Source: Pontiellaceae bacterium B1224 | GTDB lineage: Bacteria > Verrucomicrobiota > Kiritimatiellia > Kiritimatiellales > Pontiellaceae | Reading direction: 5' to 3' | DNA length: 64,000 nucleotides | Assembly: GCA_029432815.1 (NCBI GenBank) | Contig: JAROBA010000028.1 | Span: 1-64,000, forward strand | Notes under the pieces: model-generated | Told to the model about the DNA's origin: nothing | The model's database searches: none | The model's input: only the letters and a program-made list of their open reading frames with translations | Shown here: piece after piece, positions 1 through 64,000 of the stretch | Layout of the letters: each line of letters starts with the position of its first letter | Numbering within the stretch: the first letter of the stretch is position 1 | Position numbers and translations under genes: made by a program

Positions 1-413
1 ATTCAACTCTCAACGCCCTAGCCATACAAGAAGCGTAGAATCAAAAAATAAAGGAGTCAAACCAAATTCTAAAATTCATCGGCTGACCCCTATTCTAAAG
101 GAGTCAAACCAAATTCTAAAATTCATCGGCTGACCCCTATTCTATTCTCGGCTGACCCCTATTCTATTCCTATTCTCGTCTGACCCCTATTCCACTGTTT
201 ACGCTTGTTTTTGTTCGCGATACCAATGGGAGCGCACGCTGTCCCGAGCGTGATAAATGGCACGGAAAGCCGCTTTAGACTAAATGAATCTCCCCGCTGC
301 AAGTAGGCGGGGTATTAAACTCATGGCTTCGTAATGAAATAAGGTTCGGGACTTGCATTCGTTTTTGAAGCCGATACTTTGTAGCGCTTGAACGGAGTCC
401 GATCATCGCGAAA
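1..413. other. Gene-free left edge, repeat and hairpin rich
   Basis: No convincing gene is seen. Besides the 47-bp tandem repeat there are two hairpins: CACGCT/AGCGTG at 235-240 and 247-252, and CCCCGC/GCGGGG at 292-297 and 307-312. The second could end a transcript entering from the left but lacks a T-run. The stretch reads like a dispersed-repeat (REP-like) insertion zone upstream of the ABC transporter operon. Confidence 0.5.
50..193. repeat. 47-bp tandem repeat plus degenerate copies
   Basis: A 47-bp unit at 50-96 is repeated exactly at 97-143. Its 3' end, CGGCTGACCCCTATTCT, recurs at 149-165 and, with two changes, at 177-193. Read on the other strand, the core is an AGGGGTCAG-type string. 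Strings of this kind often flank REP-associated tyrosine transposase (RAYT) genes, but that link is recalled from family knowledge and no transposase gene is visible here. The units abut without spacers, so this is not a CRISPR. Confidence 0.8.
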
Positions 414-2150
414 ATGCCTACCAGTCTAAAACGCTACTTCATTCCCCATCGCAAGGAGATTGTTGCCACGCTGTTTTGCGGGCTTTTGACGGTGGGCTGC
501 AATCTGGCCATGCCGGTGATTGTGCGCTGGGTGATCGACGGCCTGAAAGACGGCTCGCTGACTTCGGATCTGATAATACGTTACCTGATTTACTTTTTCG
601 TGATCGGAGCGGTTTCACTCATATTTTCGCGTTTGCTGCGCCGGATTCCACAAAAGCTATCCCATAAAATTGAATATGTGCTGCGTAACGATGTGTTTGA
701 GCATCTGACTAAAATGGACCAGGCTTATTTCCGTTCGGAACGCACCGGCGATCTGATGACTCGACTTTCCTCGGACATTAATATTATCCGCGATTCCATC
801 GGCCAGGGCATTCTTCAGGGCTCCCGCACCCTGCTAGTACTCATCATGGCGCCAACGGTCATGGCGATTGCTGATCTGCAGTTAACGCTGATTCTGGTGG
901 TGGTCTTTGCTCCCATGCTGACGGTCTTTTTTCTGATTCTCCGGAAAATGCGGCGCTACCAGCAGGAGCTGCAGGAGCATGTTTCGGAGGTTGCCAACTA
1001 TTCCCAGGAAACCTTTTCCGGCATCCGCTGCGTGAAAGGCTTTGCGCTCGAGCCACTGCGCAACAGCGATTTTGAAACGATTAATGCCGGCCTGATCAAA
1101 AAGAATATGAAACTGCAGGCCACCCGGCAGATGCTGTTTGTCTCGATGGCTTTCTGGTTCGCGATCGGCAATATTCTGATTCTGGTCGTGGGCGGGCGTA
1201 AAATTATTTCCGGCGAATTAACGGTTGGAGCAATTCAGCAGTTTATTGCCTACCTCGCCTACATGCAGTGGCCGTTGCTGGCGCTGAGCTGGGTACTGAG
1301 TATGCTCCAGCGCGGGCGGGTCAGCTGGAACCGTGTGAAGGCCATTCTGGATCGCGAACCGGAAATTACGGTCGACCCGGATGTTCTTCCAATGGTTGGA
1401 AAAACAGATACCACAATCGATTTCCAGGGATTGGAACTTTCGATTAACGGCAGGAAATATCTGGAAGAGATTAATCTCAACATTCCATTCGGCCAGACAC
1501 TGGGCATTACGGGCCCGACCGGCAGCGGTAAAACCCTGCTGACCTCGCTGGTCGCCCGCATGATGGATCCGACGGAAGGAACCGTCCGCATCGGCGGCCG
1601 CGATATTCGCGAAATTCCCCTGAACCAGTTGCGCGGAATGATTGGCTATGCGGAGCAGGAACCGATGCTGTTTTCCCAAACGCTGGAACATAACATCGGC
1701 TTCGGCCTTGGCGATGCAGAACTGGCCACCGTCAGCTGGGCGGCGGATGTCGCTCACCTGCATCACGATGTGGAAGGCTTCCCCGATCAATACCAGACCA
1801 TGCTCGGTGAACGCGGCGTGACTCTTTCCGGGGGCCAGCGCCAGCGCACTTCCATCAGCCGCGCCATCGCCCGCAAACCGGACATCCTGATTCTCGACGA
1901 CGTGCTTTCGGCTGTGGACACGCAGACCGAGGCGGCGATTATGTCGAAGCTCCAGCCGGTGATGAATGACCGCACCACACTCTTTGTCAGCCACCGGATT
2001 TCCACCCTGCGTTATGCCGACACTATTATCGTGATTGAGGATGGTAAGATTACGCAGCGCGGCACGCACGAAGAACTGATTAAAGTGCCCGGCTATTATT
2101 CTGAACTCAATACCCTCCAGCAGCTGGAACAGAAACTGGAGGAAGAATAA
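414..2150 (+). CDS. ABC exporter half-transporter, subunit A (degenerate ATPase site)
   Basis: A 578-residue type I ABC exporter half-transporter. About 320 N-terminal residues hold the six membrane helices. The ATPase domain follows, with Walker A GPTGSGKT near residue 367, a canonical LSGGQ signature near 470, and an H-loop SHR. Walker B reads ILILDDVLSAVD, with Asp where the catalytic Glu normally stands. The next gene has the reciprocal defect: Glu present but the signature altered to LSLGQ. This is the pattern known from heterodimeric exporters such as TM287/288 and BmrCD, so the two probably form one transporter with one catalytic and one degenerate site. The stop overlaps the next ATG (TAATG), implying translational coupling. 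The substrate cannot be told from sequence. Two copies of the dispersed palindrome lie inside at 1387 and 1422. Confidence 0.93.
   Translation: MPTSLKRYFIPHRKEIVATLFCGLLTVGCNLAMPVIVRWVIDGLKDGSLTSDLIIRYLIYFFVIGAVSLIFSRLLRRIPQKLSHKIEYVLRNDVFEHLTKMDQAYFRSERTGDLMTRLSSDINIIRDSIGQGILQGSRTLLVLIMAPTVMAIADLQLTLILVVVFAPMLTVFFLILRKMRRYQQELQEHVSEVANYSQETFSGIRCVKGFALEPLRNSDFETINAGLIKKNMKLQATRQMLFVSMAFWFAIGNILILVVGGRKIISGELTVGAIQQFIAYLAYMQWPLLALSWVLSMLQRGRVSWNRVKAILDREPEITVDPDVLPMVGKTDTTIDFQGLELSINGRKYLEEINLNIPFGQTLGITGPTGSGKTLLTSLVARMMDPTEGTVRIGGRDIREIPLNQLRGMIGYAEQEPMLFSQTLEHNIGFGLGDAELATVSWAADVAHLHHDVEGFPDQYQTMLGERGVTLSGGQRQRTSISRAIARKPDILILDDVLSAVDTQTEAAIMSKLQPVMNDRTTLFVSHRISTLRYADTIIVIEDGKITQRGTHEELIKVPGYYSELNTLQQLEQKLEEE
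1387..1436. repeat. Pair of TTCCARNSNYTGGAA palindromes in the ABC gene
   Basis: Exact copies at 1387-1401 (spacer TGG) and 1422-1436 (spacer GGA), 35 bp start to start. They are read in different frames, as Pro-Met-Val-Gly and Phe-Gln-Gly-Leu-Glu. A one-mismatch copy lies downstream at 1674-1688. Confidence 0.85.
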
Positions 2151-3904
2151 TGAATAAAGGCCGACGCTTCCTCACCTATGCAACGCCTTATTGGTCGTGG
2201 TTGATCATCGCCTTTGTGCTGATCATAGTCACCTCGCTGCTCATTAATTATCTGCCGGTACTGATGCAGAAGATTATTGATGACTGCCTCATTGCATCCG
2301 GCACCACGGTGGACGAGCGGATATCAAAACTGACGCAGTTCGGAGTCATATTTATCAGCATCACGGCTGTCGGCCAAAGCATGCGCTATGTACAGGGCAT
2401 GCTGACGGCCTGGATCGGACAGAAAATTATGTACGACCTGCGGCTTTCGGTTTTCCAGAAAGTGCTGCGGCTGCATCAGGGCTATTTTGACAAGACGGCT
2501 GTCGGTACACTGATGACCCGCGTGACCTCCGATATTGAGCGCCTCCAGCATTTTGTGACCGATGGCGTGGTGGGTTCGCTCGCCGATATTTTTATGATCA
2601 TCGGGATTATGGGCTATATGATCTGGTTCAGCCCGATCCTTTCCCTTGCTATTTTTGCCACCCTGCCGTTTCTGTTTGCGCTCATGTATGTCATTAACGT
2701 ACGCCTGAGGAATGCCAACCGCGATATCCGTGATCGGCAATCAAAACTGAATGCGCTTATTCAGGAAGACCTGACCGGCATGACGACGATTCAACTGTTC
2801 AATCGTGAAAGCACTGCGATCGCGGATTTTGACAAACGTAACAGCCATCTCCGTTCGGCCTACTTTGATGAAGTCCGGTGGTTCAGTCTGTACTATCCTT
2901 CCATGGAGAGCGGGCAGATTATCGCCATTCTGATTACACTGGCCATTGGCGGTTATGCGGTCATGAACGGATCGGATATGATCACCGTCGGCAAGCTGTT
3001 TGCCTTTTTGGCGTACGTTAGAAACTTTTTTCAGCCCCTGGGCTCGCTCTCGGAAAAGGCCGGCTCGTTTCAGGTGGCCATGGCTTCGATTGAGCGGGTA
3101 TTTGATTTGATGGATGAAGAAGAACGGGTCACCGATCCGGATCCCGTTGAATCGCCCGACCGGCTGGCCGGAACCATTGCCTTCGACCATGTTTCATTTG
3201 CATACGTCGAAGACAACTGGGTGATTAAAGACCTTTCCTTTGAAGTGGAGCCGGGTCAGGTGCTGGCTGTGGTGGGCGCCACCGGTGCGGGCAAAAGCAC
3301 GATCATCAATCTCATCGGCCGCTTTTATGATGTTCAACAGGGTGCCGTAACCATCGACGGCATCGACGTCCGAAAGTTTGCAAAACACGACCTGCGGGAA
3401 CGGCTGGGTTACGTCTTCCAGGATCCCTTCATTTTCACCGGCTCCGTAGCCGATAATATCAGCCTCGGCAAACCCGGAATCGATCGGGCCGATATTATCC
3501 ATGCCGCAAAGACGGTAAATGCGCATGCCTTCATTGAAGAGATGTCTGATGGGTATGACACGATCATGAATGAACGCGGGGCCGGTTTGTCGCTCGGCCA
3601 GAAACAACTGATGGTCATGGCCAGGGCTCTTGCGCAAAATCCGGAACTGCTGTTCGTGCTTGATGAAGCCACTGCCAGCGTCGACACCGCAACGGAAATA
3701 CTCATTCAGGATGCGCTTGCCAAACTAATGGCAAACCGCACTTCCATTGTGATTGCACACCGTCTTTCCACCATACGGCACGCGGACCGGATTCTTGTGA
3801 TGCGCCACGGCGAGCTGGTGGATCAGGGGACGCACGATGAGTTGATGGCTAACGATGGCTACTATCGCCAGCTCTATGAATTACTCCTGCACGCCCCCGG
3901 CTAA
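2150..3904 (+). CDS. ABC exporter half-transporter, subunit B (catalytic Glu, altered signature)
   Basis: A 584-residue ABC exporter half-transporter: an N-terminal transmembrane domain of about 330 residues, then an ATPase domain with Walker A GATGAGKS near residue 377 and Walker B ending LDEATASVD near 505. The catalytic Glu is intact, but the signature motif is LSLGQ instead of LSGGQ. In the assembled pair, this signature would face the Asp-containing Walker B of subunit A (the degenerate site). The intact Glu here would face the intact LSGGQ of subunit A (the catalytic site). It starts on the last base of the upstream gene and is the last gene of the pair. The family covers drug, lipid and peptide exporters, and nothing nearby fixes the cargo. 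Confidence 0.93.
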   Translation: MNKGRRFLTYATPYWSWLIIAFVLIIVTSLLINYLPVLMQKIIDDCLIASGTTVDERISKLTQFGVIFISITAVGQSMRYVQGMLTAWIGQKIMYDLRLSVFQKVLRLHQGYFDKTAVGTLMTRVTSDIERLQHFVTDGVVGSLADIFMIIGIMGYMIWFSPILSLAIFATLPFLFALMYVINVRLRNANRDIRDRQSKLNALIQEDLTGMTTIQLFNRESTAIADFDKRNSHLRSAYFDEVRWFSLYYPSMESGQIIAILITLAIGGYAVMNGSDMITVGKLFAFLAYVRNFFQPLGSLSEKAGSFQVAMASIERVFDLMDEEERVTDPDPVESPDRLAGTIAFDHVSFAYVEDNWVIKDLSFEVEPGQVLAVVGATGAGKSTIINLIGRFYDVQQGAVTIDGIDVRKFAKHDLRERLGYVFQDPFIFTGSVADNISLGKPGIDRADIIHAAKTVNAHAFIEEMSDGYDTIMNERGAGLSLGQKQLMVMARALAQNPELLFVLDEATASVDTATEILIQDALAKLMANRTSIVIAHRLSTIRHADRILVMRHGELVDQGTHDELMANDGYYRQLYELLLHAPG

Positions 3905-3992
3905 CAGAGCGCACCACGCAAATATCCCTTAAATTACCTGTGTACTTATAGTTGATTTTAAAAGTTGGTCTTAATCCTGCTGTTAACCTTAT

Positions 3993-4463
3993 ATGAAAAG
4001 GGAGCATACAAAAGAGGGATTCACGTTGTTGGAGATTTTAATTGCCGTGGCGATTATAGGTCTTCTGGCCGGTCTGGGAATACCCAGCTATCTGAGGGCC
4101 ACTCGACAAACTCGATCCAAAATTTTTTTAAATGAATTACGTATAGCAAACAGTGCATTTAGCCAATTCATGTTTGACAACAGTACGTACCCGGAAGAAA
4201 AAAATCCGGCGGAAATGCCAACCGGTATGTCGGACTACCTATCAAATTTCGAATGGTCCGGGAAAACAGCTATAGGCGGATATTGGGACTGGGATTACGA
4301 CCAATACGGTGTGACAGCAGCTATATCCGTCTACCAGCCCACCATCAGCTCCGAAGAAATGGCAAAAATTGATGCTTCAATTGATGATGGCATTTTAGAT
4401 TCAGGACGCTTCCGCGCGCGATCCGGCGGATATATGTATGTGATTGAAGAGCACAAAGAATAA
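3993..4463 (+). CDS. Type II/IV prepilin-like protein
   Basis: A 156-residue protein with a class III (prepilin) signal. A short basic leader ends in Gly9, followed by Phe-Thr-Leu-Leu-Glu and a hydrophobic helix reaching residue 30, so prepilin peptidase would cut before Phe10 and Glu14 (+5) is present. The C-terminal part is acidic and aromatic (a Trp-Asp-Trp-Asp segment near residue 98) with a Ser-Gly-Gly-Tyr motif near the end. Such single-domain pseudopilins are numerous in Verrucomicrobia-type genomes. No secretion or pilus assembly genes are nearby, so it is an orphan. Whether it serves a type II secretion system or a pilus cannot be decided. Confidence 0.85.
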   Translation: MKREHTKEGFTLLEILIAVAIIGLLAGLGIPSYLRATRQTRSKIFLNELRIANSAFSQFMFDNSTYPEEKNPAEMPTGMSDYLSNFEWSGKTAIGGYWDWDYDQYGVTAAISVYQPTISSEEMAKIDASIDDGILDSGRFRARSGGYMYVIEEHKE

Positions 4464-4519
4464 CGTCGCGTGCTCACAATCCGGACCTTGCCGGCAAGGT
4501 TTCCAAACATTGGAAACGA

Positions 4520-5011
4520 TTATCCGTTGAAAATGAAAAACTTGCGCGCGGCATAATTGATCAGGGTGGTTGATATCGCCTTGGCCACATAGGACGAGGT
4601 GGTTGACAAACCGAACCACTCGATCAGAACAGCCCCAATCAATACCCCCAGCCCGACACTGATGCCCGACACCAGATAAAACAGTCCCAGCTCTTTCCAG
4701 CGATTATGCTTCCCGGACTTGAACACAAACAGGATGTTCAGAATATAGGCGGTCATGTTCGAAACCACAAAGGCGATGGCATTGCCCAGAATAAAATTCA
4801 ACGTGCGAATACCTTCCGGAACCGGCTCAACCTGCAGATGAAAAATACGCACTAAAAAATCACCTTCCGTCAATGCAGGAAAGACCAACCACGCGATAAG
4901 GAAGAACGTTATCATGTCGGTGGCCAATGCCATTCCGCCGCACATAGAGTACTTTAGGAATTGAATGCCCGGATGATCCTTCTCTAGCAGAATTTTTTTC
5001 AACGCAACCAT
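4520..5011 (-). CDS. GtrA family membrane protein
   Basis: A 163-residue integral membrane protein with about four hydrophobic helices and the GtrA-type layout: the Phe-Leu-Lys-Tyr start of helix 1 near residue 18, an Asn-rich turn before helix 3 (Asn-Met-Thr-Ala-Tyr), and a C-terminal Asn-Tyr-xx-Arg-Lys-Phe-Phe-Ile-Phe motif. GtrA proteins are thought to help move undecaprenyl-linked sugars across the inner membrane or to assist glycosyltransferases in cell-surface polysaccharide synthesis. No glycosyltransferase is adjacent. It converges with the prepilin gene. A palindrome copy sits in the 56-bp gap at 4501-4515. Confidence 0.85.
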   Translation of the reverse strand: MVALKKILLEKDHPGIQFLKYSMCGGMALATDMITFFLIAWLVFPALTEGDFLVRIFHLQVEPVPEGIRTLNFILGNAIAFVVSNMTAYILNILFVFKSGKHNRWKELGLFYLVSGISVGLGVLIGAVLIEWFGLSTTSSYVAKAISTTLINYAARKFFIFNG

Positions 5012-5109
5012 GAGTCTAAAGTATCTGAGGCCACGTGAATTAGCAAATTTGAACTCAGGTTAACTCTGAGAACCACCATTTTTTCATGGTCTAAAGGAGC
5101 CCTGAATGC

Positions 5110-5115
5110 TATCTT
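5110..5115 (+). promoter_or_regulatory. Possible -10 box of the 6S-like RNA
   Basis: TATCTT lies 7 bases before the inferred RNA 5' end. No clear -35 box was found. Confidence 0.25.
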
Positions 5116-5121
5116 GTAACC

Positions 5122-5350
5122 GAAGTTAGGAAAGGAACAAAGCCCTACGTGGTTCGAGTAGATAGGTATCTCCTCTTACCCAATGATTCAAATTAGGGAG
5201 CTTAACTTTCGGCCCGGTGCCCGACGCCCTTGAATAAGGGAGGGTTCTGGAAACCGGCTTGATTCGCGCCCACATCTATTACTACGGTGATAGAGGTTCG
5301 CCTGACAAACGGCCAACGCGGGGTTCCTTTTCCTGACTTCATTTTTTTTG
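5122..5350 (+). ncRNA. ssrS: Candidate 6S RNA
   Basis: The 474-bp gap before rarA has no reading frame but folds as one long, interrupted rod. A closing stem pairs AGGAAAGGAAC (5128-5138) with GTTCCTTTTCCT (5323-5334). A terminal arm pairs GCC(C)GGT (5212-5218) with ACCGGC (5253-5258). It is capped by CCCTT/AAGGG (5227-5231 and 5236-5240) around a GAAT loop. A T-run at 5342-5349 follows the closing stem, as in an intrinsic terminator. Length (about 215 nt), an open central region between two helices, and position fit 6S RNA, the regulator that mimics an open promoter and binds RNA polymerase. Known 6S genes often sit next to the 5-formyl-THF cyclo-ligase gene (ygfA) or rarA, and both follow here. 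Exact ends are estimates. Confidence 0.6.
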
Positions 5351-5485
5351 TGTCGTGAAAAGTGACGGTTGAGTCGTGATTACATTTGACTCAACTACTT
5401 CTCCGGTTCGAAAAATTCCCTCACGCCTCGCATTGCCTCAACTTTCAAATTTCAGTTCACCTGATTTCACGGTATCTTCCTTCGT

Positions 5486-6802
5486 ATGGACCTTTTTGAA
5501 GATCAACCCAAACCGAACCGAGTGAAGGCTGGAGCCGGAACGGCCCCTTTGGCAGCGCGCATGCGACCGAAGGCGCTGGATGAAATGATCGGTCAGGAAC
5601 ATATTCTGGGTGAAAACAAGCTCCTGCGCCGCGCCATTGAAGCCGACCGCATGAGCAGCATTATTCTCTACGGACCTCCCGGTTGCGGAAAAACCACATT
5701 AGCGGAAGTCATTGCCAAAACCACCAACCGTCGGTTTGAACGAACCAGCGGTGTACTGGCGAACGTTTCCATCCTTCGAAAACTGCTCGAAGGTTCCAGC
5801 CATTGGAAAAAAATGAACGGACAGGATACGATCCTGTTTATCGATGAGATTCACCGGTTTAATAAATCGCAGCAGGATGTCCTGCTGCCCTATGTGGAGA
5901 ACGGCGATATCATCATGATCGGAGCCACAACACACAATCCGTTCTTCTTCATCAATACTCCGCTGAATTCGCGGTCCCAGATTTTTCAGCTGCAGCCGCT
6001 TTCAGAGGAATCCATTGTTCAGGTTCTGGAACGTGCACTGACAGCCCCTGCCGGATTAAATGGACTGGTTACGGCGGCACCCGCAGCACTGGAATATCTG
6101 GCCGCCGTTTGTGAAGGCGACGCCCGCCGCTCGCTGAACGCACTGGAAATTGCGGCACTGACCACCCCGCCCGATGAAAGCGGGATGGTTCATTTAACAA
6201 AGCATGAAATCGAAGAGTCGGTTCAGAAAAAAGCAGTCAACTACGATCACGACGAAGACGAGCACTACGATACCATTTCAGCCTTCATTAAAAGTGTGCG
6301 GGGCTCCGATCCGAATGCGGCCGTCTACTGGCTGGCCAAAATGCTGTATGCCGGTGAAGACCCGCGTTTCATTGCGCGACGATTGATCATTCTCGCTTCC
6401 GAAGATATCGGCAATGCGGATCCGCGTGGAATTACGCTGGCGGTTTCGGCGATGCAGGCGGTGGAGTTTATCGGCATGCCCGAAGCGCGCATCACCCTTT
6501 CTCAGGCCACCACCTATCTGGCCTGTGCTCCCAAAAGCAATGCCGCCTACGTTGCAATTAATCAGGCTCTGCATGATATTGAGCATGGCCGCACCCTGCC
6601 CGTCCCGAAACATCTGCAAAGCGGACCGAAACCGGATAAAGGGGATGTAAAGTATGAATATGCTCATTCCGGAGAAGACCATTTTGTGGATCAGGAATAT
6701 GTGCCCACTGATAGAATTTACTACGAGCCAAGCAATCAGGGCTACGAAGACACCATGCGCAAACGGATCGAATATTGGAATTCGTTGAGGAAAAAGAAAT
6801 AA
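5486..6802 (+). CDS. rarA: Replication-associated recombination protein A (RarA/MgsA AAA ATPase)
   Basis: A 438-residue AAA+ ATPase related to clamp loaders and RuvB that acts at stalled replication forks. Walker A is GPPGCGKT near residue 57, Walker B is FIDEIHRFN near 112, and a sensor 1 region follows (IGATTHNP). The C-terminal half has the MgsA-type helical and tetramerisation domain (EDIGNADP and the YEYAHSGEDHFVDQEY stretch typical of the family). The length matches the family. It is followed after 7 bp by the folate cyclo-ligase gene, probably one transcript. An internal palindrome copy lies at 5794-5808. Confidence 0.95.
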   Translation: MDLFEDQPKPNRVKAGAGTAPLAARMRPKALDEMIGQEHILGENKLLRRAIEADRMSSIILYGPPGCGKTTLAEVIAKTTNRRFERTSGVLANVSILRKLLEGSSHWKKMNGQDTILFIDEIHRFNKSQQDVLLPYVENGDIIMIGATTHNPFFFINTPLNSRSQIFQLQPLSEESIVQVLERALTAPAGLNGLVTAAPAALEYLAAVCEGDARRSLNALEIAALTTPPDESGMVHLTKHEIEESVQKKAVNYDHDEDEHYDTISAFIKSVRGSDPNAAVYWLAKMLYAGEDPRFIARRLIILASEDIGNADPRGITLAVSAMQAVEFIGMPEARITLSQATTYLACAPKSNAAYVAINQALHDIEHGRTLPVPKHLQSGPKPDKGDVKYEYAHSGEDHFVDQEYVPTDRIYYEPSNQGYEDTMRKRIEYWNSLRKKK

Positions 6803-6809
6803 ACAAAAT

Positions 6810-7364
6810 ATGACCAAACAACAGATCCGCAAGGAAATTTCCGCCAAACGAAAGGTTTTGGATTCCCAATGGGTAGAAACTGCCAGTCAAAAACTGGTCG
6901 ACCGTTTCCAGACATTGGAAGAGTTTAAAACCTCGGACGTCATTGCGCTTTATAAATCAATTGGGAGCGAGGTGAATCTCGATCCCCTTTTTTCCAACTG
7001 CTGGAAACAGGGAAAACGCACCTGTATACCGGTTTTTAACGAGCAGCTGCGGATCTATGAAATGTCGGAAATCACAGATGCCACGCAGTTTCGCATCGGT
7101 CATTACGGGATCCGTGAACCGCTGGACCTGCATCTGCTGAACCGGTCGGAAATTGACCTGATTGCTGTGCCGGGAGTGGGGTTCGATGCAAAAGGAAACC
7201 GGCTGGGTCGGGGTGGCGGATATTATGATCGGATGCTTGCCGGTTTCACTGGATGCTCAGTGGGCATTGCCTTCGATTTTCAACTTTTACCGGAGATCCC
7301 AGCCGATCCCCACGATCAGCGTGTCCGGGCCATCGTTACTGAGACAAAATATAGTAAAGTTTAA
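6810..7364 (+). CDS. fau: 5-formyltetrahydrofolate cyclo-ligase
   Basis: A 184-residue enzyme that converts 5-formyl-THF to 5,10-methenyl-THF with ATP, returning the storage folate to one-carbon metabolism. The N-terminal start (Lys-Gln-x-Ile-Arg-Lys) and the conserved C-terminal block VPGVGFD...GRGGGYYDR (about residues 116-140) are clear. Adjacency to a 6S-like RNA recalls the ssrS-ygfA pair of proteobacteria. Two exact palindrome copies fall inside the gene (6906 and 6992). The second has T as central base, the only exception to the G/C rule. Confidence 0.93.
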   Translation: MTKQQIRKEISAKRKVLDSQWVETASQKLVDRFQTLEEFKTSDVIALYKSIGSEVNLDPLFSNCWKQGKRTCIPVFNEQLRIYEMSEITDATQFRIGHYGIREPLDLHLLNRSEIDLIAVPGVGFDAKGNRLGRGGGYYDRMLAGFTGCSVGIAFDFQLLPEIPADPHDQRVRAIVTETKYSKV

Positions 7365-7502
7365 AACGAACGTTAGACAAATCCTCGTCTCTCGGTGTAA
7401 ACTTTGCGTTCAAAAATAAAGGGACGGTACTGCCCGGATGATGCGTCTCCACTGCATCGGGCTTTCCATGGAGTACGGTTCAACATGAAACGGAGGTTCA
7501 CC

Positions 7503-9065
7503 ATGGATTATGCAAGTTACAGCGGCTTTGAATTTATCCTCAGTATCGGGTTTCTGGTGCTGGGCTTCTTTTTTCATGCCTACATCACAAAAACCAATGC
7601 AATTGCGGCTGGCAAACAGGCCAAAGCCATTTTGGCCGAGGCCCAGAAAGAGTCGGAAATTGTCCGCCGCGAGGCAAAAGTACAGGCGAAAGATGCCATT
7701 CTGCGGGCTCGGGAAAATTCGGAACGCGAGCTCACTGCACAGCGCAAAGATATTCTGGATCTGGAAAAACGGGTGGTTGAACGGGAGAAAAATCTCACCA
7801 GTAAGCTCGAAATGCTCAACAACAAAGAGATGCAGCTGACCGGTCGCATGACCGAAATCAGCGAACATAAGGAATCGCTGCGCGAGAAACAGCGCGAGCT
7901 CGACACTCTGATTAAGGAAGAATCCGTTCGTGTGGAAGATGCCGCCGTTCTCTCCAAAGCAGAGGCTCGAAAATTGATTATGAAGCGGATGGAGGACGAG
8001 CTTCAGCAAGAGGCCAACGGGCTGGTTCGGCACATCCAGAAAGAAGCGAAAGAAAACGCAAAGAAAAAGGCCCGTGAAATTGTGGCAACCGCCATACAGC
8101 GCTATGCCGCCGAAACCGTCTGCGATATTACCACCAGTCAGGTTTCTCTTGAGAGCGACGATATTAAAGGCCGGATCATCGGCAAAGAAGGCCGAAATAT
8201 TAAGTCCTTCGAATCTGAAACCGGCGTAAACGTGCTGATTGATGAAACTCCGGAAGTGGTCGTTCTTTCCAGCTACGATCCGATCCGCCGCGAAGTGGCC
8301 CGCGTGGCCCTGCAGCGGCTGATTGAAGACGGCCGTATCCACCCGGCCCGTATTGAAGAAACCGTTGCGAAAGTCCGCGAGGAAATCGACGACACCATTC
8401 GCCACGCCGGCGAGGAAGCCCTCTTCGGGCTCGGTCTGACCGGTGTGGCTCCGGAATTGGTGCACACGCTGGGTAAACTTAAATTCCGCACGAGCTACAA
8501 GCAGAATGTACTGGATCATTCCATTGAAACAGCGCACATCATGGCCATGATGGCCGGTGAAATGGGGCTCGATGCGAAGATTGCGAAACGCGTTGGTATC
8601 TTCCACGATATCGGCAAAGCGGTAGACCATGAAGTTGAAGGCGGACACGCTGTTATCGGCGCCAATCTGATGCGAAAATATGGTGAAGACCGCATTGTCT
8701 ATAATGCTGTGGGCTCGCACCACGAAGATATGGAACGCGAAAGTATCTATGCGGTTCTGTGCGATGCTGCCGATGCCCTCACCGCAGCCCGTCCGGGAGC
8801 TCGTGCCGAAACCACGGATCTGTATCTCCACCGTCTGGAACAGATCGAAAAAATTGCCAGCCAATATGCCGGAGTCAAAAGCAGCTACGCGGTACAGGCG
8901 GGCAGAGAAATCCGAATTATGGTTGAACCTGAAAAGTTCAACGATCATGGTACATCACTTCTCGCAAAAAATATTGCGAAACAGGTCGGCAAAGAAGTCA
9001 AAATCCCAGGTACGGTACGTGTGACGGTTATTCGGGAAACACGCTGCGTGGAATATGCAAAGTAG
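7503..9065 (+). CDS. rny: Ribonuclease Y
   Basis: A 520-residue membrane-anchored endoribonuclease that starts decay of many mRNAs. An N-terminal helix (about residues 8-28) is followed by a long charged coiled coil to about 200, then a KH domain (GRIIGKEGRNIKSFE) and an HD domain (IFHDIGKAVDHEVEGGH). I place the start at ATG 7503, which is 7 bases after GGAGG (7491-7495) and gives the usual short N-terminus. In-frame upstream codons reach to 7404 but add an uncharacteristic tail. An imperfect hairpin (7432-7472) lies just upstream. The gene is monocistronic or leads into upp after about 100 bp. Confidence 0.95.
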   Translation: MDYASYSGFEFILSIGFLVLGFFFHAYITKTNAIAAGKQAKAILAEAQKESEIVRREAKVQAKDAILRARENSERELTAQRKDILDLEKRVVEREKNLTSKLEMLNNKEMQLTGRMTEISEHKESLREKQRELDTLIKEESVRVEDAAVLSKAEARKLIMKRMEDELQQEANGLVRHIQKEAKENAKKKAREIVATAIQRYAAETVCDITTSQVSLESDDIKGRIIGKEGRNIKSFESETGVNVLIDETPEVVVLSSYDPIRREVARVALQRLIEDGRIHPARIEETVAKVREEIDDTIRHAGEEALFGLGLTGVAPELVHTLGKLKFRTSYKQNVLDHSIETAHIMAMMAGEMGLDAKIAKRVGIFHDIGKAVDHEVEGGHAVIGANLMRKYGEDRIVYNAVGSHHEDMERESIYAVLCDAADALTAARPGARAETTDLYLHRLEQIEKIASQYAGVKSSYAVQAGREIRIMVEPEKFNDHGTSLLAKNIAKQVGKEVKIPGTVRVTVIRETRCVEYAK

Positions 9066-9086
9066 GTTGCAAGTCTATTTGTCCAA

Positions 9087-9132
9087 GGTCAAAGGTCCTG
9101 CGCGTTGGAAGCCAGAGCTTCGACTTTTGACC
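9087..9132. repeat. Inverted repeat between rny and upp
   Basis: GGTCAAAGGTC (9087-9097) pairs with GACTTTTGACC (9122-9132) with one mismatch around a 24-nt loop. It could be a weak terminator for rny or a leader structure for upp. There is no T-run after it. Confidence 0.4.
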
Positions 9133-9172
9133 ATCAGACCTTCGACCGGAATATAAAAATGGAGTCTTTAAC

Positions 9173-9796
9173 ATGAGTCGAGTGGTTGAACTGAAACATC
9201 CGTTGGTAAGGCATCATATGGCCATGTTGCGGGATAAGAATACCCCAACCTATATTTTTCGTGACCAGATCCGCCGTCTGACCCTGCTTTTGGCATACGA
9301 AGCAACGGCGACGCTACCGGTGGAACCCATCGAAATTGAAACGCCGTTATGTAAAACAACCTGCAAGCATGTTGAAACTAGAATGGGCCTGGTTCCCATT
9401 CTGCGTGCCGGACTCGGTATGTGTGATGCCGTTCAGGATTTAATTCCCCAGGCCGAAATATGGCACCTTGGTTTTTACCGCGACGAGTCCACACTGGAAC
9501 CCGTTGAATATTATCAGAAGTTTTCTGACCACCCGCCGGAAATTGCCTTCATTCTGGATCCCATGCTGGCGACCGGTGGGTCCGCCTGCGAAGCCATTGC
9601 CATGGTAAAAAAGTGGGGCGTGAACAAAATCTCTATGCTCTGCACAATCGCATCGCCCGAAGGGATTGAAAAAGTGCAGGATGTGCACCCCGATGTAACG
9701 ATTTTCACCTGCGCCATTGACGAATGCCTGAATGAAAATGCATATATTGTCCCAGGCTTAGGCGATGCGGGCGACCGTATTTTTAACACGCTCTAA
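9173..9796 (+). CDS. upp: Uracil phosphoribosyltransferase
   Basis: A 207-residue type I phosphoribosyltransferase that makes UMP from uracil and PRPP (pyrimidine salvage). It shows the PRPP-binding loop DPMLATGGSA near residue 125, the flexible region with VPILRAGLGM near residue 70, and the uracil-binding C-terminus ending PGLGDAGDRIFNT. Length is normal and GGAG precedes the start. The next gene, a nickel superoxide dismutase, is only 30 bp away, but the functions are unrelated. Confidence 0.96.
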   Translation: MSRVVELKHPLVRHHMAMLRDKNTPTYIFRDQIRRLTLLLAYEATATLPVEPIEIETPLCKTTCKHVETRMGLVPILRAGLGMCDAVQDLIPQAEIWHLGFYRDESTLEPVEYYQKFSDHPPEIAFILDPMLATGGSACEAIAMVKKWGVNKISMLCTIASPEGIEKVQDVHPDVTIFTCAIDECLNENAYIVPGLGDAGDRIFNTL

Positions 9797-9826
9797 AAAA
9801 TAACCCCAAATCAAGGAGTATATCCG

Positions 9827-10267
9827 ATGAAAAAAACAGCTAGATATTTGACCATAATGGTATTGTTTGCAGTTGCTGCGACCACAACGGTGAAAGCACA
9901 TTGTCAGATTCCATGCGGAATCTATGATGACCCGATGCGGTTTCATATGATGGAAGAGCATGTGACCACCATCACCAAATCCATGGTGCAGATTGAAGCC
10001 GGTCTGGATCAGAACCAGACCGTCCGCTGGGTGATGAACAAAGAAAAACACGCCGATGAAATCATCGAAATTGCCTGTAACTACTTTCTGGCGCAGCGCA
10101 TCAAACCCGGCATGGATCACTACGAAGAAAATCTGAAGACTCTCCATGAAATCATCATCTATTCCATGAAGTGTAAACAGACCACGGATGTGGCGAACAC
10201 CAAAAAACTGGGTGAGTTGATCCATTCATTGGAACACACCTACCTGGGCGAAACGCACGAACACTAA
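9827..10267 (+). CDS. sodN: Nickel superoxide dismutase with Sec-type signal peptide
   Basis: A 146-residue protein whose predicted mature N-terminus is HCQIPCGIYDD, the nickel-hook of NiSOD: His1, Cys2, Pro5, Cys6 and Tyr9 are all present (residues 25, 26, 29, 30 and 33 of the precursor). The 24 residues before it form a classical signal peptide (basic start, hydrophobic core, Val-Lys-Ala end), so cutting after Ala24 would free His1 directly. In the best-studied systems a short leader is instead removed by the dedicated protease SodX, and no sodX-like gene is seen nearby. The mature part (about 122 residues) matches the family length. It removes superoxide, here probably in the periplasm. 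A strong terminator follows. Confidence 0.9.
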   Translation: MKKTARYLTIMVLFAVAATTTVKAHCQIPCGIYDDPMRFHMMEEHVTTITKSMVQIEAGLDQNQTVRWVMNKEKHADEIIEIACNYFLAQRIKPGMDHYEENLKTLHEIIIYSMKCKQTTDVANTKKLGELIHSLEHTYLGETHEH

Positions 10268-10286
10268 GTCTGAATTCTGAACTTTT

Positions 10287-10321
10287 AAAAGGCGGATTTG
10301 TAAAAAAAACCGCCTTTTTTG
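10287..10321 (+). terminator. Intrinsic terminator after sodN
   Basis: AAAAGGCGG (10287-10295) pairs with CCGCCTTTT (10310-10318), followed by a run of T. Confidence 0.9.
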
Positions 10322-10332
10322 TTTGCACATAT

Positions 10333-10367
10333 ACTACGGATGTAGTTTTTATGACTACGCATGTAGT
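10333..10367 (+). promoter_or_regulatory. Two BlaI/MecI-type operators
   Basis: ACTACGGATGTAGT (10333-10346) and ACTACGCATGTAGT (10354-10367) are near-identical dyads with the TACTACA-TGTAGTA-type core known for BlaI/MecI repressors. Their centres are 21 bp apart, two helical turns, on one face of the DNA. They directly precede the repressor gene, so autoregulation is expected. Confidence 0.85.
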
Positions 10368-10384
10368 AAATGAGGGAGAATCGT

Positions 10385-10771
10385 ATGACTGAACCAAAAT
10401 CACTCGGACAGCTGGAACTGGAAGTTTTGAAAATAGTTTGGGATCACCCCGGCAGTTCTGTTCCGCAGCTCACTGATGCTCTTCTGCAAAATAAGGACTA
10501 TGCACGAACCACTATTCTCACGGTGGTGCAGCGCCTTCATAAAAAGAGTTTCCTCACCCGGGAAAAACAAGATGGCGCATTCCGGTACTATCCGACCGAC
10601 AGCAAAGAGTCCGTCATGGGCGGAATGACCAAACGCTTTATCGAAAAAACCTTCGACGGCTCGGCATCCAGCCTGATTCAGCATTTAACCCAAACCAAAC
10701 TTTCCACTGCAGAGCTGGAAGAAATGCGTAGCATCATCGATCAGGCGATGAAAAATGAGGAGCAAAACTAA
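10385..10771 (+). CDS. BlaI/MecI/CopY family repressor
   Basis: A 128-residue winged-helix repressor. The N-terminal half carries the family pattern Leu-x-x-Leu-Glu-x-x-Val-Leu-x-x-Val-Trp and the recognition segment Thr-Thr-Ile-Leu-Thr-Val-Val-Gln-Arg-Leu. The C-terminal half forms the dimer helices and contains the region cut by the partner protease in this family. The start is ATG 10385 after GAGGGAGAA. An upstream in-frame ATG at 10370 overlaps that ribosome-binding site. The stop overlaps the ATG of the M56 protease gene (TAATG), the usual repressor-sensor pair. Two operators lie immediately upstream. The signal is unlikely to be a beta-lactam, since the partner has no penicillin-binding domain. 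Confidence 0.93.
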   Translation: MTEPKSLGQLELEVLKIVWDHPGSSVPQLTDALLQNKDYARTTILTVVQRLHKKSFLTREKQDGAFRYYPTDSKESVMGGMTKRFIEKTFDGSASSLIQHLTQTKLSTAELEEMRSIIDQAMKNEEQN

Positions 10772-13700
10772 TGCCCCATTTCTTCCAAGCCATCTACCAC
10801 TCCGCCTTGACCGAAATTCTGGCAACGTCGCTTCTGCACTCTCTTTGGCAAGCCACTGGAATTGGACTTGTTTATCTTCTTTTCCTGAAATGCATTCCAA
10901 CCACGAAGTCTTCCCTTCGCTATAAACTGGGCATGCTTTCACTCCTGGCTGTTTTGCTCTGCTGGCTCGGCACCTTATCGATCCTGAATCAACAGCCATC
11001 AGAAAGGACGCAATCTACTTCTCCAGCAATCGCATCCCCTGCTCCATCCACAACGATCGGCTCTTCGTCAAAGTTTGAAATGTTTCCAATGTCTGGAACT
11101 CCGGAAATATACACTGAAAAACCTCTGGTTGTTGAACCTCAAAAAAGTGAACCGCAAATTTCAATACACAGCATTCTAACCATCCTCTGGAGCATCGGCG
11201 TTACGCTGATGATAATCCGCCTGTTCCTGGCTCTTACCGGCACGCAGCGACATCGCAGTAAAGCATTACTGATTGAAGACTCGACCCTGCTGAAATGCTT
11301 CCAAAATCTGTGCGTACGGTTGGGTCTGAAAAGAAATATTATTTTTGCCGCAACAACCACACTGCAAAGTCCCGGTGTGATCGGCATCCTCAAGCCGATA
11401 ATCCTTATTCCAACTTCCATGCTGACCGGATTTTCATCATCCGACCTTGAAGCTGTGGTTGCACACGAACTCGCCCACATCCGGCGGAACGACTATCTCT
11501 TCAACCTGTTGCAGATGGTCATAGAATCCCTCTTCTTCTTCAACCCCGCCGTCTGGTGGATCAGTCACCGCATCCGCATGGAGCGCGAGGCCTGCTGCGA
11601 TGCCATGGCCATGGACGCCACCGGGCAGACATTCGAATATGCTAACCTGCTTCTCAATGAATTCGGAGCCGCTCCCGCCACTGTTCCAGCCTTTGGAAGT
11701 TCAAAAAAGGCCGACGCCAAAGAACGCCTGCTGCGCATCGTTCATCCGAATAAAAAGTTTGATGTCAAAATCGGAAGCGTCCGGCTGATCCTCCTGCTTA
11801 TCCTCACCACATTCGGCATCTTCGCCCTCGCAAAAACCAGCGACCTCGCCGTCGAAACCGTCGCCAAATTGATGACGCCAAAGGAGAGAGTGGAAAAGCT
11901 GATTGAACTGGCCGGTCAGAAAACTGAATTGCCTGAAAAAGCTCCGGAACAGCAGGTAGATCGACACGATTATGCCAGCAAACCAAGAATCACCATTTCC
12001 GGTATAATCCGGACCGCTGACTCTACCCCACTACCCCAAAATATAGAAATCGCCTATATATCGCTGGAAAAACCTAAATCTCAGAACTGGCAGGATAAAC
12101 AAAATGCCAAGAAATTTCATGCCACCACTGTAATAGATGAGGATGGTTTGTTTTCACTAACGAATGCTGTCGCGCTTGGAACGCAGTACCTGAGTGTTAA
12201 ATGCTCTGATTTTCAACCGATAAAATTCCAGACTGAATCCCCGCAGGATATTACGAATTTGGAACTTATTCTTACGCGCAGCTTTTCGGCCGAATTGATC
12301 ATTCAGAACAAAGAAGGCAAACCAATCCCCGGCGCATCAGTCATGCTGATGTATATACGTGATACCGTTCAGGATATGACTTATATGCATGATAGCCCCG
12401 AACCCAAAACAACAGATTCCGAGGGGAGACTCCATTATTCAAACCAAGGCACGAATACGGTTGTGTTTAAAGTAAGTGCCAAGGGGTATCAAACAGTTGA
12501 CTTCCATCTGGCATCGTTTAATAAAGAACAGCCAATAATTATCCAATTGGATAAAGGGCAAACGGTGCCCGGCCGGGTTACAGATAAAGAAACAGGTAAG
12601 CCGGTCAACGATGCCCAGATTATTATCACCAAAAGAGAAGTGCCGACCTATGGATTTAATATGGATGGCGGGATCATGGGAATGAGTGATGATCGGGAAA
12701 TAGGCCGAACGGATCCTGATGGCAAGTTTCTTATCGATACCATAGGCAGCAATGCCACGTTCACCATTACGGTGAAGGCTCCCGGAAAAAATGCATCGGT
12801 TGTCGAAGGCATAACCACCAAGACCAAACATATCGATGTACAACTCAGCCCCAAACGAATTATCAGAGGCAAATTGATTGGTGATCTGTCTAAAATTTAC
12901 GAAGCGAATATTAATAATATTGGTTCCCATCCCTCCATCTCCTATGCCTCCTCTGTGGGAGGCGGGATTCTCATACGAACGACACCAGTCACCATCACCA
13001 ATGGTGTGGGGCATTTTAAAATCTCCGATATTCAGGGAAATTTTATCAGGCTTCTTTTAACGGATAATGATTATAACAACCAGAAACAGCTTGCTGAAAT
13101 TCAGTTCACTGACAGATCGGAGTATGACCTCACGATTGATCTGGATTCCGACAAAGTAGAACACGGACCCGACAGTCGCATGATTGAAGTCGAGATCACG
13201 ACACCTCCCGGGCTTCCGCCTGCAGAAGGAGTTCTAGAACTCAGATATCAGTCAGAAATGGCACGTAAATCAGAGTCGTATGAAACAACCGATATTCAGA
13301 TAGAGATAGTAAACGGCAGAGGACTGGTCACCATACCCACTCCTTCCTATATAGGATTGATGTCAACCAAAGGTATTAAAGGATACTGGATCGAACAGGG
13401 ATATGGCGCCAGAGCCTCCACCAATCTCATCCAGACTTCATCCGAACCTTTAACGTATTCAGTGAAAGCAATGCCCGCCGGGGGTATTGTCGGTAACGTC
13501 TTTAATATAGACGGCAAGCCCTCAGAAACTTTCGAAACACTGGTCATTCAAAAAAGCTGGCCTAAAAAGATTTCACACTACTGGTCATTGCTCTCCAGCC
13601 AAAGGCAAAGCGAATCTTTCGCAATAACCACGATTCCTTTGAATGAAACATTTGCCCTGATCGTGAATAAAGGGAGTGAGTGGATCATCACAGATCCCTT

Positions 13701-14019
13701 AGTTCTTACCGAAGAATCCGCGATACAGAATATGGACTTAAAGTTTGGTCCATCAAAACCGATTCAAGGACGGATTCTTAAACCGGACGGTACGCCTGCG
13801 GCCCATGTATATATCCAACTTTTGAATAACATTGATATAGCTGAGGGATTTTCAACGTACTCCTATGCCGATGGAATCATGACGGATGCGAATGGATACT
13901 TCAGTTTTGGACCGGTTTCTATAAGTGACAAATTCAGTTACAAGCTTCGTGTTTCAAACAATAGATTTCCTGTCGAGCCCGGAAGCAATGAAACCTATAC
14001 CCTGAAAGCGAAAAAGTAG
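10771..14019 (+). CDS. M56 (BlaR1/MecR1-like) sensor protease with large beta-domain ectodomain
   Basis: A 1082-residue membrane protein. The first 360 residues are the M56 peptidase module: helices near 15-35, 47-65, 130-155 and 337-357, the zinc motif VAHELAHIRR near 231, and the distal EREACCDAMA near 272. This protease normally cleaves the co-encoded BlaI repressor. Beyond residue 370, in place of the penicillin-sensing domain, lie about 700 residues of repeated carboxypeptidase-regulatory-like beta modules (for example VTDKETGKPVNDAQI, QNKEGKPIPGASV, ILKPDGTPAAHVYI). They should be outside the inner membrane. The ligand is unknown. The M56 plus beta-repeat layout occurs in other PVC bacteria, to my knowledge without an assigned signal. 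Palindrome copies lie at 11084 and 11684. Confidence 0.88.
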   Translation: MPHFFQAIYHSALTEILATSLLHSLWQATGIGLVYLLFLKCIPTTKSSLRYKLGMLSLLAVLLCWLGTLSILNQQPSERTQSTSPAIASPAPSTTIGSSSKFEMFPMSGTPEIYTEKPLVVEPQKSEPQISIHSILTILWSIGVTLMIIRLFLALTGTQRHRSKALLIEDSTLLKCFQNLCVRLGLKRNIIFAATTTLQSPGVIGILKPIILIPTSMLTGFSSSDLEAVVAHELAHIRRNDYLFNLLQMVIESLFFFNPAVWWISHRIRMEREACCDAMAMDATGQTFEYANLLLNEFGAAPATVPAFGSSKKADAKERLLRIVHPNKKFDVKIGSVRLILLLILTTFGIFALAKTSDLAVETVAKLMTPKERVEKLIELAGQKTELPEKAPEQQVDRHDYASKPRITISGIIRTADSTPLPQNIEIAYISLEKPKSQNWQDKQNAKKFHATTVIDEDGLFSLTNAVALGTQYLSVKCSDFQPIKFQTESPQDITNLELILTRSFSAELIIQNKEGKPIPGASVMLMYIRDTVQDMTYMHDSPEPKTTDSEGRLHYSNQGTNTVVFKVSAKGYQTVDFHLASFNKEQPIIIQLDKGQTVPGRVTDKETGKPVNDAQIIITKREVPTYGFNMDGGIMGMSDDREIGRTDPDGKFLIDTIGSNATFTITVKAPGKNASVVEGITTKTKHIDVQLSPKRIIRGKLIGDLSKIYEANINNIGSHPSISYASSVGGGILIRTTPVTITNGVGHFKISDIQGNFIRLLLTDNDYNNQKQLAEIQFTDRSEYDLTIDLDSDKVEHGPDSRMIEVEITTPPGLPPAEGVLELRYQSEMARKSESYETTDIQIEIVNGRGLVTIPTPSYIGLMSTKGIKGYWIEQGYGARASTNLIQTSSEPLTYSVKAMPAGGIVGNVFNIDGKPSETFETLVIQKSWPKKISHYWSLLSSQRQSESFAITTIPLNETFALIVNKGSEWIITDPLVLTEESAIQNMDLKFGPSKPIQGRILKPDGTPAAHVYIQLLNNIDIAEGFSTYSYADGIMTDANGYFSFGPVSISDKFSYKLRVSNNRFPVEPGSNETYTLKAKK

Positions 14020-14038
14020 AACGAGCGTCCCGTTCGTT
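14020..14038. repeat. Small hairpin after the M56 gene
   Basis: AACGAGCG/CGTTCGTT (one G-T pair) around TCC. It has no good T-run. It may serve both convergent genes as a weak terminator or be a REP-like remnant. Confidence 0.35.
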
Positions 14039-14064
14039 TGAGTAAGTGAGATGCTAACTCTACG

Positions 14065-14505
14065 TTACCACCAGAGCTTGTAGGCGGAGTCGAGTTGGAA
14101 AGCGTTTTCGATGTGGCGGATTTCGGGGGCGGCGCCATCGGGTTCACCGATGACTTCGATGACGTCAAAGCGGATATAGTCCGGCTGGAGCTTTTTCTTT
14201 TTGAGATAGGTGACGGCGGCGCGGGAGAGACGCTTTCGTTTTTCTTTGTTCACGGCAGAAAACGGCCGACCGTAGTTTTCGTTTTTGCGGGTTTTGACTT
14301 CCACGAAAACCAGGGCGTTTTTGTCGGCGCCAATAATGTCGAGCTCGTCGTGTTTGCCAACCCGGACGCGTTCCCCGACGATTTTCCAATGGTTGGATTT
14401 CAGAAAACGAACGGCCACCCGCTCTCCCCATCGCCCGGATTTTAGATGAGCGGGTTCGGATTTTTTCCTGGCCAGTTTTTCGATCCACTTCCGAACAAGC
14501 CGCAT
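14065..14505 (-). CDS. YraN family (UPF0102) endonuclease-like protein
   Basis: A 146-residue protein of the YraN/UPF0102 family, a PD-(D/E)XK nuclease-fold group of unsettled function, possibly in DNA repair or replication restart. The core is visible: Gly-Arg-Trp-Gly-Glu near residue 24, DELDIIG near 53, and VFVEVKTRK near 66, where Asp, Glu and Lys form the expected metal site. The length is typical. It converges with the M56 gene and lies 69 bp downstream of glgA on the same strand. A one-mismatch palindrome copy is inside at 14384. Confidence 0.9.
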   Translation of the reverse strand: MRLVRKWIEKLARKKSEPAHLKSGRWGERVAVRFLKSNHWKIVGERVRVGKHDELDIIGADKNALVFVEVKTRKNENYGRPFSAVNKEKRKRLSRAAVTYLKKKKLQPDYIRFDVIEVIGEPDGAAPEIRHIENAFQLDSAYKLWW

Positions 14506-14574
14506 GTGAATTTATGCAAAACGATTCGGAGCAAAATGATTATTTCTCGTCGCGAGGAATCATTTTGCTTTAAA

Positions 14575-16026
14575 TTATTTTGCTTCCTCCTGACTTAGAA
14601 TCTTCTTATAGAGCGTAATGTAGTCGCGGGCCATGTGTTTGACGGAGAAGTCCTGCTTCATGGCGCGCTTCATCAGGGGCTTCCAACGGTTGGAACTTTT
14701 GTAAAGGGTCAGCGCGCGCTGCAATGCATGAACAAATTCCTGAACGGTATAGTTTTTAAACTTAAATCCGGTGCCTCCCTTTTCTGAATAGTCGGTCACA
14801 GAATCTTCCAGTCCGCCGACGGCGCGAACGAGCGGAATGGTGCCGTAGCGCATGCTGTAGAGCTGGTTCTGACCGCAGGGCTCAAACTCAGAGGGCATCA
14901 GGAAAATATCAACACCGGCCTCAATGATATGCGCCTTATGGTTCGAGAATTCCATCCATGCGCACACCTGATCGGGCCAGCGGGCGGCCCACGCTTTACA
15001 CGCGTCTTCATAGAGCGTATCCCCGGTTCCGAGGATGACGATCTGTGCCCCGGTGTTAACAATTTCTTCAATGGCCCCGACCACCAGATCAATTCCTTTC
15101 TGGGGAACCAGCCGCGAAATGATTCCAAGCATTGGAACATTTGCATCTACATTGAAACCACAGGCTTTTTGCAATTCGGCTTTACAGGTTGCCTTGCCGG
15201 CCAGGTCGTTCACGGAATAATTGGCGGGCAGATGCGAATCGGTTTCCGGATTCCAGCGTTCGTAGTCGATACCGTTTAGGATGCCGTATAAATCTTTCTG
15301 CCGGTGATAGAGTACCGCATTGAGTTTGCATCCGAAACGCGCGGTCTTTACCTCTTCTGCATAGGTCGGGCTCACGGCATTGATGGCGGTTGCTCCGACG
15401 AGGCCGCCTTTGAGCGTATTGATTTCCCCGTAAAATTCCAGCGTATGCATGGTATAGCAATTGTCCGGCAGTTGGGTCATGTAAAACTTTTCCGCCGGGG
15501 CCCAGCCCTGATGCGCCAGGTTATGAATGGTCATCAGTGTTTTTTCGCGGCCGTTGCGGAAATGACCATCGATTCCGTAATAAAGCAGGAATGGAATCAG
15601 CCCGGCCTGCCAGTCGTTGCACTGCACCACGTCGGGTTTCATGTCCCAGATATCGATCAGTTTAACGACGGCCTTCTGAAAAAAGAGGAAGCGTTCAAAG
15701 TTGTCGCCATACCCATGGCCGGGGATACCGTAAATACCGGGGCGCTCAAAAAAGGCACTGCTGTGAATAAAGTAGGTTGTGACCCCTTCCGAGACCTGAT
15801 ACCAGACGGTTCCATAGTACCACGCATTACCTAAAGGGATATGAAGCTCGGCATCACACGGTTTGATTCCAAACTTTTCCCGATCGATATCCTGATAAAG
15901 CGGCATGAAACGCACCACCTCGACCTTCTCATCGACCAAGGCCTTTGGCAAAGAGGCACAAACATCTCCTAGACCGCCTGACGATGCGAATGGTACGATT
16001 TCACTACTTACAAAAATGATCTTCAT
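14575..16026 (-). CDS. glgA: Glycogen synthase (ADP-glucose type, GT5)
   Basis: A 483-residue GT5 glycogen/starch synthase that adds glucose from ADP-glucose to alpha-1,4-glucan. The start is taken at ATG 16026 (residues Met-Lys-Ile-Ile-Phe-Val-Ser-Ser-Glu). An upstream codon at 16044 would add six residues. The C-terminal donor-site motifs are present, including PSEFEPCGQNQLYSMRYGT and the GGLEDSV loop. The N-terminal KxGGL motif that contacts the nucleotide sugar reads Ser15-Ser-Gly-Gly-Leu, so the usual lysine is missing. The gene is divergent from rnr with 48 bp between starts. Palindrome copies lie at 14681 and 15123. No other glycogen gene is in the window. Confidence 0.93.
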   Translation of the reverse strand: MKIIFVSSEIVPFASSGGLGDVCASLPKALVDEKVEVVRFMPLYQDIDREKFGIKPCDAELHIPLGNAWYYGTVWYQVSEGVTTYFIHSSAFFERPGIYGIPGHGYGDNFERFLFFQKAVVKLIDIWDMKPDVVQCNDWQAGLIPFLLYYGIDGHFRNGREKTLMTIHNLAHQGWAPAEKFYMTQLPDNCYTMHTLEFYGEINTLKGGLVGATAINAVSPTYAEEVKTARFGCKLNAVLYHRQKDLYGILNGIDYERWNPETDSHLPANYSVNDLAGKATCKAELQKACGFNVDANVPMLGIISRLVPQKGIDLVVGAIEEIVNTGAQIVILGTGDTLYEDACKAWAARWPDQVCAWMEFSNHKAHIIEAGVDIFLMPSEFEPCGQNQLYSMRYGTIPLVRAVGGLEDSVTDYSEKGGTGFKFKNYTVQEFVHALQRALTLYKSSNRWKPLMKRAMKQDFSVKHMARDYITLYKKILSQEEAK

Positions 16027-16074
16027 ATAAAATCCTATTAACAATTTCTATGCCACATATTAAAGGAACCTTAA

Positions 16075-18309
16075 ATGAGCTTCGATACCCAAATTCTCCA
16101 ATTTATCTCCTCTCCGGGATACCGCCCCATGAAGCAACACGAGCTGGCCAATGCGCTCAATATAAATTCAAAAGGCCAGCGAGCAGATTTCCGGCACGAT
16201 CTCTACGCGCTGGAAGAAGCCGGAAAGATTGTGCGGTTGCGTAAAAACCGCTGGGGACTTCCAGAGGTTGGAAACCAAACGGTCGGCATCATCCGGATGA
16301 TGGCCAAAGGCGGTGCGATCTTTATTCCTGATGAAGAGGGCGAATCGGAAATCTATATTTCCGACCGGAATGCCGGAGTTGCCCTGCCGAACGACAAGGT
16401 TTCGATTGAAATCTTCCATTCGGAATATGCCGCCCGCCAGCGGGAGCGGAGAGGGCAGACCGACCTGCGGGCCGAAGGACGCGTGCTGCAGGTGATTGAA
16501 CGTCATACGGACCAGGTGGTGGGCCTTTTAAAACATACCCCCTACTATTCATACATCATCCCCGATGCACCTGGTTTCCGGCACGATGTCCGGATTGACG
16601 ACACACAGAATGTTCCGAAAGATCATAAGGTACTGGTAAAACTCAATGCCTGGATTGATCCTTATAAACCGCTGACCGGTTCCATTCTGGAAGATCTGGG
16701 CGAGCGCTCGGCACCGGGAGTGGATGTTGACAGTCTGCTCGCTGATGCGGGCATTCAGGAAGAGTTTCCACAGGACGTAATCGATGAGGCCAATCAGCTT
16801 TCCGGCGAAGTGACTCCGGATAAAATGGAAGGACGCAGGGATCTGCGCGATGCTGTCACATTTACGATCGATCCTGAAACCGCGAAAGATTATGACGATG
16901 CCGTTTCCATTGAACCCCATCCTGACGGCGGTTGGGTGCTCGGCGTGCATATTGCCGATGTTTCAACTTATGTCCAGCCCGGCTCTTTGATTGATCAGGA
17001 AGCCTTTCGGCGCGGCAACAGCATCTATTTGGTCGACCGGGCCGTGATGATGCTCCCGAAGGAACTGACCACAAAAGTATGCAGTCTGAATCCTGAAAAT
17101 GATCATCTGTCGCACACGGTGGATATCCATCTGAGCGAAGACGGCGAAATACTCGATTTTGAAACCTATCCTTCCGTCATTCATTCGAAATGCCGGATGA
17201 CCTATACGCAGGTTCAGAAATTCATCGATCAAAAACCGGATCATGAAATTCCCGAAATGATTATCCAACGTCTGGAAAATCTATGGCCCCTGGTTCAGAA
17301 AGTCCGTGCGTTGCGGGTGGCGAATGGATCCGTCGAAATAAATACACCTGAAATCGAGATTAAACTGAACGATCAGGGAAAGGTTGAAAAAATGATGCCG
17401 CGTTCAGTTTCCAAGCAGGCATACGGACTGATTGAAGACTGCATGCTGCTGGCCAACCGTGCCGTGGCGGAAATTCTTATCAAATCCGAAAAACCGGCTC
17501 TCTATCGCGTGCACGATGAACCTGATGAGGAACAATGGGCGGCCATGGGCATGGAATTGCAGGCACTGGGGATTCCGGCCCTGCCCCAAACGCGGGCGGA
17601 CATTAACGCTGCTGTTAAAATGGCGATCGGAACTCCGGTTGAATATACCGCCAATCTGGCCATTCTCCGTAATTTTAAACGTGCGGAATATTCATCCACC
17701 CAGATCGGACATTTCGGTTTGGCCTTCGATGACTACACTCACTTTACCTCGCCGATTCGACGCTACCCCGACCTGGTGGTACATCGCTTACTGAAGGCCG
17801 TTGAACTCGGGCGAGATTTCCCAATCTCCGGTGATAAACTTGAGGAAATTGCACTTCACTGCAATGAAACAGAGAAAAAGGCCGATGAGCTTGAAAAGAA
17901 AAGCACCGAGAAAAAGCGATTGGAATACTACAGCGAGCTGATGAATTCATCGCTGGCGCAAACCTTTAAAGGCTACATTGTCAGCATTAAAGGCAAGGGC
18001 ATGATTGTCGAACTGCCCGATTCGCTGCAGCGCGGGATGGTGACATTTGCTTCCATCACATCGGACTGGCTTGAAGCCAATGATGAAATGACACAGGCAC
18101 GTACCAAAGCCGGAAAAGTGAAATTCACCATTGGTCAGGAAGTTGAAGTTGCGCTGGCGAAGGTCGATACGGCACGCGGCTTTATTGACTTCGTATTGGC
18201 CGATCAGGTCTCCCAACCCACCAGGCGTGAACGCCGTCCAAAAATGCAGCCCGATATGAAAACCGGCAAACTGCGCCCGCGGGGAAAACAGCGCCGGCGC
18301 CGGCGTTGA
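16075..18309 (+). CDS. rnr: Ribonuclease R
   Basis: A 744-residue 3'-5' exoribonuclease of the RNB family that degrades structured RNA. Order: winged-helix domain (1-70), cold-shock domains (about 75-240), and the RNB catalytic domain (about 255-585) with the metal-binding Asp cluster in PETAKDYDDAVSIE near 267. The GHFGLAFDDYTHFTSPIRRYPDL block follows near 545 and is read here by its key residues. An S1 domain (about 630-715) precedes an Arg/Lys-rich tail of about 30 residues, as in many RNase R proteins. The start at 16075 follows AAAGGAA. A hairpin terminator lies after the stop. Divergent partner: glgA. Confidence 0.95.
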   Translation: MSFDTQILQFISSPGYRPMKQHELANALNINSKGQRADFRHDLYALEEAGKIVRLRKNRWGLPEVGNQTVGIIRMMAKGGAIFIPDEEGESEIYISDRNAGVALPNDKVSIEIFHSEYAARQRERRGQTDLRAEGRVLQVIERHTDQVVGLLKHTPYYSYIIPDAPGFRHDVRIDDTQNVPKDHKVLVKLNAWIDPYKPLTGSILEDLGERSAPGVDVDSLLADAGIQEEFPQDVIDEANQLSGEVTPDKMEGRRDLRDAVTFTIDPETAKDYDDAVSIEPHPDGGWVLGVHIADVSTYVQPGSLIDQEAFRRGNSIYLVDRAVMMLPKELTTKVCSLNPENDHLSHTVDIHLSEDGEILDFETYPSVIHSKCRMTYTQVQKFIDQKPDHEIPEMIIQRLENLWPLVQKVRALRVANGSVEINTPEIEIKLNDQGKVEKMMPRSVSKQAYGLIEDCMLLANRAVAEILIKSEKPALYRVHDEPDEEQWAAMGMELQALGIPALPQTRADINAAVKMAIGTPVEYTANLAILRNFKRAEYSSTQIGHFGLAFDDYTHFTSPIRRYPDLVVHRLLKAVELGRDFPISGDKLEEIALHCNETEKKADELEKKSTEKKRLEYYSELMNSSLAQTFKGYIVSIKGKGMIVELPDSLQRGMVTFASITSDWLEANDEMTQARTKAGKVKFTIGQEVEVALAKVDTARGFIDFVLADQVSQPTRRERRPKMQPDMKTGKLRPRGKQRRRRR

Positions 18310-18324
18310 TTGCCTGCCCACCCT

Positions 18325-18352
18325 AGCCGTCTGAATCAGGCGGCTCGGTGTT
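18325..18352 (+). terminator. Hairpin after rnr
   Basis: AGCCGTCTG (18325-18333) pairs with CAGGCGGCT (18337-18345) around AAT, with one G-T pair. Only a short T stretch follows. Confidence 0.6.
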
Positions 18353-18387
18353 TATCCTTTTACAGGTAATTCAACGCAAAAGATGTT

Positions 18388-18600
18388 TTATGCCGCACCC
18401 TGCATGATTCCGTTTCCGGAAAAACACACTTCTGCTTCCTGCCAGGAAACAAAACGTCCCTCAGCGATCGACAAATCCCGGCGATATTCGTCAACGACCT
18501 GACGGTATTGAAGGATCTGCCAGTCTAACAACTCATGGAAACCGATACTGTTCATATCACGTTCCACCACTCCCATAGTTTTAGTGCTTTTCTGTGCCAT
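18388..18600 (-). CDS. Hypothetical small protein
   Basis: A 70-residue soluble protein starting at ATG 18600, six bases after GGGAGAA. An in-frame extension to 18630 is less likely. It has a charged central helix-forming region (Val-Val-Asp-Glu-Tyr-Arg-Arg-Asp-Leu) and a C-terminal stretch with a single Cys (Glu-Ala-Glu-Val-Cys-Phe). I do not recognise a family. It lies 47 bp downstream of a flavin reductase-like gene on the same strand and may share its transcript. Confidence 0.6.
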   Translation of the reverse strand: MAQKSTKTMGVVERDMNSIGFHELLDWQILQYRQVVDEYRRDLSIAEGRFVSWQEAEVCFSGNGIMQGAA

Positions 18601-18647
18601 TGTTTTCTCCCATTTAATACAACAAAGCATTTAAAATGCCAGGTTGA

Positions 18648-19157
18648 TTATTCGGCGATTAGCACTCTGGTTATCTCACCCACATACATCCGGTGAAAAT
18701 CATCTTTGGGGTAATGTTTCAGGAGGGTTTTGTCCATGAAGTGGGTCGCATCCAGATCATGAAAATAAAGCTTCCGGCATTCCAGAACCATACGGGCTTC
18801 TTCAAAAAATACCGAACCATTCTCAGCTTCCACCGGTGAAAATCCGCATTCTTGAACTTTGTTGATATTCCGCCCGGAATGCGAACCGCAAATATTAAAC
18901 TGGGGTCGGTAGCGCTCCTCAAAGAAAGAAAGCGTAAAGCCTTCCTCCTGTTCAATAAACTCATAGGTATAACGCTGCGGTCGGACAAAAATAAAACAAA
19001 CCGGCTTGAACCAGAGTTCTCCAATACCGCCCCAACTGGCAGTCATCGTATTGAACCGGTCTTTTGTGCCGGCCGTGACCAGCATCCATTCTTTTCCGAT
19101 CAACTGAATCGGATTTTCTTTGATATCGAGCGGAGAGATAACTTTGAATTGATTCAC
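18648..19157 (-). CDS. Flavin reductase-like (FMN-binding split barrel) protein
   Basis: A 169-residue protein of the flavin reductase-like family. The FMN-binding segment near residue 37 (Asn-Thr-Met-Thr-Ala-Ser-Trp-Gly-Gly) is followed by the Pro-x-x-Phe-x-x-Val-Arg-Pro strand typical of the group, and a Ser-His-Ser-Gly-Arg segment near 90. Members reduce flavin or act on unknown substrates using bound FMN. The length fits the short single-domain type. It is on the minus strand between a small hypothetical gene and a secreted protein. The substrate cannot be assigned. Confidence 0.85.
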   Translation of the reverse strand: MNQFKVISPLDIKENPIQLIGKEWMLVTAGTKDRFNTMTASWGGIGELWFKPVCFIFVRPQRYTYEFIEQEEGFTLSFFEERYRPQFNICGSHSGRNINKVQECGFSPVEAENGSVFFEEARMVLECRKLYFHDLDATHFMDKTLLKHYPKDDFHRMYVGEITRVLIAE

Positions 19158-19176
19158 GATATTCGTCCGGTTATTT

Positions 19177-19857
19177 CTAATTCTCTTTAAGAGTAAGACT
19201 CAGCTTAGCCGGGTGTCCTGATTCTTTCGCACTGACTTTATATACACCATTCCCCGAGGTACCCCAGATTCCGAACGTGACCGTCGGCAAATCATTGGTC
19301 CGAATTTCTTCCAGCAGTGCGGGATCATCCATCGGAGCGGAAAGCCAGATCCCTTCGTCCCAATTCACGGAAGAAAACGTATGAATCGGAGGGTTCCAAA
19401 GATCGGAACTCATCAGATTAACCACTTTTTCGCCGTCATTATCCTGCCAGGGCTGATCCCTGAAAGCACGCCACTGGAAGGTCGCTTCACCAATTGTGGC
19501 ATTCTGACCGCGAATACCCAAATTTCCGGTACCTTCAATCCATTTTGGATTCATTTCATTATAAACCAACGGGGAAACCATCAGCGACAGCGGCGTGCGG
19601 GAGCTCTCATGAATCCTGAATAAAACTTCTGCTGAAATAATTTCATTCGTGATGGACGAGAGGTCGAAAGCAATCAAACCAATGGTTCCAGGCATGGGCG
19701 CGAGCATTATATATTCACTCGCTCCGCTGTTCGAATTTCGGTCGGTGCTTCTGGCAAACGTATCTTTCGATGCTGTCAGTTCAACATTAAAATCATCCGC
19801 CACCACAAAGGAACAGCTCATTAAAACGCTCAGTGCAATAGTATTAAAGTTTTTCAA
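19177..19857 (-). CDS. Secreted DNRLRE-type domain protein
   Basis: A 226-residue protein with an N-terminal signal peptide (about 20 residues ending Val-Val-Ala). The mature part begins with a beta-rich domain resembling the DNRLRE family: Thr-Ala-Ser-Lys-Asp-Thr-Phe-Ala near 29, then an Asn-Ser-Gly-Ala-Ser-Glu segment, and alternating strands to the end. This domain is common in large surface proteins of PVC and Bacteroidota bacteria, where it is presumed structural or carbohydrate-related. Here it stands alone. It is 19 bp upstream of the flavin reductase-like gene. One near-copy of the palindrome is at 19394. Confidence 0.7.
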   Translation of the reverse strand: MKNFNTIALSVLMSCSFVVADDFNVELTASKDTFARSTDRNSNSGASEYIMLAPMPGTIGLIAFDLSSITNEIISAEVLFRIHESSRTPLSLMVSPLVYNEMNPKWIEGTGNLGIRGQNATIGEATFQWRAFRDQPWQDNDGEKVVNLMSSDLWNPPIHTFSSVNWDEGIWLSAPMDDPALLEEIRTNDLPTVTFGIWGTSGNGVYKVSAKESGHPAKLSLTLKEN

Positions 19858-19927
19858 AATTCCCTCACTCTCCTGTTAAACATACTCCTCACACTATAGC
19901 AGGATAAGGACCATTCCGGCTTTTTTA

Positions 19928-20326
19928 TTAAAGAACAAAATCCCGTTCAAATTTTTCCAGACATTGCATCAGCTTATGGGAACTAATCAGCTTTTTGGCC
20001 TCATCAATTGAAACTACCCGTCTCTCACGGCGATAATCTTCCTTCCACTTTGCGCTGAGAGAGCGCACTTCAAACGCATAAAGTGTCAAACGAACCTGTT
20101 CGCCGCTTCTGATATAGACCTTGGTTCGATAGGAATTCTTCTTTAAAAGTTTCCCTTTAACCCCGGCCTCTTCAAAGGCTTCCAGTTCAGCGGTTCCTCT
20201 TTTACCATGTTCTTTTTCGTATTGCCCCTTCGGAAAAATCCAGAATCCGCTCGCACTAGTGATCATCACAACCTCAATTCCACGGTCCCCCCGCAAAAAT
20301 GGTATCACGCCATATTGTTTCTGCAT
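19928..20326 (-). CDS. NUDIX hydrolase (divergent box)
   Basis: A 132-residue NUDIX-fold protein. The box reads G-QYEKEHGKRGTAEL-EAFEEAGV (about residues 33-55). The Glu-Ala-Phe-Glu-Glu metal-binding core is kept, but the Arg of the usual REx2EE is Leu and the first Glu is His. The surroundings (Ile-Phe-Pro-Lys-Gly before the box) match a small proteobacterial-type subfamily. Substrate class is unknown, but cleavage of a nucleoside diphosphate linkage is the family reaction. It has its own minus-strand position, separated by 186 bp from the divergent sulfatase gene. Confidence 0.8.
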   Translation of the reverse strand: MQKQYGVIPFLRGDRGIEVVMITSASGFWIFPKGQYEKEHGKRGTAELEAFEEAGVKGKLLKKNSYRTKVYIRSGEQVRLTLYAFEVRSLSAKWKEDYRRERRVVSIDEAKKLISSHKLMQCLEKFERDFVL

Positions 20327-20512
20327 CTATTATATCCTCAACGTAAAATCATATGATCTTCATTTCATAACATTCTACCTAAACGCTCATACCATTGCCA
20401 AACCCTACTTATAAAAATGCCGCAAAACCGCGTCCAAATCGTAGCACGATTGACGTATTTTGTGTATAAAGTTCATTAACAGGACGCGATCCAACTTGAA
20501 GGAGCAGAACGA

Positions 20513-21922
20513 ATGCGAAAACCTTTTATGAGTCTATTCATAAGCACCGCCGCCGTTTTTAACGCCATGGCTTCCACTCCGCATCCGAATATCCTATTGA
20601 TCTGTATCGACGATCTGCGCCCCGAGCTGGCCTCATTCGGCGCGGACTACATCCACTCACCGAATATCGACCGGTTGGCCGAAGCGGGCCGCCCCTTTTT
20701 CCATCACTATGTCAATGCACCAAGCTGCGGACCGTCGCGCTGCACGCTGCTGACCGGACGGTATGGCGCAGCGGGCAATAATGCCCTGTTTCTGCGTGCG
20801 ACCGCCTTTGAAAAAGATCCGGATGCCATTCCGCCCAGCATGCCCGAATGGTTTCGTAAAAACGGATACACCACCGTGTCGGTCGGCAAAGTTTCCCACC
20901 ATCCCGGTGGACGCGGCGGACCCGACTGGAACGACGATGCCGCCATCGAACTGCCGAATGCGTGGGACCGACACCTCATGCCGTGCGGCAAATGGGAAAC
21001 CCCAAAGGGCGCCATGCACGGACTGGCCAATGGCGAGGTTCGCAAAAAAGCGGGCGATATGGATGTTTTCCAATCATTGGAAGGCCCCGACACCATCTAT
21101 CCGGACGGATTAATCGCCGATGAAGGAATGAAGCAACTCGCAGAACTCGTCAAAGCCGATAAACCGTTTTTTCTGGCCATCGGTCTGATTAAACCGCACC
21201 TCCCGTTTGGCGCACCTCAGAAATATCTGGATCTCTACGCAGGGATTGAGCTGCCGCCCGTGCCGCATCCGGAAAAACCTGACGGAATAACCACCTGGCA
21301 TGGCTCCGGTGAATTTATGAACTACAACCGCTGGGAAAAAGATCCTCGCACCGATGAGCAATTTTCAGAAAACGTGCGGCGTCACTATGCCGCCTGCGTC
21401 AGCTATGCCGATAAACATGTCGGCGATATCATTGCTCGGCTCAAACAAACCGGGGCCGACAAAAATACGATTATCGTCGTGTGGGGCGACCATGGCTGGC
21501 ATCTGGGCGAACATTCCATCTGGGGCAAGCATTCCCTCTTTGAAGAAGCCCTGCTTTCCCCGCTCATCATCCAATTTCCAGACATTGGAAAACCGGGCAT
21601 TCCATCCGATGCCGTGGTGGAAACGCTCGACCTCTTCCCCACCCTGTGCGTACTGAGCAAAGTGCCAATGCCTGAATTTGTACAGGGCGTTTCGCTGGTT
21701 CCAATGCTTGAAAATCCGGATGCTCCCGGCCATAGCGCACTGGGCTATAAACAAGATACCTTTACGCTGCGGACCGCCCAATACCGCATCATCCAGCACA
21801 AAGATGGCAACATCGAACTCTACGACCACGCCACCCCGGAAGGCGAAACCCGCAACATTGCTGCAGAAAATCCGGCGCTGGTTGCAGAACTGATTGAAAA
21901 GCTTAACGTCAAAAAGCCGTAG
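20513..21922 (+). CDS. Secreted sulfatase (S1 family)
   Basis: A 469-residue sulfatase with a signal peptide (about 20 residues). The formylglycine motif Cys-Gly-Pro-Ser-Arg lies near residue 72, preceded by the metal-binding Asp-Asp of ICIDDLRPE near 29. A second metal cluster reads [12 protein letters not shown] near 325. It resembles iduronate-2-sulfatase-like bacterial enzymes that desulfate polysaccharides. Sulfatases are very abundant in marine Kiritimatiellota and Planctomycetota, where they open sulfated algal glycans. The required formylglycine-generating enzyme is not in this window. The start follows AAGGAG. It overlaps the convergent NUDIX gene by 14 bp. Palindrome copies lie at 21068 and 21576. 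Confidence 0.92.
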
Positions 21923-22448
21923 ATTTATTCACCTTATACAGCATCCAGGCGGCGAGGGTTTTGGCATCGGACACGCCGCCGCTTCGGATGAGTTCGTCCA
22001 TTTCGGACTCAGTCAGCAGGACGGTTTCAATGCGCTCGTCTTCGTCGAACGAGGTAGCCCCCTGCTCTTCCGAGATTTCGGCAAAGAAGATATCAATGCG
22101 TTCGGTGCAGTATCCAACGCTTGGAAAAACCGGACCGAGCAGTTCCAATGTTTGGAAGTCGTAGCCCGTCTCTTCCTTCAGCTCGCGCCCGGCCGACACG
22201 GCTTCGGTTTCGCCGGGGTCGCAGTTACCCGCCACCACTTCAAAACAGATCCGCTCCATCGGTTTGCGGAACTGGCGGATAAAGACAAAGCGGCCATCGG
22301 GCAGCTGCGGAATAATCGCCACCGCCACACCGTGCTGAACAATTTCACGTTTGGATTTACGGCCGTTTTCGAGTTCCACATCGAGAACATCAACGCTGAT
22401 GATCAACCCTTCATAGACCGTTTTTTTAGAGAGTGTTTTTTCGTACAT
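21909..22448 (-). CDS. NUDIX hydrolase (ADP-ribose pyrophosphatase-like)
   Basis: A 179-residue NUDIX enzyme with a canonical box: [23 protein letters not shown] near residue 74. The preceding [17 protein letters not shown] segment is typical of ADP-ribose/ADP-sugar pyrophosphatases. It would split ADP-ribose or related compounds into AMP and a sugar phosphate. The start is taken at ATG 22448 (AGGA upstream), overlapping the end of the RDD gene by 23 bp. It is therefore the last gene of the long minus-strand operon, although its role need not relate to the membrane proteins ahead of it. Palindrome copies lie at 22112 (one mismatch) and 22143. Confidence 0.9.
22112..22157. repeat. Palindrome pair in the NUDIX gene
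   Basis: A one-mismatch copy (22112-22126) and an exact copy (22143-22157, spacer TGT) of TTCCARNSNYTGGAA, 31 bp start to start, about three helical turns. Confidence 0.7.
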
Positions 22449-23211
22449 GATTTTTTCCTGTTTGGTTTTCGGATAGTTTATATACGCTGCAGACCACGTT
22501 GCGAACAAACTGTTCGTCAGAGATATCCTCAGTTGCTTCCGGCGGAAATTTAACCAGCGCCTGAAAATGTGCGGCCAGTTCCCGGAATACCTTCAGGCGG
22601 GCGTCATCATCGAACTCATTACGCCGCACGAGTGCGGAAACCGCCAAAGATGCTTCGTGCGGTGTAACCAGCGAACAAAGCCGGGCTTCAAGATAGGGAT
22701 GCAGGCCGAATGAATTATATTTTCCCCCACCAATTTCATCCACGTCCGGCGAGCCGATACGCGGCTGGCGCACAACAATGGTGCCGGCGGCTAAATCGCC
22801 CAATCGCTGCGCCCGCGCATTCAGCAACGCCACCGTGCCGCCCACAAAATAGAACATAGGAAGCTGATCCACAAAACGCAGCAGGTTGCGCACAACAATC
22901 TGGCCGAAATGCAAACTCAGCCCGCCTTCATCAACCACCCGCAAGCGCAGCAGGCGCTTGCCGAACGTCTGTCCATTCCAGAGCCATTCAAAGCAGATAC
23001 CATAGCCGATCGTGACGATGAAACTTATGATGAACCAGAGAGCAACGGCAAAATCCATGCTCACAAGAAGAAAGAGTCCCACCACCATCCGGAGAATCCA
23101 GGTCACCGTACCAATCACTAGCAGATCAACAAGCCACGCCAGCATGCGGATGATCGGACTGGCCAGCATTAACGAGAAGACCACGCCTTCCGGGGTACGG
23201 ATATTCTGCAT
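22426..23211 (-). CDS. RDD family membrane protein
   Basis: A 261-residue membrane protein with an N-terminal RDD domain (two to four helices in residues 15-150). It carries the family Arg near the start of helix 1 (Ile-Ile-Arg-Met-Leu-Ala-Trp-Leu-Val-Asp) and the downstream Thr-Phe-Gly-Lys-Arg-Leu-Leu-Arg-Leu-Arg-Val segment. The C-terminal 100 residues are soluble. Start ATG 23211 lies 14 bp beyond the upstream stop. A GTG at 23250 is an alternative. RDD genes commonly accompany MoxR/DUF58/SpoIIM clusters. Function is unknown, with ion or small-molecule transport suggested for some family members. Confidence 0.85.
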   Translation of the reverse strand: MQNIRTPEGVVFSLMLASPIIRMLAWLVDLLVIGTVTWILRMVVGLFLLVSMDFAVALWFIISFIVTIGYGICFEWLWNGQTFGKRLLRLRVVDEGGLSLHFGQIVVRNLLRFVDQLPMFYFVGGTVALLNARAQRLGDLAAGTIVVRQPRIGSPDVDEIGGGKYNSFGLHPYLEARLCSLVTPHEASLAVSALVRRNEFDDDARLKVFRELAAHFQALVKFPPEATEDISDEQFVRNVVCSVYKLSENQTGKNHVRKNTL

Positions 23212-23224
23212 ATGGAATTTCGTA

Positions 23225-24226
23225 CTAATGCTGAACCTCCACGGGTTCACGCCCGCTGAAGGTCAGGAATGCAAAGAGCAGAATGAGTTCAATTGCTCCG
23301 ACGGAAATCTTTAAGGCATAAGGAAGAACGGGCTCGTGGTCCTGCGAAAAATAGGCTTCAACAATGCCGGCCCATACCAGTAGGCAGGCCACCCCGCCGA
23401 TCAGCGTGGTCAGATCCGGCACAATGGCACGCAGGCGCATTTTCATGGAAAGCCGGTTGCTCCACCCGATCATGGCGCCTCCCAAAATGAGTCCCGCCTG
23501 CCCGGCAATGAGTATGGCCGGAATCTCAACACTGCCATGCGGCAGCAGCCACGCCGTGAGAAAGGTTCCCTCGCCGGCAATCAGATAGTCAGCCATCACG
23601 GCCCCGAGAATGACCCCGTTGTAAAAAAGAAGCACCGTTGAGCCAACGCCGAAGCTGATGCCCAGTGCCAGCACCAGAATGGAGACTTTGGTATTATGCG
23701 TCATCAGCATGGCCGAAAACGCCCCCTTGCCTTCCAGCTTCAGCTCGTCGGTCTTTTCCTCGTTTGCAACGCGCTCGCTCGGATCACCACCTAAATGGGA
23801 AAAGGGCATAATAGCGGCCTTGGCGTCAGGATCGAAAAGTACGGCACCCCCGCCGAAAAGCGATCCGAGCAGCGTGATGGCGACTGCGAGGCCAAAGCAC
23901 CGAGCGTGTTTGCGGAAGGTACGGGGGAATGTTTTAAAGAACCAGTGGATCGGTTTGAAGCGCATGCTGTTGGTATGCTTTTCCTGGATTTCGCTATAGG
24001 CACGCGATACCAGCGATTCGAGATAGGCCTGCAACTCGGTTTGCGTAACAAACTCGCGGATGTGAATGAGATCGGCCGAAGTCCGTTCGGCGAGATAATG
24101 AAAGCGTTTCAGTTCGTCGAGTTTAAAACTGCCGAACGGTTCACGACCGATACGCACGAGCAAGGCATCCAGTTCGTCCCAAACAGGCTGCTCCCGATCA
24201 ATGAAATTTTGGAGGTTAATAATCAT
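23225..24226 (-). CDS. SpoIIM/DUF95 family membrane protein
   Basis: A 333-residue integral membrane protein of the stage II sporulation protein M (DUF95) family. A soluble N-terminal helical part (1-105) precedes about six hydrophobic helices, with the family signature Leu-Met-Thr-His-Asn-Thr-Lys-Val near 165 and Leu-Leu-Pro-His-Gly-Ser-Val-Glu-Ile-Pro near 228. No sporulation is implied: this protein is a standard companion of the MoxR-DUF58-RDD cluster in non-sporulating bacteria. Its ATG overlaps the stop of the upstream gene (ATGA). Confidence 0.9.
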   Translation of the reverse strand: MIINLQNFIDREQPVWDELDALLVRIGREPFGSFKLDELKRFHYLAERTSADLIHIREFVTQTELQAYLESLVSRAYSEIQEKHTNSMRFKPIHWFFKTFPRTFRKHARCFGLAVAITLLGSLFGGGAVLFDPDAKAAIMPFSHLGGDPSERVANEEKTDELKLEGKGAFSAMLMTHNTKVSILVLALGISFGVGSTVLLFYNGVILGAVMADYLIAGEGTFLTAWLLPHGSVEIPAILIAGQAGLILGGAMIGWSNRLSMKMRLRAIVPDLTTLIGGVACLLVWAGIVEAYFSQDHEPVLPYALKISVGAIELILLFAFLTFSGREPVEVQH

Positions 24227-24927
24227 TGCTGAATCGATTCAAAGAATTCCGGGGTAATAAGCACCGAAACAAAGGCCAATCCAGTTCCGAGCAGTGAAAT
24301 CAAAAATGGCTTTTTCGCTCGCTCCCAGTGCACAAAGAGAAAAATTAATTCAACCAACGGCACAAACAGTGCTCCCAGTCCCCACCAGATACTTTCCTGG
24401 AAGCAGGCGACGATATACCAGATGCTGCCAACTGTAGAGATAAGGAACCCCAGCCCCAGCAATGAGAGTGAAAGGATAACCATGCCCGTCATCAAAGGCC
24501 CTTCCTTAAGTGGTTCATGCGACGGCTCCGAGGCCCCGGTCATTTCCTCATGGATCACCGTCACTCCGCCCGCCCCCTCCTCAAGCTTATCATTCGATTC
24601 CTCTAGGTCATGGATCTCACCCTCACTCACTTCCCGAACTCCGGCCGACGTTGAAAGCGAAACAAAATAGATTTCCTGTCCGGATTTACTCTTTACCTGA
24701 ATGCCGGAATTCTGGATGGAAATAATTTCAAACCCGGACACCTCGTCGCCGATATATCGCAGTTGTCCGTCAATATAGGCCACCGACCCGTTCTGGTTCT
24801 GCATCACGCCGGTCAAATCAATTTTCGGTGGAGCAGCGACCGAAACCCCGGCCATCACAATCAGAACCAATTCAAACAACCAACGCCGAGCCATTTTTCT
24901 GCAATATGTCTCCGGTTTTCTATTCAT
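24223..24927 (-). CDS. Membrane protein of unknown function in the MoxR cluster
   Basis: A 234-residue protein. It has a signal peptide or signal anchor (about residues 13-30, ending Val-Ala-Ala) and a periplasmic-type segment of about 110 residues with a small beta fold (Gly-Gln-Leu-Arg-Tyr-Ile-Gly-Asp near 55). An acidic linker rich in Glu follows, then three hydrophobic helices (about 145-225). I do not recognise the family. The start follows GAGGGTG, 13 bp after the DUF58 gene, and its stop overlaps the SpoIIM-like start by 4 bp, so it is a fixed member of the operon. Confidence 0.75.
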   Translation of the reverse strand: MNRKPETYCRKMARRWLFELVLIVMAGVSVAAPPKIDLTGVMQNQNGSVAYIDGQLRYIGDEVSGFEIISIQNSGIQVKSKSGQEIYFVSLSTSAGVREVSEGEIHDLEESNDKLEEGAGGVTVIHEEMTGASEPSHEPLKEGPLMTGMVILSLSLLGLGFLISTVGSIWYIVACFQESIWWGLGALFVPLVELIFLFVHWERAKKPFLISLLGTGLAFVSVLITPEFFESIQQ

Positions 24928-24940
24928 AGCACCCTCGTCT

Positions 24941-26278
24941 CTATATTAACTGTCTTTGCTTAATCTGCATGTATTGCGTAATCAGATCGCCGCTTAATTG
25001 TTCATTTTCAAGCAGACCAAACTGAACTCCTTCCGCGCGCAACTGCAACTCGAGTTCGTGTAGTTTACGCCATGAAATATGGCCGCTGAGCCGGTCATAC
25101 AGGTCGGAGGTCGAAACCGCCGGTTCCCCTTCGAAAAGAGGATGAGCCCCTTCGGGTTTGAGCATGTTGACCACAACCAGATGATGGTGGCTCAAAAGCG
25201 AAATGCTTTCCCTGAACCGCTCGGCTTCGGCGGCATCGTCGAGGCTCGTTAAAAAAACCAGCAGCGCGCGTTTGCGCAGGCGGGTGCGAATAAACGAAAC
25301 CAGTTCATTGAAATCCGGCGAGGCCTCTTCGGGGAGCAAGGTATAGAGCGCATTGCGGCAGGTATCAAAATGGGATTTCCCGCGAGCCGCCTTTAAAAAC
25401 AGATTGGGGCGCGCTCCAAATTCAATAAGGCCGAACAGGTCCCCCTGTTTTTCGGCGGCAACGGCCAGCATCAGCGCCGAGGTGATGTAGCGCTCCAGCA
25501 TCGTTACGGTTTCGCCCGACCCCGGTGCATGCACACGGCGGGCACTGAGCCGCGAGGAATCGAGCACCACATAGATTTCCTGCGTACGTTCGATCTGATA
25601 GACCTTCGTGACCGGCTCCTTACGTTTGGCGGTGGTCTTCCAATGAATGTCCTGATAGGTGTCGCCGGGTATGTATTCCCGCAGTTTCTCAAACTCCCTC
25701 CCTTTACTGACCTGACGCCACAGGTGGCCGCCGTTGTCTCCCCGGTTGAGAAAAAGGGCCGCCGCACTTCGCAGCTCGGTTCGCAGATTGGGATACACCC
25801 GAAACTCAGATTCAACCGGCACCTGCCGGCGCATCAGCCAAAGTCCGAGCAGCGATGCTGTTTCAAGACAAACCATCTGAAATGCATACTGCCCGCATTC
25901 GGTTGGTTCAACGGTCCATTGCAATCGATACCAGCAATCTGTTTTCGGGATCTGCATCACGAACTCATCCAGTTCAGCCGTGATGGTTGCGGGCAACGGA
26001 AGGCCGAAGCGGACGTTCTTAAGCGTGCGGTTTGTGCTTTTTATTTTGAGTTCAACATTTCCCGGGACCTGCTTGGAGAGTCGGACAATCCGGGGCGCTT
26101 CAATCTCCACGCCCGCCAGCCGCCAGGCATTTCCAAGGGCATCGGCAGCGGCCACCGTGCATAGAACCGCCAGCACAATGCAACCCAGCACAAAAGCTGT
26201 TGAACTGAATGCCGCCGCCAAGGCAACCGGCATAAAAAGCGCGGCCAGCAGCAATAATCTGTTTGAAGGAACGATCAA
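24941..26278 (-). CDS. DUF58 (von Willebrand A-like) protein
   Basis: A 445-residue protein with two N-terminal hydrophobic helices, a beta-sandwich region, and the DUF58 core near residue 198 (Lys-Gly-Arg-Glu-Phe-Glu-x-Leu-Arg-Glu-Tyr then Gly-Asp-x-x-x-Asp-Ile-His-Trp-Lys). A vWA-like fold follows, with VVLDSS as the start of the metal-ion-dependent adhesion motif. Such proteins are believed to be partners assembled by MoxR AAA ATPases. It starts with TTG overlapping the MoxR stop (TTGA), so expression is coupled. Confidence 0.92.
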   Translation of the reverse strand: MIVPSNRLLLLAALFMPVALAAAFSSTAFVLGCIVLAVLCTVAAADALGNAWRLAGVEIEAPRIVRLSKQVPGNVELKIKSTNRTLKNVRFGLPLPATITAELDEFVMQIPKTDCWYRLQWTVEPTECGQYAFQMVCLETASLLGLWLMRRQVPVESEFRVYPNLRTELRSAAALFLNRGDNGGHLWRQVSKGREFEKLREYIPGDTYQDIHWKTTAKRKEPVTKVYQIERTQEIYVVLDSSRLSARRVHAPGSGETVTMLERYITSALMLAVAAEKQGDLFGLIEFGARPNLFLKAARGKSHFDTCRNALYTLLPEEASPDFNELVSFIRTRLRKRALLVFLTSLDDAAEAERFRESISLLSHHHLVVVNMLKPEGAHPLFEGEPAVSTSDLYDRLSGHISWRKLHELELQLRAEGVQFGLLENEQLSGDLITQYMQIKQRQLI

Positions 26279-27240
26279 CGCGGTACCGGAATTTCCTGTA
26301 GAATGCGTTCAATAACTTCCGAAACCGTCATGCCCTCAATTTCATATTCGGGCTGGAGAATGATACGCAGACAAAGCACGGGGTTCGCCATAATCTTAAT
26401 ATCATCCGGTGTAACAAAATCGCGGCCCTGAATGATCGCATGCGCGCGCGCGGCCAGCATAAGGGCCTGCGTTGCGCGCGGCCCCGCCCCCACCATCGTG
26501 CTGTCGTCAGTACGGGTGGCCCGAATGATTCCCACCACATAATCAATCAATTCATCGCGTACCGTAACATGGAGCAGCACCTCACGCAACGAACCCAGTT
26601 CCTCGGCAGGAATCACCGTTTGAACCGCATCGGCCTCCAGTACTTTTTCGGGCGCATCGTTCCCCAAACTGCGCCGGGCTAATTCAATCTCCTCTTCCGG
26701 CCCCAGACAATCCATGGTGATCTTAAGCATAAAACGGTCTTTCTGGGCTTCAGGCAACGGATAGGTGCCTTCGTATTCAAGCGGGTTCTGCGTTGCAAAT
26801 ACCGTAAAATCTTCGGACAGCGGATGGGTTTCGCAATCAATCGATACGCACCGCTCCTGCATGGCCTGCAGCAGGGCCGACTGCGTTTTTGCCGGAGCGC
26901 GGTTAATTTCATCGGCCAGCAGAAAGGTGGTGAACACCGGCCCCTTCACGAGATTAAACTCGTTGTTTTTCATGTTGAAAATATTCGTGCCCGTAATGTC
27001 AGCCGGCATGAGGTCCGGGGTGAACTGGATACGCCCGAAATCGCAACCCAGCACCTTGGCCAGTGTGCGCACCAAAAGGGTTTTGGCCACACCGGGCACG
27101 CCCTCAATCAAGGCATGGTTCCGTGTAATAATGGCAATCATTGCCTTGTCGATTACCGCATCCTGGCCGATTACCACTTTGGCGATTTCCCGTTTGGCCT
27201 TCGTCAGGGTTTCCTGGAACTGTTCAATTGTATATGCCAT
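26275..27240 (-). CDS. MoxR family AAA ATPase
   Basis: A 321-residue AAA+ ATPase. Walker A is GVPGVAKT near residue 42, Walker B is LLADEINRAPAKTQSALLQ near 108, sensor 1 is ATQNP near 150, and a C-terminal helical lid contains GAGPRATQALMLAARA. The family acts as a chaperone-like activator for vWA/DUF58 partners, and the partner gene follows directly with an overlap. It starts at ATG 27240 just after the stop of the DUF4350 gene, with GAAAGGAAA upstream. This is the best-conserved member of the 12-gene operon. Confidence 0.95.
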   Translation of the reverse strand: MAYTIEQFQETLTKAKREIAKVVIGQDAVIDKAMIAIITRNHALIEGVPGVAKTLLVRTLAKVLGCDFGRIQFTPDLMPADITGTNIFNMKNNEFNLVKGPVFTTFLLADEINRAPAKTQSALLQAMQERCVSIDCETHPLSEDFTVFATQNPLEYEGTYPLPEAQKDRFMLKITMDCLGPEEEIELARRSLGNDAPEKVLEADAVQTVIPAEELGSLREVLLHVTVRDELIDYVVGIIRATRTDDSTMVGAGPRATQALMLAARAHAIIQGRDFVTPDDIKIMANPVLCLRIILQPEYEIEGMTVSEVIERILQEIPVPR

Positions 27241-27242
27241 GG

Positions 27243-28490
27243 TTATTTCCTTTCGTTCACAAATTTCAGCAACTGGTTATAGATGTCGACCGGATGTTTT
27301 TTTTCGTTTCGTTTTTCCAAACGCTGGAACTCCGCGTTCAGCTTTTCGTTTTTCGTTTTCATGGCGGCCATGCGGGCCACGGTTGAGTTCCACTCGCTCA
27401 CCATCGTTTTAATCAGAAGTTTCTGCGGAATATGCCGGACCAGCAGATTGGTAAAGCCCTGCCTGGCATCCACGGACAACCCCACTTCGTTATCACCGGA
27501 GTTGGGGTCGGTATATTTCGGAACAAAGCTGGAGGATCGCTGCCAGATAAAGAGCCCGGCCAATACGAGCAATGCCAGCAGCACACCGGTCAGCCCGTAG
27601 CGGTTGACCAGCATCATAATGCCTTCCTGCGACTCCACCCCAAGATGCAGCTCATCGAACAGAATGGTTTTTCGCGAATCCATCAGCTTCACCAGCAGGG
27701 CTGTTTGCCGATCCTGCACCATGGCTTCGTTGCTGAATAAATAGCTGTCGGCCATCAGCACCACCGATCCCGCGCCCCATTCACGTTCAATGATGACCGG
27801 CTTATCCAAATATTCATAGAGCACATTCCATTCTTCGCCGAGATTATCGAACCAAAGCGCCGAACTCCACGAGACCGGTTCGAGTTCGGGGTTTCCAGAG
27901 GTTGGAAAGGCGATTTCTTCCGGGTCCAATGCCTTCAGTTCTTTTCGGGTGAAGCGTTCGAGGTCAACCTGCCAACGCTCCTGCACGTCACGCCGTTGAC
28001 AATCCGGACAGGTCTTCGGATCGTGCTTTTCACCGTCCTCTTTTGAATCCGCATCGTCGTCTGTTTCAGCATCTTCGGGGGCGGTGGTCTCGTCGCAGAC
28101 TTCTTCCTCTTTTTGGTAGCGGCTGTATGTTGCCGACGCTGGTTTGAAAGCCACCACGGCATGCCCGCCCGATGTAAGAAAAGGATCGAGCACCTCATCC
28201 ATATCGGCGCGTACGGAATAGAAACCACAGCCCAAAAAGAGCACGGTTTTCCCCGCGGTATTTTCATCCTTAAGCGGCTTGAGCAGGCGGTGCGCCGCCA
28301 CGCCGCGATATTTTTCCAGAGATTGGAAAAGAATCTTCGCTCCCTGCGGATCCGAGCGGTAGCTCGAATACGCGGGAAAAATATCGCCCGCCCGAAAACG
28401 CAGTTCGAACAGCTGCAACAACCCCAGCACCAGAATGGCCCCAAGCCCGACCACAGAGAGCACCGCGAAAAGTCTACGCTTCAAATCCAT
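27243..28490 (-). CDS. DUF4350-type membrane protein
   Basis: A 415-residue protein starting at ATG 28490 (GGAAAGG upstream), overlapping the DUF4129 gene by 17 bp. A helix at 7-28 is followed by a DUF4350-type extracytoplasmic domain (Asp-Pro-Gln-Gly-Ala-Lys near 46, then Phe-Leu-Gly-Cys-Gly near 80). An acidic insert rich in Asp and Glu contains a CPDC pair (Thr-Cys-Pro-Asp-Cys near 162). The motif Phe-Asp-Glu-Leu-His-Leu-Gly precedes a second helix near 325, and a coiled, Lys/Glu-rich tail ends the protein. DUF4350 proteins are regular members of MoxR-DUF58-DUF4129 clusters. Function is unknown. Confidence 0.85.
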   Translation of the reverse strand: MDLKRRLFAVLSVVGLGAILVLGLLQLFELRFRAGDIFPAYSSYRSDPQGAKILFQSLEKYRGVAAHRLLKPLKDENTAGKTVLFLGCGFYSVRADMDEVLDPFLTSGGHAVVAFKPASATYSRYQKEEEVCDETTAPEDAETDDDADSKEDGEKHDPKTCPDCQRRDVQERWQVDLERFTRKELKALDPEEIAFPTSGNPELEPVSWSSALWFDNLGEEWNVLYEYLDKPVIIEREWGAGSVVLMADSYLFSNEAMVQDRQTALLVKLMDSRKTILFDELHLGVESQEGIMMLVNRYGLTGVLLALLVLAGLFIWQRSSSFVPKYTDPNSGDNEVGLSVDARQGFTNLLVRHIPQKLLIKTMVSEWNSTVARMAAMKTKNEKLNAEFQRLEKRNEKKHPVDIYNQLLKFVNERK

Positions 28491-30129
28491 GGCGCATCCT
28501 TTCCAAATTGAGTTCGAGTTCCTGGAGATCGCCGATCGTGGCGGAGTGCAGCCCATACCAGGCCCGTTCAAACCGGGTTATGTTGTCTGCGAATACGGGT
28601 ATCACCTCAGGATTGCGCCGGGCACGCCGCTTGAGTTCCCCCTGATAATCCAGATTCGATTTAGAATGAAGTATCGTCAGCGTATCCATTCGCGACAGAT
28701 AGGCCAACCCAGCCAGAAACCAGGCCCGCATCGCCTTGCGCAGATCGCCCTGTGCCGCGAGTTCACGTGCCAGGGCAATCCACTCGTCTTCGGCCAGCAT
28801 CGTGGCAATCACGCGTTCATCGTCGAGATCAACCTTCACGGTGCGCGCCTTGATTTCCTCCAGTTGTGGCGGAGGCTGGCGGCGGGCCAAAAATGCCTTA
28901 ACCAGAAAAATCAGCAAGACAACGGCAAGAATCACCAGCGCAAAAACAGAGAGCCCTTTGAAAAAGGATGGATCGAGTCCGCTACTCTTTTCAGCGCGTG
29001 AATCCTGATCTGAAAAACGATCGCCCAGCCATTCAAAAAACCGCTCAAGCGCCTCGCCGAATTTTTCTAAGCTGCTTTTCAGCCATTGGGCAACCGATTC
29101 AAAAAAGGTTGCGAGGAACCCTTTTTCGCCATCGACTTCGGGAGCATATTCCTGCGGCATTCGCCATGTAAATTCGCGCTCCTGCATCACCCGGTCCACG
29201 GTAATATCTAACTCCTGCACATCAATGGCAGCCGTGGCAGCCGGCTCTTTGGCAGGGGCCGGCAATGTGCCGAATGCCAGCAGAAACACGAGCCCGATCC
29301 GTACCACTCCGGCCGCACGCCGACGGGGCGGAATACGCTTCAGATCGGCCAGCAGATCTTCCCCGGTGGTGATGGATTCGCTCGCATGGAAACGCAGCAC
29401 ATAGGCCGACTTAATAAACGGCTCGACCACCAGATATGTCAGGCCGCAAACCACGGCCATAAAGGTTGAATTTCCAATCCAGTGATAACTGAGTGTAAAT
29501 TCCGATTCGATGCCTCCCAGTGATTTTAACAGCGCGGGAAGTTGCGCCAACACCGATATAATATTGAAAAAAACAAGATAGCCAAAGCCATACAGAATCG
29601 CGATGACATAGTGATTTTGCTTAGGCCAGGGTTTTGACAAGGCTCGTGCTTTTTCGGCGGATTTAACCATGGAGTCGGAAGCGGGATCGACAATGCACAG
29701 GTTTTGAAAATAGGCATAAACCCACCCGAACGGAATCATCACCAGCGCAGCCAACGGAAGGATCAGTAAACCCCATGAAGCTCGGGTCAATTGGAAATAG
29801 GCCCGTCGGAGCAGCTTTGGTAACGAAAGCGGATCGGGCTCCCGCTGCGCGGCCTGATTATACAACAGTCCGCAAAAAACCGATTGCCATACACGCATCC
29901 AAACATAAAGCAGCGTCAGCCCGAACGCCCCCCCCGCACAGCGGGTTGCGGCAAACGGACTGGCCGACATGTCCGCCAGAAAAAAGAGTAATCCCATCAC
30001 GAACGGGATTGCACCGATGTAAAATACGACCAGCGTTGAAAACGGAACCTGACGCAGCAAATGGACGGCACGCTCGACGAGATCGAAACACCCTTCCTCT
30101 TCCGCCATTTTGGTTCGGGCGCGCTTCAT
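28474..30129 (-). CDS. Multi-helix membrane protein with DUF4129 C-terminus
   Basis: A 551-residue protein. About five hydrophobic helices (35-270) are followed by one near 285-300, a periplasmic-type stretch, and a last helix near 410-430. The C-terminal soluble domain of about 110 residues is DUF4129-like (Arg-Lys-Ala-Met-Arg-Ala-Trp-Phe-Leu-Ala-Gly-Leu near 475, ending Phe-Glu-Arg-Ala-Trp-Tyr-Gly). ATG 30129 overlaps the previous stop (ATGA), with AAGGAT upstream. A GTG at 30141 is possible. DUF4129 is a usual companion of MoxR and DUF58. Function is unknown. Confidence 0.85.
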   Translation of the reverse strand: MKRARTKMAEEEGCFDLVERAVHLLRQVPFSTLVVFYIGAIPFVMGLLFFLADMSASPFAATRCAGGAFGLTLLYVWMRVWQSVFCGLLYNQAAQREPDPLSLPKLLRRAYFQLTRASWGLLILPLAALVMIPFGWVYAYFQNLCIVDPASDSMVKSAEKARALSKPWPKQNHYVIAILYGFGYLVFFNIISVLAQLPALLKSLGGIESEFTLSYHWIGNSTFMAVVCGLTYLVVEPFIKSAYVLRFHASESITTGEDLLADLKRIPPRRRAAGVVRIGLVFLLAFGTLPAPAKEPAATAAIDVQELDITVDRVMQEREFTWRMPQEYAPEVDGEKGFLATFFESVAQWLKSSLEKFGEALERFFEWLGDRFSDQDSRAEKSSGLDPSFFKGLSVFALVILAVVLLIFLVKAFLARRQPPPQLEEIKARTVKVDLDDERVIATMLAEDEWIALARELAAQGDLRKAMRAWFLAGLAYLSRMDTLTILHSKSNLDYQGELKRRARRNPEVIPVFADNITRFERAWYGLHSATIGDLQELELNLERMRHGFEA

Positions 30130-30452
30130 AGATCCTTCCACATATCACCGGAATGAAACGAGTCGGGGAACAGCAAGAGCAGCTGGCCTATTGCATAAAA
30201 AAGCATCCAGAGCATCACGAGACTCAGCAGCGCTCTCAGTCCCCCGGCAACGGCTCTGCCAACCCCGCGGAAGGCACCGTCTTTTTTTTCAGTTTCCGGT
30301 TGATCGATTTTCTGAAGACAGGCAGTACAGATTAGCCGACCTTTGTGTTCGGTGATGCATTCCCGGCAGAAGAATTGTTTACAGGTTGGACACCGGGCCG
30401 CTGCCTCGCGATCCGCATGATTCATGCATTTGGTTTGATGCAGCGAGCTCAA
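30126..30452 (-). CDS. Small B-box-like zinc finger membrane protein
   Basis: A 108-residue protein. The N-terminus has a B-box-like zinc finger: Cys9, His12, Cys21, Cys24, Cys29, Cys32, His37 and further Cys43/Cys46 (pattern Cys-x2-His, Cys-x2-Cys, Cys-x2-Cys). A basic, Gly-rich linker leads to one hydrophobic helix near 75-95. It is probably anchored with the finger in the cytoplasm. It overlaps both neighbours by 4 bp (ATGA), so it is an integral part of the operon. B-box-like fingers fused to membrane helices are known in bacteria, but a role with MoxR is not established. Confidence 0.8.
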   Translation of the reverse strand: MSSLHQTKCMNHADREAAARCPTCKQFFCRECITEHKGRLICTACLQKIDQPETEKKDGAFRGVGRAVAGGLRALLSLVMLWMLFYAIGQLLLLFPDSFHSGDMWKDL

Positions 30453-31015
30453 GACAATGCAGCTCCGGGTTCGGAATCGCCTTGGAATACGGGGGGCGGT
30501 TCCGGAACCACGTTTTCAACAAAGGTGCCTTCCCGTTCCATATCATCGAGCGAAAACTCCCCTTGAACCGCCACCAGTTCCGGCTGAATTCGGCTCCAGA
30601 ATTTACGCGCGGCCCTGACACGCTTAATCATCATCAATTGTTCCTTATTAATCCCTGTCTGAATCCAGCACTTGCAGGTCAGTCCCCGCACTAAATGGAC
30701 AAGCCAGAAGATCAATAGAACAATGCCCAGGCCGTTAACGAAAGGCCGCCCATCGCCGGCGTTCATTCCTAGTGCGAAAATGCAAGCTGATATCAGCGGC
30801 AACAGGATAGCCCACACTAAATAATTCGCCGAACGAACCACGATAAAAGCCTGAATGTCGTTGAAGTAAAACCGTTTGTATTCTTCTACACAACCGACCT
30901 CTTTTACCACAAGCAGATGATCGGTCCCTTGCCAGATCTGATGGTGCGCCATTAATGACCCTGCCCGACCGCTTAGTTTGCTGTAGTTCATTGAACCTGC
31001 CGATCTACTGCTCAT
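30449..31015 (-). CDS. Membrane protein of unknown function
   Basis: A 188-residue protein starting at ATG 31015, seven bases after GGGGAG, overlapping the upstream gene by 11 bp. An N-terminal soluble segment of about 60 residues (Tyr-Lys-Arg-Phe-Tyr-Phe-Asn-Asp near 45) is followed by two hydrophobic helices (about 64-84 and 96-115), a Cys-x-Cys, and an acidic C-terminal tail. I do not recognise a family. Tight overlaps with zinc-finger membrane genes on both sides suggest the three work together. Confidence 0.7.
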   Translation of the reverse strand: MSSRSAGSMNYSKLSGRAGSLMAHHQIWQGTDHLLVVKEVGCVEEYKRFYFNDIQAFIVVRSANYLVWAILLPLISACIFALGMNAGDGRPFVNGLGIVLLIFWLVHLVRGLTCKCWIQTGINKEQLMMIKRVRAARKFWSRIQPELVAVQGEFSLDDMEREGTFVENVVPEPPPVFQGDSEPGAALS

Positions 31016-31601
31016 TAACAACTCCCCATACGATAAAGGAAATTAAGATGATCCATCCGGAAATCTGAAGGGAGGAAAAAATGAGAGCAAGCACCATGCG
31101 TCGTCTCATGCCCGGTGCAAATTCCAGTTTCTTCCGCCAATAACGGATGGCCACAAACAGGGCTGCGGGTGCTGTTACAATGGTGACGGGAAAATAGATG
31201 ATCAGTGGAATAACCGTTAATCCAATCGCCAGCTTGTCGTAGCGCATTTGCCGCGGTTTAAGCTGATGCTGGCCGAATTCCTGTTTTCGCCTCAGTTCAA
31301 GACAGGAGGAACAAAGCATCTCTTCCCCGATCGGCAGTGCGCAGAGCCCGCATAAGAACCGGCCGCAATCATCGCAAAGCTGTTCAGCCTTTTTTCCGGC
31401 ATGATAAAAACAGACCGCATCATCCAGTTGCGCCTTCAGTCCTTCGGTCGATTTCACCACCTTGCGGTACAGTGCCGGCAAGGCCTGAACCTGTATCTTG
31501 GATTTGCAGCTCCTGCACTCGATTAAATCCGTTGTCTGATTATAAAATTCAGCATCCAGCGGGTAGGTGCAACTCGGGCATTTGACGTTAAAGCGGTTCA
31601 T
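31005..31601 (-). CDS. Double zinc-ribbon/B-box membrane protein
   Basis: A 198-residue protein with two candidate zinc modules. The first is a ribbon with Cys8-x2-Cys11 and Cys29-x2-Cys32. The second is a B-box-like finger near 64-98 (Cys-x-x-His, Cys-x2-Cys, Cys-x2-Cys, Cys-x2-Cys). Two hydrophobic helices follow (about 122-150 and 168-192). The pattern resembles the 108-residue zinc-finger protein two genes downstream, so the pair may be related by duplication. The gene is 4 bp downstream of the GYF-RDD gene. No function is known. Confidence 0.78.
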   Translation of the reverse strand: MNRFNVKCPSCTYPLDAEFYNQTTDLIECRSCKSKIQVQALPALYRKVVKSTEGLKAQLDDAVCFYHAGKKAEQLCDDCGRFLCGLCALPIGEEMLCSSCLELRRKQEFGQHQLKPRQMRYDKLAIGLTVIPLIIYFPVTIVTAPAALFVAIRYWRKKLEFAPGMRRRMVLALIFSSLQISGWIILISFIVWGVVNEQ

Positions 31602-31605
31602 CGTC

Positions 31606-32355
31606 TTATGTATAGATCACGCGTGTATTGCACATATGATCGTGAAGCGCGCGCTTTTCAGAATCAAATCCAGCCATAATATAGCCGATATACATAATTA
31701 AACCACTGAGCATATACGCAAAGTAGCGTCCAACGGCTCGGCCATACGAAATCGGGGTTCCATCCGACATGACCACTTTAACTCCCACAGCCTTTTTCCC
31801 CAGCGTGGCTCCATATCTTCCATGCATCCAGATCAGGTAGATGGCCGGAATCAACAACATGCTCAAATAGAGCACAATCGCCAATATCACAAAGCCCGGG
31901 CCTTCTGATGCTTTCGTCATAGCAAATTGAAAACCGAAGTTCGCGGGCAGACTAAAGATTGACATAACGAGTCCATCAATGAACACGGCCAGGAAGCGCC
32001 GCCAAAAGCCCGCGTACCTCATGATCGAGGAACTGCTGACCTCCGCATTTTCCTTAATCTGCTGTATAAAATTCGGCTTACAACCTGCGCAGACCGAAAC
32101 CCCTTCAAATTGAATCAGTTGATCGGCATCAAATGTTTTTCCGCACATGGAGCAGGTAGCGCCGGTTGGATTTTCAGCACTCGCCAACGCTGCGGCGGGC
32201 TTTGGGGGCAATGTTCCGTATGGCGTCCAATCCTTCAGCTTTTCATGCCATACCAACGTATCATCATGTATGTCGCCACGTTTCACCAATAGTGGAATAT
32301 CGGCATTTGAAAGCGGCCCTTGCTTTTCCCCATTCTTAATATAATACCACTGCAT
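31606..32355 (-). CDS. GYF_2-zinc ribbon-RDD fusion protein
   Basis: A 249-residue protein starting at ATG 32355 after GGGGGA, first gene of the operon. Domains in order: a GYF_2-like domain at 1-50 (Trp-Tyr-Tyr-Ile...Gly-Pro-Leu-Ser, ending Trp-Thr-Pro-Tyr), then a Cys4 ribbon near 66-92 (CSMC and CAGC). An RDD domain at 108-249 has an Arg-Phe-Leu-Ala-Val-Phe-Ile-Asp first helix and Gly-Lys-Lys-Ala-Val-Gly-Val-Lys-Val. It is a second RDD protein at the opposite end of the same operon. The soluble modules may recruit partners to a membrane channel-like part. That role is inference. Confidence 0.88.
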   Translation of the reverse strand: MQWYYIKNGEKQGPLSNADIPLLVKRGDIHDDTLVWHEKLKDWTPYGTLPPKPAAALASAENPTGATCSMCGKTFDADQLIQFEGVSVCAGCKPNFIQQIKENAEVSSSSIMRYAGFWRRFLAVFIDGLVMSIFSLPANFGFQFAMTKASEGPGFVILAIVLYLSMLLIPAIYLIWMHGRYGATLGKKAVGVKVVMSDGTPISYGRAVGRYFAYMLSGLIMYIGYIMAGFDSEKRALHDHMCNTRVIYT

Positions 32356-32473
32356 TAAAGTCCCCCTGGTTAACGAATTGACATTCCACCCCAAAACACA
32401 TGAACTGTTTTAACATTAGTAGTAAAAAGATTAAGAAAAAGACGAAACATCGTCGAGAAAAGATCGAGAAGAA

Positions 32474-33583
32474 ATGGAAAATCCAGGCATCCCCCAATAC
32501 GCCACCCAAGACATTGAAAGCCTCGGCCGGAAACATGAGGAGCAACCGCACCCGCTGCGTACGTGCTTTGCGCGCGACCGCGACCGCATTTTTCACAGCC
32601 GCTGTTTCCGAAGGTTGGAATATAAAACTCAGGTTTTTGTAAACGGCACGGCCGACCACTACCGCACGCGCCTGACCCACACCATGGAAGTTTCGGCCGC
32701 AGGCCGGACGTTGGCGCGCATCCTGAAAGCCAACGAAGATCTGACCGAATGCATCTGCCTCGCCCACGATCTTGGCCACAGTCCCTTCGGGCACGAAGGT
32801 GAAAAAGTTCTGGATGATCTGATGCAGGAGCACGGCGGGTTCGATCATAATCTCCAGAGCTTGCGAAATGTTGAAGTGGTGGAATCGCCCTATCCGGACT
32901 TCCACGGACTCAACCTCACCTGGGAGGTCCGCGCCGGACTCCTGAAACACGAGGCCCATATTGAAGGCGCTCAGCTGGACGGTCATCCCATCGGCCCGTT
33001 CCAATCATTGGAAGCACAGATTGCCGATATGGCCGACGACATGACCTATCATGCGCACGATGTCGACGACGGGCTGGAAGCCGGAATTGTGACCCTCCAG
33101 CAATTGGAAACCACCGAGTTCTGGCGCGTGGCCGCCGCCGCAACCCGGGAGCGCTACCCCAACCTCTCCGAATACCAGTTTCTGCGCGCCACCATTCGCA
33201 CCATGCTGGAGCTTCAGGTCGTCGATGTGAGCAACCACGCTTTCCAAACCTTGGAAAAATACAACCCGCAATCGGTGCGCGAGGTCATGACGGCACCCGA
33301 ACGAATTGTTGATTTCAGCCCCGAGACCCGCGAAATGCTCAACGAATTTTCCGCCTTCATGTTCAAGAATCTATATTTTCACCACGGCGTAGCCAATGCC
33401 ACGCGGGAATCCGTTGCCATGATGCGGAAACTTTTCCTGCACTACATCGAACATCCCGAAACCATGGGGTGCAAAGCACGCGCACGAATCGCGTCCGAAG
33501 GCCTCTGGCGCACGGTCTGCGACTACGTCGCCGGCTGCACCGACCGCTATGCAATCGAAGAGTTTGAGAAGTACGGGCTGTAA
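32474..33583 (+). CDS. dgt: dGTPase-like deoxynucleoside triphosphate triphosphohydrolase
   Basis: A 369-residue HD-domain enzyme of the Dgt type that splits dNTPs into deoxynucleoside and triphosphate. Key motifs: Phe-Arg-Arg-Leu-Glu-Tyr-Lys-Thr-Gln-Val near 49, the first His of the metal site in RLTHTMEVS near 70, and the HD pair in LAHDLGHSPFGHEGE near 97. The distal Asp is in DMADDMTYHAHDVDD near 186. The length suits the short clade of dGTPase-like proteins. It is divergent from the big minus-strand operon. Exact palindrome copies lie at 32999 and 33242, with imperfect ones at 32606 and 33095. Confidence 0.93.
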   Translation: MENPGIPQYATQDIESLGRKHEEQPHPLRTCFARDRDRIFHSRCFRRLEYKTQVFVNGTADHYRTRLTHTMEVSAAGRTLARILKANEDLTECICLAHDLGHSPFGHEGEKVLDDLMQEHGGFDHNLQSLRNVEVVESPYPDFHGLNLTWEVRAGLLKHEAHIEGAQLDGHPIGPFQSLEAQIADMADDMTYHAHDVDDGLEAGIVTLQQLETTEFWRVAAAATRERYPNLSEYQFLRATIRTMLELQVVDVSNHAFQTLEKYNPQSVREVMTAPERIVDFSPETREMLNEFSAFMFKNLYFHHGVANATRESVAMMRKLFLHYIEHPETMGCKARARIASEGLWRTVCDYVAGCTDRYAIEEFEKYGL

Positions 33584-33597
33584 GCGGAGATTCGTTT

Positions 33598-34005
33598 ATG
33601 ATCGAAACGGTTATAAAGATTCAACCCGGCATCGATATCGCCATGACCATGCTGATCTGGCTGGTGCAGCTGGTCATCTACCCAGCCTATCTGTCCATTG
33701 ATAAAAAACTTTTCCAGGATTGGCACCATCGATACATGCGAACGATTTCCTTTATCGTAATCCCCCTCATTCTGGCGCAGGGTCTATGCATCGGTTTCCA
33801 ATGTCTGGAAAACTTTTCCCTTATGATTTTCCTGCAGGCGGTGATGTTTATCGTCGCCTGGACAACCACCTTCACGCAGTCCGTCCCCTGCCATAAAAAA
33901 CTGCAGGCCAACGGCTGGAACGAAGGCATCATCAAACGGCTGATTCTCACCAACTGGATCCGAACGGTTGCCTGGACGTCGGTGATGCTGCTCGATTGGT
34001 TTTAA
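33598..34005 (+). CDS. Hypothetical four-helix membrane protein
   Basis: A 135-residue integral membrane protein with four predicted helices (about 14-34, 50-70, 75-95 and 115-133). It has a periplasmic or loop motif Pro-Cys-His-Lys-Lys-Leu and a C-terminal Asn-Trp-Ile-Arg-Thr-Val-Ala-Trp. The layout recalls DUF1772-like small membrane proteins, but I cannot confirm that. It begins 14 bp after dgt and is probably co-transcribed with it. A palindrome copy is at 33796, encoding Phe-Gln-Cys-Leu-Glu. Confidence 0.7.
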   Translation: MIETVIKIQPGIDIAMTMLIWLVQLVIYPAYLSIDKKLFQDWHHRYMRTISFIVIPLILAQGLCIGFQCLENFSLMIFLQAVMFIVAWTTTFTQSVPCHKKLQANGWNEGIIKRLILTNWIRTVAWTSVMLLDWF

Positions 34006-34085
34006 CCACAGGGTTCTAACAGAGCATTTCAAACAGAAACGGTGCGGAGCACCGTTCTACTTGAACTGCACCCATTTGACTTCGC

Positions 34086-37000
34086 TCAGGGTATGGCCAC
34101 TTCTACCTTGAAGTATTCGGCAGAAAGGTTGTTGCTGATGCTCATCGAATCTGCGCCGCCGGTTCCCATGCGGCCCGAATCGGTTGGGGTCCAGCTTCCG
34201 TCAACCAAGTTGGTGCTTTGGAGCAAGGTGTACTGCCGGTTTTCCGATGATTGGAAATAGACGGTGCTGTTGCTGATGGAGGTGATGTGGAACCAGTCGT
34301 TCGAATCCATCGGGGCGGTGTCCGCCACATATTCCGCGTAGTCAGAGGCTGCATCGCCATCAGAATCGTAGAGCGTGCCATCATATTCATAGGCCCCCAT
34401 ATCTACCTTTTCATTCACGATGCGCGCATTGCCATCCAGATCGGTGCTGCCGATTCCATATGCTTTGATTCCGGCATCAATGCAGGGCGACGTGAGGGCG
34501 AGCCGGAAATTACCCGCAGCGCGGTTAATGAATACCGGTTCCGAGGTAATGCTTCCGAAATCGCCCTGCGCATCCGGAGAACATGAGTACGAGATCGTAG
34601 GATAGTAGTCCAGATCGGTGGGCGTATTATACCAGATAATGCAGTTATTCACCGTGCCGCCGCGTATCCCGCCGCCATAGTTTTCAATCACGGTACAGTG
34701 GTTAGCGGTCCCCCAGTATATCCCGCCGCCGTAATAGGCGGCCGAATTTCCGATGAAGATGCTGTTGTTTGCCGTGCCTCTGTACATCCCGCCGCCGTAG
34801 CTGGCCGAGTTTTCGGTGAAGGTGCAGTGGTGCGCTGTTCCGAAGCCTATTCCACCACCGACACTGGCCGAGTTTCCAGTGAAGATGCAGTGGTTCGCAA
34901 TACCCTTGTACATCCCACCGCCGCTGTCGCTTGCCGAGTTTCCAGTGAAAGAGCAGTGGCTCGCGGTACCGCCGTGCATCCCACCACCGTATTCGGCCGA
35001 GTTTCCGATGAAGGTGCAGTTGGTTACAACCGGAGTTGTAGAAGAGCAATAGATTCCGCCGCCCTTCAGGGTGAATCCGCTGAGGATGCTGGCCGCGTCG
35101 CCTAGGTTAAAGCTGCGGCCGTAACCATACACAACTGTTTCTTCCGGCCCGTTCAGACTTCGAATGATCATTGCGGAAGGGACCTTAACCGTAGACGTAT
35201 AATAGGTTCCGTCTGCTAACCAGACGGTCCCGCCATAACAGGTTTGCGCTTCGACTCCCGCCCGAACAGAGGCCTTGGCTGTTGCCCAACTTAGGCCATC
35301 GTTGGCATCGCCCCCATCGCGGGCCACATAAACCTCCGCGTCCGCCTCCGATACCACTGTAATCCGTTGCGTAATGCTGAGGCCGTCCGGATAGTCTCCA
35401 TTAAAGGCGCTTAGCACGAGATCATATTCCCCGGTGGTGTTCCACTGGTGGGTCGCGGAAAATAATACATTGGAAACCATCTGACCGTCACCAAACGAGA
35501 GGACGGAAGAGGATATCGCTCCTTCAATATTTAATTGAAAAGGCATCTCCAGGCCGACCCGGCATTGTTCCTGCAGATTGACAAATTCCAGTTCGATTGG
35601 ACCGAAAACCATTTCAGAAAACTCATCGCATCCCATGGAGGGCGGGTTTTTCCAAACCTCGCCATCAATATCGGTACCCGATGAATATAGGATGCTTCCC
35701 GCCCCGATGCAGGGCGATCCCGCGGCCAAATGAGAGCTGGAGACAAGCATCGGCGCGGTGGTAATGCACCCGTTTTCGCCCTGTGTTACATTGGGGGAAC
35801 AGGTGTGGGAGGCCGTGGTGTCGTACAGATCGTCTCCGGCATAACCAGCCGTATTATACCAGACAATGCAATTGTGCGCCGTACTGGAGTACATCCCGCC
35901 GCCATCGCCGCCTGCCGAGTTCCCGCTGAAGGTGCAGTTGTTCGCCTTGCTCACCTTAGTATATCCTCCACTCATCCCACCACCATTGCCACCTGCCCAG
36001 TTCCCGCTGAAGATGCAGTTATTTGCCGTGCAGGACTGGTCCCATTGTCCGCCCATCCCGCCTCCATTGCCGCCTGCCGAGTTCCCGGTGAAGGCGCAGT
36101 TATTCGCCACACCGATATGCATCCCGCCGCCGTCAGCGCCTGCTAAGTTTCCAGTGATGGTACAATGGTTCGCAGTGCCTCCATTCATCCCCCCTCCGTC
36201 GTAGTCTGCCGAGTTTCCATTAAAGACGCAGTGGTTCGCCGTGCCGACCTCCATCCCGCCGCCGTAATAGGCGGCCGAATTTCCGATGAAGGTGCAATGG
36301 CTCGCTATACCGGAGTACATCCCGCCGCCATTATAGGCCGAATTCTCAGTAAAGGTGCAATGGTTCACCGTACCTCCATTCATCCCGCCGCCATTATAGG
36401 ACGAGTTATCGGTAAAGGTGCAATGGTTCGCTATGCCGGAGTACATCCCGCCACCGTCTCCAGCCGTGTTTTCAGTGAAGGTGCAATCGCTCGCAGTGCC
36501 GAAGTGCATTCCGCCACCGTTCTCGCTGGCCGAGTTCCCGCTGAAGGTGCAGTGGCTCGCTGTACCGTAGTGCATACCGCCCCCGTTCTCACTGGCCGAG
36601 TTTCCTCTGACGACGCAGTTGGTTACCAGCGGGTTTTTCGTGGTGCAATAGATTCCGCCACCGTCATCACCGGAAAGTCCGTTGGAAATGGTGAGTCCAC
36701 TGAGGGTGCAGGCCGCGTCGCCGAGATTAAAGCAACGAGTGCTGCCGCCGCCATCCACACTTGTTGATTCAGGGCCGTTCAGACTCTGGATTCTAATTCC
36801 CTGAACAACCAGCACTTCGGACGTGACGGAATAGGTGCCATTGCTCAACAAGACGGTCCCCCCATTACAGGCATCCACACCAGCCTGAATGGTCTCCTTG
36901 GCCGTGGCCCAACTCAACCCATCCTTGGTGTCGTCTCCATCGGGGGCGACATAAACCGTCGCGTCCGCCGCGGATATCACGGTAATGCGTTGCGTAATGC

Positions 37001-38372
37001 TGAGGCCATCGGGATAGTCCAAATTATAGGCGCTTAGTACGAGATCATATTCCCCCGCGGTCTGCCACTGGTGGGTCGCCGCCAATACGTTGGAGACCAT
37101 CTGCCCATCACCGAAAGAGAGGCTGGAAGCGGAGGCCGCGCCATCAATTTTTAGCTGAACAGGTAACGGCACACCGGCCACACCTTGTTCTGGAGGATCA
37201 ACAAATCCCAGTTGAATCAAGCCGGAAACCGATTCGGAAAACTCATCGCATCCCATGGAGGGTGGAATGTTCCATGCTTGGCCGTCCACATCGGTGCCTG
37301 ATGTATACTGAGCACTTCCGGTCCCGATGCAGGGAGATCCAGCAGACAGGTGGGAGCTGGAGGCAAGCAGCGGTAAGGTGGTAATGCAACCATTGTCGCC
37401 GTGTGTTACATCCGGCGAACAGGTATAGGCGGCCGTGTTGTCGTACAGATCGTTGCCGGACACGTCGGCCCGATTATACCAGACAATGCAATTGTTCGCC
37501 GTACCTCCATTCATCCCCCCACCGTAGCGAGCCGAGTTCCCGCTGAAGGTGCAATTATTGGCTGTTCCGAAGGCCATCCCGCCGCCGCTATCGGACGAGT
37601 TATCAGTAAAGGTGCAATTATTGGCCGTGCTGCTGAACGCCCCGCCACCGTATTCGGCAGCCGAGTTTCGTGTAAAGATACAGCTATTCACCACACCGCC
37701 TTGCATTCCGCCACCAGATCGGGCCGAGTTCCCGCTGAAGGTGCAATGGTAGGCCGTGCCCCGAGCCATCCCGCCGCCGTAGTAGGCGGCCGAATTTCCG
37801 CTGAAGATGCAGTGGCGCGCTATGCCGTCGAACATTCCACCACCGTAGTAGGAGACCGAGTTTCCGCTAAAAGTGCATTGGTCCGCCGTACCGTCGGCCA
37901 TCCCGCCACCATATTTTCCCGAGTTTCCGCTGAAGGTGCAGTTGGTCACCACCGGGGTTGTGGAAGAGCAATAGATTCCACCGCCTTCGTCACTGTCATA
38001 TCCGTTGGTAATGGTGAGTCCGCTGAGGGTGCAGGCCGCGTCGCCGAGGTTGAAGCAGCGGTTACTGCCACCGCCATCTACGATGGTAGCATCCGGTCCG
38101 TTCAGACTCACGATAGCAATGGCATTGCTTACCACAATTTCATTCGACACCGCATAGGTTCCGGCTGCAACCCACACCGAATCCCCATCCGCGCAGGCAT
38201 CCACCCCGGCCTGAATGGTGGCCAGGGCCGTTGCCTGGTTGGTGCCGGCGTTGGCATCGTTTCCATTGGCGGCATCCACATAATAGTCTGCGGCAGAAGC
38301 CTGAATGGAGATCAACAGTGCCGCCCCGAACAGAACGGATTTCCAATACGTAAAAGGCGTTGCTTTCATCAT
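34086..38372 (-). CDS. Giant secreted Pmp-like beta-helix protein with PKD-like and thrombospondin-3-like modules
   Basis: A 1428-residue protein with a signal peptide (ending Ala-Ser-Ala near residue 28). Three similar blocks each start with a parallel beta-helix entry (Tyr-Val-Asp-Ala-Ala-Asn-Gly-Asn-Asp type). About 24 repeats of roughly 21 residues follow, with the pattern GGGM...GTAxxCTFxGNSA. The Phe-x-x-Asn and Gly-Gly-Gly-Met/Ile combination matches chlamydial polymorphic membrane protein repeats (known: FxxN and GGAI). Blocks 1 and 2 end in a PKD-like domain (Ser-Phe-Gly-Asp-Gly-Gln). The C-terminus has a Ca-binding thrombospondin-3-like stretch (Asp-Ser-Asp-Gly-Asp-Ala) and a closing beta domain, with no autotransporter barrel. 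The DNA repeats are nearly identical, so unit number could vary by recombination. Role inferred: adhesion or surface display. Confidence 0.88.
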   Translation of the reverse strand: MMKATPFTYWKSVLFGAALLISIQASAADYYVDAANGNDANAGTNQATALATIQAGVDACADGDSVWVAAGTYAVSNEIVVSNAIAIVSLNGPDATIVDGGGSNRCFNLGDAACTLSGLTITNGYDSDEGGGIYCSSTTPVVTNCTFSGNSGKYGGGMADGTADQCTFSGNSVSYYGGGMFDGIARHCIFSGNSAAYYGGGMARGTAYHCTFSGNSARSGGGMQGGVVNSCIFTRNSAAEYGGGAFSSTANNCTFTDNSSDSGGGMAFGTANNCTFSGNSARYGGGMNGGTANNCIVWYNRADVSGNDLYDNTAAYTCSPDVTHGDNGCITTLPLLASSSHLSAGSPCIGTGSAQYTSGTDVDGQAWNIPPSMGCDEFSESVSGLIQLGFVDPPEQGVAGVPLPVQLKIDGAASASSLSFGDGQMVSNVLAATHQWQTAGEYDLVLSAYNLDYPDGLSITQRITVISAADATVYVAPDGDDTKDGLSWATAKETIQAGVDACNGGTVLLSNGTYSVTSEVLVVQGIRIQSLNGPESTSVDGGGSTRCFNLGDAACTLSGLTISNGLSGDDGGGIYCTTKNPLVTNCVVRGNSASENGGGMHYGTASHCTFSGNSASENGGGMHFGTASDCTFTENTAGDGGGMYSGIANHCTFTDNSSYNGGGMNGGTVNHCTFTENSAYNGGGMYSGIASHCTFIGNSAAYYGGGMEVGTANHCVFNGNSADYDGGGMNGGTANHCTITGNLAGADGGGMHIGVANNCAFTGNSAGGNGGGMGGQWDQSCTANNCIFSGNWAGGNGGGMSGGYTKVSKANNCTFSGNSAGGDGGGMYSSTAHNCIVWYNTAGYAGDDLYDTTASHTCSPNVTQGENGCITTAPMLVSSSHLAAGSPCIGAGSILYSSGTDIDGEVWKNPPSMGCDEFSEMVFGPIELEFVNLQEQCRVGLEMPFQLNIEGAISSSVLSFGDGQMVSNVLFSATHQWNTTGEYDLVLSAFNGDYPDGLSITQRITVVSEADAEVYVARDGGDANDGLSWATAKASVRAGVEAQTCYGGTVWLADGTYYTSTVKVPSAMIIRSLNGPEETVVYGYGRSFNLGDAASILSGFTLKGGGIYCSSTTPVVTNCTFIGNSAEYGGGMHGGTASHCSFTGNSASDSGGGMYKGIANHCIFTGNSASVGGGIGFGTAHHCTFTENSASYGGGMYRGTANNSIFIGNSAAYYGGGIYWGTANHCTVIENYGGGIRGGTVNNCIIWYNTPTDLDYYPTISYSCSPDAQGDFGSITSEPVFINRAAGNFRLALTSPCIDAGIKAYGIGSTDLDGNARIVNEKVDMGAYEYDGTLYDSDGDAASDYAEYVADTAPMDSNDWFHITSISNSTVYFQSSENRQYTLLQSTNLVDGSWTPTDSGRMGTGGADSMSISNNLSAEYFKVEVAIP

Positions 38373-38723
38373 GCTTCCTCTATCGGATCTATTTAAGGAA
38401 AGTGTAAGTATAAAACACCAGCATAAGTGGTGTTAAACGTATAAACGATTTGCTGGCAAAAATCAACTGCTCATTGTTTCTTATGATGAATAATTAAGCC
38501 AATGACGCTATGTCAAAGCATCCACTGATCAAAAAAGGCTCGTTAAAGCTGTTGGTTCCAATGTCTGGAAACGGCCTGCAAGTGTGAGCAGGAGTGGTCA
38601 CAATGACGTGCTCTCACTCGGGAAGATCTTCTACAGCGTGTGATATTCGCATAGGCCAAGCCGGGCCCACGGGCATGCTGCCCTGAGTCCAGGCTCTACT
38701 GAACCGGTGACCTGAAACGAACC
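38373..38723. other. Gene-free gap between the beta-helix gene and mnmA
   Basis: It contains the putative promoter and operator at 38407-38436 and an exact dispersed palindrome at 38556-38570 (spacer TGT). Nothing else is recognisable in the part 3' of mnmA. Confidence 0.6.
38407..38436 (-). promoter_or_regulatory. Putative promoter with overlapping operator for the beta-helix gene
   Basis: On the minus strand TTAACA (38431-38436) and TATACT (38407-38412) are 18 bp apart. An inverted repeat AACACCA/TGGTGTT (38414-38420 and 38428-38434) fills the spacer, as expected for a repressor site. It lies about 35-65 bp upstream of the start codon. Confidence 0.45.
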
Positions 38724-39806
38724 TTACAGGACGTCTTTGATCCAGCCGCCGCCGAGGACTTCGCCGTTTTTATAGAAGACGGCGGCCTGGCCCGGGGTGA
38801 GGGCAAATTGAGGTTCTTCAAAGGTGACGGTTGCGTCGCGGTCGCCGGATACGTTCACGGTGGCCATTGCTCCGTTGCTGCGGTAGCGCGGGCGTACTTC
38901 ACAGACCAGATTTTCGTCCGGTGCGGAACCGGAAATCCAATGAATATCGTCGAGCGTGCATTCGGATTTCATGACACCGGGACGCGGTGCCACGATGACG
39001 ATGTTGTTCTCTTTATCGAGCTGCTTTACATACATGCGTTCGCCGAGCGCAATGCCCAGCTTGCCGCGCTGTCCGACGGTGAAACGATGGATGCCATCGT
39101 GCTGACCGACGACGTTGCCGTGCTGATCGTGAATTTCGCCGGGCTGAATGACCGTGGGATCGCGCTGCTCCACAAATTCGGCCAGCTTGCCCTCCTCAAT
39201 AAAGCAGAGATCCTGGCTTTCGCCGCGGGAGACGATGGGCAGGCCGCGTTCTTTGGAATAGGCCTTCACCTCGGGCTTGGGTAGATCAGCCAGCGGGAAC
39301 AGCAACAGCGCAAGCTGTTTCTGGCTGAGGCGGTGCAGGAAATAGGATTGGTCTTTATTGGGATCAGCCGCCGCCATCAGGTGATAGATCCCGTTTTCAT
39401 CCTGATCCACTTTGGCATAGTGCCCGGTCGCCACGAAGTCGCAGTTCAGCTGTACGGCACGGTCGACCAGAAATCCGAATTTAACAAACGAGTTGCAGTA
39501 GATGCAGGGCGAAGGTGTGCGCCCGGCCGCATAGGCTTCCACAAACGGATCCACGATTTTGTCGGTGAAAATTTCCTGCGCATTCACGACATAATGGCGG
39601 ATATCGAGATAGGAGCAGACCCCGCGTGCGCGTTCGACATCTTCGAGCGAACAGCATCGTGAGCCGTCTTTCCACATGTGTGCGGTGAGGCCGATGACTT
39701 CATAGCCTTGGTCCACCAACATGGCGGCGGCGGCCGAGCTGTCGGTTCCTCCGCTCATTCCTACGGCGACGCGTCCTTTTGTACTGGTTTGGTCTGAATT
39801 TGACAT
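38724..39806 (-). CDS. mnmA: tRNA-specific 2-thiouridylase MnmA
   Basis: A 360-residue enzyme that thiolates uridine 34 of Lys, Glu and Gln tRNAs. The PP-loop ATP site reads Ser-Gly-Gly-Thr-Asp-Ser-Ser near residue 17, with Thr where Val is usual. The nucleophile Cys lies in Pro-Cys-Ile-Tyr-Cys-Asn near 99, and the persulfide-forming Cys is in Gln-Asp-Leu-Cys-Phe-Ile near 200. The C-terminal beta-barrel ends the protein. Start ATG 39806 gives the normal N-terminus, although its ribosome-binding site is weak. In-frame codons upstream to 39917 would add 37 unusual residues. Confidence 0.93.
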   Translation of the reverse strand: MSNSDQTSTKGRVAVGMSGGTDSSAAAAMLVDQGYEVIGLTAHMWKDGSRCCSLEDVERARGVCSYLDIRHYVVNAQEIFTDKIVDPFVEAYAAGRTPSPCIYCNSFVKFGFLVDRAVQLNCDFVATGHYAKVDQDENGIYHLMAAADPNKDQSYFLHRLSQKQLALLLFPLADLPKPEVKAYSKERGLPIVSRGESQDLCFIEEGKLAEFVEQRDPTVIQPGEIHDQHGNVVGQHDGIHRFTVGQRGKLGIALGERMYVKQLDKENNIVIVAPRPGVMKSECTLDDIHWISGSAPDENLVCEVRPRYRSNGAMATVNVSGDRDATVTFEEPQFALTPGQAAVFYKNGEVLGGGWIKDVL

Positions 39807-39950
39807 GCGCGGAACATAGACAGACCGTTTGCTCTTGGCAAGGACTGCTCCCAACATTTTAAAATCCATATGGTCTGCAGGTATTTTTAAATTTTTTTTC
39901 TTTAAGAAAAGTGCCATTTCATTGGGTTAAACGCGTGTTCAGGAAATGTA

Positions 39951-39967
39951 CTAGTATATTTTACTAG
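39951..39967. promoter_or_regulatory. Inverted repeat upstream of the ribbon-helix-helix gene
   Basis: CTAGTA (39951-39956) and TACTAG (39962-39967) flank TATTT. The repeat overlaps a -10-like TATATT and lies about 60 bp before the ribbon-helix-helix start, so it is a reasonable operator for that protein. This is inference only. Confidence 0.4.
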
Positions 39968-40027
39968 ACTCTGCCGGCTCTTTTCATTAGACCTACATTC
40001 TCTTTAACAAACAACGAGGTATAACAC

Positions 40028-40210
40028 ATGGCAACAAATCCTATTGGTAAAAATACGAAGACTATCGGAATTAACATGTCGAAAGAAATGGCAGACGAGC
40101 TCGAGAAGCGTGCTGACTCCATGCATCTTTCAACGAGTAAGTACTGTAAAGTGATTCTGACCGAATGGCTTTCTTCCGGCAAAAAGCTGACCCTGCAGGA
40201 AAAAAAATAA
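40028..40210 (+). CDS. Small ribbon-helix-helix protein
   Basis: A 60-residue protein with a ribbon-helix-helix (CopG/Arc-like) outline. A basic beta strand (Thr-Lys-Thr-Ile-Gly-Ile-Asn-Met) is followed by Ser-Lys-Glu-Met-Ala-Asp-Glu-Leu-Glu-Lys-Arg-Ala, then Ser-Thr-Ser-Lys-Tyr at the start of helix 2, and a lysine-rich tail. It likely binds DNA as a dimer. It is not paired with a toxin gene: neighbours are mnmA (divergent) and a small basic protein. An inverted repeat upstream may be its own operator. A terminator follows 32 bp after the stop, so it is a single-gene unit. Confidence 0.8.
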   Translation: MATNPIGKNTKTIGINMSKEMADELEKRADSMHLSTSKYCKVILTEWLSSGKKLTLQEKK

Positions 40211-40242
40211 TCTTCCCTTGTTTATTTAAGGGCTGACCATAC

Positions 40243-40270
40243 AGGGGTTCCTTAGGGGCCCCTTTTTTTT
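40243..40270 (+). terminator. Intrinsic terminator after the ribbon-helix-helix gene
   Basis: AGGGG (40243-40247) can pair with CCCCT (40259-40263), followed by eight T. An exact palindrome copy starts 9 bp later (40279). Confidence 0.75.
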
Positions 40271-40399
40271 GTGTCTGTTTCCAATGGTTGGAACGGCAGA
40301 AAAAGCATGAAAAAATGCATGGTTAGCCTTTGACATCCCAAGGGTTAAGGGTTATGTTCCGCGATCATTTTTTGAGAAATTAACGACGGAGAGTCTAAT

Positions 40400-40555
40400 A
40401 TGTCCATGCACAGCAGTCTGAAAGGCGCGGCAAAAATCCGCACCAAACGTAACGTACTCAAGCGCTTCGAGCGCATCGACAGTCTGAAAAAAGACGGTCG
40501 CTGGCAGGAAGGCGACCGTGCACACGGCCTGCCGAAGACCAAACCGGAAGCTTAA
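40400..40555 (+). CDS. Small basic protein of the Chlamydiae/Verrucomicrobia type
   Basis: A 51-residue, strongly basic protein (begins Met-Ser-Met-His-Ser-Ser-Leu-Lys-Gly). The Arg-Asn-Val-Leu-Lys-Arg-Phe-Glu-Arg-Ile-Asp core, the Trp-Gln-Glu-Gly-Asp segment and the Gly-Leu-Pro-Lys end match the conserved 'small basic protein' (TIGR04137-type) that I know from Verrucomicrobia and Chlamydiae. It is easily missed because of its length. GGAGAG precedes the ATG by 8 bases, and a good terminator follows 20 bp after the stop, so it is probably an independently expressed, abundant protein. Function is unknown, though its basicity suggests nucleic-acid or ribosome binding. It is one of the better taxonomic markers in the window. 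Confidence 0.88.
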   Translation: MSMHSSLKGAAKIRTKRNVLKRFERIDSLKKDGRWQEGDRAHGLPKTKPEA

Positions 40556-40575
40556 TCCGGATTTGAAATCTTTGC

Positions 40576-40609
40576 AAAGCACTCCGGGCCTCGCCGGGAG
40601 TGCTTTTTT
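40576..40609 (+). terminator. Intrinsic terminator after the small basic protein
   Basis: AAAGCACTCC (40576-40585) pairs with GGAGTGCTTT (40597-40606), extended by CGG/CCG, followed by T. Confidence 0.88.
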
Positions 40610-40621
40610 ATTTGGTTGATT

Positions 40622-41365
40622 ATGCCTGACCCCGAATCCATCCGACTTCAGAAATATCTGGCCGACTGCGGCCAGGGCTCGCGCCGCTTTTGTGAAACCC
40701 TGATTACCGCCGGCCGCGTTAAAGTGGACGGCGCAACAGTGACCGAACTGGGAACCCGAGTGGATCCCGCCACTCAGAAGGTGGAATGCAATGGTAAAAT
40801 GCTGACCAAAGAGCCTTGCGTCACCATTCTCCTGAACAAACCTCCCAAAGTCATCTGCACCTCCGACGATCCGCAAGGCCGCACCACCGTGCTGGACCTG
40901 CTGGACGATCTGCCGGAGCGGGTTTACACCGTGGGCCGTCTCGACTTCATGAGCGAAGGACTGATTATGGTGACCAACGACGGTGATCTGGCTCACTCGC
41001 TGATGCACCCGCGCTACCACGTGGAAAAAGTCTATAAGGTATGGATTGATACCGCACTCGGCCATCATCAGCGTCCGAAATTGATGCGCGGCATCCCGAA
41101 CAAAGGCGAAACCCTGCGGGTTCTGGATATTGATGAAGGCAAACATACGAAACAGGGTGTTGAATATACCATTACTCTGGGCGAAGGTAAAAACCGGCAC
41201 ATTCGCCGCCTGATGGAACACTTCGAGAAAAAAGTGTTCCGCCTGAAACGCATTGCCATCGGCCCGCTGCGTATCGACGATCTCAAGCCCGGAGAATGGC
41301 GCAGAGCGAAGCCGGCAGAACTTAAACTGCTCAGGAAATCGATCTCCGAAGCGCAACGGAAATAA
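40622..41365 (+). CDS. Pseudouridine synthase, RluB/RsuA family
   Basis: A 247-residue enzyme: an S4 RNA-binding domain (5-65; Arg-Leu-Gln-Lys-Tyr-Leu-Ala), then the RsuA/RluB/E/F catalytic domain. The catalytic Asp is in Gly-Arg-Leu-Asp-Phe-Met-Ser-Glu-Gly-Leu near 104, followed by Thr-Asn-Asp-Gly-Asp-Leu and the GEGKNRHIRRL motif near 190. It modifies a uridine in 23S or 16S rRNA, and the S4 domain plus length favour RluB. The start is ATG 40622, with a TTG at 40616 as the alternative. The terminator of the preceding gene ends 13 bp upstream, so its promoter must overlap or read-through must occur. Confidence 0.92.
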   Translation: MPDPESIRLQKYLADCGQGSRRFCETLITAGRVKVDGATVTELGTRVDPATQKVECNGKMLTKEPCVTILLNKPPKVICTSDDPQGRTTVLDLLDDLPERVYTVGRLDFMSEGLIMVTNDGDLAHSLMHPRYHVEKVYKVWIDTALGHHQRPKLMRGIPNKGETLRVLDIDEGKHTKQGVEYTITLGEGKNRHIRRLMEHFEKKVFRLKRIAIGPLRIDDLKPGEWRRAKPAELKLLRKSISEAQRK

Positions 41366-41381
41366 TTTCGCGGGAAGCCGC

Positions 41382-41409
41382 TTGACTAAACACCGTAATA
41401 AACTACCTT
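41382..41409 (+). promoter_or_regulatory. Putative promoter of the met operon
   Basis: TTGACT (41382-41387) and TACCTT (41404-41409), spacer 16 bp, end 15 bp before the riboswitch aptamer. Confidence 0.5.
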
Positions 41410-41423
41410 ATTTCTAATATTTA

Positions 41424-41525
41424 ACATTCGGAGCGGCGTGAGGGAACTGGCCCTGTGATCGTCCGGCAACCTGGAAAATCGGTTAAGGTGCCTAGGCCAG
41501 GCTTTGCAGCGCAAAGCAACGATGT
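41424..41525 (+). ncRNA. SAM riboswitch (S-box/SAM-I type)
   Basis: The leader of metY shows the S-box core: TGAGGGAACTGGCCC, then TCCGGCAACC, then AAGGTGCC in the right order. P1 can form between ACAT(T)CG (41424-41430) and CGATGT (41520-41525). The hexamer CGATGT recurs at 41548-41553 after a GTGTTCCC-type hairpin, so an alternative P1 exists. TGAGGGAAC in the core (41439-41447) is also fully complementary to GTTCCCTCA at 41565-41573, a possible competing fold for the ligand-free state. Expected effect: high S-adenosylmethionine lowers expression of metY and metX. Confidence 0.88.
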
Positions 41526-41610
41526 GTTCCCGAAAAGGGAAAATACACGATGTCTTTCCTCAAAGTTCCCTCATAGATCCGCGTATTATTAATAAGGAAA
41601 GGAAAGACTG

Positions 41611-42876
41611 ATGAGTAAATTGGAAACTAAATGTCTGCACGCCGGATACGAAACCGCTGAAAGCACCACGAATTCACACGCCGTTCCATTATACCGAACG
41701 GCCGCCTATCGCTTCAACAGCACGGAACACGCTGCCAACCTCTTTACACTTAAAGAGCTCGGCAACATCTATACCCGTCTGATGAACCCGACTTCCGACG
41801 TGCTGGAACAGCGCGTGGCAGCGCTGGAAGGCGGAGCCGCCGCCCTCGCCGTCGCCTCTGGAACCAGCGCCATTTTTTACAGCATCATCAACCTGGCAAA
41901 ATCGGGCGATGAAATTGTATCGGCCAACAATCTGTATGGCGGAAGCTATACCATGTTTAACGACATTCTCCCGGGAATGGGTATTAAGGTTAATTTTGTT
42001 GACCCCTCCGATCCTCAGAATTTCGCCGCCGCCATTAATGAAAACACAAAAGCCGTCTTCTGCGAAACCATCGGAAATCCGGCCCTGGGACTGGTCGATA
42101 TTCAAGGCATTGCCGATGTTGCACACGCAAACGGGCTTCCGCTGATTGCTGATTCCACCTTCACAACACCAGCTCTGCTCCGTCCGTTGGAGCATGGTGC
42201 AGACATCGTGGTTCACTCCCTGACGAAATGGATGGGCGGACACGGAACCGGTATCGGCGGCATTGTGGTTGACTCCGGTAAGTTTGACTGGACCACCGGC
42301 AAACATCCCCTGCTGTCGGATCCGGAACCGAGCTACTGGAACGTCAGCTTTGCCAACGATCTGGGCGATCTGGCTCCCCTCGCCTACATTCTGCGCATGC
42401 GCCTGATTCCGTTGCGTAACCTCGGCGCATGTATTGCTCCGGATAATGCATGGATGATCCTGCAGGGTATTGAAACGCTCGCGCTGCGTATGGAGCGCCA
42501 TTCCACCAACGGACTGGCCACTGCCGAACACCTGAAGAAAAGCAATAAGGTCGAGTGGGTCAAATATGCCGGCTATGATGAATTGGCTCCCAAATATCTA
42601 CCGAATGGTGCCGGCGGGATGGTGGTCTTTGAAATTAAAGGCGGCGAAGAAGCCGGCCGTAAGTTCATTGAATCGCTGGAACTCTTTGCGCATCTGGCAA
42701 ACGTCGGCGATGCGCGCAGTCTGGCCATTCATCCAGCAAGCACAACGCACTCACAGCTGAACGAAGAGCAGCAGGCGGCCGGCGGAATCACGCCCGGACT
42801 GATCCGCCTTTCGGTCGGCATTGAAAACATTGACGATATCCTCGCCGATATCGATCAGGCGCTGGCCAAAGCGTAA
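41611..42876 (+). CDS. metY: O-acetylhomoserine sulfhydrylase (PLP enzyme)
   Basis: A 421-residue Cys/Met metabolism PLP enzyme that makes homocysteine from O-acetylhomoserine and sulfide. Length and the N-terminal pattern (Thr-Lys-Cys-Leu-His-Ala-Gly, then Pro-Leu-Tyr-Arg-Thr-Ala-Ala-Tyr) place it in the MetY group and not the shorter MetB/MetC enzymes. The PLP lysine is in His-Ser-Leu-Thr-Lys-Trp-Met-Gly-Gly-His near 206, and the SGTSAI phosphate loop is near 86. It lies behind a SAM riboswitch and is followed 48 bp later by metX, whose product is its substrate. AAGGAAAGGAA precedes the start. Confidence 0.95.
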   Translation: MSKLETKCLHAGYETAESTTNSHAVPLYRTAAYRFNSTEHAANLFTLKELGNIYTRLMNPTSDVLEQRVAALEGGAAALAVASGTSAIFYSIINLAKSGDEIVSANNLYGGSYTMFNDILPGMGIKVNFVDPSDPQNFAAAINENTKAVFCETIGNPALGLVDIQGIADVAHANGLPLIADSTFTTPALLRPLEHGADIVVHSLTKWMGGHGTGIGGIVVDSGKFDWTTGKHPLLSDPEPSYWNVSFANDLGDLAPLAYILRMRLIPLRNLGACIAPDNAWMILQGIETLALRMERHSTNGLATAEHLKKSNKVEWVKYAGYDELAPKYLPNGAGGMVVFEIKGGEEAGRKFIESLELFAHLANVGDARSLAIHPASTTHSQLNEEQQAAGGITPGLIRLSVGIENIDDILADIDQALAKA

Positions 42877-42924
42877 CACGTAACACCGGCCATCCCGCAA
42901 CCGGGATGGCCGCAAAGGATAAAA

Positions 42925-44067
42925 ATGGAAGTTAGTACAAAGTTTTTCACCTACGGTGAAGACGAACCATCCCGCCTGCTGCTTCACGACGGCTCCGATT
43001 TCGGCCCAATTACACTCGCCTACGAAACCTTTGGCCAACTGAACGAAGCCAAAGACAATGCCATCCTTGTTTTCCATGCCCTCTCCGGTTCCCAGCATGT
43101 GGCGGGATTCAACCCGGAAGTTCCAGGGGTTGGAGAGCGGTGGAATACGGAGTGCCAAACCGGATGGTGGAATGATTTTGTCGGATCTGGAAAAACCATC
43201 GATACAGACCGGTTCTTCATCATATGCATCAACTATCTCGGCGGCTGCTACGGCACCACCGGCCCCTCTTCCATTAATCCCGTCTCCGGAAAAGAGTATG
43301 GCGGGGATTTTCCACAGATTTCTATTGGCGATATTGTCGATTCCCAGCTTCCGCTTTTCGATGACCTGGGAATTAACGTATTTCATGCAATGATCGGTTC
43401 CTCGCTGGGCGGCATGATGGCGTTGAATTTCGCAGCGCGTTATCCGGAGCGGGTTAAGCGGGTCATTCCGGTTGCCACCGGATTGGAGTCCACCACCCTG
43501 ACGCGGGTACATAATCTGGAACAGATTCTCTCCATTGAAAACGATCCGAATTTCTGTAATGGCCATTATTACGAGGGTCCGGCCCCGTTGCGTGGATTGG
43601 CATTGGCCCGTATGATTTCGCATAAAACTTTTGTTTCGCTCAAGGCGATGGAAGCCAGGATGGCTGACAAATGCGAACAGGAGCAGGATGAATTTTCGTG
43701 GTACAAAATACGAACCCCGCTGGAGTCCTACATCCTTCATCAGGGACGTAAATTTCTGCGGCGGTTTGATGCCAACACCTATCTGTATTTAGTGGCTGCC
43801 TGGACGAACTTTAATCTGGCCCGCGATATGGGGTGCGATGACTATAAAGACGTCTTTGCCAATTGCGGCCATCAGGAATTTCTTTTGTTCAGTATCGATT
43901 CCGACTGCTGCTTCTATCCCGAAGAGCAGGAATTCCTGCGGGATCAGCTGATTGCTGCCGGCTTAAACCTTGAATACATCTCCGTTTCATCCGATAAGGG
44001 ACACGATTCGTTTCTGCTGGAACCGGAGCTATATTCCGAACCCATTAAAAGGTTACTCGAAAAATGA
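42925..44067 (+). CDS. metX: Homoserine O-acetyltransferase
   Basis: A 380-residue alpha/beta hydrolase that acetylates homoserine with acetyl-CoA, the entry step to methionine by direct sulfhydrylation. The nucleophile Ser is in Gly-Ser-Ser-Leu-Gly-Gly-Met-Met near 158, with the oxyanion region Phe-His-Ala-Leu-Ser-Gly-Ser-Gln-His near 50. Catalytic Asp and His fall in the C-terminal Ser-Asp-Lys-Gly-His-Asp-Ser-Phe-Leu near 360. Succinyl versus acetyl specificity cannot be read with certainty, but coupling to metY fits acetyl. It shares 4 bp (ATGA) with yaaA. An imperfect palindrome is at 43121. Confidence 0.94.
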   Translation: MEVSTKFFTYGEDEPSRLLLHDGSDFGPITLAYETFGQLNEAKDNAILVFHALSGSQHVAGFNPEVPGVGERWNTECQTGWWNDFVGSGKTIDTDRFFIICINYLGGCYGTTGPSSINPVSGKEYGGDFPQISIGDIVDSQLPLFDDLGINVFHAMIGSSLGGMMALNFAARYPERVKRVIPVATGLESTTLTRVHNLEQILSIENDPNFCNGHYYEGPAPLRGLALARMISHKTFVSLKAMEARMADKCEQEQDEFSWYKIRTPLESYILHQGRKFLRRFDANTYLYLVAAWTNFNLARDMGCDDYKDVFANCGHQEFLLFSIDSDCCFYPEEQEFLRDQLIAAGLNLEYISVSSDKGHDSFLLEPELYSEPIKRLLEK

Positions 44068-44822
44068 TTATTGTCTTATCCCCCTCTAAAAGCATGGACA
44101 TGGAACGCGCGAAAGTTACCGACTTCACGCAACCAGCCTTCCTTGACCAATCACAAAAACTGGTTTCCAGGGCCCGGAAGTTTTCAAAGCCCAAACTGAT
44201 GGAGTTTATGGAGATCAGTGAGAATCTGGCCGAACTCAATCAGCAACGTTTCAAGGACTGGGAAACTCCCTTCGCGCTGGACAACGCAAAACAGGCCGTG
44301 CTGGCCTTCACCGGCGATGTCTATGACGGACTCGAAGCAACGACTTTAAAGAAGCGGGACCTGACCTTTGCACAGAACCATCTGCGCATTCTATCCGGTC
44401 TTTACGGCCTGCTGAAACCACTCGATCTGATTCAGCCCTACCGTCTGGAAATGGGGCGTCCGCTTGAAACACGCGGCGCAAAAAACCTGTATGAATTCTG
44501 GAAAGCCACCATCACCGAAGAGCTGAACCATACCAAGGGCGATCTACTGATTAATCTGGCTTCAAACGAATATTTTAAGGCGATCGACAAAAAGTCATTG
44601 AACAAGCAGATCATTTCGCCGGTCTTCAAAGACGAGAAAAACGGCACCTATAAAATCATCAGCTTTTTCGCCAAGAAAGCCCGCGGCCGGATGGCACGTT
44701 TCATCATCGAAAACCGTGTAAAAGACGTCGATGGCCTATTGGCATTCAAAGAGGACGGCTATGCTTTCAATGCGGACCTTTCCAAACCGGACGCGCCCGT
44801 CTTCACGCGCCCGGAAGCCTGA
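44064..44822 (+). CDS. yaaA: YaaA family peroxide-stress protein
   Basis: A 252-residue YaaA/DUF328 protein. The N-terminal Leu-Ser-Pro-Ser-Lys-Ser-Met, the central Leu-Ser-Gly-Leu-Tyr-Gly-Leu-Leu-Lys-Pro near 113, and the Gly-Arg-Met-Ala-Arg-Phe-Ile near 210 are family hallmarks. In Escherichia coli, YaaA limits iron-driven damage during peroxide stress and can bind DNA. Translation is coupled to metX (4-bp overlap), so here it sits at the end of a SAM-controlled methionine operon, an arrangement for which I know no explanation. Confidence 0.94.
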   Translation: MIIVLSPSKSMDMERAKVTDFTQPAFLDQSQKLVSRARKFSKPKLMEFMEISENLAELNQQRFKDWETPFALDNAKQAVLAFTGDVYDGLEATTLKKRDLTFAQNHLRILSGLYGLLKPLDLIQPYRLEMGRPLETRGAKNLYEFWKATITEELNHTKGDLLINLASNEYFKAIDKKSLNKQIISPVFKDEKNGTYKIISFFAKKARGRMARFIIENRVKDVDGLLAFKEDGYAFNADLSKPDAPVFTRPEA

Positions 44823-44867
44823 TCCAGATCCGCTTACTATAATCCCCGTCTTATTTTCCTTTCCTTT

Positions 44868-44882
44868 TTCCAAGGTCTGGAA
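44868..44882. repeat. Dispersed palindrome upstream of the NfeD gene
   Basis: TTCCAAGGTCTGGAA, an exact copy of TTCCARNSNYTGGAA, 31 bp before the start codon, in the 91-bp intergenic gap. Confidence 0.85.
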
Positions 44883-44913
44883 AAAAATGCGGTTGCTTTA
44901 ACGGGAGAACAAC

Positions 44914-46302
44914 ATGGTCCGGAAGATCCTATTCAGCCTACTCGCCCTGCTCATCACCACAACGGTTCGGGCCGAAGAAACCAATACCGCTCAATTGGTT
45001 TACATCATCCCGGTTGAAAAGATGATTGAACCGGCCCTGCTCTATGTGGTCCGCCGCGGAGTGGATGAAGCCACACGGAATAATGCCGATGCAATCATCC
45101 TTAAAATGGATACCACCGGCGGACGCGTTGATTCAGCGGTGGCAATCGTTGGTGCACTGGGCCGGTCTGACATTCCCGTCTATACCTTCGTGGAACGCGA
45201 AGCCATTTCCGCCGGAGCAATGATCGCGCTCTCTACTCCGTATATTTACATGAAGCCAGGTTCCGTGATTGGCGACATCACTCCCATTTCAATGGGCATG
45301 ACCGGCAGCGTGCAGGATCTTCCCGAAGCCGTTGAAGAAAAGATGACCTCGTATGTCGCTGCCCACGTCCGCTCAGCCGCCGAACAAGGCGGACACGACC
45401 CGGAACTGGCAGAAGCCATGGTTCGCCGCGACATTGAATTCAAGGTTGGGGATATCGTAATCAGCGATAGCGGAAAAGTGCTCACACTGACCAATACCGA
45501 AGCAGCGCAATTGGTTGGAGAAGATCAACACCCTCTGCTTTCCAGCGGCACGGTTGACAGTATTGATGAAATGCTCGAGGCACTCGATCTCCAGCAGGCC
45601 GAACAAATCACTATGGAAGTCTCTGCTGCGGAAAAACTCGCACGGCTGATTGCCGGCATTGCCCCTATTCTCATGATGATCGGACTGGGCGGTATCTGGC
45701 TGGAATTTAAAACGCCGGGTTTCGGCATTTTCGGCATTGCCGGAATTTCCTGTCTCCTCCTCTTTTTCTTCGGCCACCATCTGGCCGGCTTATCCGGATT
45801 GGAAGACGTTCTGCTGTTTTCGTTGGGGGTTATTCTGCTGGCCATCGAAGTTTTTGTAACTCCCGGGTTCGGCGTGATGGGCTTCAGCGGCATGCTGCTG
45901 ATTTTTGTTTCATTCGTCAGCGCCATGAGCGAGCGGCTGCCCGGACATTGGCGGCCTGTAGACTTTTCTCCAGATACCTTTTCCGCGCCTCTGCTTAAAG
46001 TATTGCTCTCTTTTGCCGGTGCCATCGTATTGGTTGTTGTTGCTGGAAAATTCCTGCCGAACACACCGATGTTCCGGACTCTCACGCTGAGCGACGTGGT
46101 GCCCAATGCCGAGGACGATGAATCGCTGCTCGGACTGGAAGGCCTTTCCCATTCCGACCTGCGCCCCGCCGGATCAGGCTATTTCAACGGAAGAAAACTG
46201 GATGTCGTTTCATACGGAGACTACATTCCCCGTCAAACAGAAATCCGCATTGTCGAAGTCCATGGCAACCGGATCGTCGTGGAAGATATTTCGCACGGGT
46301 AA
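44914..46302 (+). CDS. NfeD-type membrane serine protease (ClpP class)
   Basis: A 462-residue protein with a signal peptide (about 20 residues). A ClpP-like periplasmic protease domain (25-215) has Thr-Thr-Gly-Gly-Arg-Val-Asp near 63 and the nucleophile Ser in Ala-Ile-Ser-Ala-Gly-Ala-Met near 98. Four or more helices follow (about 245-375). A C-terminal OB-fold NfeD domain (about 400-460) ends Val-Glu-Val-His-Gly-Asn-Arg-Ile-Val-Val. Long NfeD proteases usually act with stomatin-like proteins in membrane quality control, but no stomatin gene is adjacent. A palindrome lies 31 bp before the start. Confidence 0.92.
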   Translation: MVRKILFSLLALLITTTVRAEETNTAQLVYIIPVEKMIEPALLYVVRRGVDEATRNNADAIILKMDTTGGRVDSAVAIVGALGRSDIPVYTFVEREAISAGAMIALSTPYIYMKPGSVIGDITPISMGMTGSVQDLPEAVEEKMTSYVAAHVRSAAEQGGHDPELAEAMVRRDIEFKVGDIVISDSGKVLTLTNTEAAQLVGEDQHPLLSSGTVDSIDEMLEALDLQQAEQITMEVSAAEKLARLIAGIAPILMMIGLGGIWLEFKTPGFGIFGIAGISCLLLFFFGHHLAGLSGLEDVLLFSLGVILLAIEVFVTPGFGVMGFSGMLLIFVSFVSAMSERLPGHWRPVDFSPDTFSAPLLKVLLSFAGAIVLVVVAGKFLPNTPMFRTLTLSDVVPNAEDDESLLGLEGLSHSDLRPAGSGYFNGRKLDVVSYGDYIPRQTEIRIVEVHGNRIVVEDISHG

Positions 46303-46307
46303 GGTAG

Positions 46308-46354
46308 CATGGGCATCCTGCCCATGAGCGCCACGGTTAAGGGGCAATATGCCC
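46308..46354. repeat. REP-like double hairpin
   Basis: CATGGGCA (46308-46315) pairs perfectly with TGCCCATG (46319-46326). A second stem, GGGCA/TGCCC (46342-46346 and 46350-46354), follows. Sequences of this kind ('GGGCATCCTGCCC') are dispersed REP-type palindromes in many PVC and other genomes. It lies between convergent genes and may also stop transcription. Confidence 0.7.
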
Positions 46355-46364
46355 GTACTACTTT

Positions 46365-47321
46365 TTATGTATGCATACTGCGTTGCAGCTTCATCCATTC
46401 ATCATAACGTTCATCGATGACGGCGAGGTCTTTTTCATTATCGGCATCAAGGGCGGCTCCACCGAAGTGGGTATAAACAATTTCCACGCGGGCCCCCAGT
46501 GCGTTACCGATTCCTTCGGCCAGGCGATTAAAGCCAACCAGTGAGCGCATGTGGTCAGCAAGCCTTGGGTGTCCGTGACGGTCATAATAGAGTGAAAGCT
46601 GCATCAGGATGATGATGCGCATACTTTTCATGAGCCGCCATCCATGGGTAAGCATGGAAAAAATCATCCGCAAAATATTTGCTAACCGCGTTTGATAGCG
46701 CCATTCATACATTTTTTCGATGTAGTCCAGGTGATCAAAGGTCAGCGGCTTGGCGATATGCAGATTATTGTGCCGCATCAAGTCTTCTTTCACGTGAAAA
46801 TAGATCATCTGAATGCCGGCCCGGTTTTCCGAAGGATGGAAAAGCGAAAGAACTTTTTTGGAAGTCACACCGATGGAGTAGTCATATTCATGCATATTAC
46901 TGCGCATCAGAAACTCATCCACCTCTTCGGGCAGGAGCATCGGAATATCGCACGGGGCAACCAGGACGGGCAGTTCTTCATAGCCCGAATTTTTCAGACT
47001 CCAGAACGGCACCGTTTCTTCCAATCCAAGCGAGCAGACGTGACCGACCTTGAAATTTTCGATCATGTTGTCGCGCTGCTCAACAATGATGACCCCGTCG
47101 GAAATTCCCTGTGCTGTCAGTGCTGCCTGAATCCGCTCGGCGGGACCGACGATGATAACATCACCAACCAGTTCCGCTTTCATCAGCGCGCGGGTCACAT
47201 GGATAAATAGCGGCACACCTCTGAGTTCAAAGAAGGCTTTGTTATCGCTGTGGAGTTGAATGCTGGCGCGTCGGTCCCCCGCCAGCAAAATGGCATTTAC
47301 CCTGGTTGCAGCCCTCATCAT
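46365..47321 (-). CDS. MobA-like nucleotidyltransferase family protein
   Basis: A 318-residue protein with an N-terminal NTP-transferase fold. Val-Asn-Ala-Ile-Leu-Leu-Ala-Gly-Asp near 10 corresponds to the usual LAGG nucleotide loop, here Leu-Ala-Gly-Asp. Asn-Lys-Ala-Phe-Phe-Glu near 27 is the lysine-containing sugar or cofactor contact, and Ala-Pro-Cys-Asp-Ile-Pro near 132 is the metal-binding Asp strand. The C-terminal 120 residues are helical and unfamiliar. The family links a nucleotide to a sugar phosphate or molybdopterin. The substrate is unknown. It is monocistronic between a REP-like repeat and the rho terminator. Confidence 0.8.
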   Translation of the reverse strand: MMRAATRVNAILLAGDRRASIQLHSDNKAFFELRGVPLFIHVTRALMKAELVGDVIIVGPAERIQAALTAQGISDGVIIVEQRDNMIENFKVGHVCSLGLEETVPFWSLKNSGYEELPVLVAPCDIPMLLPEEVDEFLMRSNMHEYDYSIGVTSKKVLSLFHPSENRAGIQMIYFHVKEDLMRHNNLHIAKPLTFDHLDYIEKMYEWRYQTRLANILRMIFSMLTHGWRLMKSMRIIILMQLSLYYDRHGHPRLADHMRSLVGFNRLAEGIGNALGARVEIVYTHFGGAALDADNEKDLAVIDERYDEWMKLQRSMHT

Positions 47322-47380
47322 ATCTCCGTTTTCACGAAGGCATAATAGATGAGATTTCCATAGGTGTCAAAGCGTGCAAT

Positions 47381-47408
47381 AAAAAAGAGCGGCCGCAGGA
47401 CCGCTCTT
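47381..47408 (-). terminator. Intrinsic terminator of rho
   Basis: AAGAGCGG (47385-47392) pairs with CCGCTCTT (47401-47408). Read on the minus strand, a T-run follows. An exact palindrome copy (47411-47425) sits between it and the rho stop. Confidence 0.88.
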
Positions 47409-47428
47409 GTTTCCAACCATTGGAAGTT

Positions 47429-49087
47429 CTATTTATTACCCTGAAGGGTCATCAGGAATTCCAGGTTGTTGCTGGTTTTCTTCAGCCGGTTAATGAGCAG
47501 CTCCATCGCTTCAACCTGCGGCACATCTTTCAGTGCTTTGCGGAGCGTCCAGATACGCTGCAGTTCATCGGGATGCAGCAGGAGCTCTTCCTTGCGGGTG
47601 CCGGAGCGTTCGATGTTAATGGCCGGATAGATACGCTTATTCACCAACTCACGGTCGAGGCCCAGTTCCATATTGCCGGTCCCTTTGAATTCCTCAAAGA
47701 TGACTTCATCCATGCGACTTCCGGTATCTACGAGGGCGGTGGCAATAATACTCAGACTTCCACCGCCTTCAATATTTCGTGCCGCACCGAAGAAACGCTT
47801 CGGTTTGTGCAGGGCGTTGGAATCGACACCGCCGGACAGAATCTTACCGGAGTGCGGCGACGTGGTGTTGTATGCGCGCGCCAGACGGGTGATGGAGTCG
47901 AGCAGGATGATGACATCCTTACCCTGTTCCACCAGACGCTTGGACATTTCGATTACAATTTCGGCAACCTGTGTGTGACGTTCCGGCGGCTCATCGAACG
48001 TGGAAGCGAGCACTTCGGCTTTTGTGTTTCGGCGCATATCCGTCACTTCTTCGGGCCGTTCGTCGATCAACAGCACGATCAACTTCGACTCGGGATTGTT
48101 TTCAGAAATGGCGTTTGCAATTTTTTGCATCAATACCGTTTTACCGGTACGGGGCGGCGCAACAATCAGGCCGCGCTGTCCTTTTCCGATCGGTGTCACA
48201 ATATCCATGACCCGCATGGAAATTTCTTTGGGATCTCTCGTTTCCATAACGAGCCGTTCATTCGGAAACAGCGGCGTCAGGTTTTCGAACGGAATACGCT
48301 TACGAGCCATTTCGGGATCTTCTTTATTGATCCGGTCAATCTTGAGCAGCGCGAAGAAGCGTTCCTTTTCCTTCGGCGAACGAATGGATCCTTCCACGTA
48401 GTCACCGATCCGAATCCCGAAACGACGAATCTGAGAGGGTGAAACATAGATATCATCCGGAGCGGGCTGGTAGCTGTTCAGCGGCGAACGCAGGAAGCCG
48501 AAGCCATCGGGAAGAATTTCCAGCACCCCGCGGCCAATCAATGGACCGCCGCGACGGCCGTGTACTTTGAGCAGTTCAAAAATGAGCTGGTGCTTGCTGT
48601 AGCCGTCGAATTCCTGGAGGTTGTATTCCTCGGCCAGTTTCTTGATATCGTTAATCGGAGTTACCTGCATTTCGTGCAGGGACAGCGGCGGCAGGTTATC
48701 GACATTGGGCGGCGGCTCGTCGTTGCGGCGCTGCTTGTTTTTATTCCGGTTCTTCTTATTGTATTTCGGATTGTTGTTTTGACGATCCCGATTCTGTTGA
48801 CGATCGTTTTGATTTCTGCGCGGCTGATCCTGTTGCGCAGGAGCTTTCGGTTTCTCAACCGGGGTTTCCGGTGCGGGTGCAGCGGAGTTCTGTTCGGGAA
48901 TCTCAGCCGGTTTCTCTGCGGGTACATCAGCAACCTGTTTTTCGGAGGCTTCAGGGACGGGTTCTGTTTTTTTCGAAACTGCTTTCTTTTTGGAAGCTTT
49001 TTTCTTTGTTGCCTTTTTCTTCGCTGGTTCCACGGTTGTTTCCGTAACTTCAGCTGGTGAATTAACCATTTCGTTTTCGTCGCTCAT
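47429..49087 (-). CDS. rho: Transcription termination factor Rho with long basic N-terminal insert
   Basis: A 552-residue Rho helicase. Residues 1-130 are a low-complexity tail: Lys/Ala-rich (Ala-Lys-Lys-Lys-Ala-Thr-Lys-Lys-Lys), then Pro/Glu-rich, then Asn/Arg/Gln/Lys-rich. The normal Rho N-terminal helix and cold-shock RNA-binding domain follow (about 135-260, with Gly-Phe-Gly-Phe-Leu-Arg). The ATPase domain has Walker [10 protein letters not shown] near 313, Walker [17 protein letters not shown] near 396, and a Q/R-loop region. Such disordered inserts are known in Bacteroidota and Actinobacteria, where they aid RNA binding or condensate formation. The gene is 3 bp downstream of coaE. Confidence 0.95.
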
Positions 49088-49089
49088 AT

Positions 49090-49707
49090 TTACCTTTCAA
49101 GCATGATGGCATCCACGGTTTTCCGTACGGCCAACTTCAGTTCTTCCAGTGTTCCAATGTTTGGAATTATCTGGTTTGCAAGGCGCTCTTTTTCAGCCAA
49201 TGGCATCTGGGAGCATACTCGCTGTTCAGCCTCGTCATGACTCAGGCCACGTTTTTCCAATCGTTGGAAAACTTTATTTTCCGGACTGGAAACACAAACT
49301 ACGGCATCCCAATCCAGATCCTTCATTCCGCTTTCAAAAAGCAGCGGTAATAAAACTGCTGCATTCTTTTTTTCAGACCGCATCTTTTCAATCCATGTGG
49401 CCAATGCCTGCCGAACGGCCGGATGAACCAGCGCATTCAACTGCGTAAGACGTTGCGGATCTTCAAATACGATTTTTCCAAGAACCGGACGCGATATCTT
49501 GCCATCTTCCGAGAGGATCTGTTCCCCGAACAGAGCCACTACTCGCTTAAAAACAGCAGATCCCTTGCCCATCAGAGTGTGTGCCACACGATCTGCATCG
49601 CACACCTTGAAATTCATCTCGTCCAGTATCCGTCCAACCTCCGATTTGCCGCATGCAATTCCGCCGGTAATACCGAGGATCGTTGCTTTTGGTTTAAAAT
49701 CCGACAT
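49090..49707 (-). CDS. coaE: Dephospho-CoA kinase
   Basis: A 205-residue P-loop kinase that phosphorylates dephospho-CoA in the last step of coenzyme A synthesis. Walker A is [12 protein letters not shown] near residue 13, followed by Cys-Asp-Ala-Asp near 35, and the lid segment His-Pro-Ala-Val-Arg near 92. The C-terminal His-Asp-Glu-Ala-Glu-Gln-Arg block is typical. It is the first gene of a coaE-rho pair. Palindrome copies lie at 49152 and 49255; the second encodes Phe-Gln-Arg-Leu-Glu. Confidence 0.94.
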
Positions 49708-49960
49708 GAAAAAGTAGGAGTGGAATGTTGCTTACGGAATCTCTGGAACATAAGAGAAATGGTTTCACCCTGAAACTGTTGATGTTTTTACGGATTAACC
49801 GTGTGAATGTCAACCTGATGAAGCATTGAAAACTCAACTATTTATAAGCGGGCATAGGGCGTTCAAGCCTTTGAGAATGTATGATCCACCCTTTTTACTT
49901 TGCTTTTTTGCAGGCCCGCCCCTAGCTTGTGTATCCGTATTTAACATTAAAGGAATTATC

Positions 49961-50566
49961 GTGGCGGCGGAAGACCAGTATCAAACCAGAGCAACCCTGA
50001 TTCAGCGCGTACAGAACCAACAGGACGAAAGATCCTGGGAGGAATTTGTACACGTTTACCGCCGTTATATTTATGCAATTATCCGCAGCATGAATATTTC
50101 CGAGCATGATACGGAAGACATCCTTCAGCAGGTGCTGATCAATCTATGGAACAGCCTTCCGAAAATGGATTATGAAAAGATAAACCGCTTCCGAAGCTGG
50201 CTCAGTACGGTTACCAAAAACTGCGTTACTGACTTTATCCGCAAACGAACCCGCGAGGCCAACCGACTGGAGAAGGCCGGTAAAGATGACACCCTCACCT
50301 ACTTGAAAGCAATTCGCCTGCCTGAAATTGACACGATTGCAGAACGCGAATGGGAATACCACCTGACAAATCTCGCGCTTGAAAACATTGAATCCCTTTT
50401 TTCCGGCAAGGCGGTTGATGCATTCCGACTTACGCTTAAGGGAAAAAACGTGGCTGAAATTGCGCAGGAGCTGGATTTAAAGGAAAACTCGGTCTATCGA
50501 TTAAAGAACCGTGTTAAGGAACGTCTGATTCAGGAAATCCGCCATCTGCGGGAAGAGCTGGAATAA
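49961..50566 (+). CDS. ECF-type sigma factor
   Basis: A 201-residue sigma-70 family factor. Region 2 carries Asp-Thr-Glu-Asp-Ile-Leu-Gln-Gln-Val-Leu near 50 and Arg-Phe-Arg-Ser-Trp-Leu near 76. Region 4 contains a helix-turn-helix (Asn-Val-Ala-Glu-Ile-Ala-Gln-Glu-Leu-Asp-Leu near 165, then Val-Tyr-Arg-Leu-Lys-Asn-Arg-Val). I place the start at GTG 49961, six bases after AAAGGA. Earlier in-frame codons from 49826 give an unlikely N-terminus. It converges on a Ser/Thr kinase gene with only 4 bp between stops. In Planctomycetota and relatives, ECF factors often occur next to such kinases, so phosphorylation-based control is plausible. No anti-sigma factor is seen. Confidence 0.9.
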   Translation: MAAEDQYQTRATLIQRVQNQQDERSWEEFVHVYRRYIYAIIRSMNISEHDTEDILQQVLINLWNSLPKMDYEKINRFRSWLSTVTKNCVTDFIRKRTREANRLEKAGKDDTLTYLKAIRLPEIDTIAEREWEYHLTNLALENIESLFSGKAVDAFRLTLKGKNVAEIAQELDLKENSVYRLKNRVKERLIQEIRHLREELE

Positions 50567-50570
50567 AAGC

Positions 50571-52706
50571 TTACTCTGCTTTTTTTACCTTCTGTGATTT
50601 TTCTTTCTGCTCTTTCTTTAGCCGTGCCGCTTCTATTTTGGCATCCACGACTTCCATTTTTTCACGCAGGGCCTGAAGCGTATCATTTGGAAATGCATTC
50701 ACATCCAGCACGATTCGCTTGAGTTTAAAACGATCAATATAGTTTGGGAAATAGGATTTACTGCGATTACTGATGGGCACTCCCGCTATATTTAACTCAT
50801 CCAGTCTGATCCCCCGCAGCTCATTCAGGTTTTCCAGTTTGGCATTACTGATATTCAGCGATGCCAGTTTGAGCGGAGCCAGAATATTTCGGCGGTACAC
50901 GCCGATAATATTGATGGAATAAACCGTATACGGCGCATTCGACAGATCCAGCGAATTCCCTTCTTTTGAAGCTGTGAAGCGCAAGGGAGTATTCTGTGCA
51001 TATTTTGAATAATTCAGCTTATCCAACACGGCACCGGCCAATGCCACATAATCTTCCGGCTTCGCATTAGAAGGCCTGCGCCGCATGTGGTGGTAGTACA
51101 AATAGAACAAGGTCATCTGGTTTGCCGTTTTGGACTCATTGAAAAGGTTCGCCAGTTGCTGGTCCGTAAGTCGTTTTTTATCGACCGGCTTAATTTCTGA
51201 ATATTTCAGACTTAGCTCGCGCAGCTGACCAATCCGCCGTGATGTCCCCGCAGCCTCGAAGCTCTCATTGGCCGCATTGAATTCTGCGAGCACAAAATGA
51301 AGTATTCCCTTCTGCTCATACAGATTCTGTCGTTTTACCGTATCAATATTTTCCTTCAATCCGGTTTCCAACAGCTGGATCATGGAGGGGGCATTGACGA
51401 AGTCGCGACTGCGTACCGTATACGAAACAGCCTCCCCCAACCCTTCGCCGAGCGCCTGCGAGACCTGCTGTTCCTTCTGAAATAGTATAAAGTTCGCTTC
51501 CGCATTTTTTCGGGCGGCAATGGCCTCTGCCTTTTCACGGCTGATGGCAACCAGGTTTCCCCCGATCACAACGGCTAGAACCATCAGGAAGAAGATCAGA
51601 ATAAAGGCAAACCGACTGTGACGCTGCAACAGCAAGGATGTTTTTGTGAACCAGCCGGCATGTTCTGCGGAAGTAGGATGTCCGTTGAGAAACAATCGAA
51701 TTTCGCGGCGTAGCTCCAACACACTTTCGTAGCGGTCGTTCGGGGCCAGCGCGAGAGCTTTCATAATGACCGCAACCAATCCCTTCGGTACCCGCCGGTC
51801 CGGACGACGTCGGCGTGGAGAAATCACATTACCCGCTCGCGTATTCTGAATGACTTCATTCGCCGACTGGCCATCAACCGGCAATTTAAATGTGAGCAGC
51901 ATATAAAGCAGAGCGCCGAGGGAATAGATATCGGTTTGAGCAGTCTTTGCGCCATAGGCCTGCGTTTGCTCCGGGGCCATAAAACCGGGCGTTCCTTTCA
52001 ACGTGCCCGATAGCGTCATGTCGTTAAGAATGTCACCATCCAGTTCCGTTGCAGCCCCCCCTGAATTTTCATCGACGGCATTAACAACGCGGGCCAGCCC
52101 CCAATCGCAAACCAGCACCTCGCCGAATTCTCCGACGCGAATATTATCCGGTTTAATATCCAGATGCAGCACGTTACGAGAATGGGCATACGCAATGGCA
52201 TCGCACACCTTGGTAAAGATATTCAGGAGGTGTTCGACGGTATACGTTTTCCGATAGTGTTCATCGCCATCGCGCAGCTTTCGGATGATCGACTTCAGGC
52301 TGTCTCCGGGAACAAGTTCCATGGAAAAAAAAGGCTCCCCCTTTGTATCCAGCCCCATATTATAAACAGGCATGATATTCGGATGAGCCAGATTCGCCGT
52401 CAGGCGTGCTTCCCGCAGAAACTGCTCCAGATCCTGCGGAGCTGAATTGCGAACAGCGCGGGCCATGGCGATCCGACGGTCCAGCCGATGATCGTGCGCA
52501 AGGGAGATTTTCTTTTCTCCCCCTTCCGCAATTTTCTCGATCTCATCGTATCGAAAGAAATTATCTTTAAGGGAATTCAGAATCGGCGTAAGCGAGGCCA
52601 TTTCCGCATCGGTCATTTCCAGCGTATCGGAATGATAAAAACTCCGCAGCGTTTCACTCCGTTCGCTGAACGTCTTTTCCAGATCCTTGCTGTCCCCATC
52701 TTCCAT
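50571..52706 (-). CDS. Atypical Ser/Thr protein kinase lacking the VAIK lysine
   Basis: A 711-residue protein. A kinase fold (about 50-340) is followed by a membrane helix near 360-380 and a C-terminal region with leucine-rich-like segments (about 630-690). The catalytic loop reads His-Leu-Asp-Ile-Lys-Pro-Asp-Asn near 178 and the metal motif Asp-Trp-Gly near 199, keeping Asp, Lys, Asn and Asp. The glycine loop is altered (Glu-Gly-Gly-Glu-Lys-Lys), and the strand that normally carries Val-Ala-x-Lys reads Ile-Ala-Met-Ala near 79-82, so the ATP-anchoring lysine is absent. Related PVC kinases appear to share the Ala-Met-Ala form, so this may be a lineage variant instead of a dead enzyme. It converges with the ECF sigma gene. 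The start is taken at ATG 52706. Confidence 0.85.
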   Translation of the reverse strand: MEDGDSKDLEKTFSERSETLRSFYHSDTLEMTDAEMASLTPILNSLKDNFFRYDEIEKIAEGGEKKISLAHDHRLDRRIAMARAVRNSAPQDLEQFLREARLTANLAHPNIMPVYNMGLDTKGEPFFSMELVPGDSLKSIIRKLRDGDEHYRKTYTVEHLLNIFTKVCDAIAYAHSRNVLHLDIKPDNIRVGEFGEVLVCDWGLARVVNAVDENSGGAATELDGDILNDMTLSGTLKGTPGFMAPEQTQAYGAKTAQTDIYSLGALLYMLLTFKLPVDGQSANEVIQNTRAGNVISPRRRRPDRRVPKGLVAVIMKALALAPNDRYESVLELRREIRLFLNGHPTSAEHAGWFTKTSLLLQRHSRFAFILIFFLMVLAVVIGGNLVAISREKAEAIAARKNAEANFILFQKEQQVSQALGEGLGEAVSYTVRSRDFVNAPSMIQLLETGLKENIDTVKRQNLYEQKGILHFVLAEFNAANESFEAAGTSRRIGQLRELSLKYSEIKPVDKKRLTDQQLANLFNESKTANQMTLFYLYYHHMRRRPSNAKPEDYVALAGAVLDKLNYSKYAQNTPLRFTASKEGNSLDLSNAPYTVYSINIIGVYRRNILAPLKLASLNISNAKLENLNELRGIRLDELNIAGVPISNRSKSYFPNYIDRFKLKRIVLDVNAFPNDTLQALREKMEVVDAKIEAARLKKEQKEKSQKVKKAE

Positions 52707-52715
52707 ATAAAAACC

Positions 52716-52762
52716 TTCCAATGATTGGAAGTCGGACTATATCCGGTTTCCAAACCTTGGAA
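52716..52762. repeat. Intergenic palindrome pair upstream of the kinase gene
   Basis: Exact copies of TTCCARNSNYTGGAA at 52716-52730 (spacer TGA) and 52748-52762 (spacer ACC), 32 bp start to start. They lie in the short gap between the kinase start and the HAD gene end. Confidence 0.9.
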
Positions 52763-52766
52763 ACAG

Positions 52767-53408
52767 TTAAACCACCGGAAAAATATCGAGCAGCTCGCGG
52801 GGATGATCCAACAGATAGTCGGGGTTAACCTTTTCCAGCGCTTCTCGCGTGTTCAACCCCCAGGAGACAGCAACGGTTTTTGCGCCCGCATGCCGTGCGC
52901 TCTCAACATCCACCGTGGTGTCGCCAATATAATACAGGCTGTCAGGATCCAGGCCCCTCAGACGTATATATTTCTCCACCCGCCGCTTTTTGCTCAAAAT
53001 GGCATGGGTGGATTCAACTTCATCGAACCAGTTTATTTGATGCTGGGCCAGGAAACGAAATACATTCTTCGGACGGTTGGACGTCAGAATATCCATCAGA
53101 TAATTTTCGCTATCATGAATTTTCGTCAGCACATCCACCAATCCGGCGGGCGGTTGGATCTGATCCATCTCATCGTGCATCATGCGCCGAGCATGAATCG
53201 CAATCAGCGGAACTTTCCAAACCGGAATATTAAAACGTTCAATAAACTCCCGAATACTGAGATGTCGAAGTTCCTCAATCTCGGATTCAGGCATATGCCG
53301 ATATTTATAAACCCCAGATAACCGATTAAATACATCATGAATCAGCATCATGGTTTCCGCCAGCGTGCCATCGAAATCAAATAGAATAGTCGTTCTTTGC
53401 TTATTCAT
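52767..53408 (-). CDS. HAD family phosphatase (phosphoglycolate phosphatase-like)
   Basis: A 213-residue HAD hydrolase. Motif I is Phe-Asp-Phe-Asp-Gly-Thr-Leu-Ala-Glu near residue 11, motif II is Leu-Thr-Ser-Asn-Arg near 107, and motif III/IV is Tyr-Ile-Gly-Asp-Thr-Thr-Val-Asp near 160 with a basic residue before it. An alpha-helical cap lies between. It resembles Gph/YjjG-type phosphatases that act on small phosphorylated metabolites; the substrate is undetermined. Start ATG 53408 is preferred, and 53423 is also possible. It is 60 bp upstream of the kinase gene on the same strand, with the palindrome pair in between. Confidence 0.88.
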   Translation of the reverse strand: MNKQRTTILFDFDGTLAETMMLIHDVFNRLSGVYKYRHMPESEIEELRHLSIREFIERFNIPVWKVPLIAIHARRMMHDEMDQIQPPAGLVDVLTKIHDSENYLMDILTSNRPKNVFRFLAQHQINWFDEVESTHAILSKKRRVEKYIRLRGLDPDSLYYIGDTTVDVESARHAGAKTVAVSWGLNTREALEKVNPDYLLDHPRELLDIFPVV

Positions 53409-53555
53409 CAGATGGTTAAACATAATCGGAATACCCCCTCAAAACCAGTTGAAAACGTGCATCGATTCAACACCCATTGCTTTTCATCTCAGGGATCAAC
53501 AAAGATATTAGTAAATGGCTGGCGTTGTCACCCGCTCTTCCATAAAATCTTTGCC

Positions 53556-54335
53556 ATGAAAATGCATCAATGCCTGCCTGCCCTGCTGTGTATCGTAATG
53601 TGCAGTTGCTCAGACCGCCCCGCGAAATCGGTTCCAATCAACGACCCAGATGCCGCGAGCCGAAAACATGAGCAGATCACCCGGCAAAGTATACTTTTTG
53701 ATTTTGTTCAAGCGATTTCTTCGAACCACTATGACGTAGCTTTCGCAATGCTCCACCCAAAACTTGCTGAAGCCTGGACCTCGGCCCGCTTTTCCAATGA
53801 TTGGAAGAGCCTCAAGGCCCGGCGCCCCAGCAAGTGGAATGCGACAGCGACCGAGTCATTTTCCGGAACCTCCCCACAGGGACCCTACGAGCAAGCGGTA
53901 TATCGTTTAGGATCCGACCCTCGTTCCTCGCCCTCGTTGGAATTGGTCTCCATGCTCGCAGAAGGGAAAAGCTGCGTGGTGAAAGTGTATATTCGCCTAC
54001 CGGAGTCTGATCAGATTCCGGCATTGGTATCCGCACAGACCAGTGCCTTCATATCCGCCATGCTGCAAGAAGACTACCGTTCAGTGCAGGCGCTGTTTTC
54101 AGAATCAGGCAAAGCACAATACACAGCCGCCATCCTTGAACGCATCCGGCCGTTTCTCGGGGACACTCCCGACCACACTGCAACAACTTATTATCGCCTG
54201 CTGGCAAATTCGGTTTGGTACGAGGTCATTATGCTAAGACCACCCAACGATCCGGCCACACATCTTGAGCTGATCATGCAATACAGCGATTCCAGCGTTG
54301 AGATCGTTTCGCTCAACTTTAAGGGAAGAATGTAA
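53556..54335 (+). CDS. Putative lipoprotein of unknown function
   Basis: A 259-residue protein starting at ATG 53556. The first 20 residues form a lipoprotein-type signal with closely spaced cysteines (Ile-Val-Met-Cys-Ser-Cys), Cys18 with Ser at -1 being the better acylation site. The mature part seems to contain two similar alpha+beta segments (Phe-Val-Gln-Ala-Ile-Ser near 50 and Ala-Phe-Ile-Ser-Ala-Met near 165), each with a Ser-Val-Gln/Ala-Phe-Ala pattern. This is reminiscent of a duplicated NTF2-like fold, but that is a guess. No family is recognised. A palindrome copy is inside at 53792, read as Phe-Ser-Asn-Asp-Trp-Lys. Confidence 0.6.
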   Translation: MKMHQCLPALLCIVMCSCSDRPAKSVPINDPDAASRKHEQITRQSILFDFVQAISSNHYDVAFAMLHPKLAEAWTSARFSNDWKSLKARRPSKWNATATESFSGTSPQGPYEQAVYRLGSDPRSSPSLELVSMLAEGKSCVVKVYIRLPESDQIPALVSAQTSAFISAMLQEDYRSVQALFSESGKAQYTAAILERIRPFLGDTPDHTATTYYRLLANSVWYEVIMLRPPNDPATHLELIMQYSDSSVEIVSLNFKGRM

Positions 54336-54641
54336 AGTGCAAACTCCTGCCGTCAAAAATCAGCCTGCGGTTCCGATCCGTTTAACGGTGCAGGTGCATA
54401 TCCCGCTTGATTTGTAATATCTAACCAGACACCTCAGAGGAGAAGAGGCAAAACAAATGATTGTTTCTGAAAGCTTGCTGAGGTGAATTTCTGAGACGAG
54501 ACATGGCTTCTTTTTAAACCGCATAGAACTACACGAAACAACGGACAGGGACGCCATTAAAATAACAATATTTTTATTCTCTTCATATTTTAATAGCCCG
54601 ATGAACATTAAGGAAGAGCGGTGTCGAAAATAACCATCGCC
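54336..54641. other. Gene-free gap, AT-rich
   Basis: No convincing gene. An inverted repeat GCCCGATGA (54596-54604) / TCATCGGGC (54646-54654) overlaps the end of the minus-strand lipoprotein gene. A minus-strand reading frame at 54360-54608 has no supporting features. Confidence 0.5.
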
Positions 54642-55211
54642 CTACTCATCGGGCGTTGTCACGACAGACTCCACCTGGTTGGTTTTATTATTAGCATCGT
54701 TTAATGAAAATCCTAAAACATCAAGATGGATGTTGTCCGGACCAAGCATTTGAAAGGGATAATGAGCGAAATATGTATATCCAAGCTCACGCGCTTTTTT
54801 CATGTCAGATATGGCCTGCTCAATATCAGACTCCGAAACGTTCAGCGTTCTAATAAACTGAATAGGATATTTAACCGTGTCGACCACAACCCCAATTGGA
54901 AAAACCACAATCCCGACGATGGTAAACATGGGGTCCACTTCTATCCCTAATTGAACCATGTCCACAGATCCTCGCGTCATTGCATACTTCGGAAGGTGAT
55001 GGGCATAGCAGATCGATCTATATGCGTAATAATCTGCAATGTTTAGTTTTTCGTATGCATTGGGCCCTTCAGCTTCATACTGCCCAATGACGGCATTGAT
55101 CTCGCTCAGTTTATTTCCATTCACTGAATTGGAATGCCCCAGAAACGTTCCGCATCCACTGCAGATCAATAGAAGAACCAGTACGCTTAAATAGATTACG
55201 ATTGCTTTCAT
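54642..55211 (-). CDS. Putative lipoprotein (YceK/YidQ-like outline)
   Basis: A 189-residue protein with a clear lipoprotein signal: a hydrophobic stretch, then Ile-Cys-Ser-Gly-Cys with the acylated Cys at 20. The middle contains a hydrophobic segment Val-Phe-Pro-Ile-Gly-Val-Val-Val-Asp-Thr-Val near 105. This recalls the Pro-Leu-Ser-x-x-x-Asp-Thr pattern of YceK/YidQ lipoproteins, with Tyr-Ala-Met-Thr-Arg-Gly as a possible upstream match. Homology is uncertain. It is isolated, with gaps of 306 and 459 bp on either side, in a stretch that is more AT-rich than the rest of the window. Confidence 0.6.
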   Translation of the reverse strand: MKAIVIYLSVLVLLLICSGCGTFLGHSNSVNGNKLSEINAVIGQYEAEGPNAYEKLNIADYYAYRSICYAHHLPKYAMTRGSVDMVQLGIEVDPMFTIVGIVVFPIGVVVDTVKYPIQFIRTLNVSESDIEQAISDMKKARELGYTYFAHYPFQMLGPDNIHLDVLGFSLNDANNKTNQVESVVTTPDE

Positions 55212-55670
55212 TTTTTTTCTCTCGCCAACGATGAGCCACCGGAAAATCAGCCTTTGACCGAATCGACGGACACTACCCAGGCGGACTCATTATTCTGCGT
55301 TCGTTTTTTCGATCGTTCCGTCGAAAGGGTCAGTACCAGGGTGAGTGATATTCTGTAACAACTCTCGGGCATGCCGGGATGGTCTACGCTGATGAGCGGT
55401 TTTTCATACATACAAGAAAGAAACATTGGGCTGACAAATCAAAATACAGAGACGTTTATATAGATGCTTCTCAATATCATGGCCTTCACTAAAAAAGCTC
55501 AAACCAGCACCTTCGGCCCTTCCGGTCCGGAAAACGGGAAGCTTGACTACATTGGTGTCTTCATCTGCTTTACCGGATCATTTTGGTGCGCTTCGGTGCG
55601 GTTGCGAAACAGTTCCAATTATTGAAAAGGACTGTACATCGGGCCATCCAGACCGTTAAATGTAGTCACT
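55212..55670. other. Gene-free gap with a symmetric inverted repeat
   Basis: No gene is seen. TGACC-GAA-TCGACGGA (55255-55270) and TCCGTCGA-AAG-GGTCA (55317-55332) form a 13-bp stem with a symmetric 3-nt internal loop around 46 nt. A one-mismatch palindrome copy lies at 55613-55627, 44 bp before the cytochrome start. Confidence 0.65.
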
Positions 55671-58049
55671 ATGAAAAAATTACTTTTTATTCCCGTCCTC
55701 GCTCTTATTGCATCACAAAGTTCTGCGATTGATTTCACCGATCAGGGTGAATATTTAGGTTCTTCCGGCTGCATTGTCTGTCACGAACGATTTTACGAAC
55801 TCTGGAGCACGTCGCATCATGGGAAAGCCATGGAGGCATTCAGTGTATCGCTCACGAAAACCCTTGAGCCCATGACTGAACCTATCGAGGTTGGCGGTGA
55901 ATCATTTATTGTCGAATTTGATGAGCACGGCGGTATTTTGCGGGGTACATCGCCTTGCGGAGAGGAGACAACGTGGCGCATCCGCTTTTCATTCGGCGGG
56001 CGGAATGTTCGTTATTTCCTGATTCCGATGGAAAAAGGAAAACTGCAGGTGGCTCCGGTTGCCTACTATGTTCATCAGGGAAAATGGTATGACACCGCCG
56101 GCAGTATGGTGCGTGATTTTCAGGACAGCGGGCCTGCAGATGCGGCTCTTCACTGGACGGATCGGGCCCTTACCTTCAATACGTCGTGTCATGACTGCCA
56201 CGTGAGCCAGCTGGAAAAAAACTATAATCCGGAAGACGATTCATATACCACCACCTGGAATGAACCCGGTATTAACTGCGAGGTCTGTCACGGTCCGGCC
56301 GAAGCCCATGTGAAAGCCGCCGAAGCTGCGGCTCTTAAAGGCGAGGAACTGACCGACCTGAAACTGCTCCGTTTCCATGAAGATCTGGATCTGGCACAAC
56401 GTGACGCCACCTGTGGCCCCTGCCATGCCAAAGGACAGGTGCTCACCAGCGATTTCACCCCCGGCGAACTGTTTTTCGATCATTACGACCTGACCTCCTA
56501 TGAAGACCGCGACTTCTGGCCCGATGGCCGCGACCTCGGCGAAAACTATACACAGACAGCCTGGGAGGCGAACCAATGCGCAATCTCCGGGCAACTGGAA
56601 TGCATTCACTGCCACACCTCCAGCGGGCGGTTCCGCTTTAAAGACAATCCGAATAATGCCTGCCTGCCCTGTCATGAAGAGCGGGTGGACGACATTCTGG
56701 CGCACTCGCACCACTCTGCCGAAGCGGGCGTCACCTGTGTGGACTGCCACATGCCGACTACGGCCCAGGCCTTTATGTCGCGTTCCGACCATACCTTCCG
56801 CCCTCCGTCCCCCGAAGCAACGCTCGAATTCGGCTCACCGAATGCCTGTAATCTCTGCCATAACAATCAGGAAGCCATCATGGGCAACTATGCCGGCCAC
56901 GACAAAGAAGACGCCGAGTGGGCCGATAAATACGTGAAGAAATGGCATGGCGAGAATTCCGGAAAAACCATTCTGGAACAGGGCCGCATCATCGAGCTCT
57001 GCCGTGAAGGCGAGTGGAATCGTCTTCCGGAAATCCTGGCCTATTTCGATAATCCTAATTGCGATCCGGCGGCTTCCGTTGCCATTCTGCGCATGCTGAA
57101 CAACTGCCCGCTTCCCGAAATCTGGCCTACGATCCGCGAGCAACTGAATGATGAAAGTGAATGGGTTCGGGCCACAGCGGCGGCATCGCTTCAGTACGAT
57201 ACTTCTGTTGAAGCTACCAAAGGCCTGCTTGCAGCCTGTTCCGATCAATACCGTACCGTTCGCATCCGCGCGGCCGGTGCCCTGCTGGCGCGGAATCTTG
57301 CAGGCTATTCCGCCGAAGAGCGGGCCGCTTATGATACGGCCCACGATGAATATTGGAATTCCCTGATCATCTGGCCTGATCGTTGGTCCACTCACTATAA
57401 TCAGGGCATTTACTACGATCGTATCGGCGAAAGTGATAAATCGCTGGCGGCCTATGAAAAATCAATGGAACTTCGGGATGACGTGATTCAGCCACTGATT
57501 AACGCTTCGATGGTGCATGCTCGTTCAGGCAACAGTACCAATGCCTATGAAATGCTGGAGAAAGCTCTTAAGATTGAGCCGGATAATGCGATGGTGAACT
57601 TCAATATCGCCCTGCTCGATGCAGAGTTCGGCAATCTTGATGATGCCAAAAAGCATCTCAAGGCGGCACTTAAGACGGAGCCGGATATGCCGCAGGCGGC
57701 ATATAATCTAGGGGTGCTGCTGGCCCGCGATCAGGATAAAGAAGGCTTCCAATGGTTGGAAAAAGCGGCATTTCTTGTTCCCGAAAACTGGAATTATACG
57801 TCGTCGTACCTCTATTTCCTTCAACAAAACGGACGGGGCAGCGAAAGCGAATCTGTCATGTTGCGCATTATTGATACGGGTCATGCTGCTGCAGAGGTTT
57901 ACTTCAACCTGGCAGGTTCCATGGAGCGCGAAGGCCGCACTTCTGAAGCGATGGAAATCTATAAGAAAGCTAAATTGGATCCCCGGCTTCCGATGGAAGC
58001 CAAGCGCTATGCCTCCAATCAGGAGCAGCGGCTCCGCACCGCTCCGTAA
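55671..58049 (+). CDS. Octaheme c-type cytochrome with C-terminal TPR domain
   Basis: A 792-residue exported protein (signal peptide 1-19). Residues 34-395 hold eight CxxCH heme sites: CIVCH, CHDCH, CEVCH, CGPCH, CIHCH, CLPCH, CVDCH and CNLCH, plus many extra His for distal ligands. This resembles the cytochrome c554/octaheme reductase superfamily. Residues about 420-560 look like HEAT-type helical repeats, and about 575-785 hold tetratricopeptide repeats (Ala-Leu-Lys-Ile-Glu-Pro-Asp-Asn type). Similar multiheme-TPR fusions occur in PVC genomes with no assigned substrate. No heme-export or partner redox gene is adjacent. A palindrome copy at 57747 encodes Phe-Gln-Trp-Leu-Glu. Confidence 0.9.
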   Translation: MKKLLFIPVLALIASQSSAIDFTDQGEYLGSSGCIVCHERFYELWSTSHHGKAMEAFSVSLTKTLEPMTEPIEVGGESFIVEFDEHGGILRGTSPCGEETTWRIRFSFGGRNVRYFLIPMEKGKLQVAPVAYYVHQGKWYDTAGSMVRDFQDSGPADAALHWTDRALTFNTSCHDCHVSQLEKNYNPEDDSYTTTWNEPGINCEVCHGPAEAHVKAAEAAALKGEELTDLKLLRFHEDLDLAQRDATCGPCHAKGQVLTSDFTPGELFFDHYDLTSYEDRDFWPDGRDLGENYTQTAWEANQCAISGQLECIHCHTSSGRFRFKDNPNNACLPCHEERVDDILAHSHHSAEAGVTCVDCHMPTTAQAFMSRSDHTFRPPSPEATLEFGSPNACNLCHNNQEAIMGNYAGHDKEDAEWADKYVKKWHGENSGKTILEQGRIIELCREGEWNRLPEILAYFDNPNCDPAASVAILRMLNNCPLPEIWPTIREQLNDESEWVRATAAASLQYDTSVEATKGLLAACSDQYRTVRIRAAGALLARNLAGYSAEERAAYDTAHDEYWNSLIIWPDRWSTHYNQGIYYDRIGESDKSLAAYEKSMELRDDVIQPLINASMVHARSGNSTNAYEMLEKALKIEPDNAMVNFNIALLDAEFGNLDDAKKHLKAALKTEPDMPQAAYNLGVLLARDQDKEGFQWLEKAAFLVPENWNYTSSYLYFLQQNGRGSESESVMLRIIDTGHAAAEVYFNLAGSMEREGRTSEAMEIYKKAKLDPRLPMEAKRYASNQEQRLRTAP

Positions 58050-58053
58050 CAAG

Positions 58054-58091
58054 TTCCAATCGTTGGAACCTCCGGGTTCCAGCCCTTGGAA
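58054..58091. repeat. Intergenic palindrome pair after the cytochrome gene
   Basis: Exact copies of TTCCARNSNYTGGAA at 58054-58068 (spacer TCG) and 58077-58091 (spacer CCC), 23 bp start to start. They begin 5 bp after the cytochrome stop and end 15 bp before the next start. Confidence 0.9.
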
Positions 58092-58106
58092 GGGTGGCGA
58101 TCGACG

Positions 58107-58829
58107 ATGTGGAAATTCATAAAAATGCTGATTGGAGTGGGACTGTTGCCACTGTGCTGGGCGGTTTCTTTATCGGTTTACCAGCTCTATCAACATTCCG
58201 TTAAAGCAACCGCCGACAATCCATTGGAAGTTTGGGCGTTGCCGGTTGGCTTTCTGTTATGGGTGCTTTTGTTTTTTCTGATGCCGCGCCCCATTCGCAC
58301 GTATGTGCTTGGGCACGAGCTTACCCATGCACTGTGGGCCCTGATGATGGGGGGACGTATTGGAAAAATGAAGGTAGGTAAATCCGGCGGTCACGTTGAA
58401 CTCTCAAAAACAAACTTTTTAATTACCCTGTCTCCTTATTTCTTTCCCTTCTACACCTTCATAATCATTGCCGTTTATTATCTCCTCGGATTCGCCGTGA
58501 ATGTTGAACCGTATCGGCTGTGGGGACTGGCAGCAGTGGGATTTACCTGGGCTTTTCATGTGACCTTCACCATCAGCATGCTTTCGGAAAACCAGCCGGA
58601 TATTCAGGAGCATGGCCGATTGTTTTCGTATTCCGTAATTTATTGCGCAAACGTACTGATTATCGGCCTGTGGATGGTCATGGTCGGATCTCCGGAAATC
58701 ACAACCTTTGGAAGCCTGATTGGTCAGGAAACCATTTATGCATACACATTCGTATGGAACTATATTCTGATCGGATACGAATACGGCGTCCAGTTTCTTC
58801 AGACAATGAAAAGCAGTGAGGGCGGATAA
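58107..58829 (+). CDS. Membrane protein with HELTH zinc-protease motif
   Basis: A 240-residue integral membrane protein with about six helices. Residues 67-78 read Val-Leu-Gly-His-Glu-Leu-Thr-His-Ala-Leu-Trp-Ala, an HExxH motif at a helix edge followed by Gly-Gly. A Gly-Gly-His-Val segment follows near 97 and an Ile-Thr-Leu-Ser-Pro-Tyr-Phe-Phe-Pro strand near 110. This is the general plan of M50-like intramembrane metalloproteases, including a Pro in the region where M50 enzymes carry their third ligand, but the classic NxxPxxxxDG is not visible. It might be a DUF3267-type relative. ATG 58107 is chosen as start. It follows the cytochrome gene and the palindrome pair. Confidence 0.7.
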   Translation: MWKFIKMLIGVGLLPLCWAVSLSVYQLYQHSVKATADNPLEVWALPVGFLLWVLLFFLMPRPIRTYVLGHELTHALWALMMGGRIGKMKVGKSGGHVELSKTNFLITLSPYFFPFYTFIIIAVYYLLGFAVNVEPYRLWGLAAVGFTWAFHVTFTISMLSENQPDIQEHGRLFSYSVIYCANVLIIGLWMVMVGSPEITTFGSLIGQETIYAYTFVWNYILIGYEYGVQFLQTMKSSEGG

Positions 58830-58833
58830 ACGG

Positions 58834-60609
58834 CTATCCGGAAATCTCGAATACTTCCGGAGCAATCTTTTCTATCAGGTCATAACACAATTGCTGAACA
58901 TGCTCGGAAGATGACGAATTCAAAGCTTTTTGTGCCAGCTCAACGGCATCGGAATAATAAAGTTTCCGAATGACATCTTTGATCACCGGGGCCTGTGACG
59001 GACTTACCGACAGCTCATCAACCCCGAGTCCGATTAACAGCGGAACCAATTGCGGCGACGCAGCCATCTGCCCGCACACACAGGTCCAAAGTCCGTTCTT
59101 CTGGCTGACTTTTACGACATAGTCAATCAACCGAATAATGGCCATGTGAGTTGGCTTATACAAATGGGCAACATTTTCATTACCCCGATCGACGGCCATC
59201 GTATACTGGATTAAATCGTTGGTCCCGAGGCTGAAAAAGCTTACGTGAGGAGCAATAATATCGGCAATTAACGCGGCCGAGGGCACCTCAATCATCGTGC
59301 CGATCTGAATATCCTGATTGAAGGCGATCCCGCTTTTACTCAGCTCCATCATGCATTGCCGGAGCAGTGTATTGGCATCCATCACTTCCTGTACACACGA
59401 AACCATCGGATACATGATGCGGATATTTTCATGAACGCTGGCGCGCAGTATGGCACGCAACTGAGTTTTAAAAAGCTCAGGATGAGACAGGCACAACCGG
59501 ATGGCCCGATCTCCCAGAAAAGGATTCAATTCATCAGGATTCTCGAACCCCGCAGGAAGCTTGTCCGCGCCGAGATCAAGCGTGCGAATGACCACCGGGG
59601 ACGGATCCTGGCTTTTGGCAGCCTCAACATAAGCCTCGAGCTGTTCTTCCTCGCCGGGAAGTGATTTGGAACCTAGAAACAGAAATTCCGTACGGAACAA
59701 ACCAATGCCCTTGGCTCCCCGAGCATCCACTCCGTCCAGTTCCGCAAGCAACTCGATATTAGCCGTAATAGGAACCAGATAGCCGTCTTTTGTTTCCGGA
59801 GGTTTGTCACGCAACTGCGCAAGTTCAGAAATGATCTGTTCCTGCCCGGCAGCTTTGATTCGATATTCCTCAATCCGCTCTTCCGATGGATTAACAAAAA
59901 CAAGTCCCTTGGCACCATCAATAAGAACAGTATCTCCATGACTGGCAACGGCCGTGATGTTATGCAACCCAACCACCGCAGGCACTTCGAGCGCCTTGGC
60001 CATTATGGCTGTATGGGAGGTTGAGCTGCCGAGATCTGTAATAAATGCCTTAACATTTGTTTTATCAATACTGGCCGTATCGGATGGGGATAAATCATGA
60101 GCAACAACGACGCAGGGTTCTTTAATCTGCTTCATCTGGTCCAGAGATTCCCCCGCCAGATTTGCCATGATGCGTTTCGTTACATCCCGAATATCAGCAG
60201 CGCGCTCAGATAAATATGAATCCTGTACCTGGGCAAGCATGTCCGCATACCGGTTTGCCACCGTTTGCAAAACCGGCTCCACATTGATCAGCTCCTTCTT
60301 AATCGAACGAATGACATCTTCAATGAACGTGCGGTCGTCCACCACCAGAATATGAGCATCGAAGATACTGGCATGCTCATCACCAAGCACCTCAGAAACC
60401 TGTTTCTGGATATGCTTGATCTGATCGTGCGTAGAAATCAGGGCCTCTTCGAAGCGTACAATTTCCAACGGCACCTCTTCGGGAGTGATGGATCGCTGAA
60501 CGGCCTTATCGGTTTGCGGAGTAAGCAACAGCGCTTTGAATACAACAATGCCCGGGGAAACCCCGATCCCCTTTAAGGCAACTTCACTCTTCGTGTATTC
60601 TCCTGCCAC
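58834..60609 (-). CDS. ptsI: PTS enzyme I (phosphoenolpyruvate-protein phosphotransferase)
   Basis: A 591-residue enzyme I that transfers phosphate from PEP to HPr. The active-site His lies in Gly-Ser-Ser-Thr-Ser-His-Thr-Ala-Ile-Met-Ala near 194. The PEP-binding barrel has Gly-Ile-Gly-Leu-Phe-Arg-Thr-Glu-Phe-Leu near 300, Thr-Asp-Leu-Gly-type and Gly-Thr-Asn-Asp-Leu-Ile-Gln-Tyr near 454, and a final Cys in Val-Cys-Gly-Gln-Met near 507. It begins with GTG, 5 bp after the HPr gene. No sugar-specific EII genes are in the window, so a regulatory PTS is likely. Confidence 0.95.
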   Translation of the reverse strand: MAGEYTKSEVALKGIGVSPGIVVFKALLLTPQTDKAVQRSITPEEVPLEIVRFEEALISTHDQIKHIQKQVSEVLGDEHASIFDAHILVVDDRTFIEDVIRSIKKELINVEPVLQTVANRYADMLAQVQDSYLSERAADIRDVTKRIMANLAGESLDQMKQIKEPCVVVAHDLSPSDTASIDKTNVKAFITDLGSSTSHTAIMAKALEVPAVVGLHNITAVASHGDTVLIDGAKGLVFVNPSEERIEEYRIKAAGQEQIISELAQLRDKPPETKDGYLVPITANIELLAELDGVDARGAKGIGLFRTEFLFLGSKSLPGEEEQLEAYVEAAKSQDPSPVVIRTLDLGADKLPAGFENPDELNPFLGDRAIRLCLSHPELFKTQLRAILRASVHENIRIMYPMVSCVQEVMDANTLLRQCMMELSKSGIAFNQDIQIGTMIEVPSAALIADIIAPHVSFFSLGTNDLIQYTMAVDRGNENVAHLYKPTHMAIIRLIDYVVKVSQKNGLWTCVCGQMAASPQLVPLLIGLGVDELSVSPSQAPVIKDVIRKLYYSDAVELAQKALNSSSSEHVQQLCYDLIEKIAPEVFEISG

Positions 60610-60614
60610 CGGGA

Positions 60615-60893
60615 TTAATCCTCACCGAATTTGTTAAGAAATAATTCCTCGATTTCATCCATTGCTTTCTTCGCATCACTGCCCGATGTAGTCACAGTCA
60701 TCGTGCAACCGGGGAAGCCTTCGATCGTCATGAGCCCCATGATGCTCTTGCACGAAACTTTATTACCATCTTTTTCCATGAAAATATCGCATTCATACTT
60801 TCCCGCAGCCTTAACAAGAAGCGCTGCAGGCCGGGCATGAATTCCATATTCATTCAAGACCTTGAGTTTTTTGACGAGCGTTTCCTCAGCCAT
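60615..60893 (-). CDS. ptsH: HPr phosphocarrier protein
   Basis: A 92-residue HPr. The phosphorylated His is His19 in Gly-Ile-His-Ala-Arg-Pro-Ala, and the regulatory Ser (equivalent to Ser46) is Ser50 in Cys-Lys-Ser-Ile-Met-Gly-Leu. Both sites are intact, so it can receive phosphate from enzyme I and be modified by HPr kinase. Both enzymes are encoded on either side. The reading frame starts 8 bp inside the hprK end, so the genes are coupled. Confidence 0.95.
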   Translation of the reverse strand: MAEETLVKKLKVLNEYGIHARPAALLVKAAGKYECDIFMEKDGNKVSCKSIMGLMTIEGFPGCTMTVTTSGSDAKKAMDEIEELFLNKFGED

Positions 60894-61824
60894 TGCGTAC
60901 CCGCCCCTTTGTCAGTCGGTTGATGATTTTATCGTCCAGTTCTTTCGCGGCATCATGACCCAATTCTTTAAGTTTCTGGTTCAAAGCCGCCACTTCTACA
61001 ATATTTGCCATATCCCGCCCGGAGCGAACCGGAAGAGTTATACACGGAACCTTCACCCCCATGATTTCTATCTCATCCGGATGAACCCCGGTACGGTCCT
61101 CGTTGCCGGTCGGCGGTTTTAAATCGATGACAAGGTCCAGCTCGGTTTGACGGCGGATGGCCGCAACGCCGAATAGGCTCGGAACGTGAATGATACCGAG
61201 ACCGCGTATTTCCATGTGATAACGCGTCACTTCATTCGCCCAGCAAACCAGTCGTCCCCGGGTTGTTTTTCGCACCTCGGTAACATCATCCGACACCAGG
61301 CTGTAGCCTCGTTCGATCAGCGACAATGCGGTCTCACTTTTTCCAATACCTGGATCGCCGCGAAGCAGGACTCCGATGCCCATAAGTTCCATACAGGTGC
61401 CCTGAATTCGTTCCTGGGGAGCTGTAAGTTTTTCCAGTATGACCGTGCATTCATTTACGAAATTCATCGTAACCATGCTTGTACGCAGAACCGGCACTTT
61501 ATACTGCTCAGCCAGAGCCAGGATTTCTTTGGACGCCTTCCGGTTGCGGGTAATAACAATTCCCGGAATCTGTTGTTTAAACAGGTCTTCCAGACGTTTG
61601 ACCTTTTCCGCCTGAGGCAGACTTTTCAGATAGGTGAATTCTGCCAGACCAAAAATCTGCAGACGCTGATTCGCGAAATACTGGAAGAAACCAGTCAACG
61701 CCAAACCGGGACGGTTCATGGTCGTTTCCTGAAGTTTTCGATCCAGATACTGTTCGCCGGCAATTATGCTCAGCGAAAGGTTCTCGGAACCCTCTTCCCA
61801 CAGTGTATTAACGGTAATGGCCAC
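60886..61824 (-). CDS. hprK: HPr kinase/phosphorylase
   Basis: A 312-residue bifunctional enzyme that phosphorylates and dephosphorylates HPr on serine. Walker A is GDPGIGKSETA near 155, followed by Ser-Asp-Asp-Val near 176, and the Met-Glu-Ile-Arg-Gly-Leu-Gly-Ile-Ile segment near 205. The segment before Walker A that commonly contains His-Gly (HGVLVDV) reads Gln-Gly-Thr-Cys-Met-Glu-Leu near 139, so a usually conserved His is Gln. The start is GTG 61824, 6 bases after AGGAGGTGA, the strongest ribosome-binding site seen in the operon. It lies between hpf and ptsH. Confidence 0.93.
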   Translation of the reverse strand: MAITVNTLWEEGSENLSLSIIAGEQYLDRKLQETTMNRPGLALTGFFQYFANQRLQIFGLAEFTYLKSLPQAEKVKRLEDLFKQQIPGIVITRNRKASKEILALAEQYKVPVLRTSMVTMNFVNECTVILEKLTAPQERIQGTCMELMGIGVLLRGDPGIGKSETALSLIERGYSLVSDDVTEVRKTTRGRLVCWANEVTRYHMEIRGLGIIHVPSLFGVAAIRRQTELDLVIDLKPPTGNEDRTGVHPDEIEIMGVKVPCITLPVRSGRDMANIVEVAALNQKLKELGHDAAKELDDKIINRLTKGRVRNG

Positions 61825-61849
61825 AATTCACCTCCTGAAGTGCTGTTGT

Positions 61850-62146
61850 TTACTTATGGTGATCCTGAATTTTATCACGGTGTTTACGCATTTGACGCTC
61901 GGCATGCTCAATCGACCGATCAATCGCATCGTAGAGGTTTTCCGATTTTTCGATCGCCGTGATCCGAATATGATTCGATGCCTGAATGATGACTTCAGAC
62001 ACCTGATCCCGATTTTCGGTCTCCAGAATTACGCGAACACTTTCTATTCGCGGGAACACGCCCAGACTGCGCTCAAGTTTGTCTTCAACATGAGTTTTTA
62101 CGTTGTCTGTTACATTAACATGCCGTCCTGTGATGCTTACTTGCAT
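61850..62146 (-). CDS. hpf: Ribosome hibernation-promoting factor (short form)
   Basis: A 98-residue HPF/RaiA family protein: beta-alpha-beta-beta-beta-alpha layout, Gly-Arg-His-Val near 7, and basic helices (Glu-Arg-Gln-Met-Arg-Lys-His-Arg near 84). It binds the 30S decoding centre to inactivate ribosomes in stationary phase. The length is that of the short, two-protein-system form and not the long HPF. AAGGAGC precedes the ATG. It lies between lptB and hprK, the position it often holds near lptB/rpoN in other Gram-negative bacteria, but no rpoN gene is present. Confidence 0.93.
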   Translation of the reverse strand: MQVSITGRHVNVTDNVKTHVEDKLERSLGVFPRIESVRVILETENRDQVSEVIIQASNHIRITAIEKSENLYDAIDRSIEHAERQMRKHRDKIQDHHK

Positions 62147-62166
62147 GGCTTGCTCCTTTCGGTTTT

Positions 62167-62904
62167 TTACATACTGAACCGCGGACCTAGATACAGTTCC
62201 TGGCTCACTTTGTCATTTACTAAAAATTCACTGTTTCCTTCACTCAGCACCTGACCATCGCACAGCAGATAGGCCCGATCAACCACGGCCAGGGTTTCGC
62301 GCACATTGTGGTCGGTAATCAGTACCCCCAGCCCTTTGGCCCGCAGATCTCGCACGATATCCTGCACATCATTCACCGCCAATGGATCGACACCGCTGAA
62401 TGGTTCATCCAGCAGAATAATTGATGGATTCGTGACCAATGCCCGGGTAATTTCAAGTCGGCGGCGTTCCCCTCCGCTCAGGGTATAGGCTTTCTGTTTT
62501 GCCAGTTTGCTGATTTTCAGGTCTTCCAACAACTGTTCAAGGCGTTGCTTACGTTCTTTATGCGAAATTGGAAGCGTTTCCAAAATGGCCATCACATTTT
62601 CCTGAACGGTTAATTTTCGAAAAATAGAAGGTTCCTGAGAAAGGTAGCCCATCCCCATGCGGGATCGTTTATACATTGGAGTATTCGTCACATCTTTTCC
62701 GTTGAAAAAGACCTTGCCGCTGGTCGGTTTAACCAATCCGACAATCATGTAAAAGCTGGTGGTCTTACCGGCACCGTTCGGTCCCAGCAATCCGACAATT
62801 TCCCCCGCTTTTACGTTGATTTCAACTTCACGTACGACCTTGCGGCCTTTATATGCCTTCACCAGCTTTTCAGTCCGGATCAGATAGGTTTCTTCAGCAG
62901 CCAT
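62167..62904 (-). CDS. lptB: LPS export ABC ATPase LptB
   Basis: A 245-residue ABC ATPase that powers lipopolysaccharide transport from the inner membrane. Walker A is GPNGAGKT near 39, signature LSGGERRR near 144, Walker B IILLDEPFSGVDP near 164, and switch His in DHN near 199. The YLSQEPSIFRKLTV Q-loop stretch near 90 is characteristic of LptB. The start codon follows the lptA-like stop directly. LptF/G genes are not in this window. Confidence 0.96.
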   Translation of the reverse strand: MAAEETYLIRTEKLVKAYKGRKVVREVEINVKAGEIVGLLGPNGAGKTTSFYMIVGLVKPTSGKVFFNGKDVTNTPMYKRSRMGMGYLSQEPSIFRKLTVQENVMAILETLPISHKERKQRLEQLLEDLKISKLAKQKAYTLSGGERRRLEITRALVTNPSIILLDEPFSGVDPLAVNDVQDIVRDLRAKGLGVLITDHNVRETLAVVDRAYLLCDGQVLSEGNSEFLVNDKVSQELYLGPRFSM

Positions 62905-63975
62905 TTATTCGTCTAAATCTTTCAGGAATTTTTCTTTGGTTTCCTCGTCCAGATAGAGCAGGAGCCGAGCATTCGGTTCACAAACCATTCGTCGAGTCTC
63001 ATGCCAGAATAATATCCGGTCGCCAGTCATAATATTCAGTCCCTGCTTAACCTTCGGTTCGCCTTCCAACACGAATTTTCCTTCATCCGCATAGTACATC
63101 GCCCGATCCGCCAGCGCTTTCCTGTTTTCAGATTGAATTATTACCTCGCCTACCGCTTCTATCCAATCAATTTCGTTCTCATCTTTCAGGTAAATGCGAA
63201 TTTTTTCGCAGTTCATTGCGGCCTGGGGATCCCGAACTCGCACTCGACCGGAAAGCTCAGCCATCCTTTCTGTCTCGTCATAAACCGCACGATCCGCACG
63301 TACTTCGGTCTTTTCAGCAGAAGGTTCGGTTGTTTCGCTAAACTCCAAACCTGAATTTTGGGAGATTTCCAGAAAAGCATTCGGCTCACAGACCATTTTA
63401 CGATCGCCCTTAATCCACAGTCGAATTCGTTCTCCGGAAAGGCTGTTGCCATCACTGGCAGCTGTTGCCCGGCCCTCCAATTGCACAAAACCGTTGCGAT
63501 AATTATAAATCGCGGAATCAGCCGAGGCCGTCCGATTGCTGCTCACCAGCTCCACACCACCTTGCGCTTCAATAAATTCAATATCGTTTGAAACAGAAAA
63601 ACGCCCAATCAGGCTCTCTGTTTTCAGGATGCCCTCATCATCCACTACCACCACATTCTGATCCATGCGGACAAATCGCTGTTCATGGTCCAGTTCCAAC
63701 CGTTCGCCGGTCAGCAGGGTTTCGCCGGTTTTTCGTTCAATCGTTTTCATGGCCGCCAGGCGTTGTAAGAATGGAGCAAACTCTTCGTCATCCACGTTTC
63801 CAATGATTGGAACTACATTGGTCGAAGCATTTCCTTGCACAGGCACCACCACCGCATCATCGGCCATGGCCTCGATTTCCGCCCATTCGTCCGCATCGGG
63901 ATCTGAACGTTCGCGCTTCGAACACGACACCAGAATCAGCGCACAGAGCAGGAGACTGAAAGCATGGCGAATCAC
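62905..63975 (-). CDS. LptA/OstA-like lipoprotein with duplicated domain
   Basis: A 356-residue protein upstream of lptB. It starts with GTG and has a lipoprotein signal (Leu-Val-Ser-Cys, Cys at 18). An acidic linker leads to at least two, probably three, OstA/LptA-type beta-jellyroll segments (about 60-165, 165-250 and 250-345). These share patterns such as Ala-Asp-Arg-Ala-x-Tyr, Leu-Ser-Gly-Arg-Val-x-Val and repeated Met-Val-Cys-Glu-Pro-Asn-Ala (near 195 and 338). Classical LptA is a single-domain soluble bridge and LptC a short anchored protein. A lipid-anchored multi-jellyroll protein could combine both roles. A palindrome copy is at 63798. Confidence 0.85.
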   Translation of the reverse strand: MIRHAFSLLLCALILVSCSKRERSDPDADEWAEIEAMADDAVVVPVQGNASTNVVPIIGNVDDEEFAPFLQRLAAMKTIERKTGETLLTGERLELDHEQRFVRMDQNVVVVDDEGILKTESLIGRFSVSNDIEFIEAQGGVELVSSNRTASADSAIYNYRNGFVQLEGRATAASDGNSLSGERIRLWIKGDRKMVCEPNAFLEISQNSGLEFSETTEPSAEKTEVRADRAVYDETERMAELSGRVRVRDPQAAMNCEKIRIYLKDENEIDWIEAVGEVIIQSENRKALADRAMYYADEGKFVLEGEPKVKQGLNIMTGDRILFWHETRRMVCEPNARLLLYLDEETKEKFLKDLDE

Positions 63976-64000
63976 AGCTCTACCCCCTTCATTGTGCGGG

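Follow-up and report, generated by a model that had tools for sequence, protein, structure and literature searches.

Does the non-coding stretch in front of rarA in a Pontiellaceae genome encode the organism's 6S RNA, or does its rod-like fold have another origin, such as a leader of rarA, a polymerase-binding RNA of another type or a chance region rich in hairpins? 6S RNA, one of the well-known small RNAs, mimics an open promoter and sequesters RNA polymerase. The window, i.e. the whole stretch of 64,000 nucleotides analysed, comes from Pontiellaceae bacterium B1224 and, judging by rarA similarity, its source genome is a Pontiella-like member of Pontiellaceae, Kiritimatiellales. A preliminary description had proposed a 6S RNA at 5122-5350; with a probability of about 0.95, we consider that 5121-5350 on the + strand is the 6S RNA (SsrS) of this organism, with its own promoter, a rod mimicking an open promoter and a terminator formed by the base of the rod. 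No report of a 6S RNA from Kiritimatiellia was found in the literature searched, the main surveys of 6S distribution lying outside that search.

Match to the 6S family and gene neighbourhood

The model of the Rfam 6S family, RF00013, aligns with the candidate across all of its 187 positions (40.9 bits, E 8.3e-7 with 701 nt searched), and in the whole genome of 5.4 Mb it gives a single match at E <= 10 (E 1.5e-6). Thus the covariance-model search proposed in the preliminary description returned a full-length match that is unique in the genome. Routine annotation misses this RNA because its score falls short of the RF00013 gathering score of 46.4 bits, and with default settings the Rfam scan of the window reports nothing above threshold except a SAM riboswitch (RF00162, 54.2 bits) at 41421-41528. 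Within the genus the cut-off is exceeded by just two homologues, those of genomes G290 (50.7 bits) and G304 (49.8 bits); as these two pass, the sub-threshold score in the window is a matter of sensitivity and not of structure. Further Rfam matches near the 6S RNA (snoRNA, miRNA and others) are chance matches with E > 2. A second covariance model, R1, was built from 19 family homologues; its match (Table 1) leaves the earlier coordinates nearly exact. R1 finds 6S in 25 of the 28 genus genomes. We regard the RNA with high confidence as a new, formerly sub-threshold member of a known family.

A rod shape alone would also be compatible with an RNA that binds polymerase in another manner, such as the core-binding Ms1, which is structurally related to 6S (PMC9130861). 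However, the RF00013 match is full-length, Ms1 families are absent from the matches up to E 10, and both the bubble sequence and the synteny with rarA and ygfA are of the 6S type; an Ms1-like RNA is extremely unlikely here.

The gene neighbourhood agrees with the earlier description, which had taken the stretch as non-coding and had placed rarA and the folate cyclo-ligase downstream. No open reading frame of at least 60 aa was found on either strand in 5012-5485, and the order at the locus is 6S-rarA-ygfA/fau-rny, all on the + strand. Between 6S and rarA lies an inverted repeat, GTTGAGTC-N12-GACTCAAC, at window positions 5368-5395, which is not apparent in relatives.

Table 1. Features of the 6S locus, in window coordinates
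Feature	Position	Strand	Remarks
GtrA-family membrane protein	4520-5011	opposite to 6S	upstream of 6S; PF04138
-10-like box TATCTT after TGC	5110-5115	+	extended -10-like TGCTATCTT at 5107-5115; predicted 6S start about 5121-5122
6S RNA gene (ssrS)	5121-5350	+	about 220-230 nt; RF00013 match 5139-5328; R1 match 5121-5350, 250 bits
Outer stem, 5' arm GAAGTTAGGAAAGGAA	5122-5137	+	pairs with 5324-5340; helix 1, 95% paired, two pairs changed on both sides
Closing stem, 5' arm GCCCTACGTGGTTCG	5142-5156	+	helix 2, 99.6% of cells paired; fits Rfam consensus CCCUgcgguGUUCG
Predicted product-RNA template	5165-5184	+	product 5'-AUUGGGUAAGAGGAGAUACC; predicted start opposite U5184
Central bubble, 5' strand (open-promoter mimic)	5182-5194	+	unpaired in consensus and in Rfam
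Apical (terminal) arm	5196-5271	+	helices 5-8, 92-100% of cells paired
Central bubble, 3' strand	5272-5297	+	can form own hairpin ACATCTATTACTACGGTGATAGAGGT in single-sequence fold
Closing stem, 3' arm CGGCCAACGCGGGG	5310-5323	+	RF00013 alignment and covariation of 19 homologues
Outer stem, 3' arm (5324-5340), and U-tract (5342-5349)	5324-5349	+	probable intrinsic terminator from the base of the rod
-10-like box TATCTT of rarA, separate	5473-5478	+	7 nt before ATG
rarA/mgsA (replication-associated recombination protein A)	5486-6802	+	PF12002 MgsA_C, 2e-62
ygfA/fau, 5-formyltetrahydrofolate cyclo-ligase	6810-7364	+	TIGR02727, 164.7 bits against a cut-off of 84.9
RNase Y (rny) ORF	7404-9065	+	3' of fau

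Fold and compensatory changes

The closed rod with a terminal arm described earlier is recovered: 5122-5350 folds into one at -82.5 kcal/mol (z = -3.48; none of 200 dinucleotide shuffles was as stable), with the apical arm paired throughout the family (Table 1), and the T-run noted at its end consists of eight T at 5342-5349. Folding energy by itself is weak evidence, because the inner part at 5137-5330 is not unusual energetically (z = -1.1, with 23 of 200 shuffles folding at least as well), and it was dropped as the main argument. The unremarkable energy of the inner rod would fit a functionless intergenic region that is rich in hairpins by chance. This explanation is refuted by the covariation and the conserved position, since compensatory changes and a fixed place are kept at both the genus-wide and the class-wide level, and its probability is practically nil.

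Covariation was assessed in 19 Pontiellaceae homologues, 69-93% identical (mean 78%) over 240 alignment columns. Their RNAalifold consensus is one rod of 55 pairs, with canonical pairs in 97.0% of the pair cells; changes on both sides affect 13 pairs, against 6.1 in shuffles, and 28 cells, against 8.9. When the partners were slid by 1-3 columns as a control, pairing went down to 40-59%, a comparison biased towards the consensus structure in that it was derived from the same alignment; the independent Rfam match has the same topology. The outer and closing stems, the apical arm and both helices that border the bubble towards the closing stem contain such both-side changes, and the closing stem, central bubble and apical arm of a 6S RNA are conserved by compensatory change. 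The outer stem keeps 12-17 pairs in all 19 homologues, and the stem with its T-rich tail is seen again in the family. In the consensus structure the 3' half of 5272-5297 pairs with 5170-5181 instead of forming its own hairpin.

Signals around the RNA and the predicted product RNA

In nearly all Pontiellaceae homologues a TANNNT box, mostly as GCTA or GGTA, stands 6-9 nt before the outer stem. Upstream of rarA, TATCTT or a close variant occurs 7-11 nt before the ATG in most Pontiellaceae, including three loci (L069-L071) that have no 6S gene adjacent. These -10-like boxes are proposed from their conservation; a scan with the sigma-70 consensus yielded no + strand promoter and a single marginal terminator.

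The signals bear on the question whether the rod belongs to rarA as its 5' leader, i.e. an attenuator or a riboswitch-like element, and is not a separate RNA. The two genes share a strand and are usually less than 100 nt apart, with a median gap of 36 nt at 53 loci. In E. coli, read-through from ssrS into the next gene, ygfA, is known, which makes some co-transcription of 6S and rarA plausible. However, the -10-like box of rarA is kept even where 6S is not adjacent, and rarA has for this reason a likely promoter of its own; the 6S RNA terminates in a stem with a U-tract; at one locus (L115) the 6S match lies 2.2 kb away from rarA; and the full-length match is to the 6S model, with none of the ligand-sensing families matched. 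From these sequence features a role as rarA leader only is disfavoured and appears very unlikely. The arrangement suggests that 6S and rarA are two transcription units, with read-through from the former to the latter possible, and from the position of the box rarA probably has no leader or almost none.

For the 6S RNA, the start of the product RNA was placed by the RF00013 alignment to the known start region of E. coli. The predicted product begins with AUUGGGUAAGAGG in 10 of 19 homologues and with AUUGGG in 18 of 19, so that GGG falls at positions 4-6, and it has AA at positions 8-9. Distant 6S RNAs are described as sharing GG at positions 4/5 or 5/6 of the product RNA, with AA at 9/10 in lactic acid bacteria (PMC8414754). 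As far as the sequence tells, the template thus lies beside the bubble in the 5' strand, and its product carries GG at the expected place.

By analogy with known 6S RNAs, the RNA would be expressed, bind polymerase, yield a product RNA and act according to growth phase as follows. It would start from a promoter of its own at about 5110-5122, fold into a long rod whose central bubble imitates an open promoter, and end at the terminator made of the base of the rod and the U-tract. When growth slows, it would, by homology, bind the holoenzyme of RNA polymerase with the housekeeping sigma factor and compete with promoters. Once nucleotides are back, the polymerase would copy the 5' strand of the bubble from U5184 into the short product RNA, which would open the 6S structure and release the polymerase.

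Occurrence in Kiritimatiellia and comparison with known 6S RNAs

According to R1, the genome of the window has one convincing 6S copy; a second one was sought and rejected, the remaining matches being at most 28 nt long with E > 1. In 3 of the 28 genus genomes R1 gave no match at the expected place, and two of these three are less than 90% complete. One further genus genome has a second, weaker 6S-like match (G300:C300:7740-8008, 31.4 bits), which could be a paralogue or contamination.

At the class level, 80 rarA loci from Kiritimatiellia were compared. R1 matches the + strand ahead of rarA in 53 of them (E <= 0.003, within 2.3 kb), in 52 of the 80 at most about 230 nt upstream on the same strand; a further match, at L081, is clipped by a contig end and stands outside the 53. 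At two loci whose RarA is 82-83% identical (L069, L070) no 6S match was found upstream of rarA, and their close relatives have one. Downstream of rarA, most of the 6S-rarA loci carry the cyclo-ligase and usually RNase Y too, so 6S-rarA-ygfA/fau, in most cases with rny behind it, is a recurrent gene order across Kiritimatiellia. The neighbourhood with rarA and ygfA expected of a 6S gene is therefore conserved, and the RF00013 match, the compensatory changes and this class-wide synteny together uphold the 6S interpretation made from the letters.

R1 gave no direct match to E. coli ssrS, and the homology is therefore bridged to undisputed 6S RNAs via other Kiritimatiellia, in which R1 and RF00013 independently coincide: L108 (92.8 Rfam bits), L082 (66.6) and L115 (65.4). 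Over the phylum, RF00013 has a match at E <= 0.01 in 148 of 289 genomes, 101 of them above the gathering score. These results fill a gap in annotation within a genus where only two of the 6S genes pass the standard cut-off, and R1, with its 19 sequences and supported structure, together with the 6S-rarA-ygfA synteny rule offers a means to find 6S in Kiritimatiellia. Since the same 6S gene is present in the cultured Pontiella sulfatireligans F21 (L060, 3716-3947) and in Pontiellaceae bacteria B12219 and B12227 (L057, L059), the predictions on transcription and product RNA are open to testing.

The part of the analysis most worth following is a boxA-like element upstream of other Kiritimatiellia 6S genes, which may be newer than the 6S finding itself. 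In the 130 nt upstream of each of 48 distinct 6S loci elsewhere in the class, the commonest 7-mer is GTTCTTT, found in 35 of 48 loci and, as G[TC]TCTTT, in 36; it is placed 27-69 nt ahead of the 6S core. In Markov shuffles of these regions the motif appeared 1.0 times on average and at most 5 times. The boxA-like GTTCTTTNNCA precedes 6S at L003-L009, L013, L016, L020, L022, L023, L030, L032, L034-L037 and many of L082-L136, with TGTTCTTTGACA, TGTTCTTTACCA and TGTTCTTTCACA as typical forms. Many of the genomes concerned carry similar sequences, e.g. TTGTTCTTTGACAACAG, in their 16S leaders, and the window's own genome has TTTTGTTCTTTGAAATCAG. In the two genomes that were informative on this point, TGTTCTTTNNCA is rare genome-wide, with 4 occurrences in G056 (3.9 Mb) and 12 in G012, which include 6S in both and tmRNA in G012; in the more AT-rich G121 it is not distinctive (18 times against 11 for the reversed control). 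The motif was absent from eight phylum 6S loci tested outside Kiritimatiellia, and none was seen upstream of Pontiellaceae 6S genes, the window's included.

As a side observation among 17 Kiritimatiellia genomes, a boxA-like core stands before RNase P RNA in three (L168, L169, L177) and before tmRNA in four (L178, L180, L188, L193), mostly 14-17 nt before the RNA. Non-coding RNAs lay outside a published survey of boxA targets, as the survey itself says (PMC5725501). We tentatively suggest, at somewhat under even odds, that Kiritimatiellia 6S, joined in some genomes by tmRNA and RNase P RNA, could be under Nus-factor (boxA) control like rRNA, and that Pontiellaceae may have lost the element for a promoter directly abutting 6S. 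If real, the element would link a global regulator of polymerase to the rRNA antitermination machinery.

Compared with other Kiritimatiellia 6S RNAs (L108, L115, L082), the RNA in the window has the same core and the same place before rarA-fau-(rny), whereas the others mostly score above the Rfam threshold and mostly have the boxA-like element with a longer upstream leader, both of which Pontiellaceae 6S genes lack. As in Firmicute 6S-1 RNA (bsrA of B. subtilis, lactic acid bacteria), there is linkage to rarA and a predicted product RNA with GG and, downstream, AA. The earlier statement that 6S RNAs often neighbour ygfA or rarA holds: lactic acid bacteria and B. subtilis have rarA next to 6S (PMC8414754), and in E. 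coli fau comes after ssrS; in lactic acid bacteria, however, rarA lies upstream of 6S, whereas in the window rarA follows 6S directly, both on one strand. With E. coli ssrS and RF00013 the match is full-length and takes in the closing stem, the template helix, the central bubble and the apical arm; ssrS has the closest architecture of the product-RNA start, its template ...AGCCGAU corresponding to ...ACCCAAU in the window, and the cyclo-ligase follows downstream in both. Unlike in E. coli, rarA is placed between 6S and fau, and unlike ssrS and RF00013, the 6S RNA in the window has an extra outer stem of 12-17 bp that runs directly into the U-tract.
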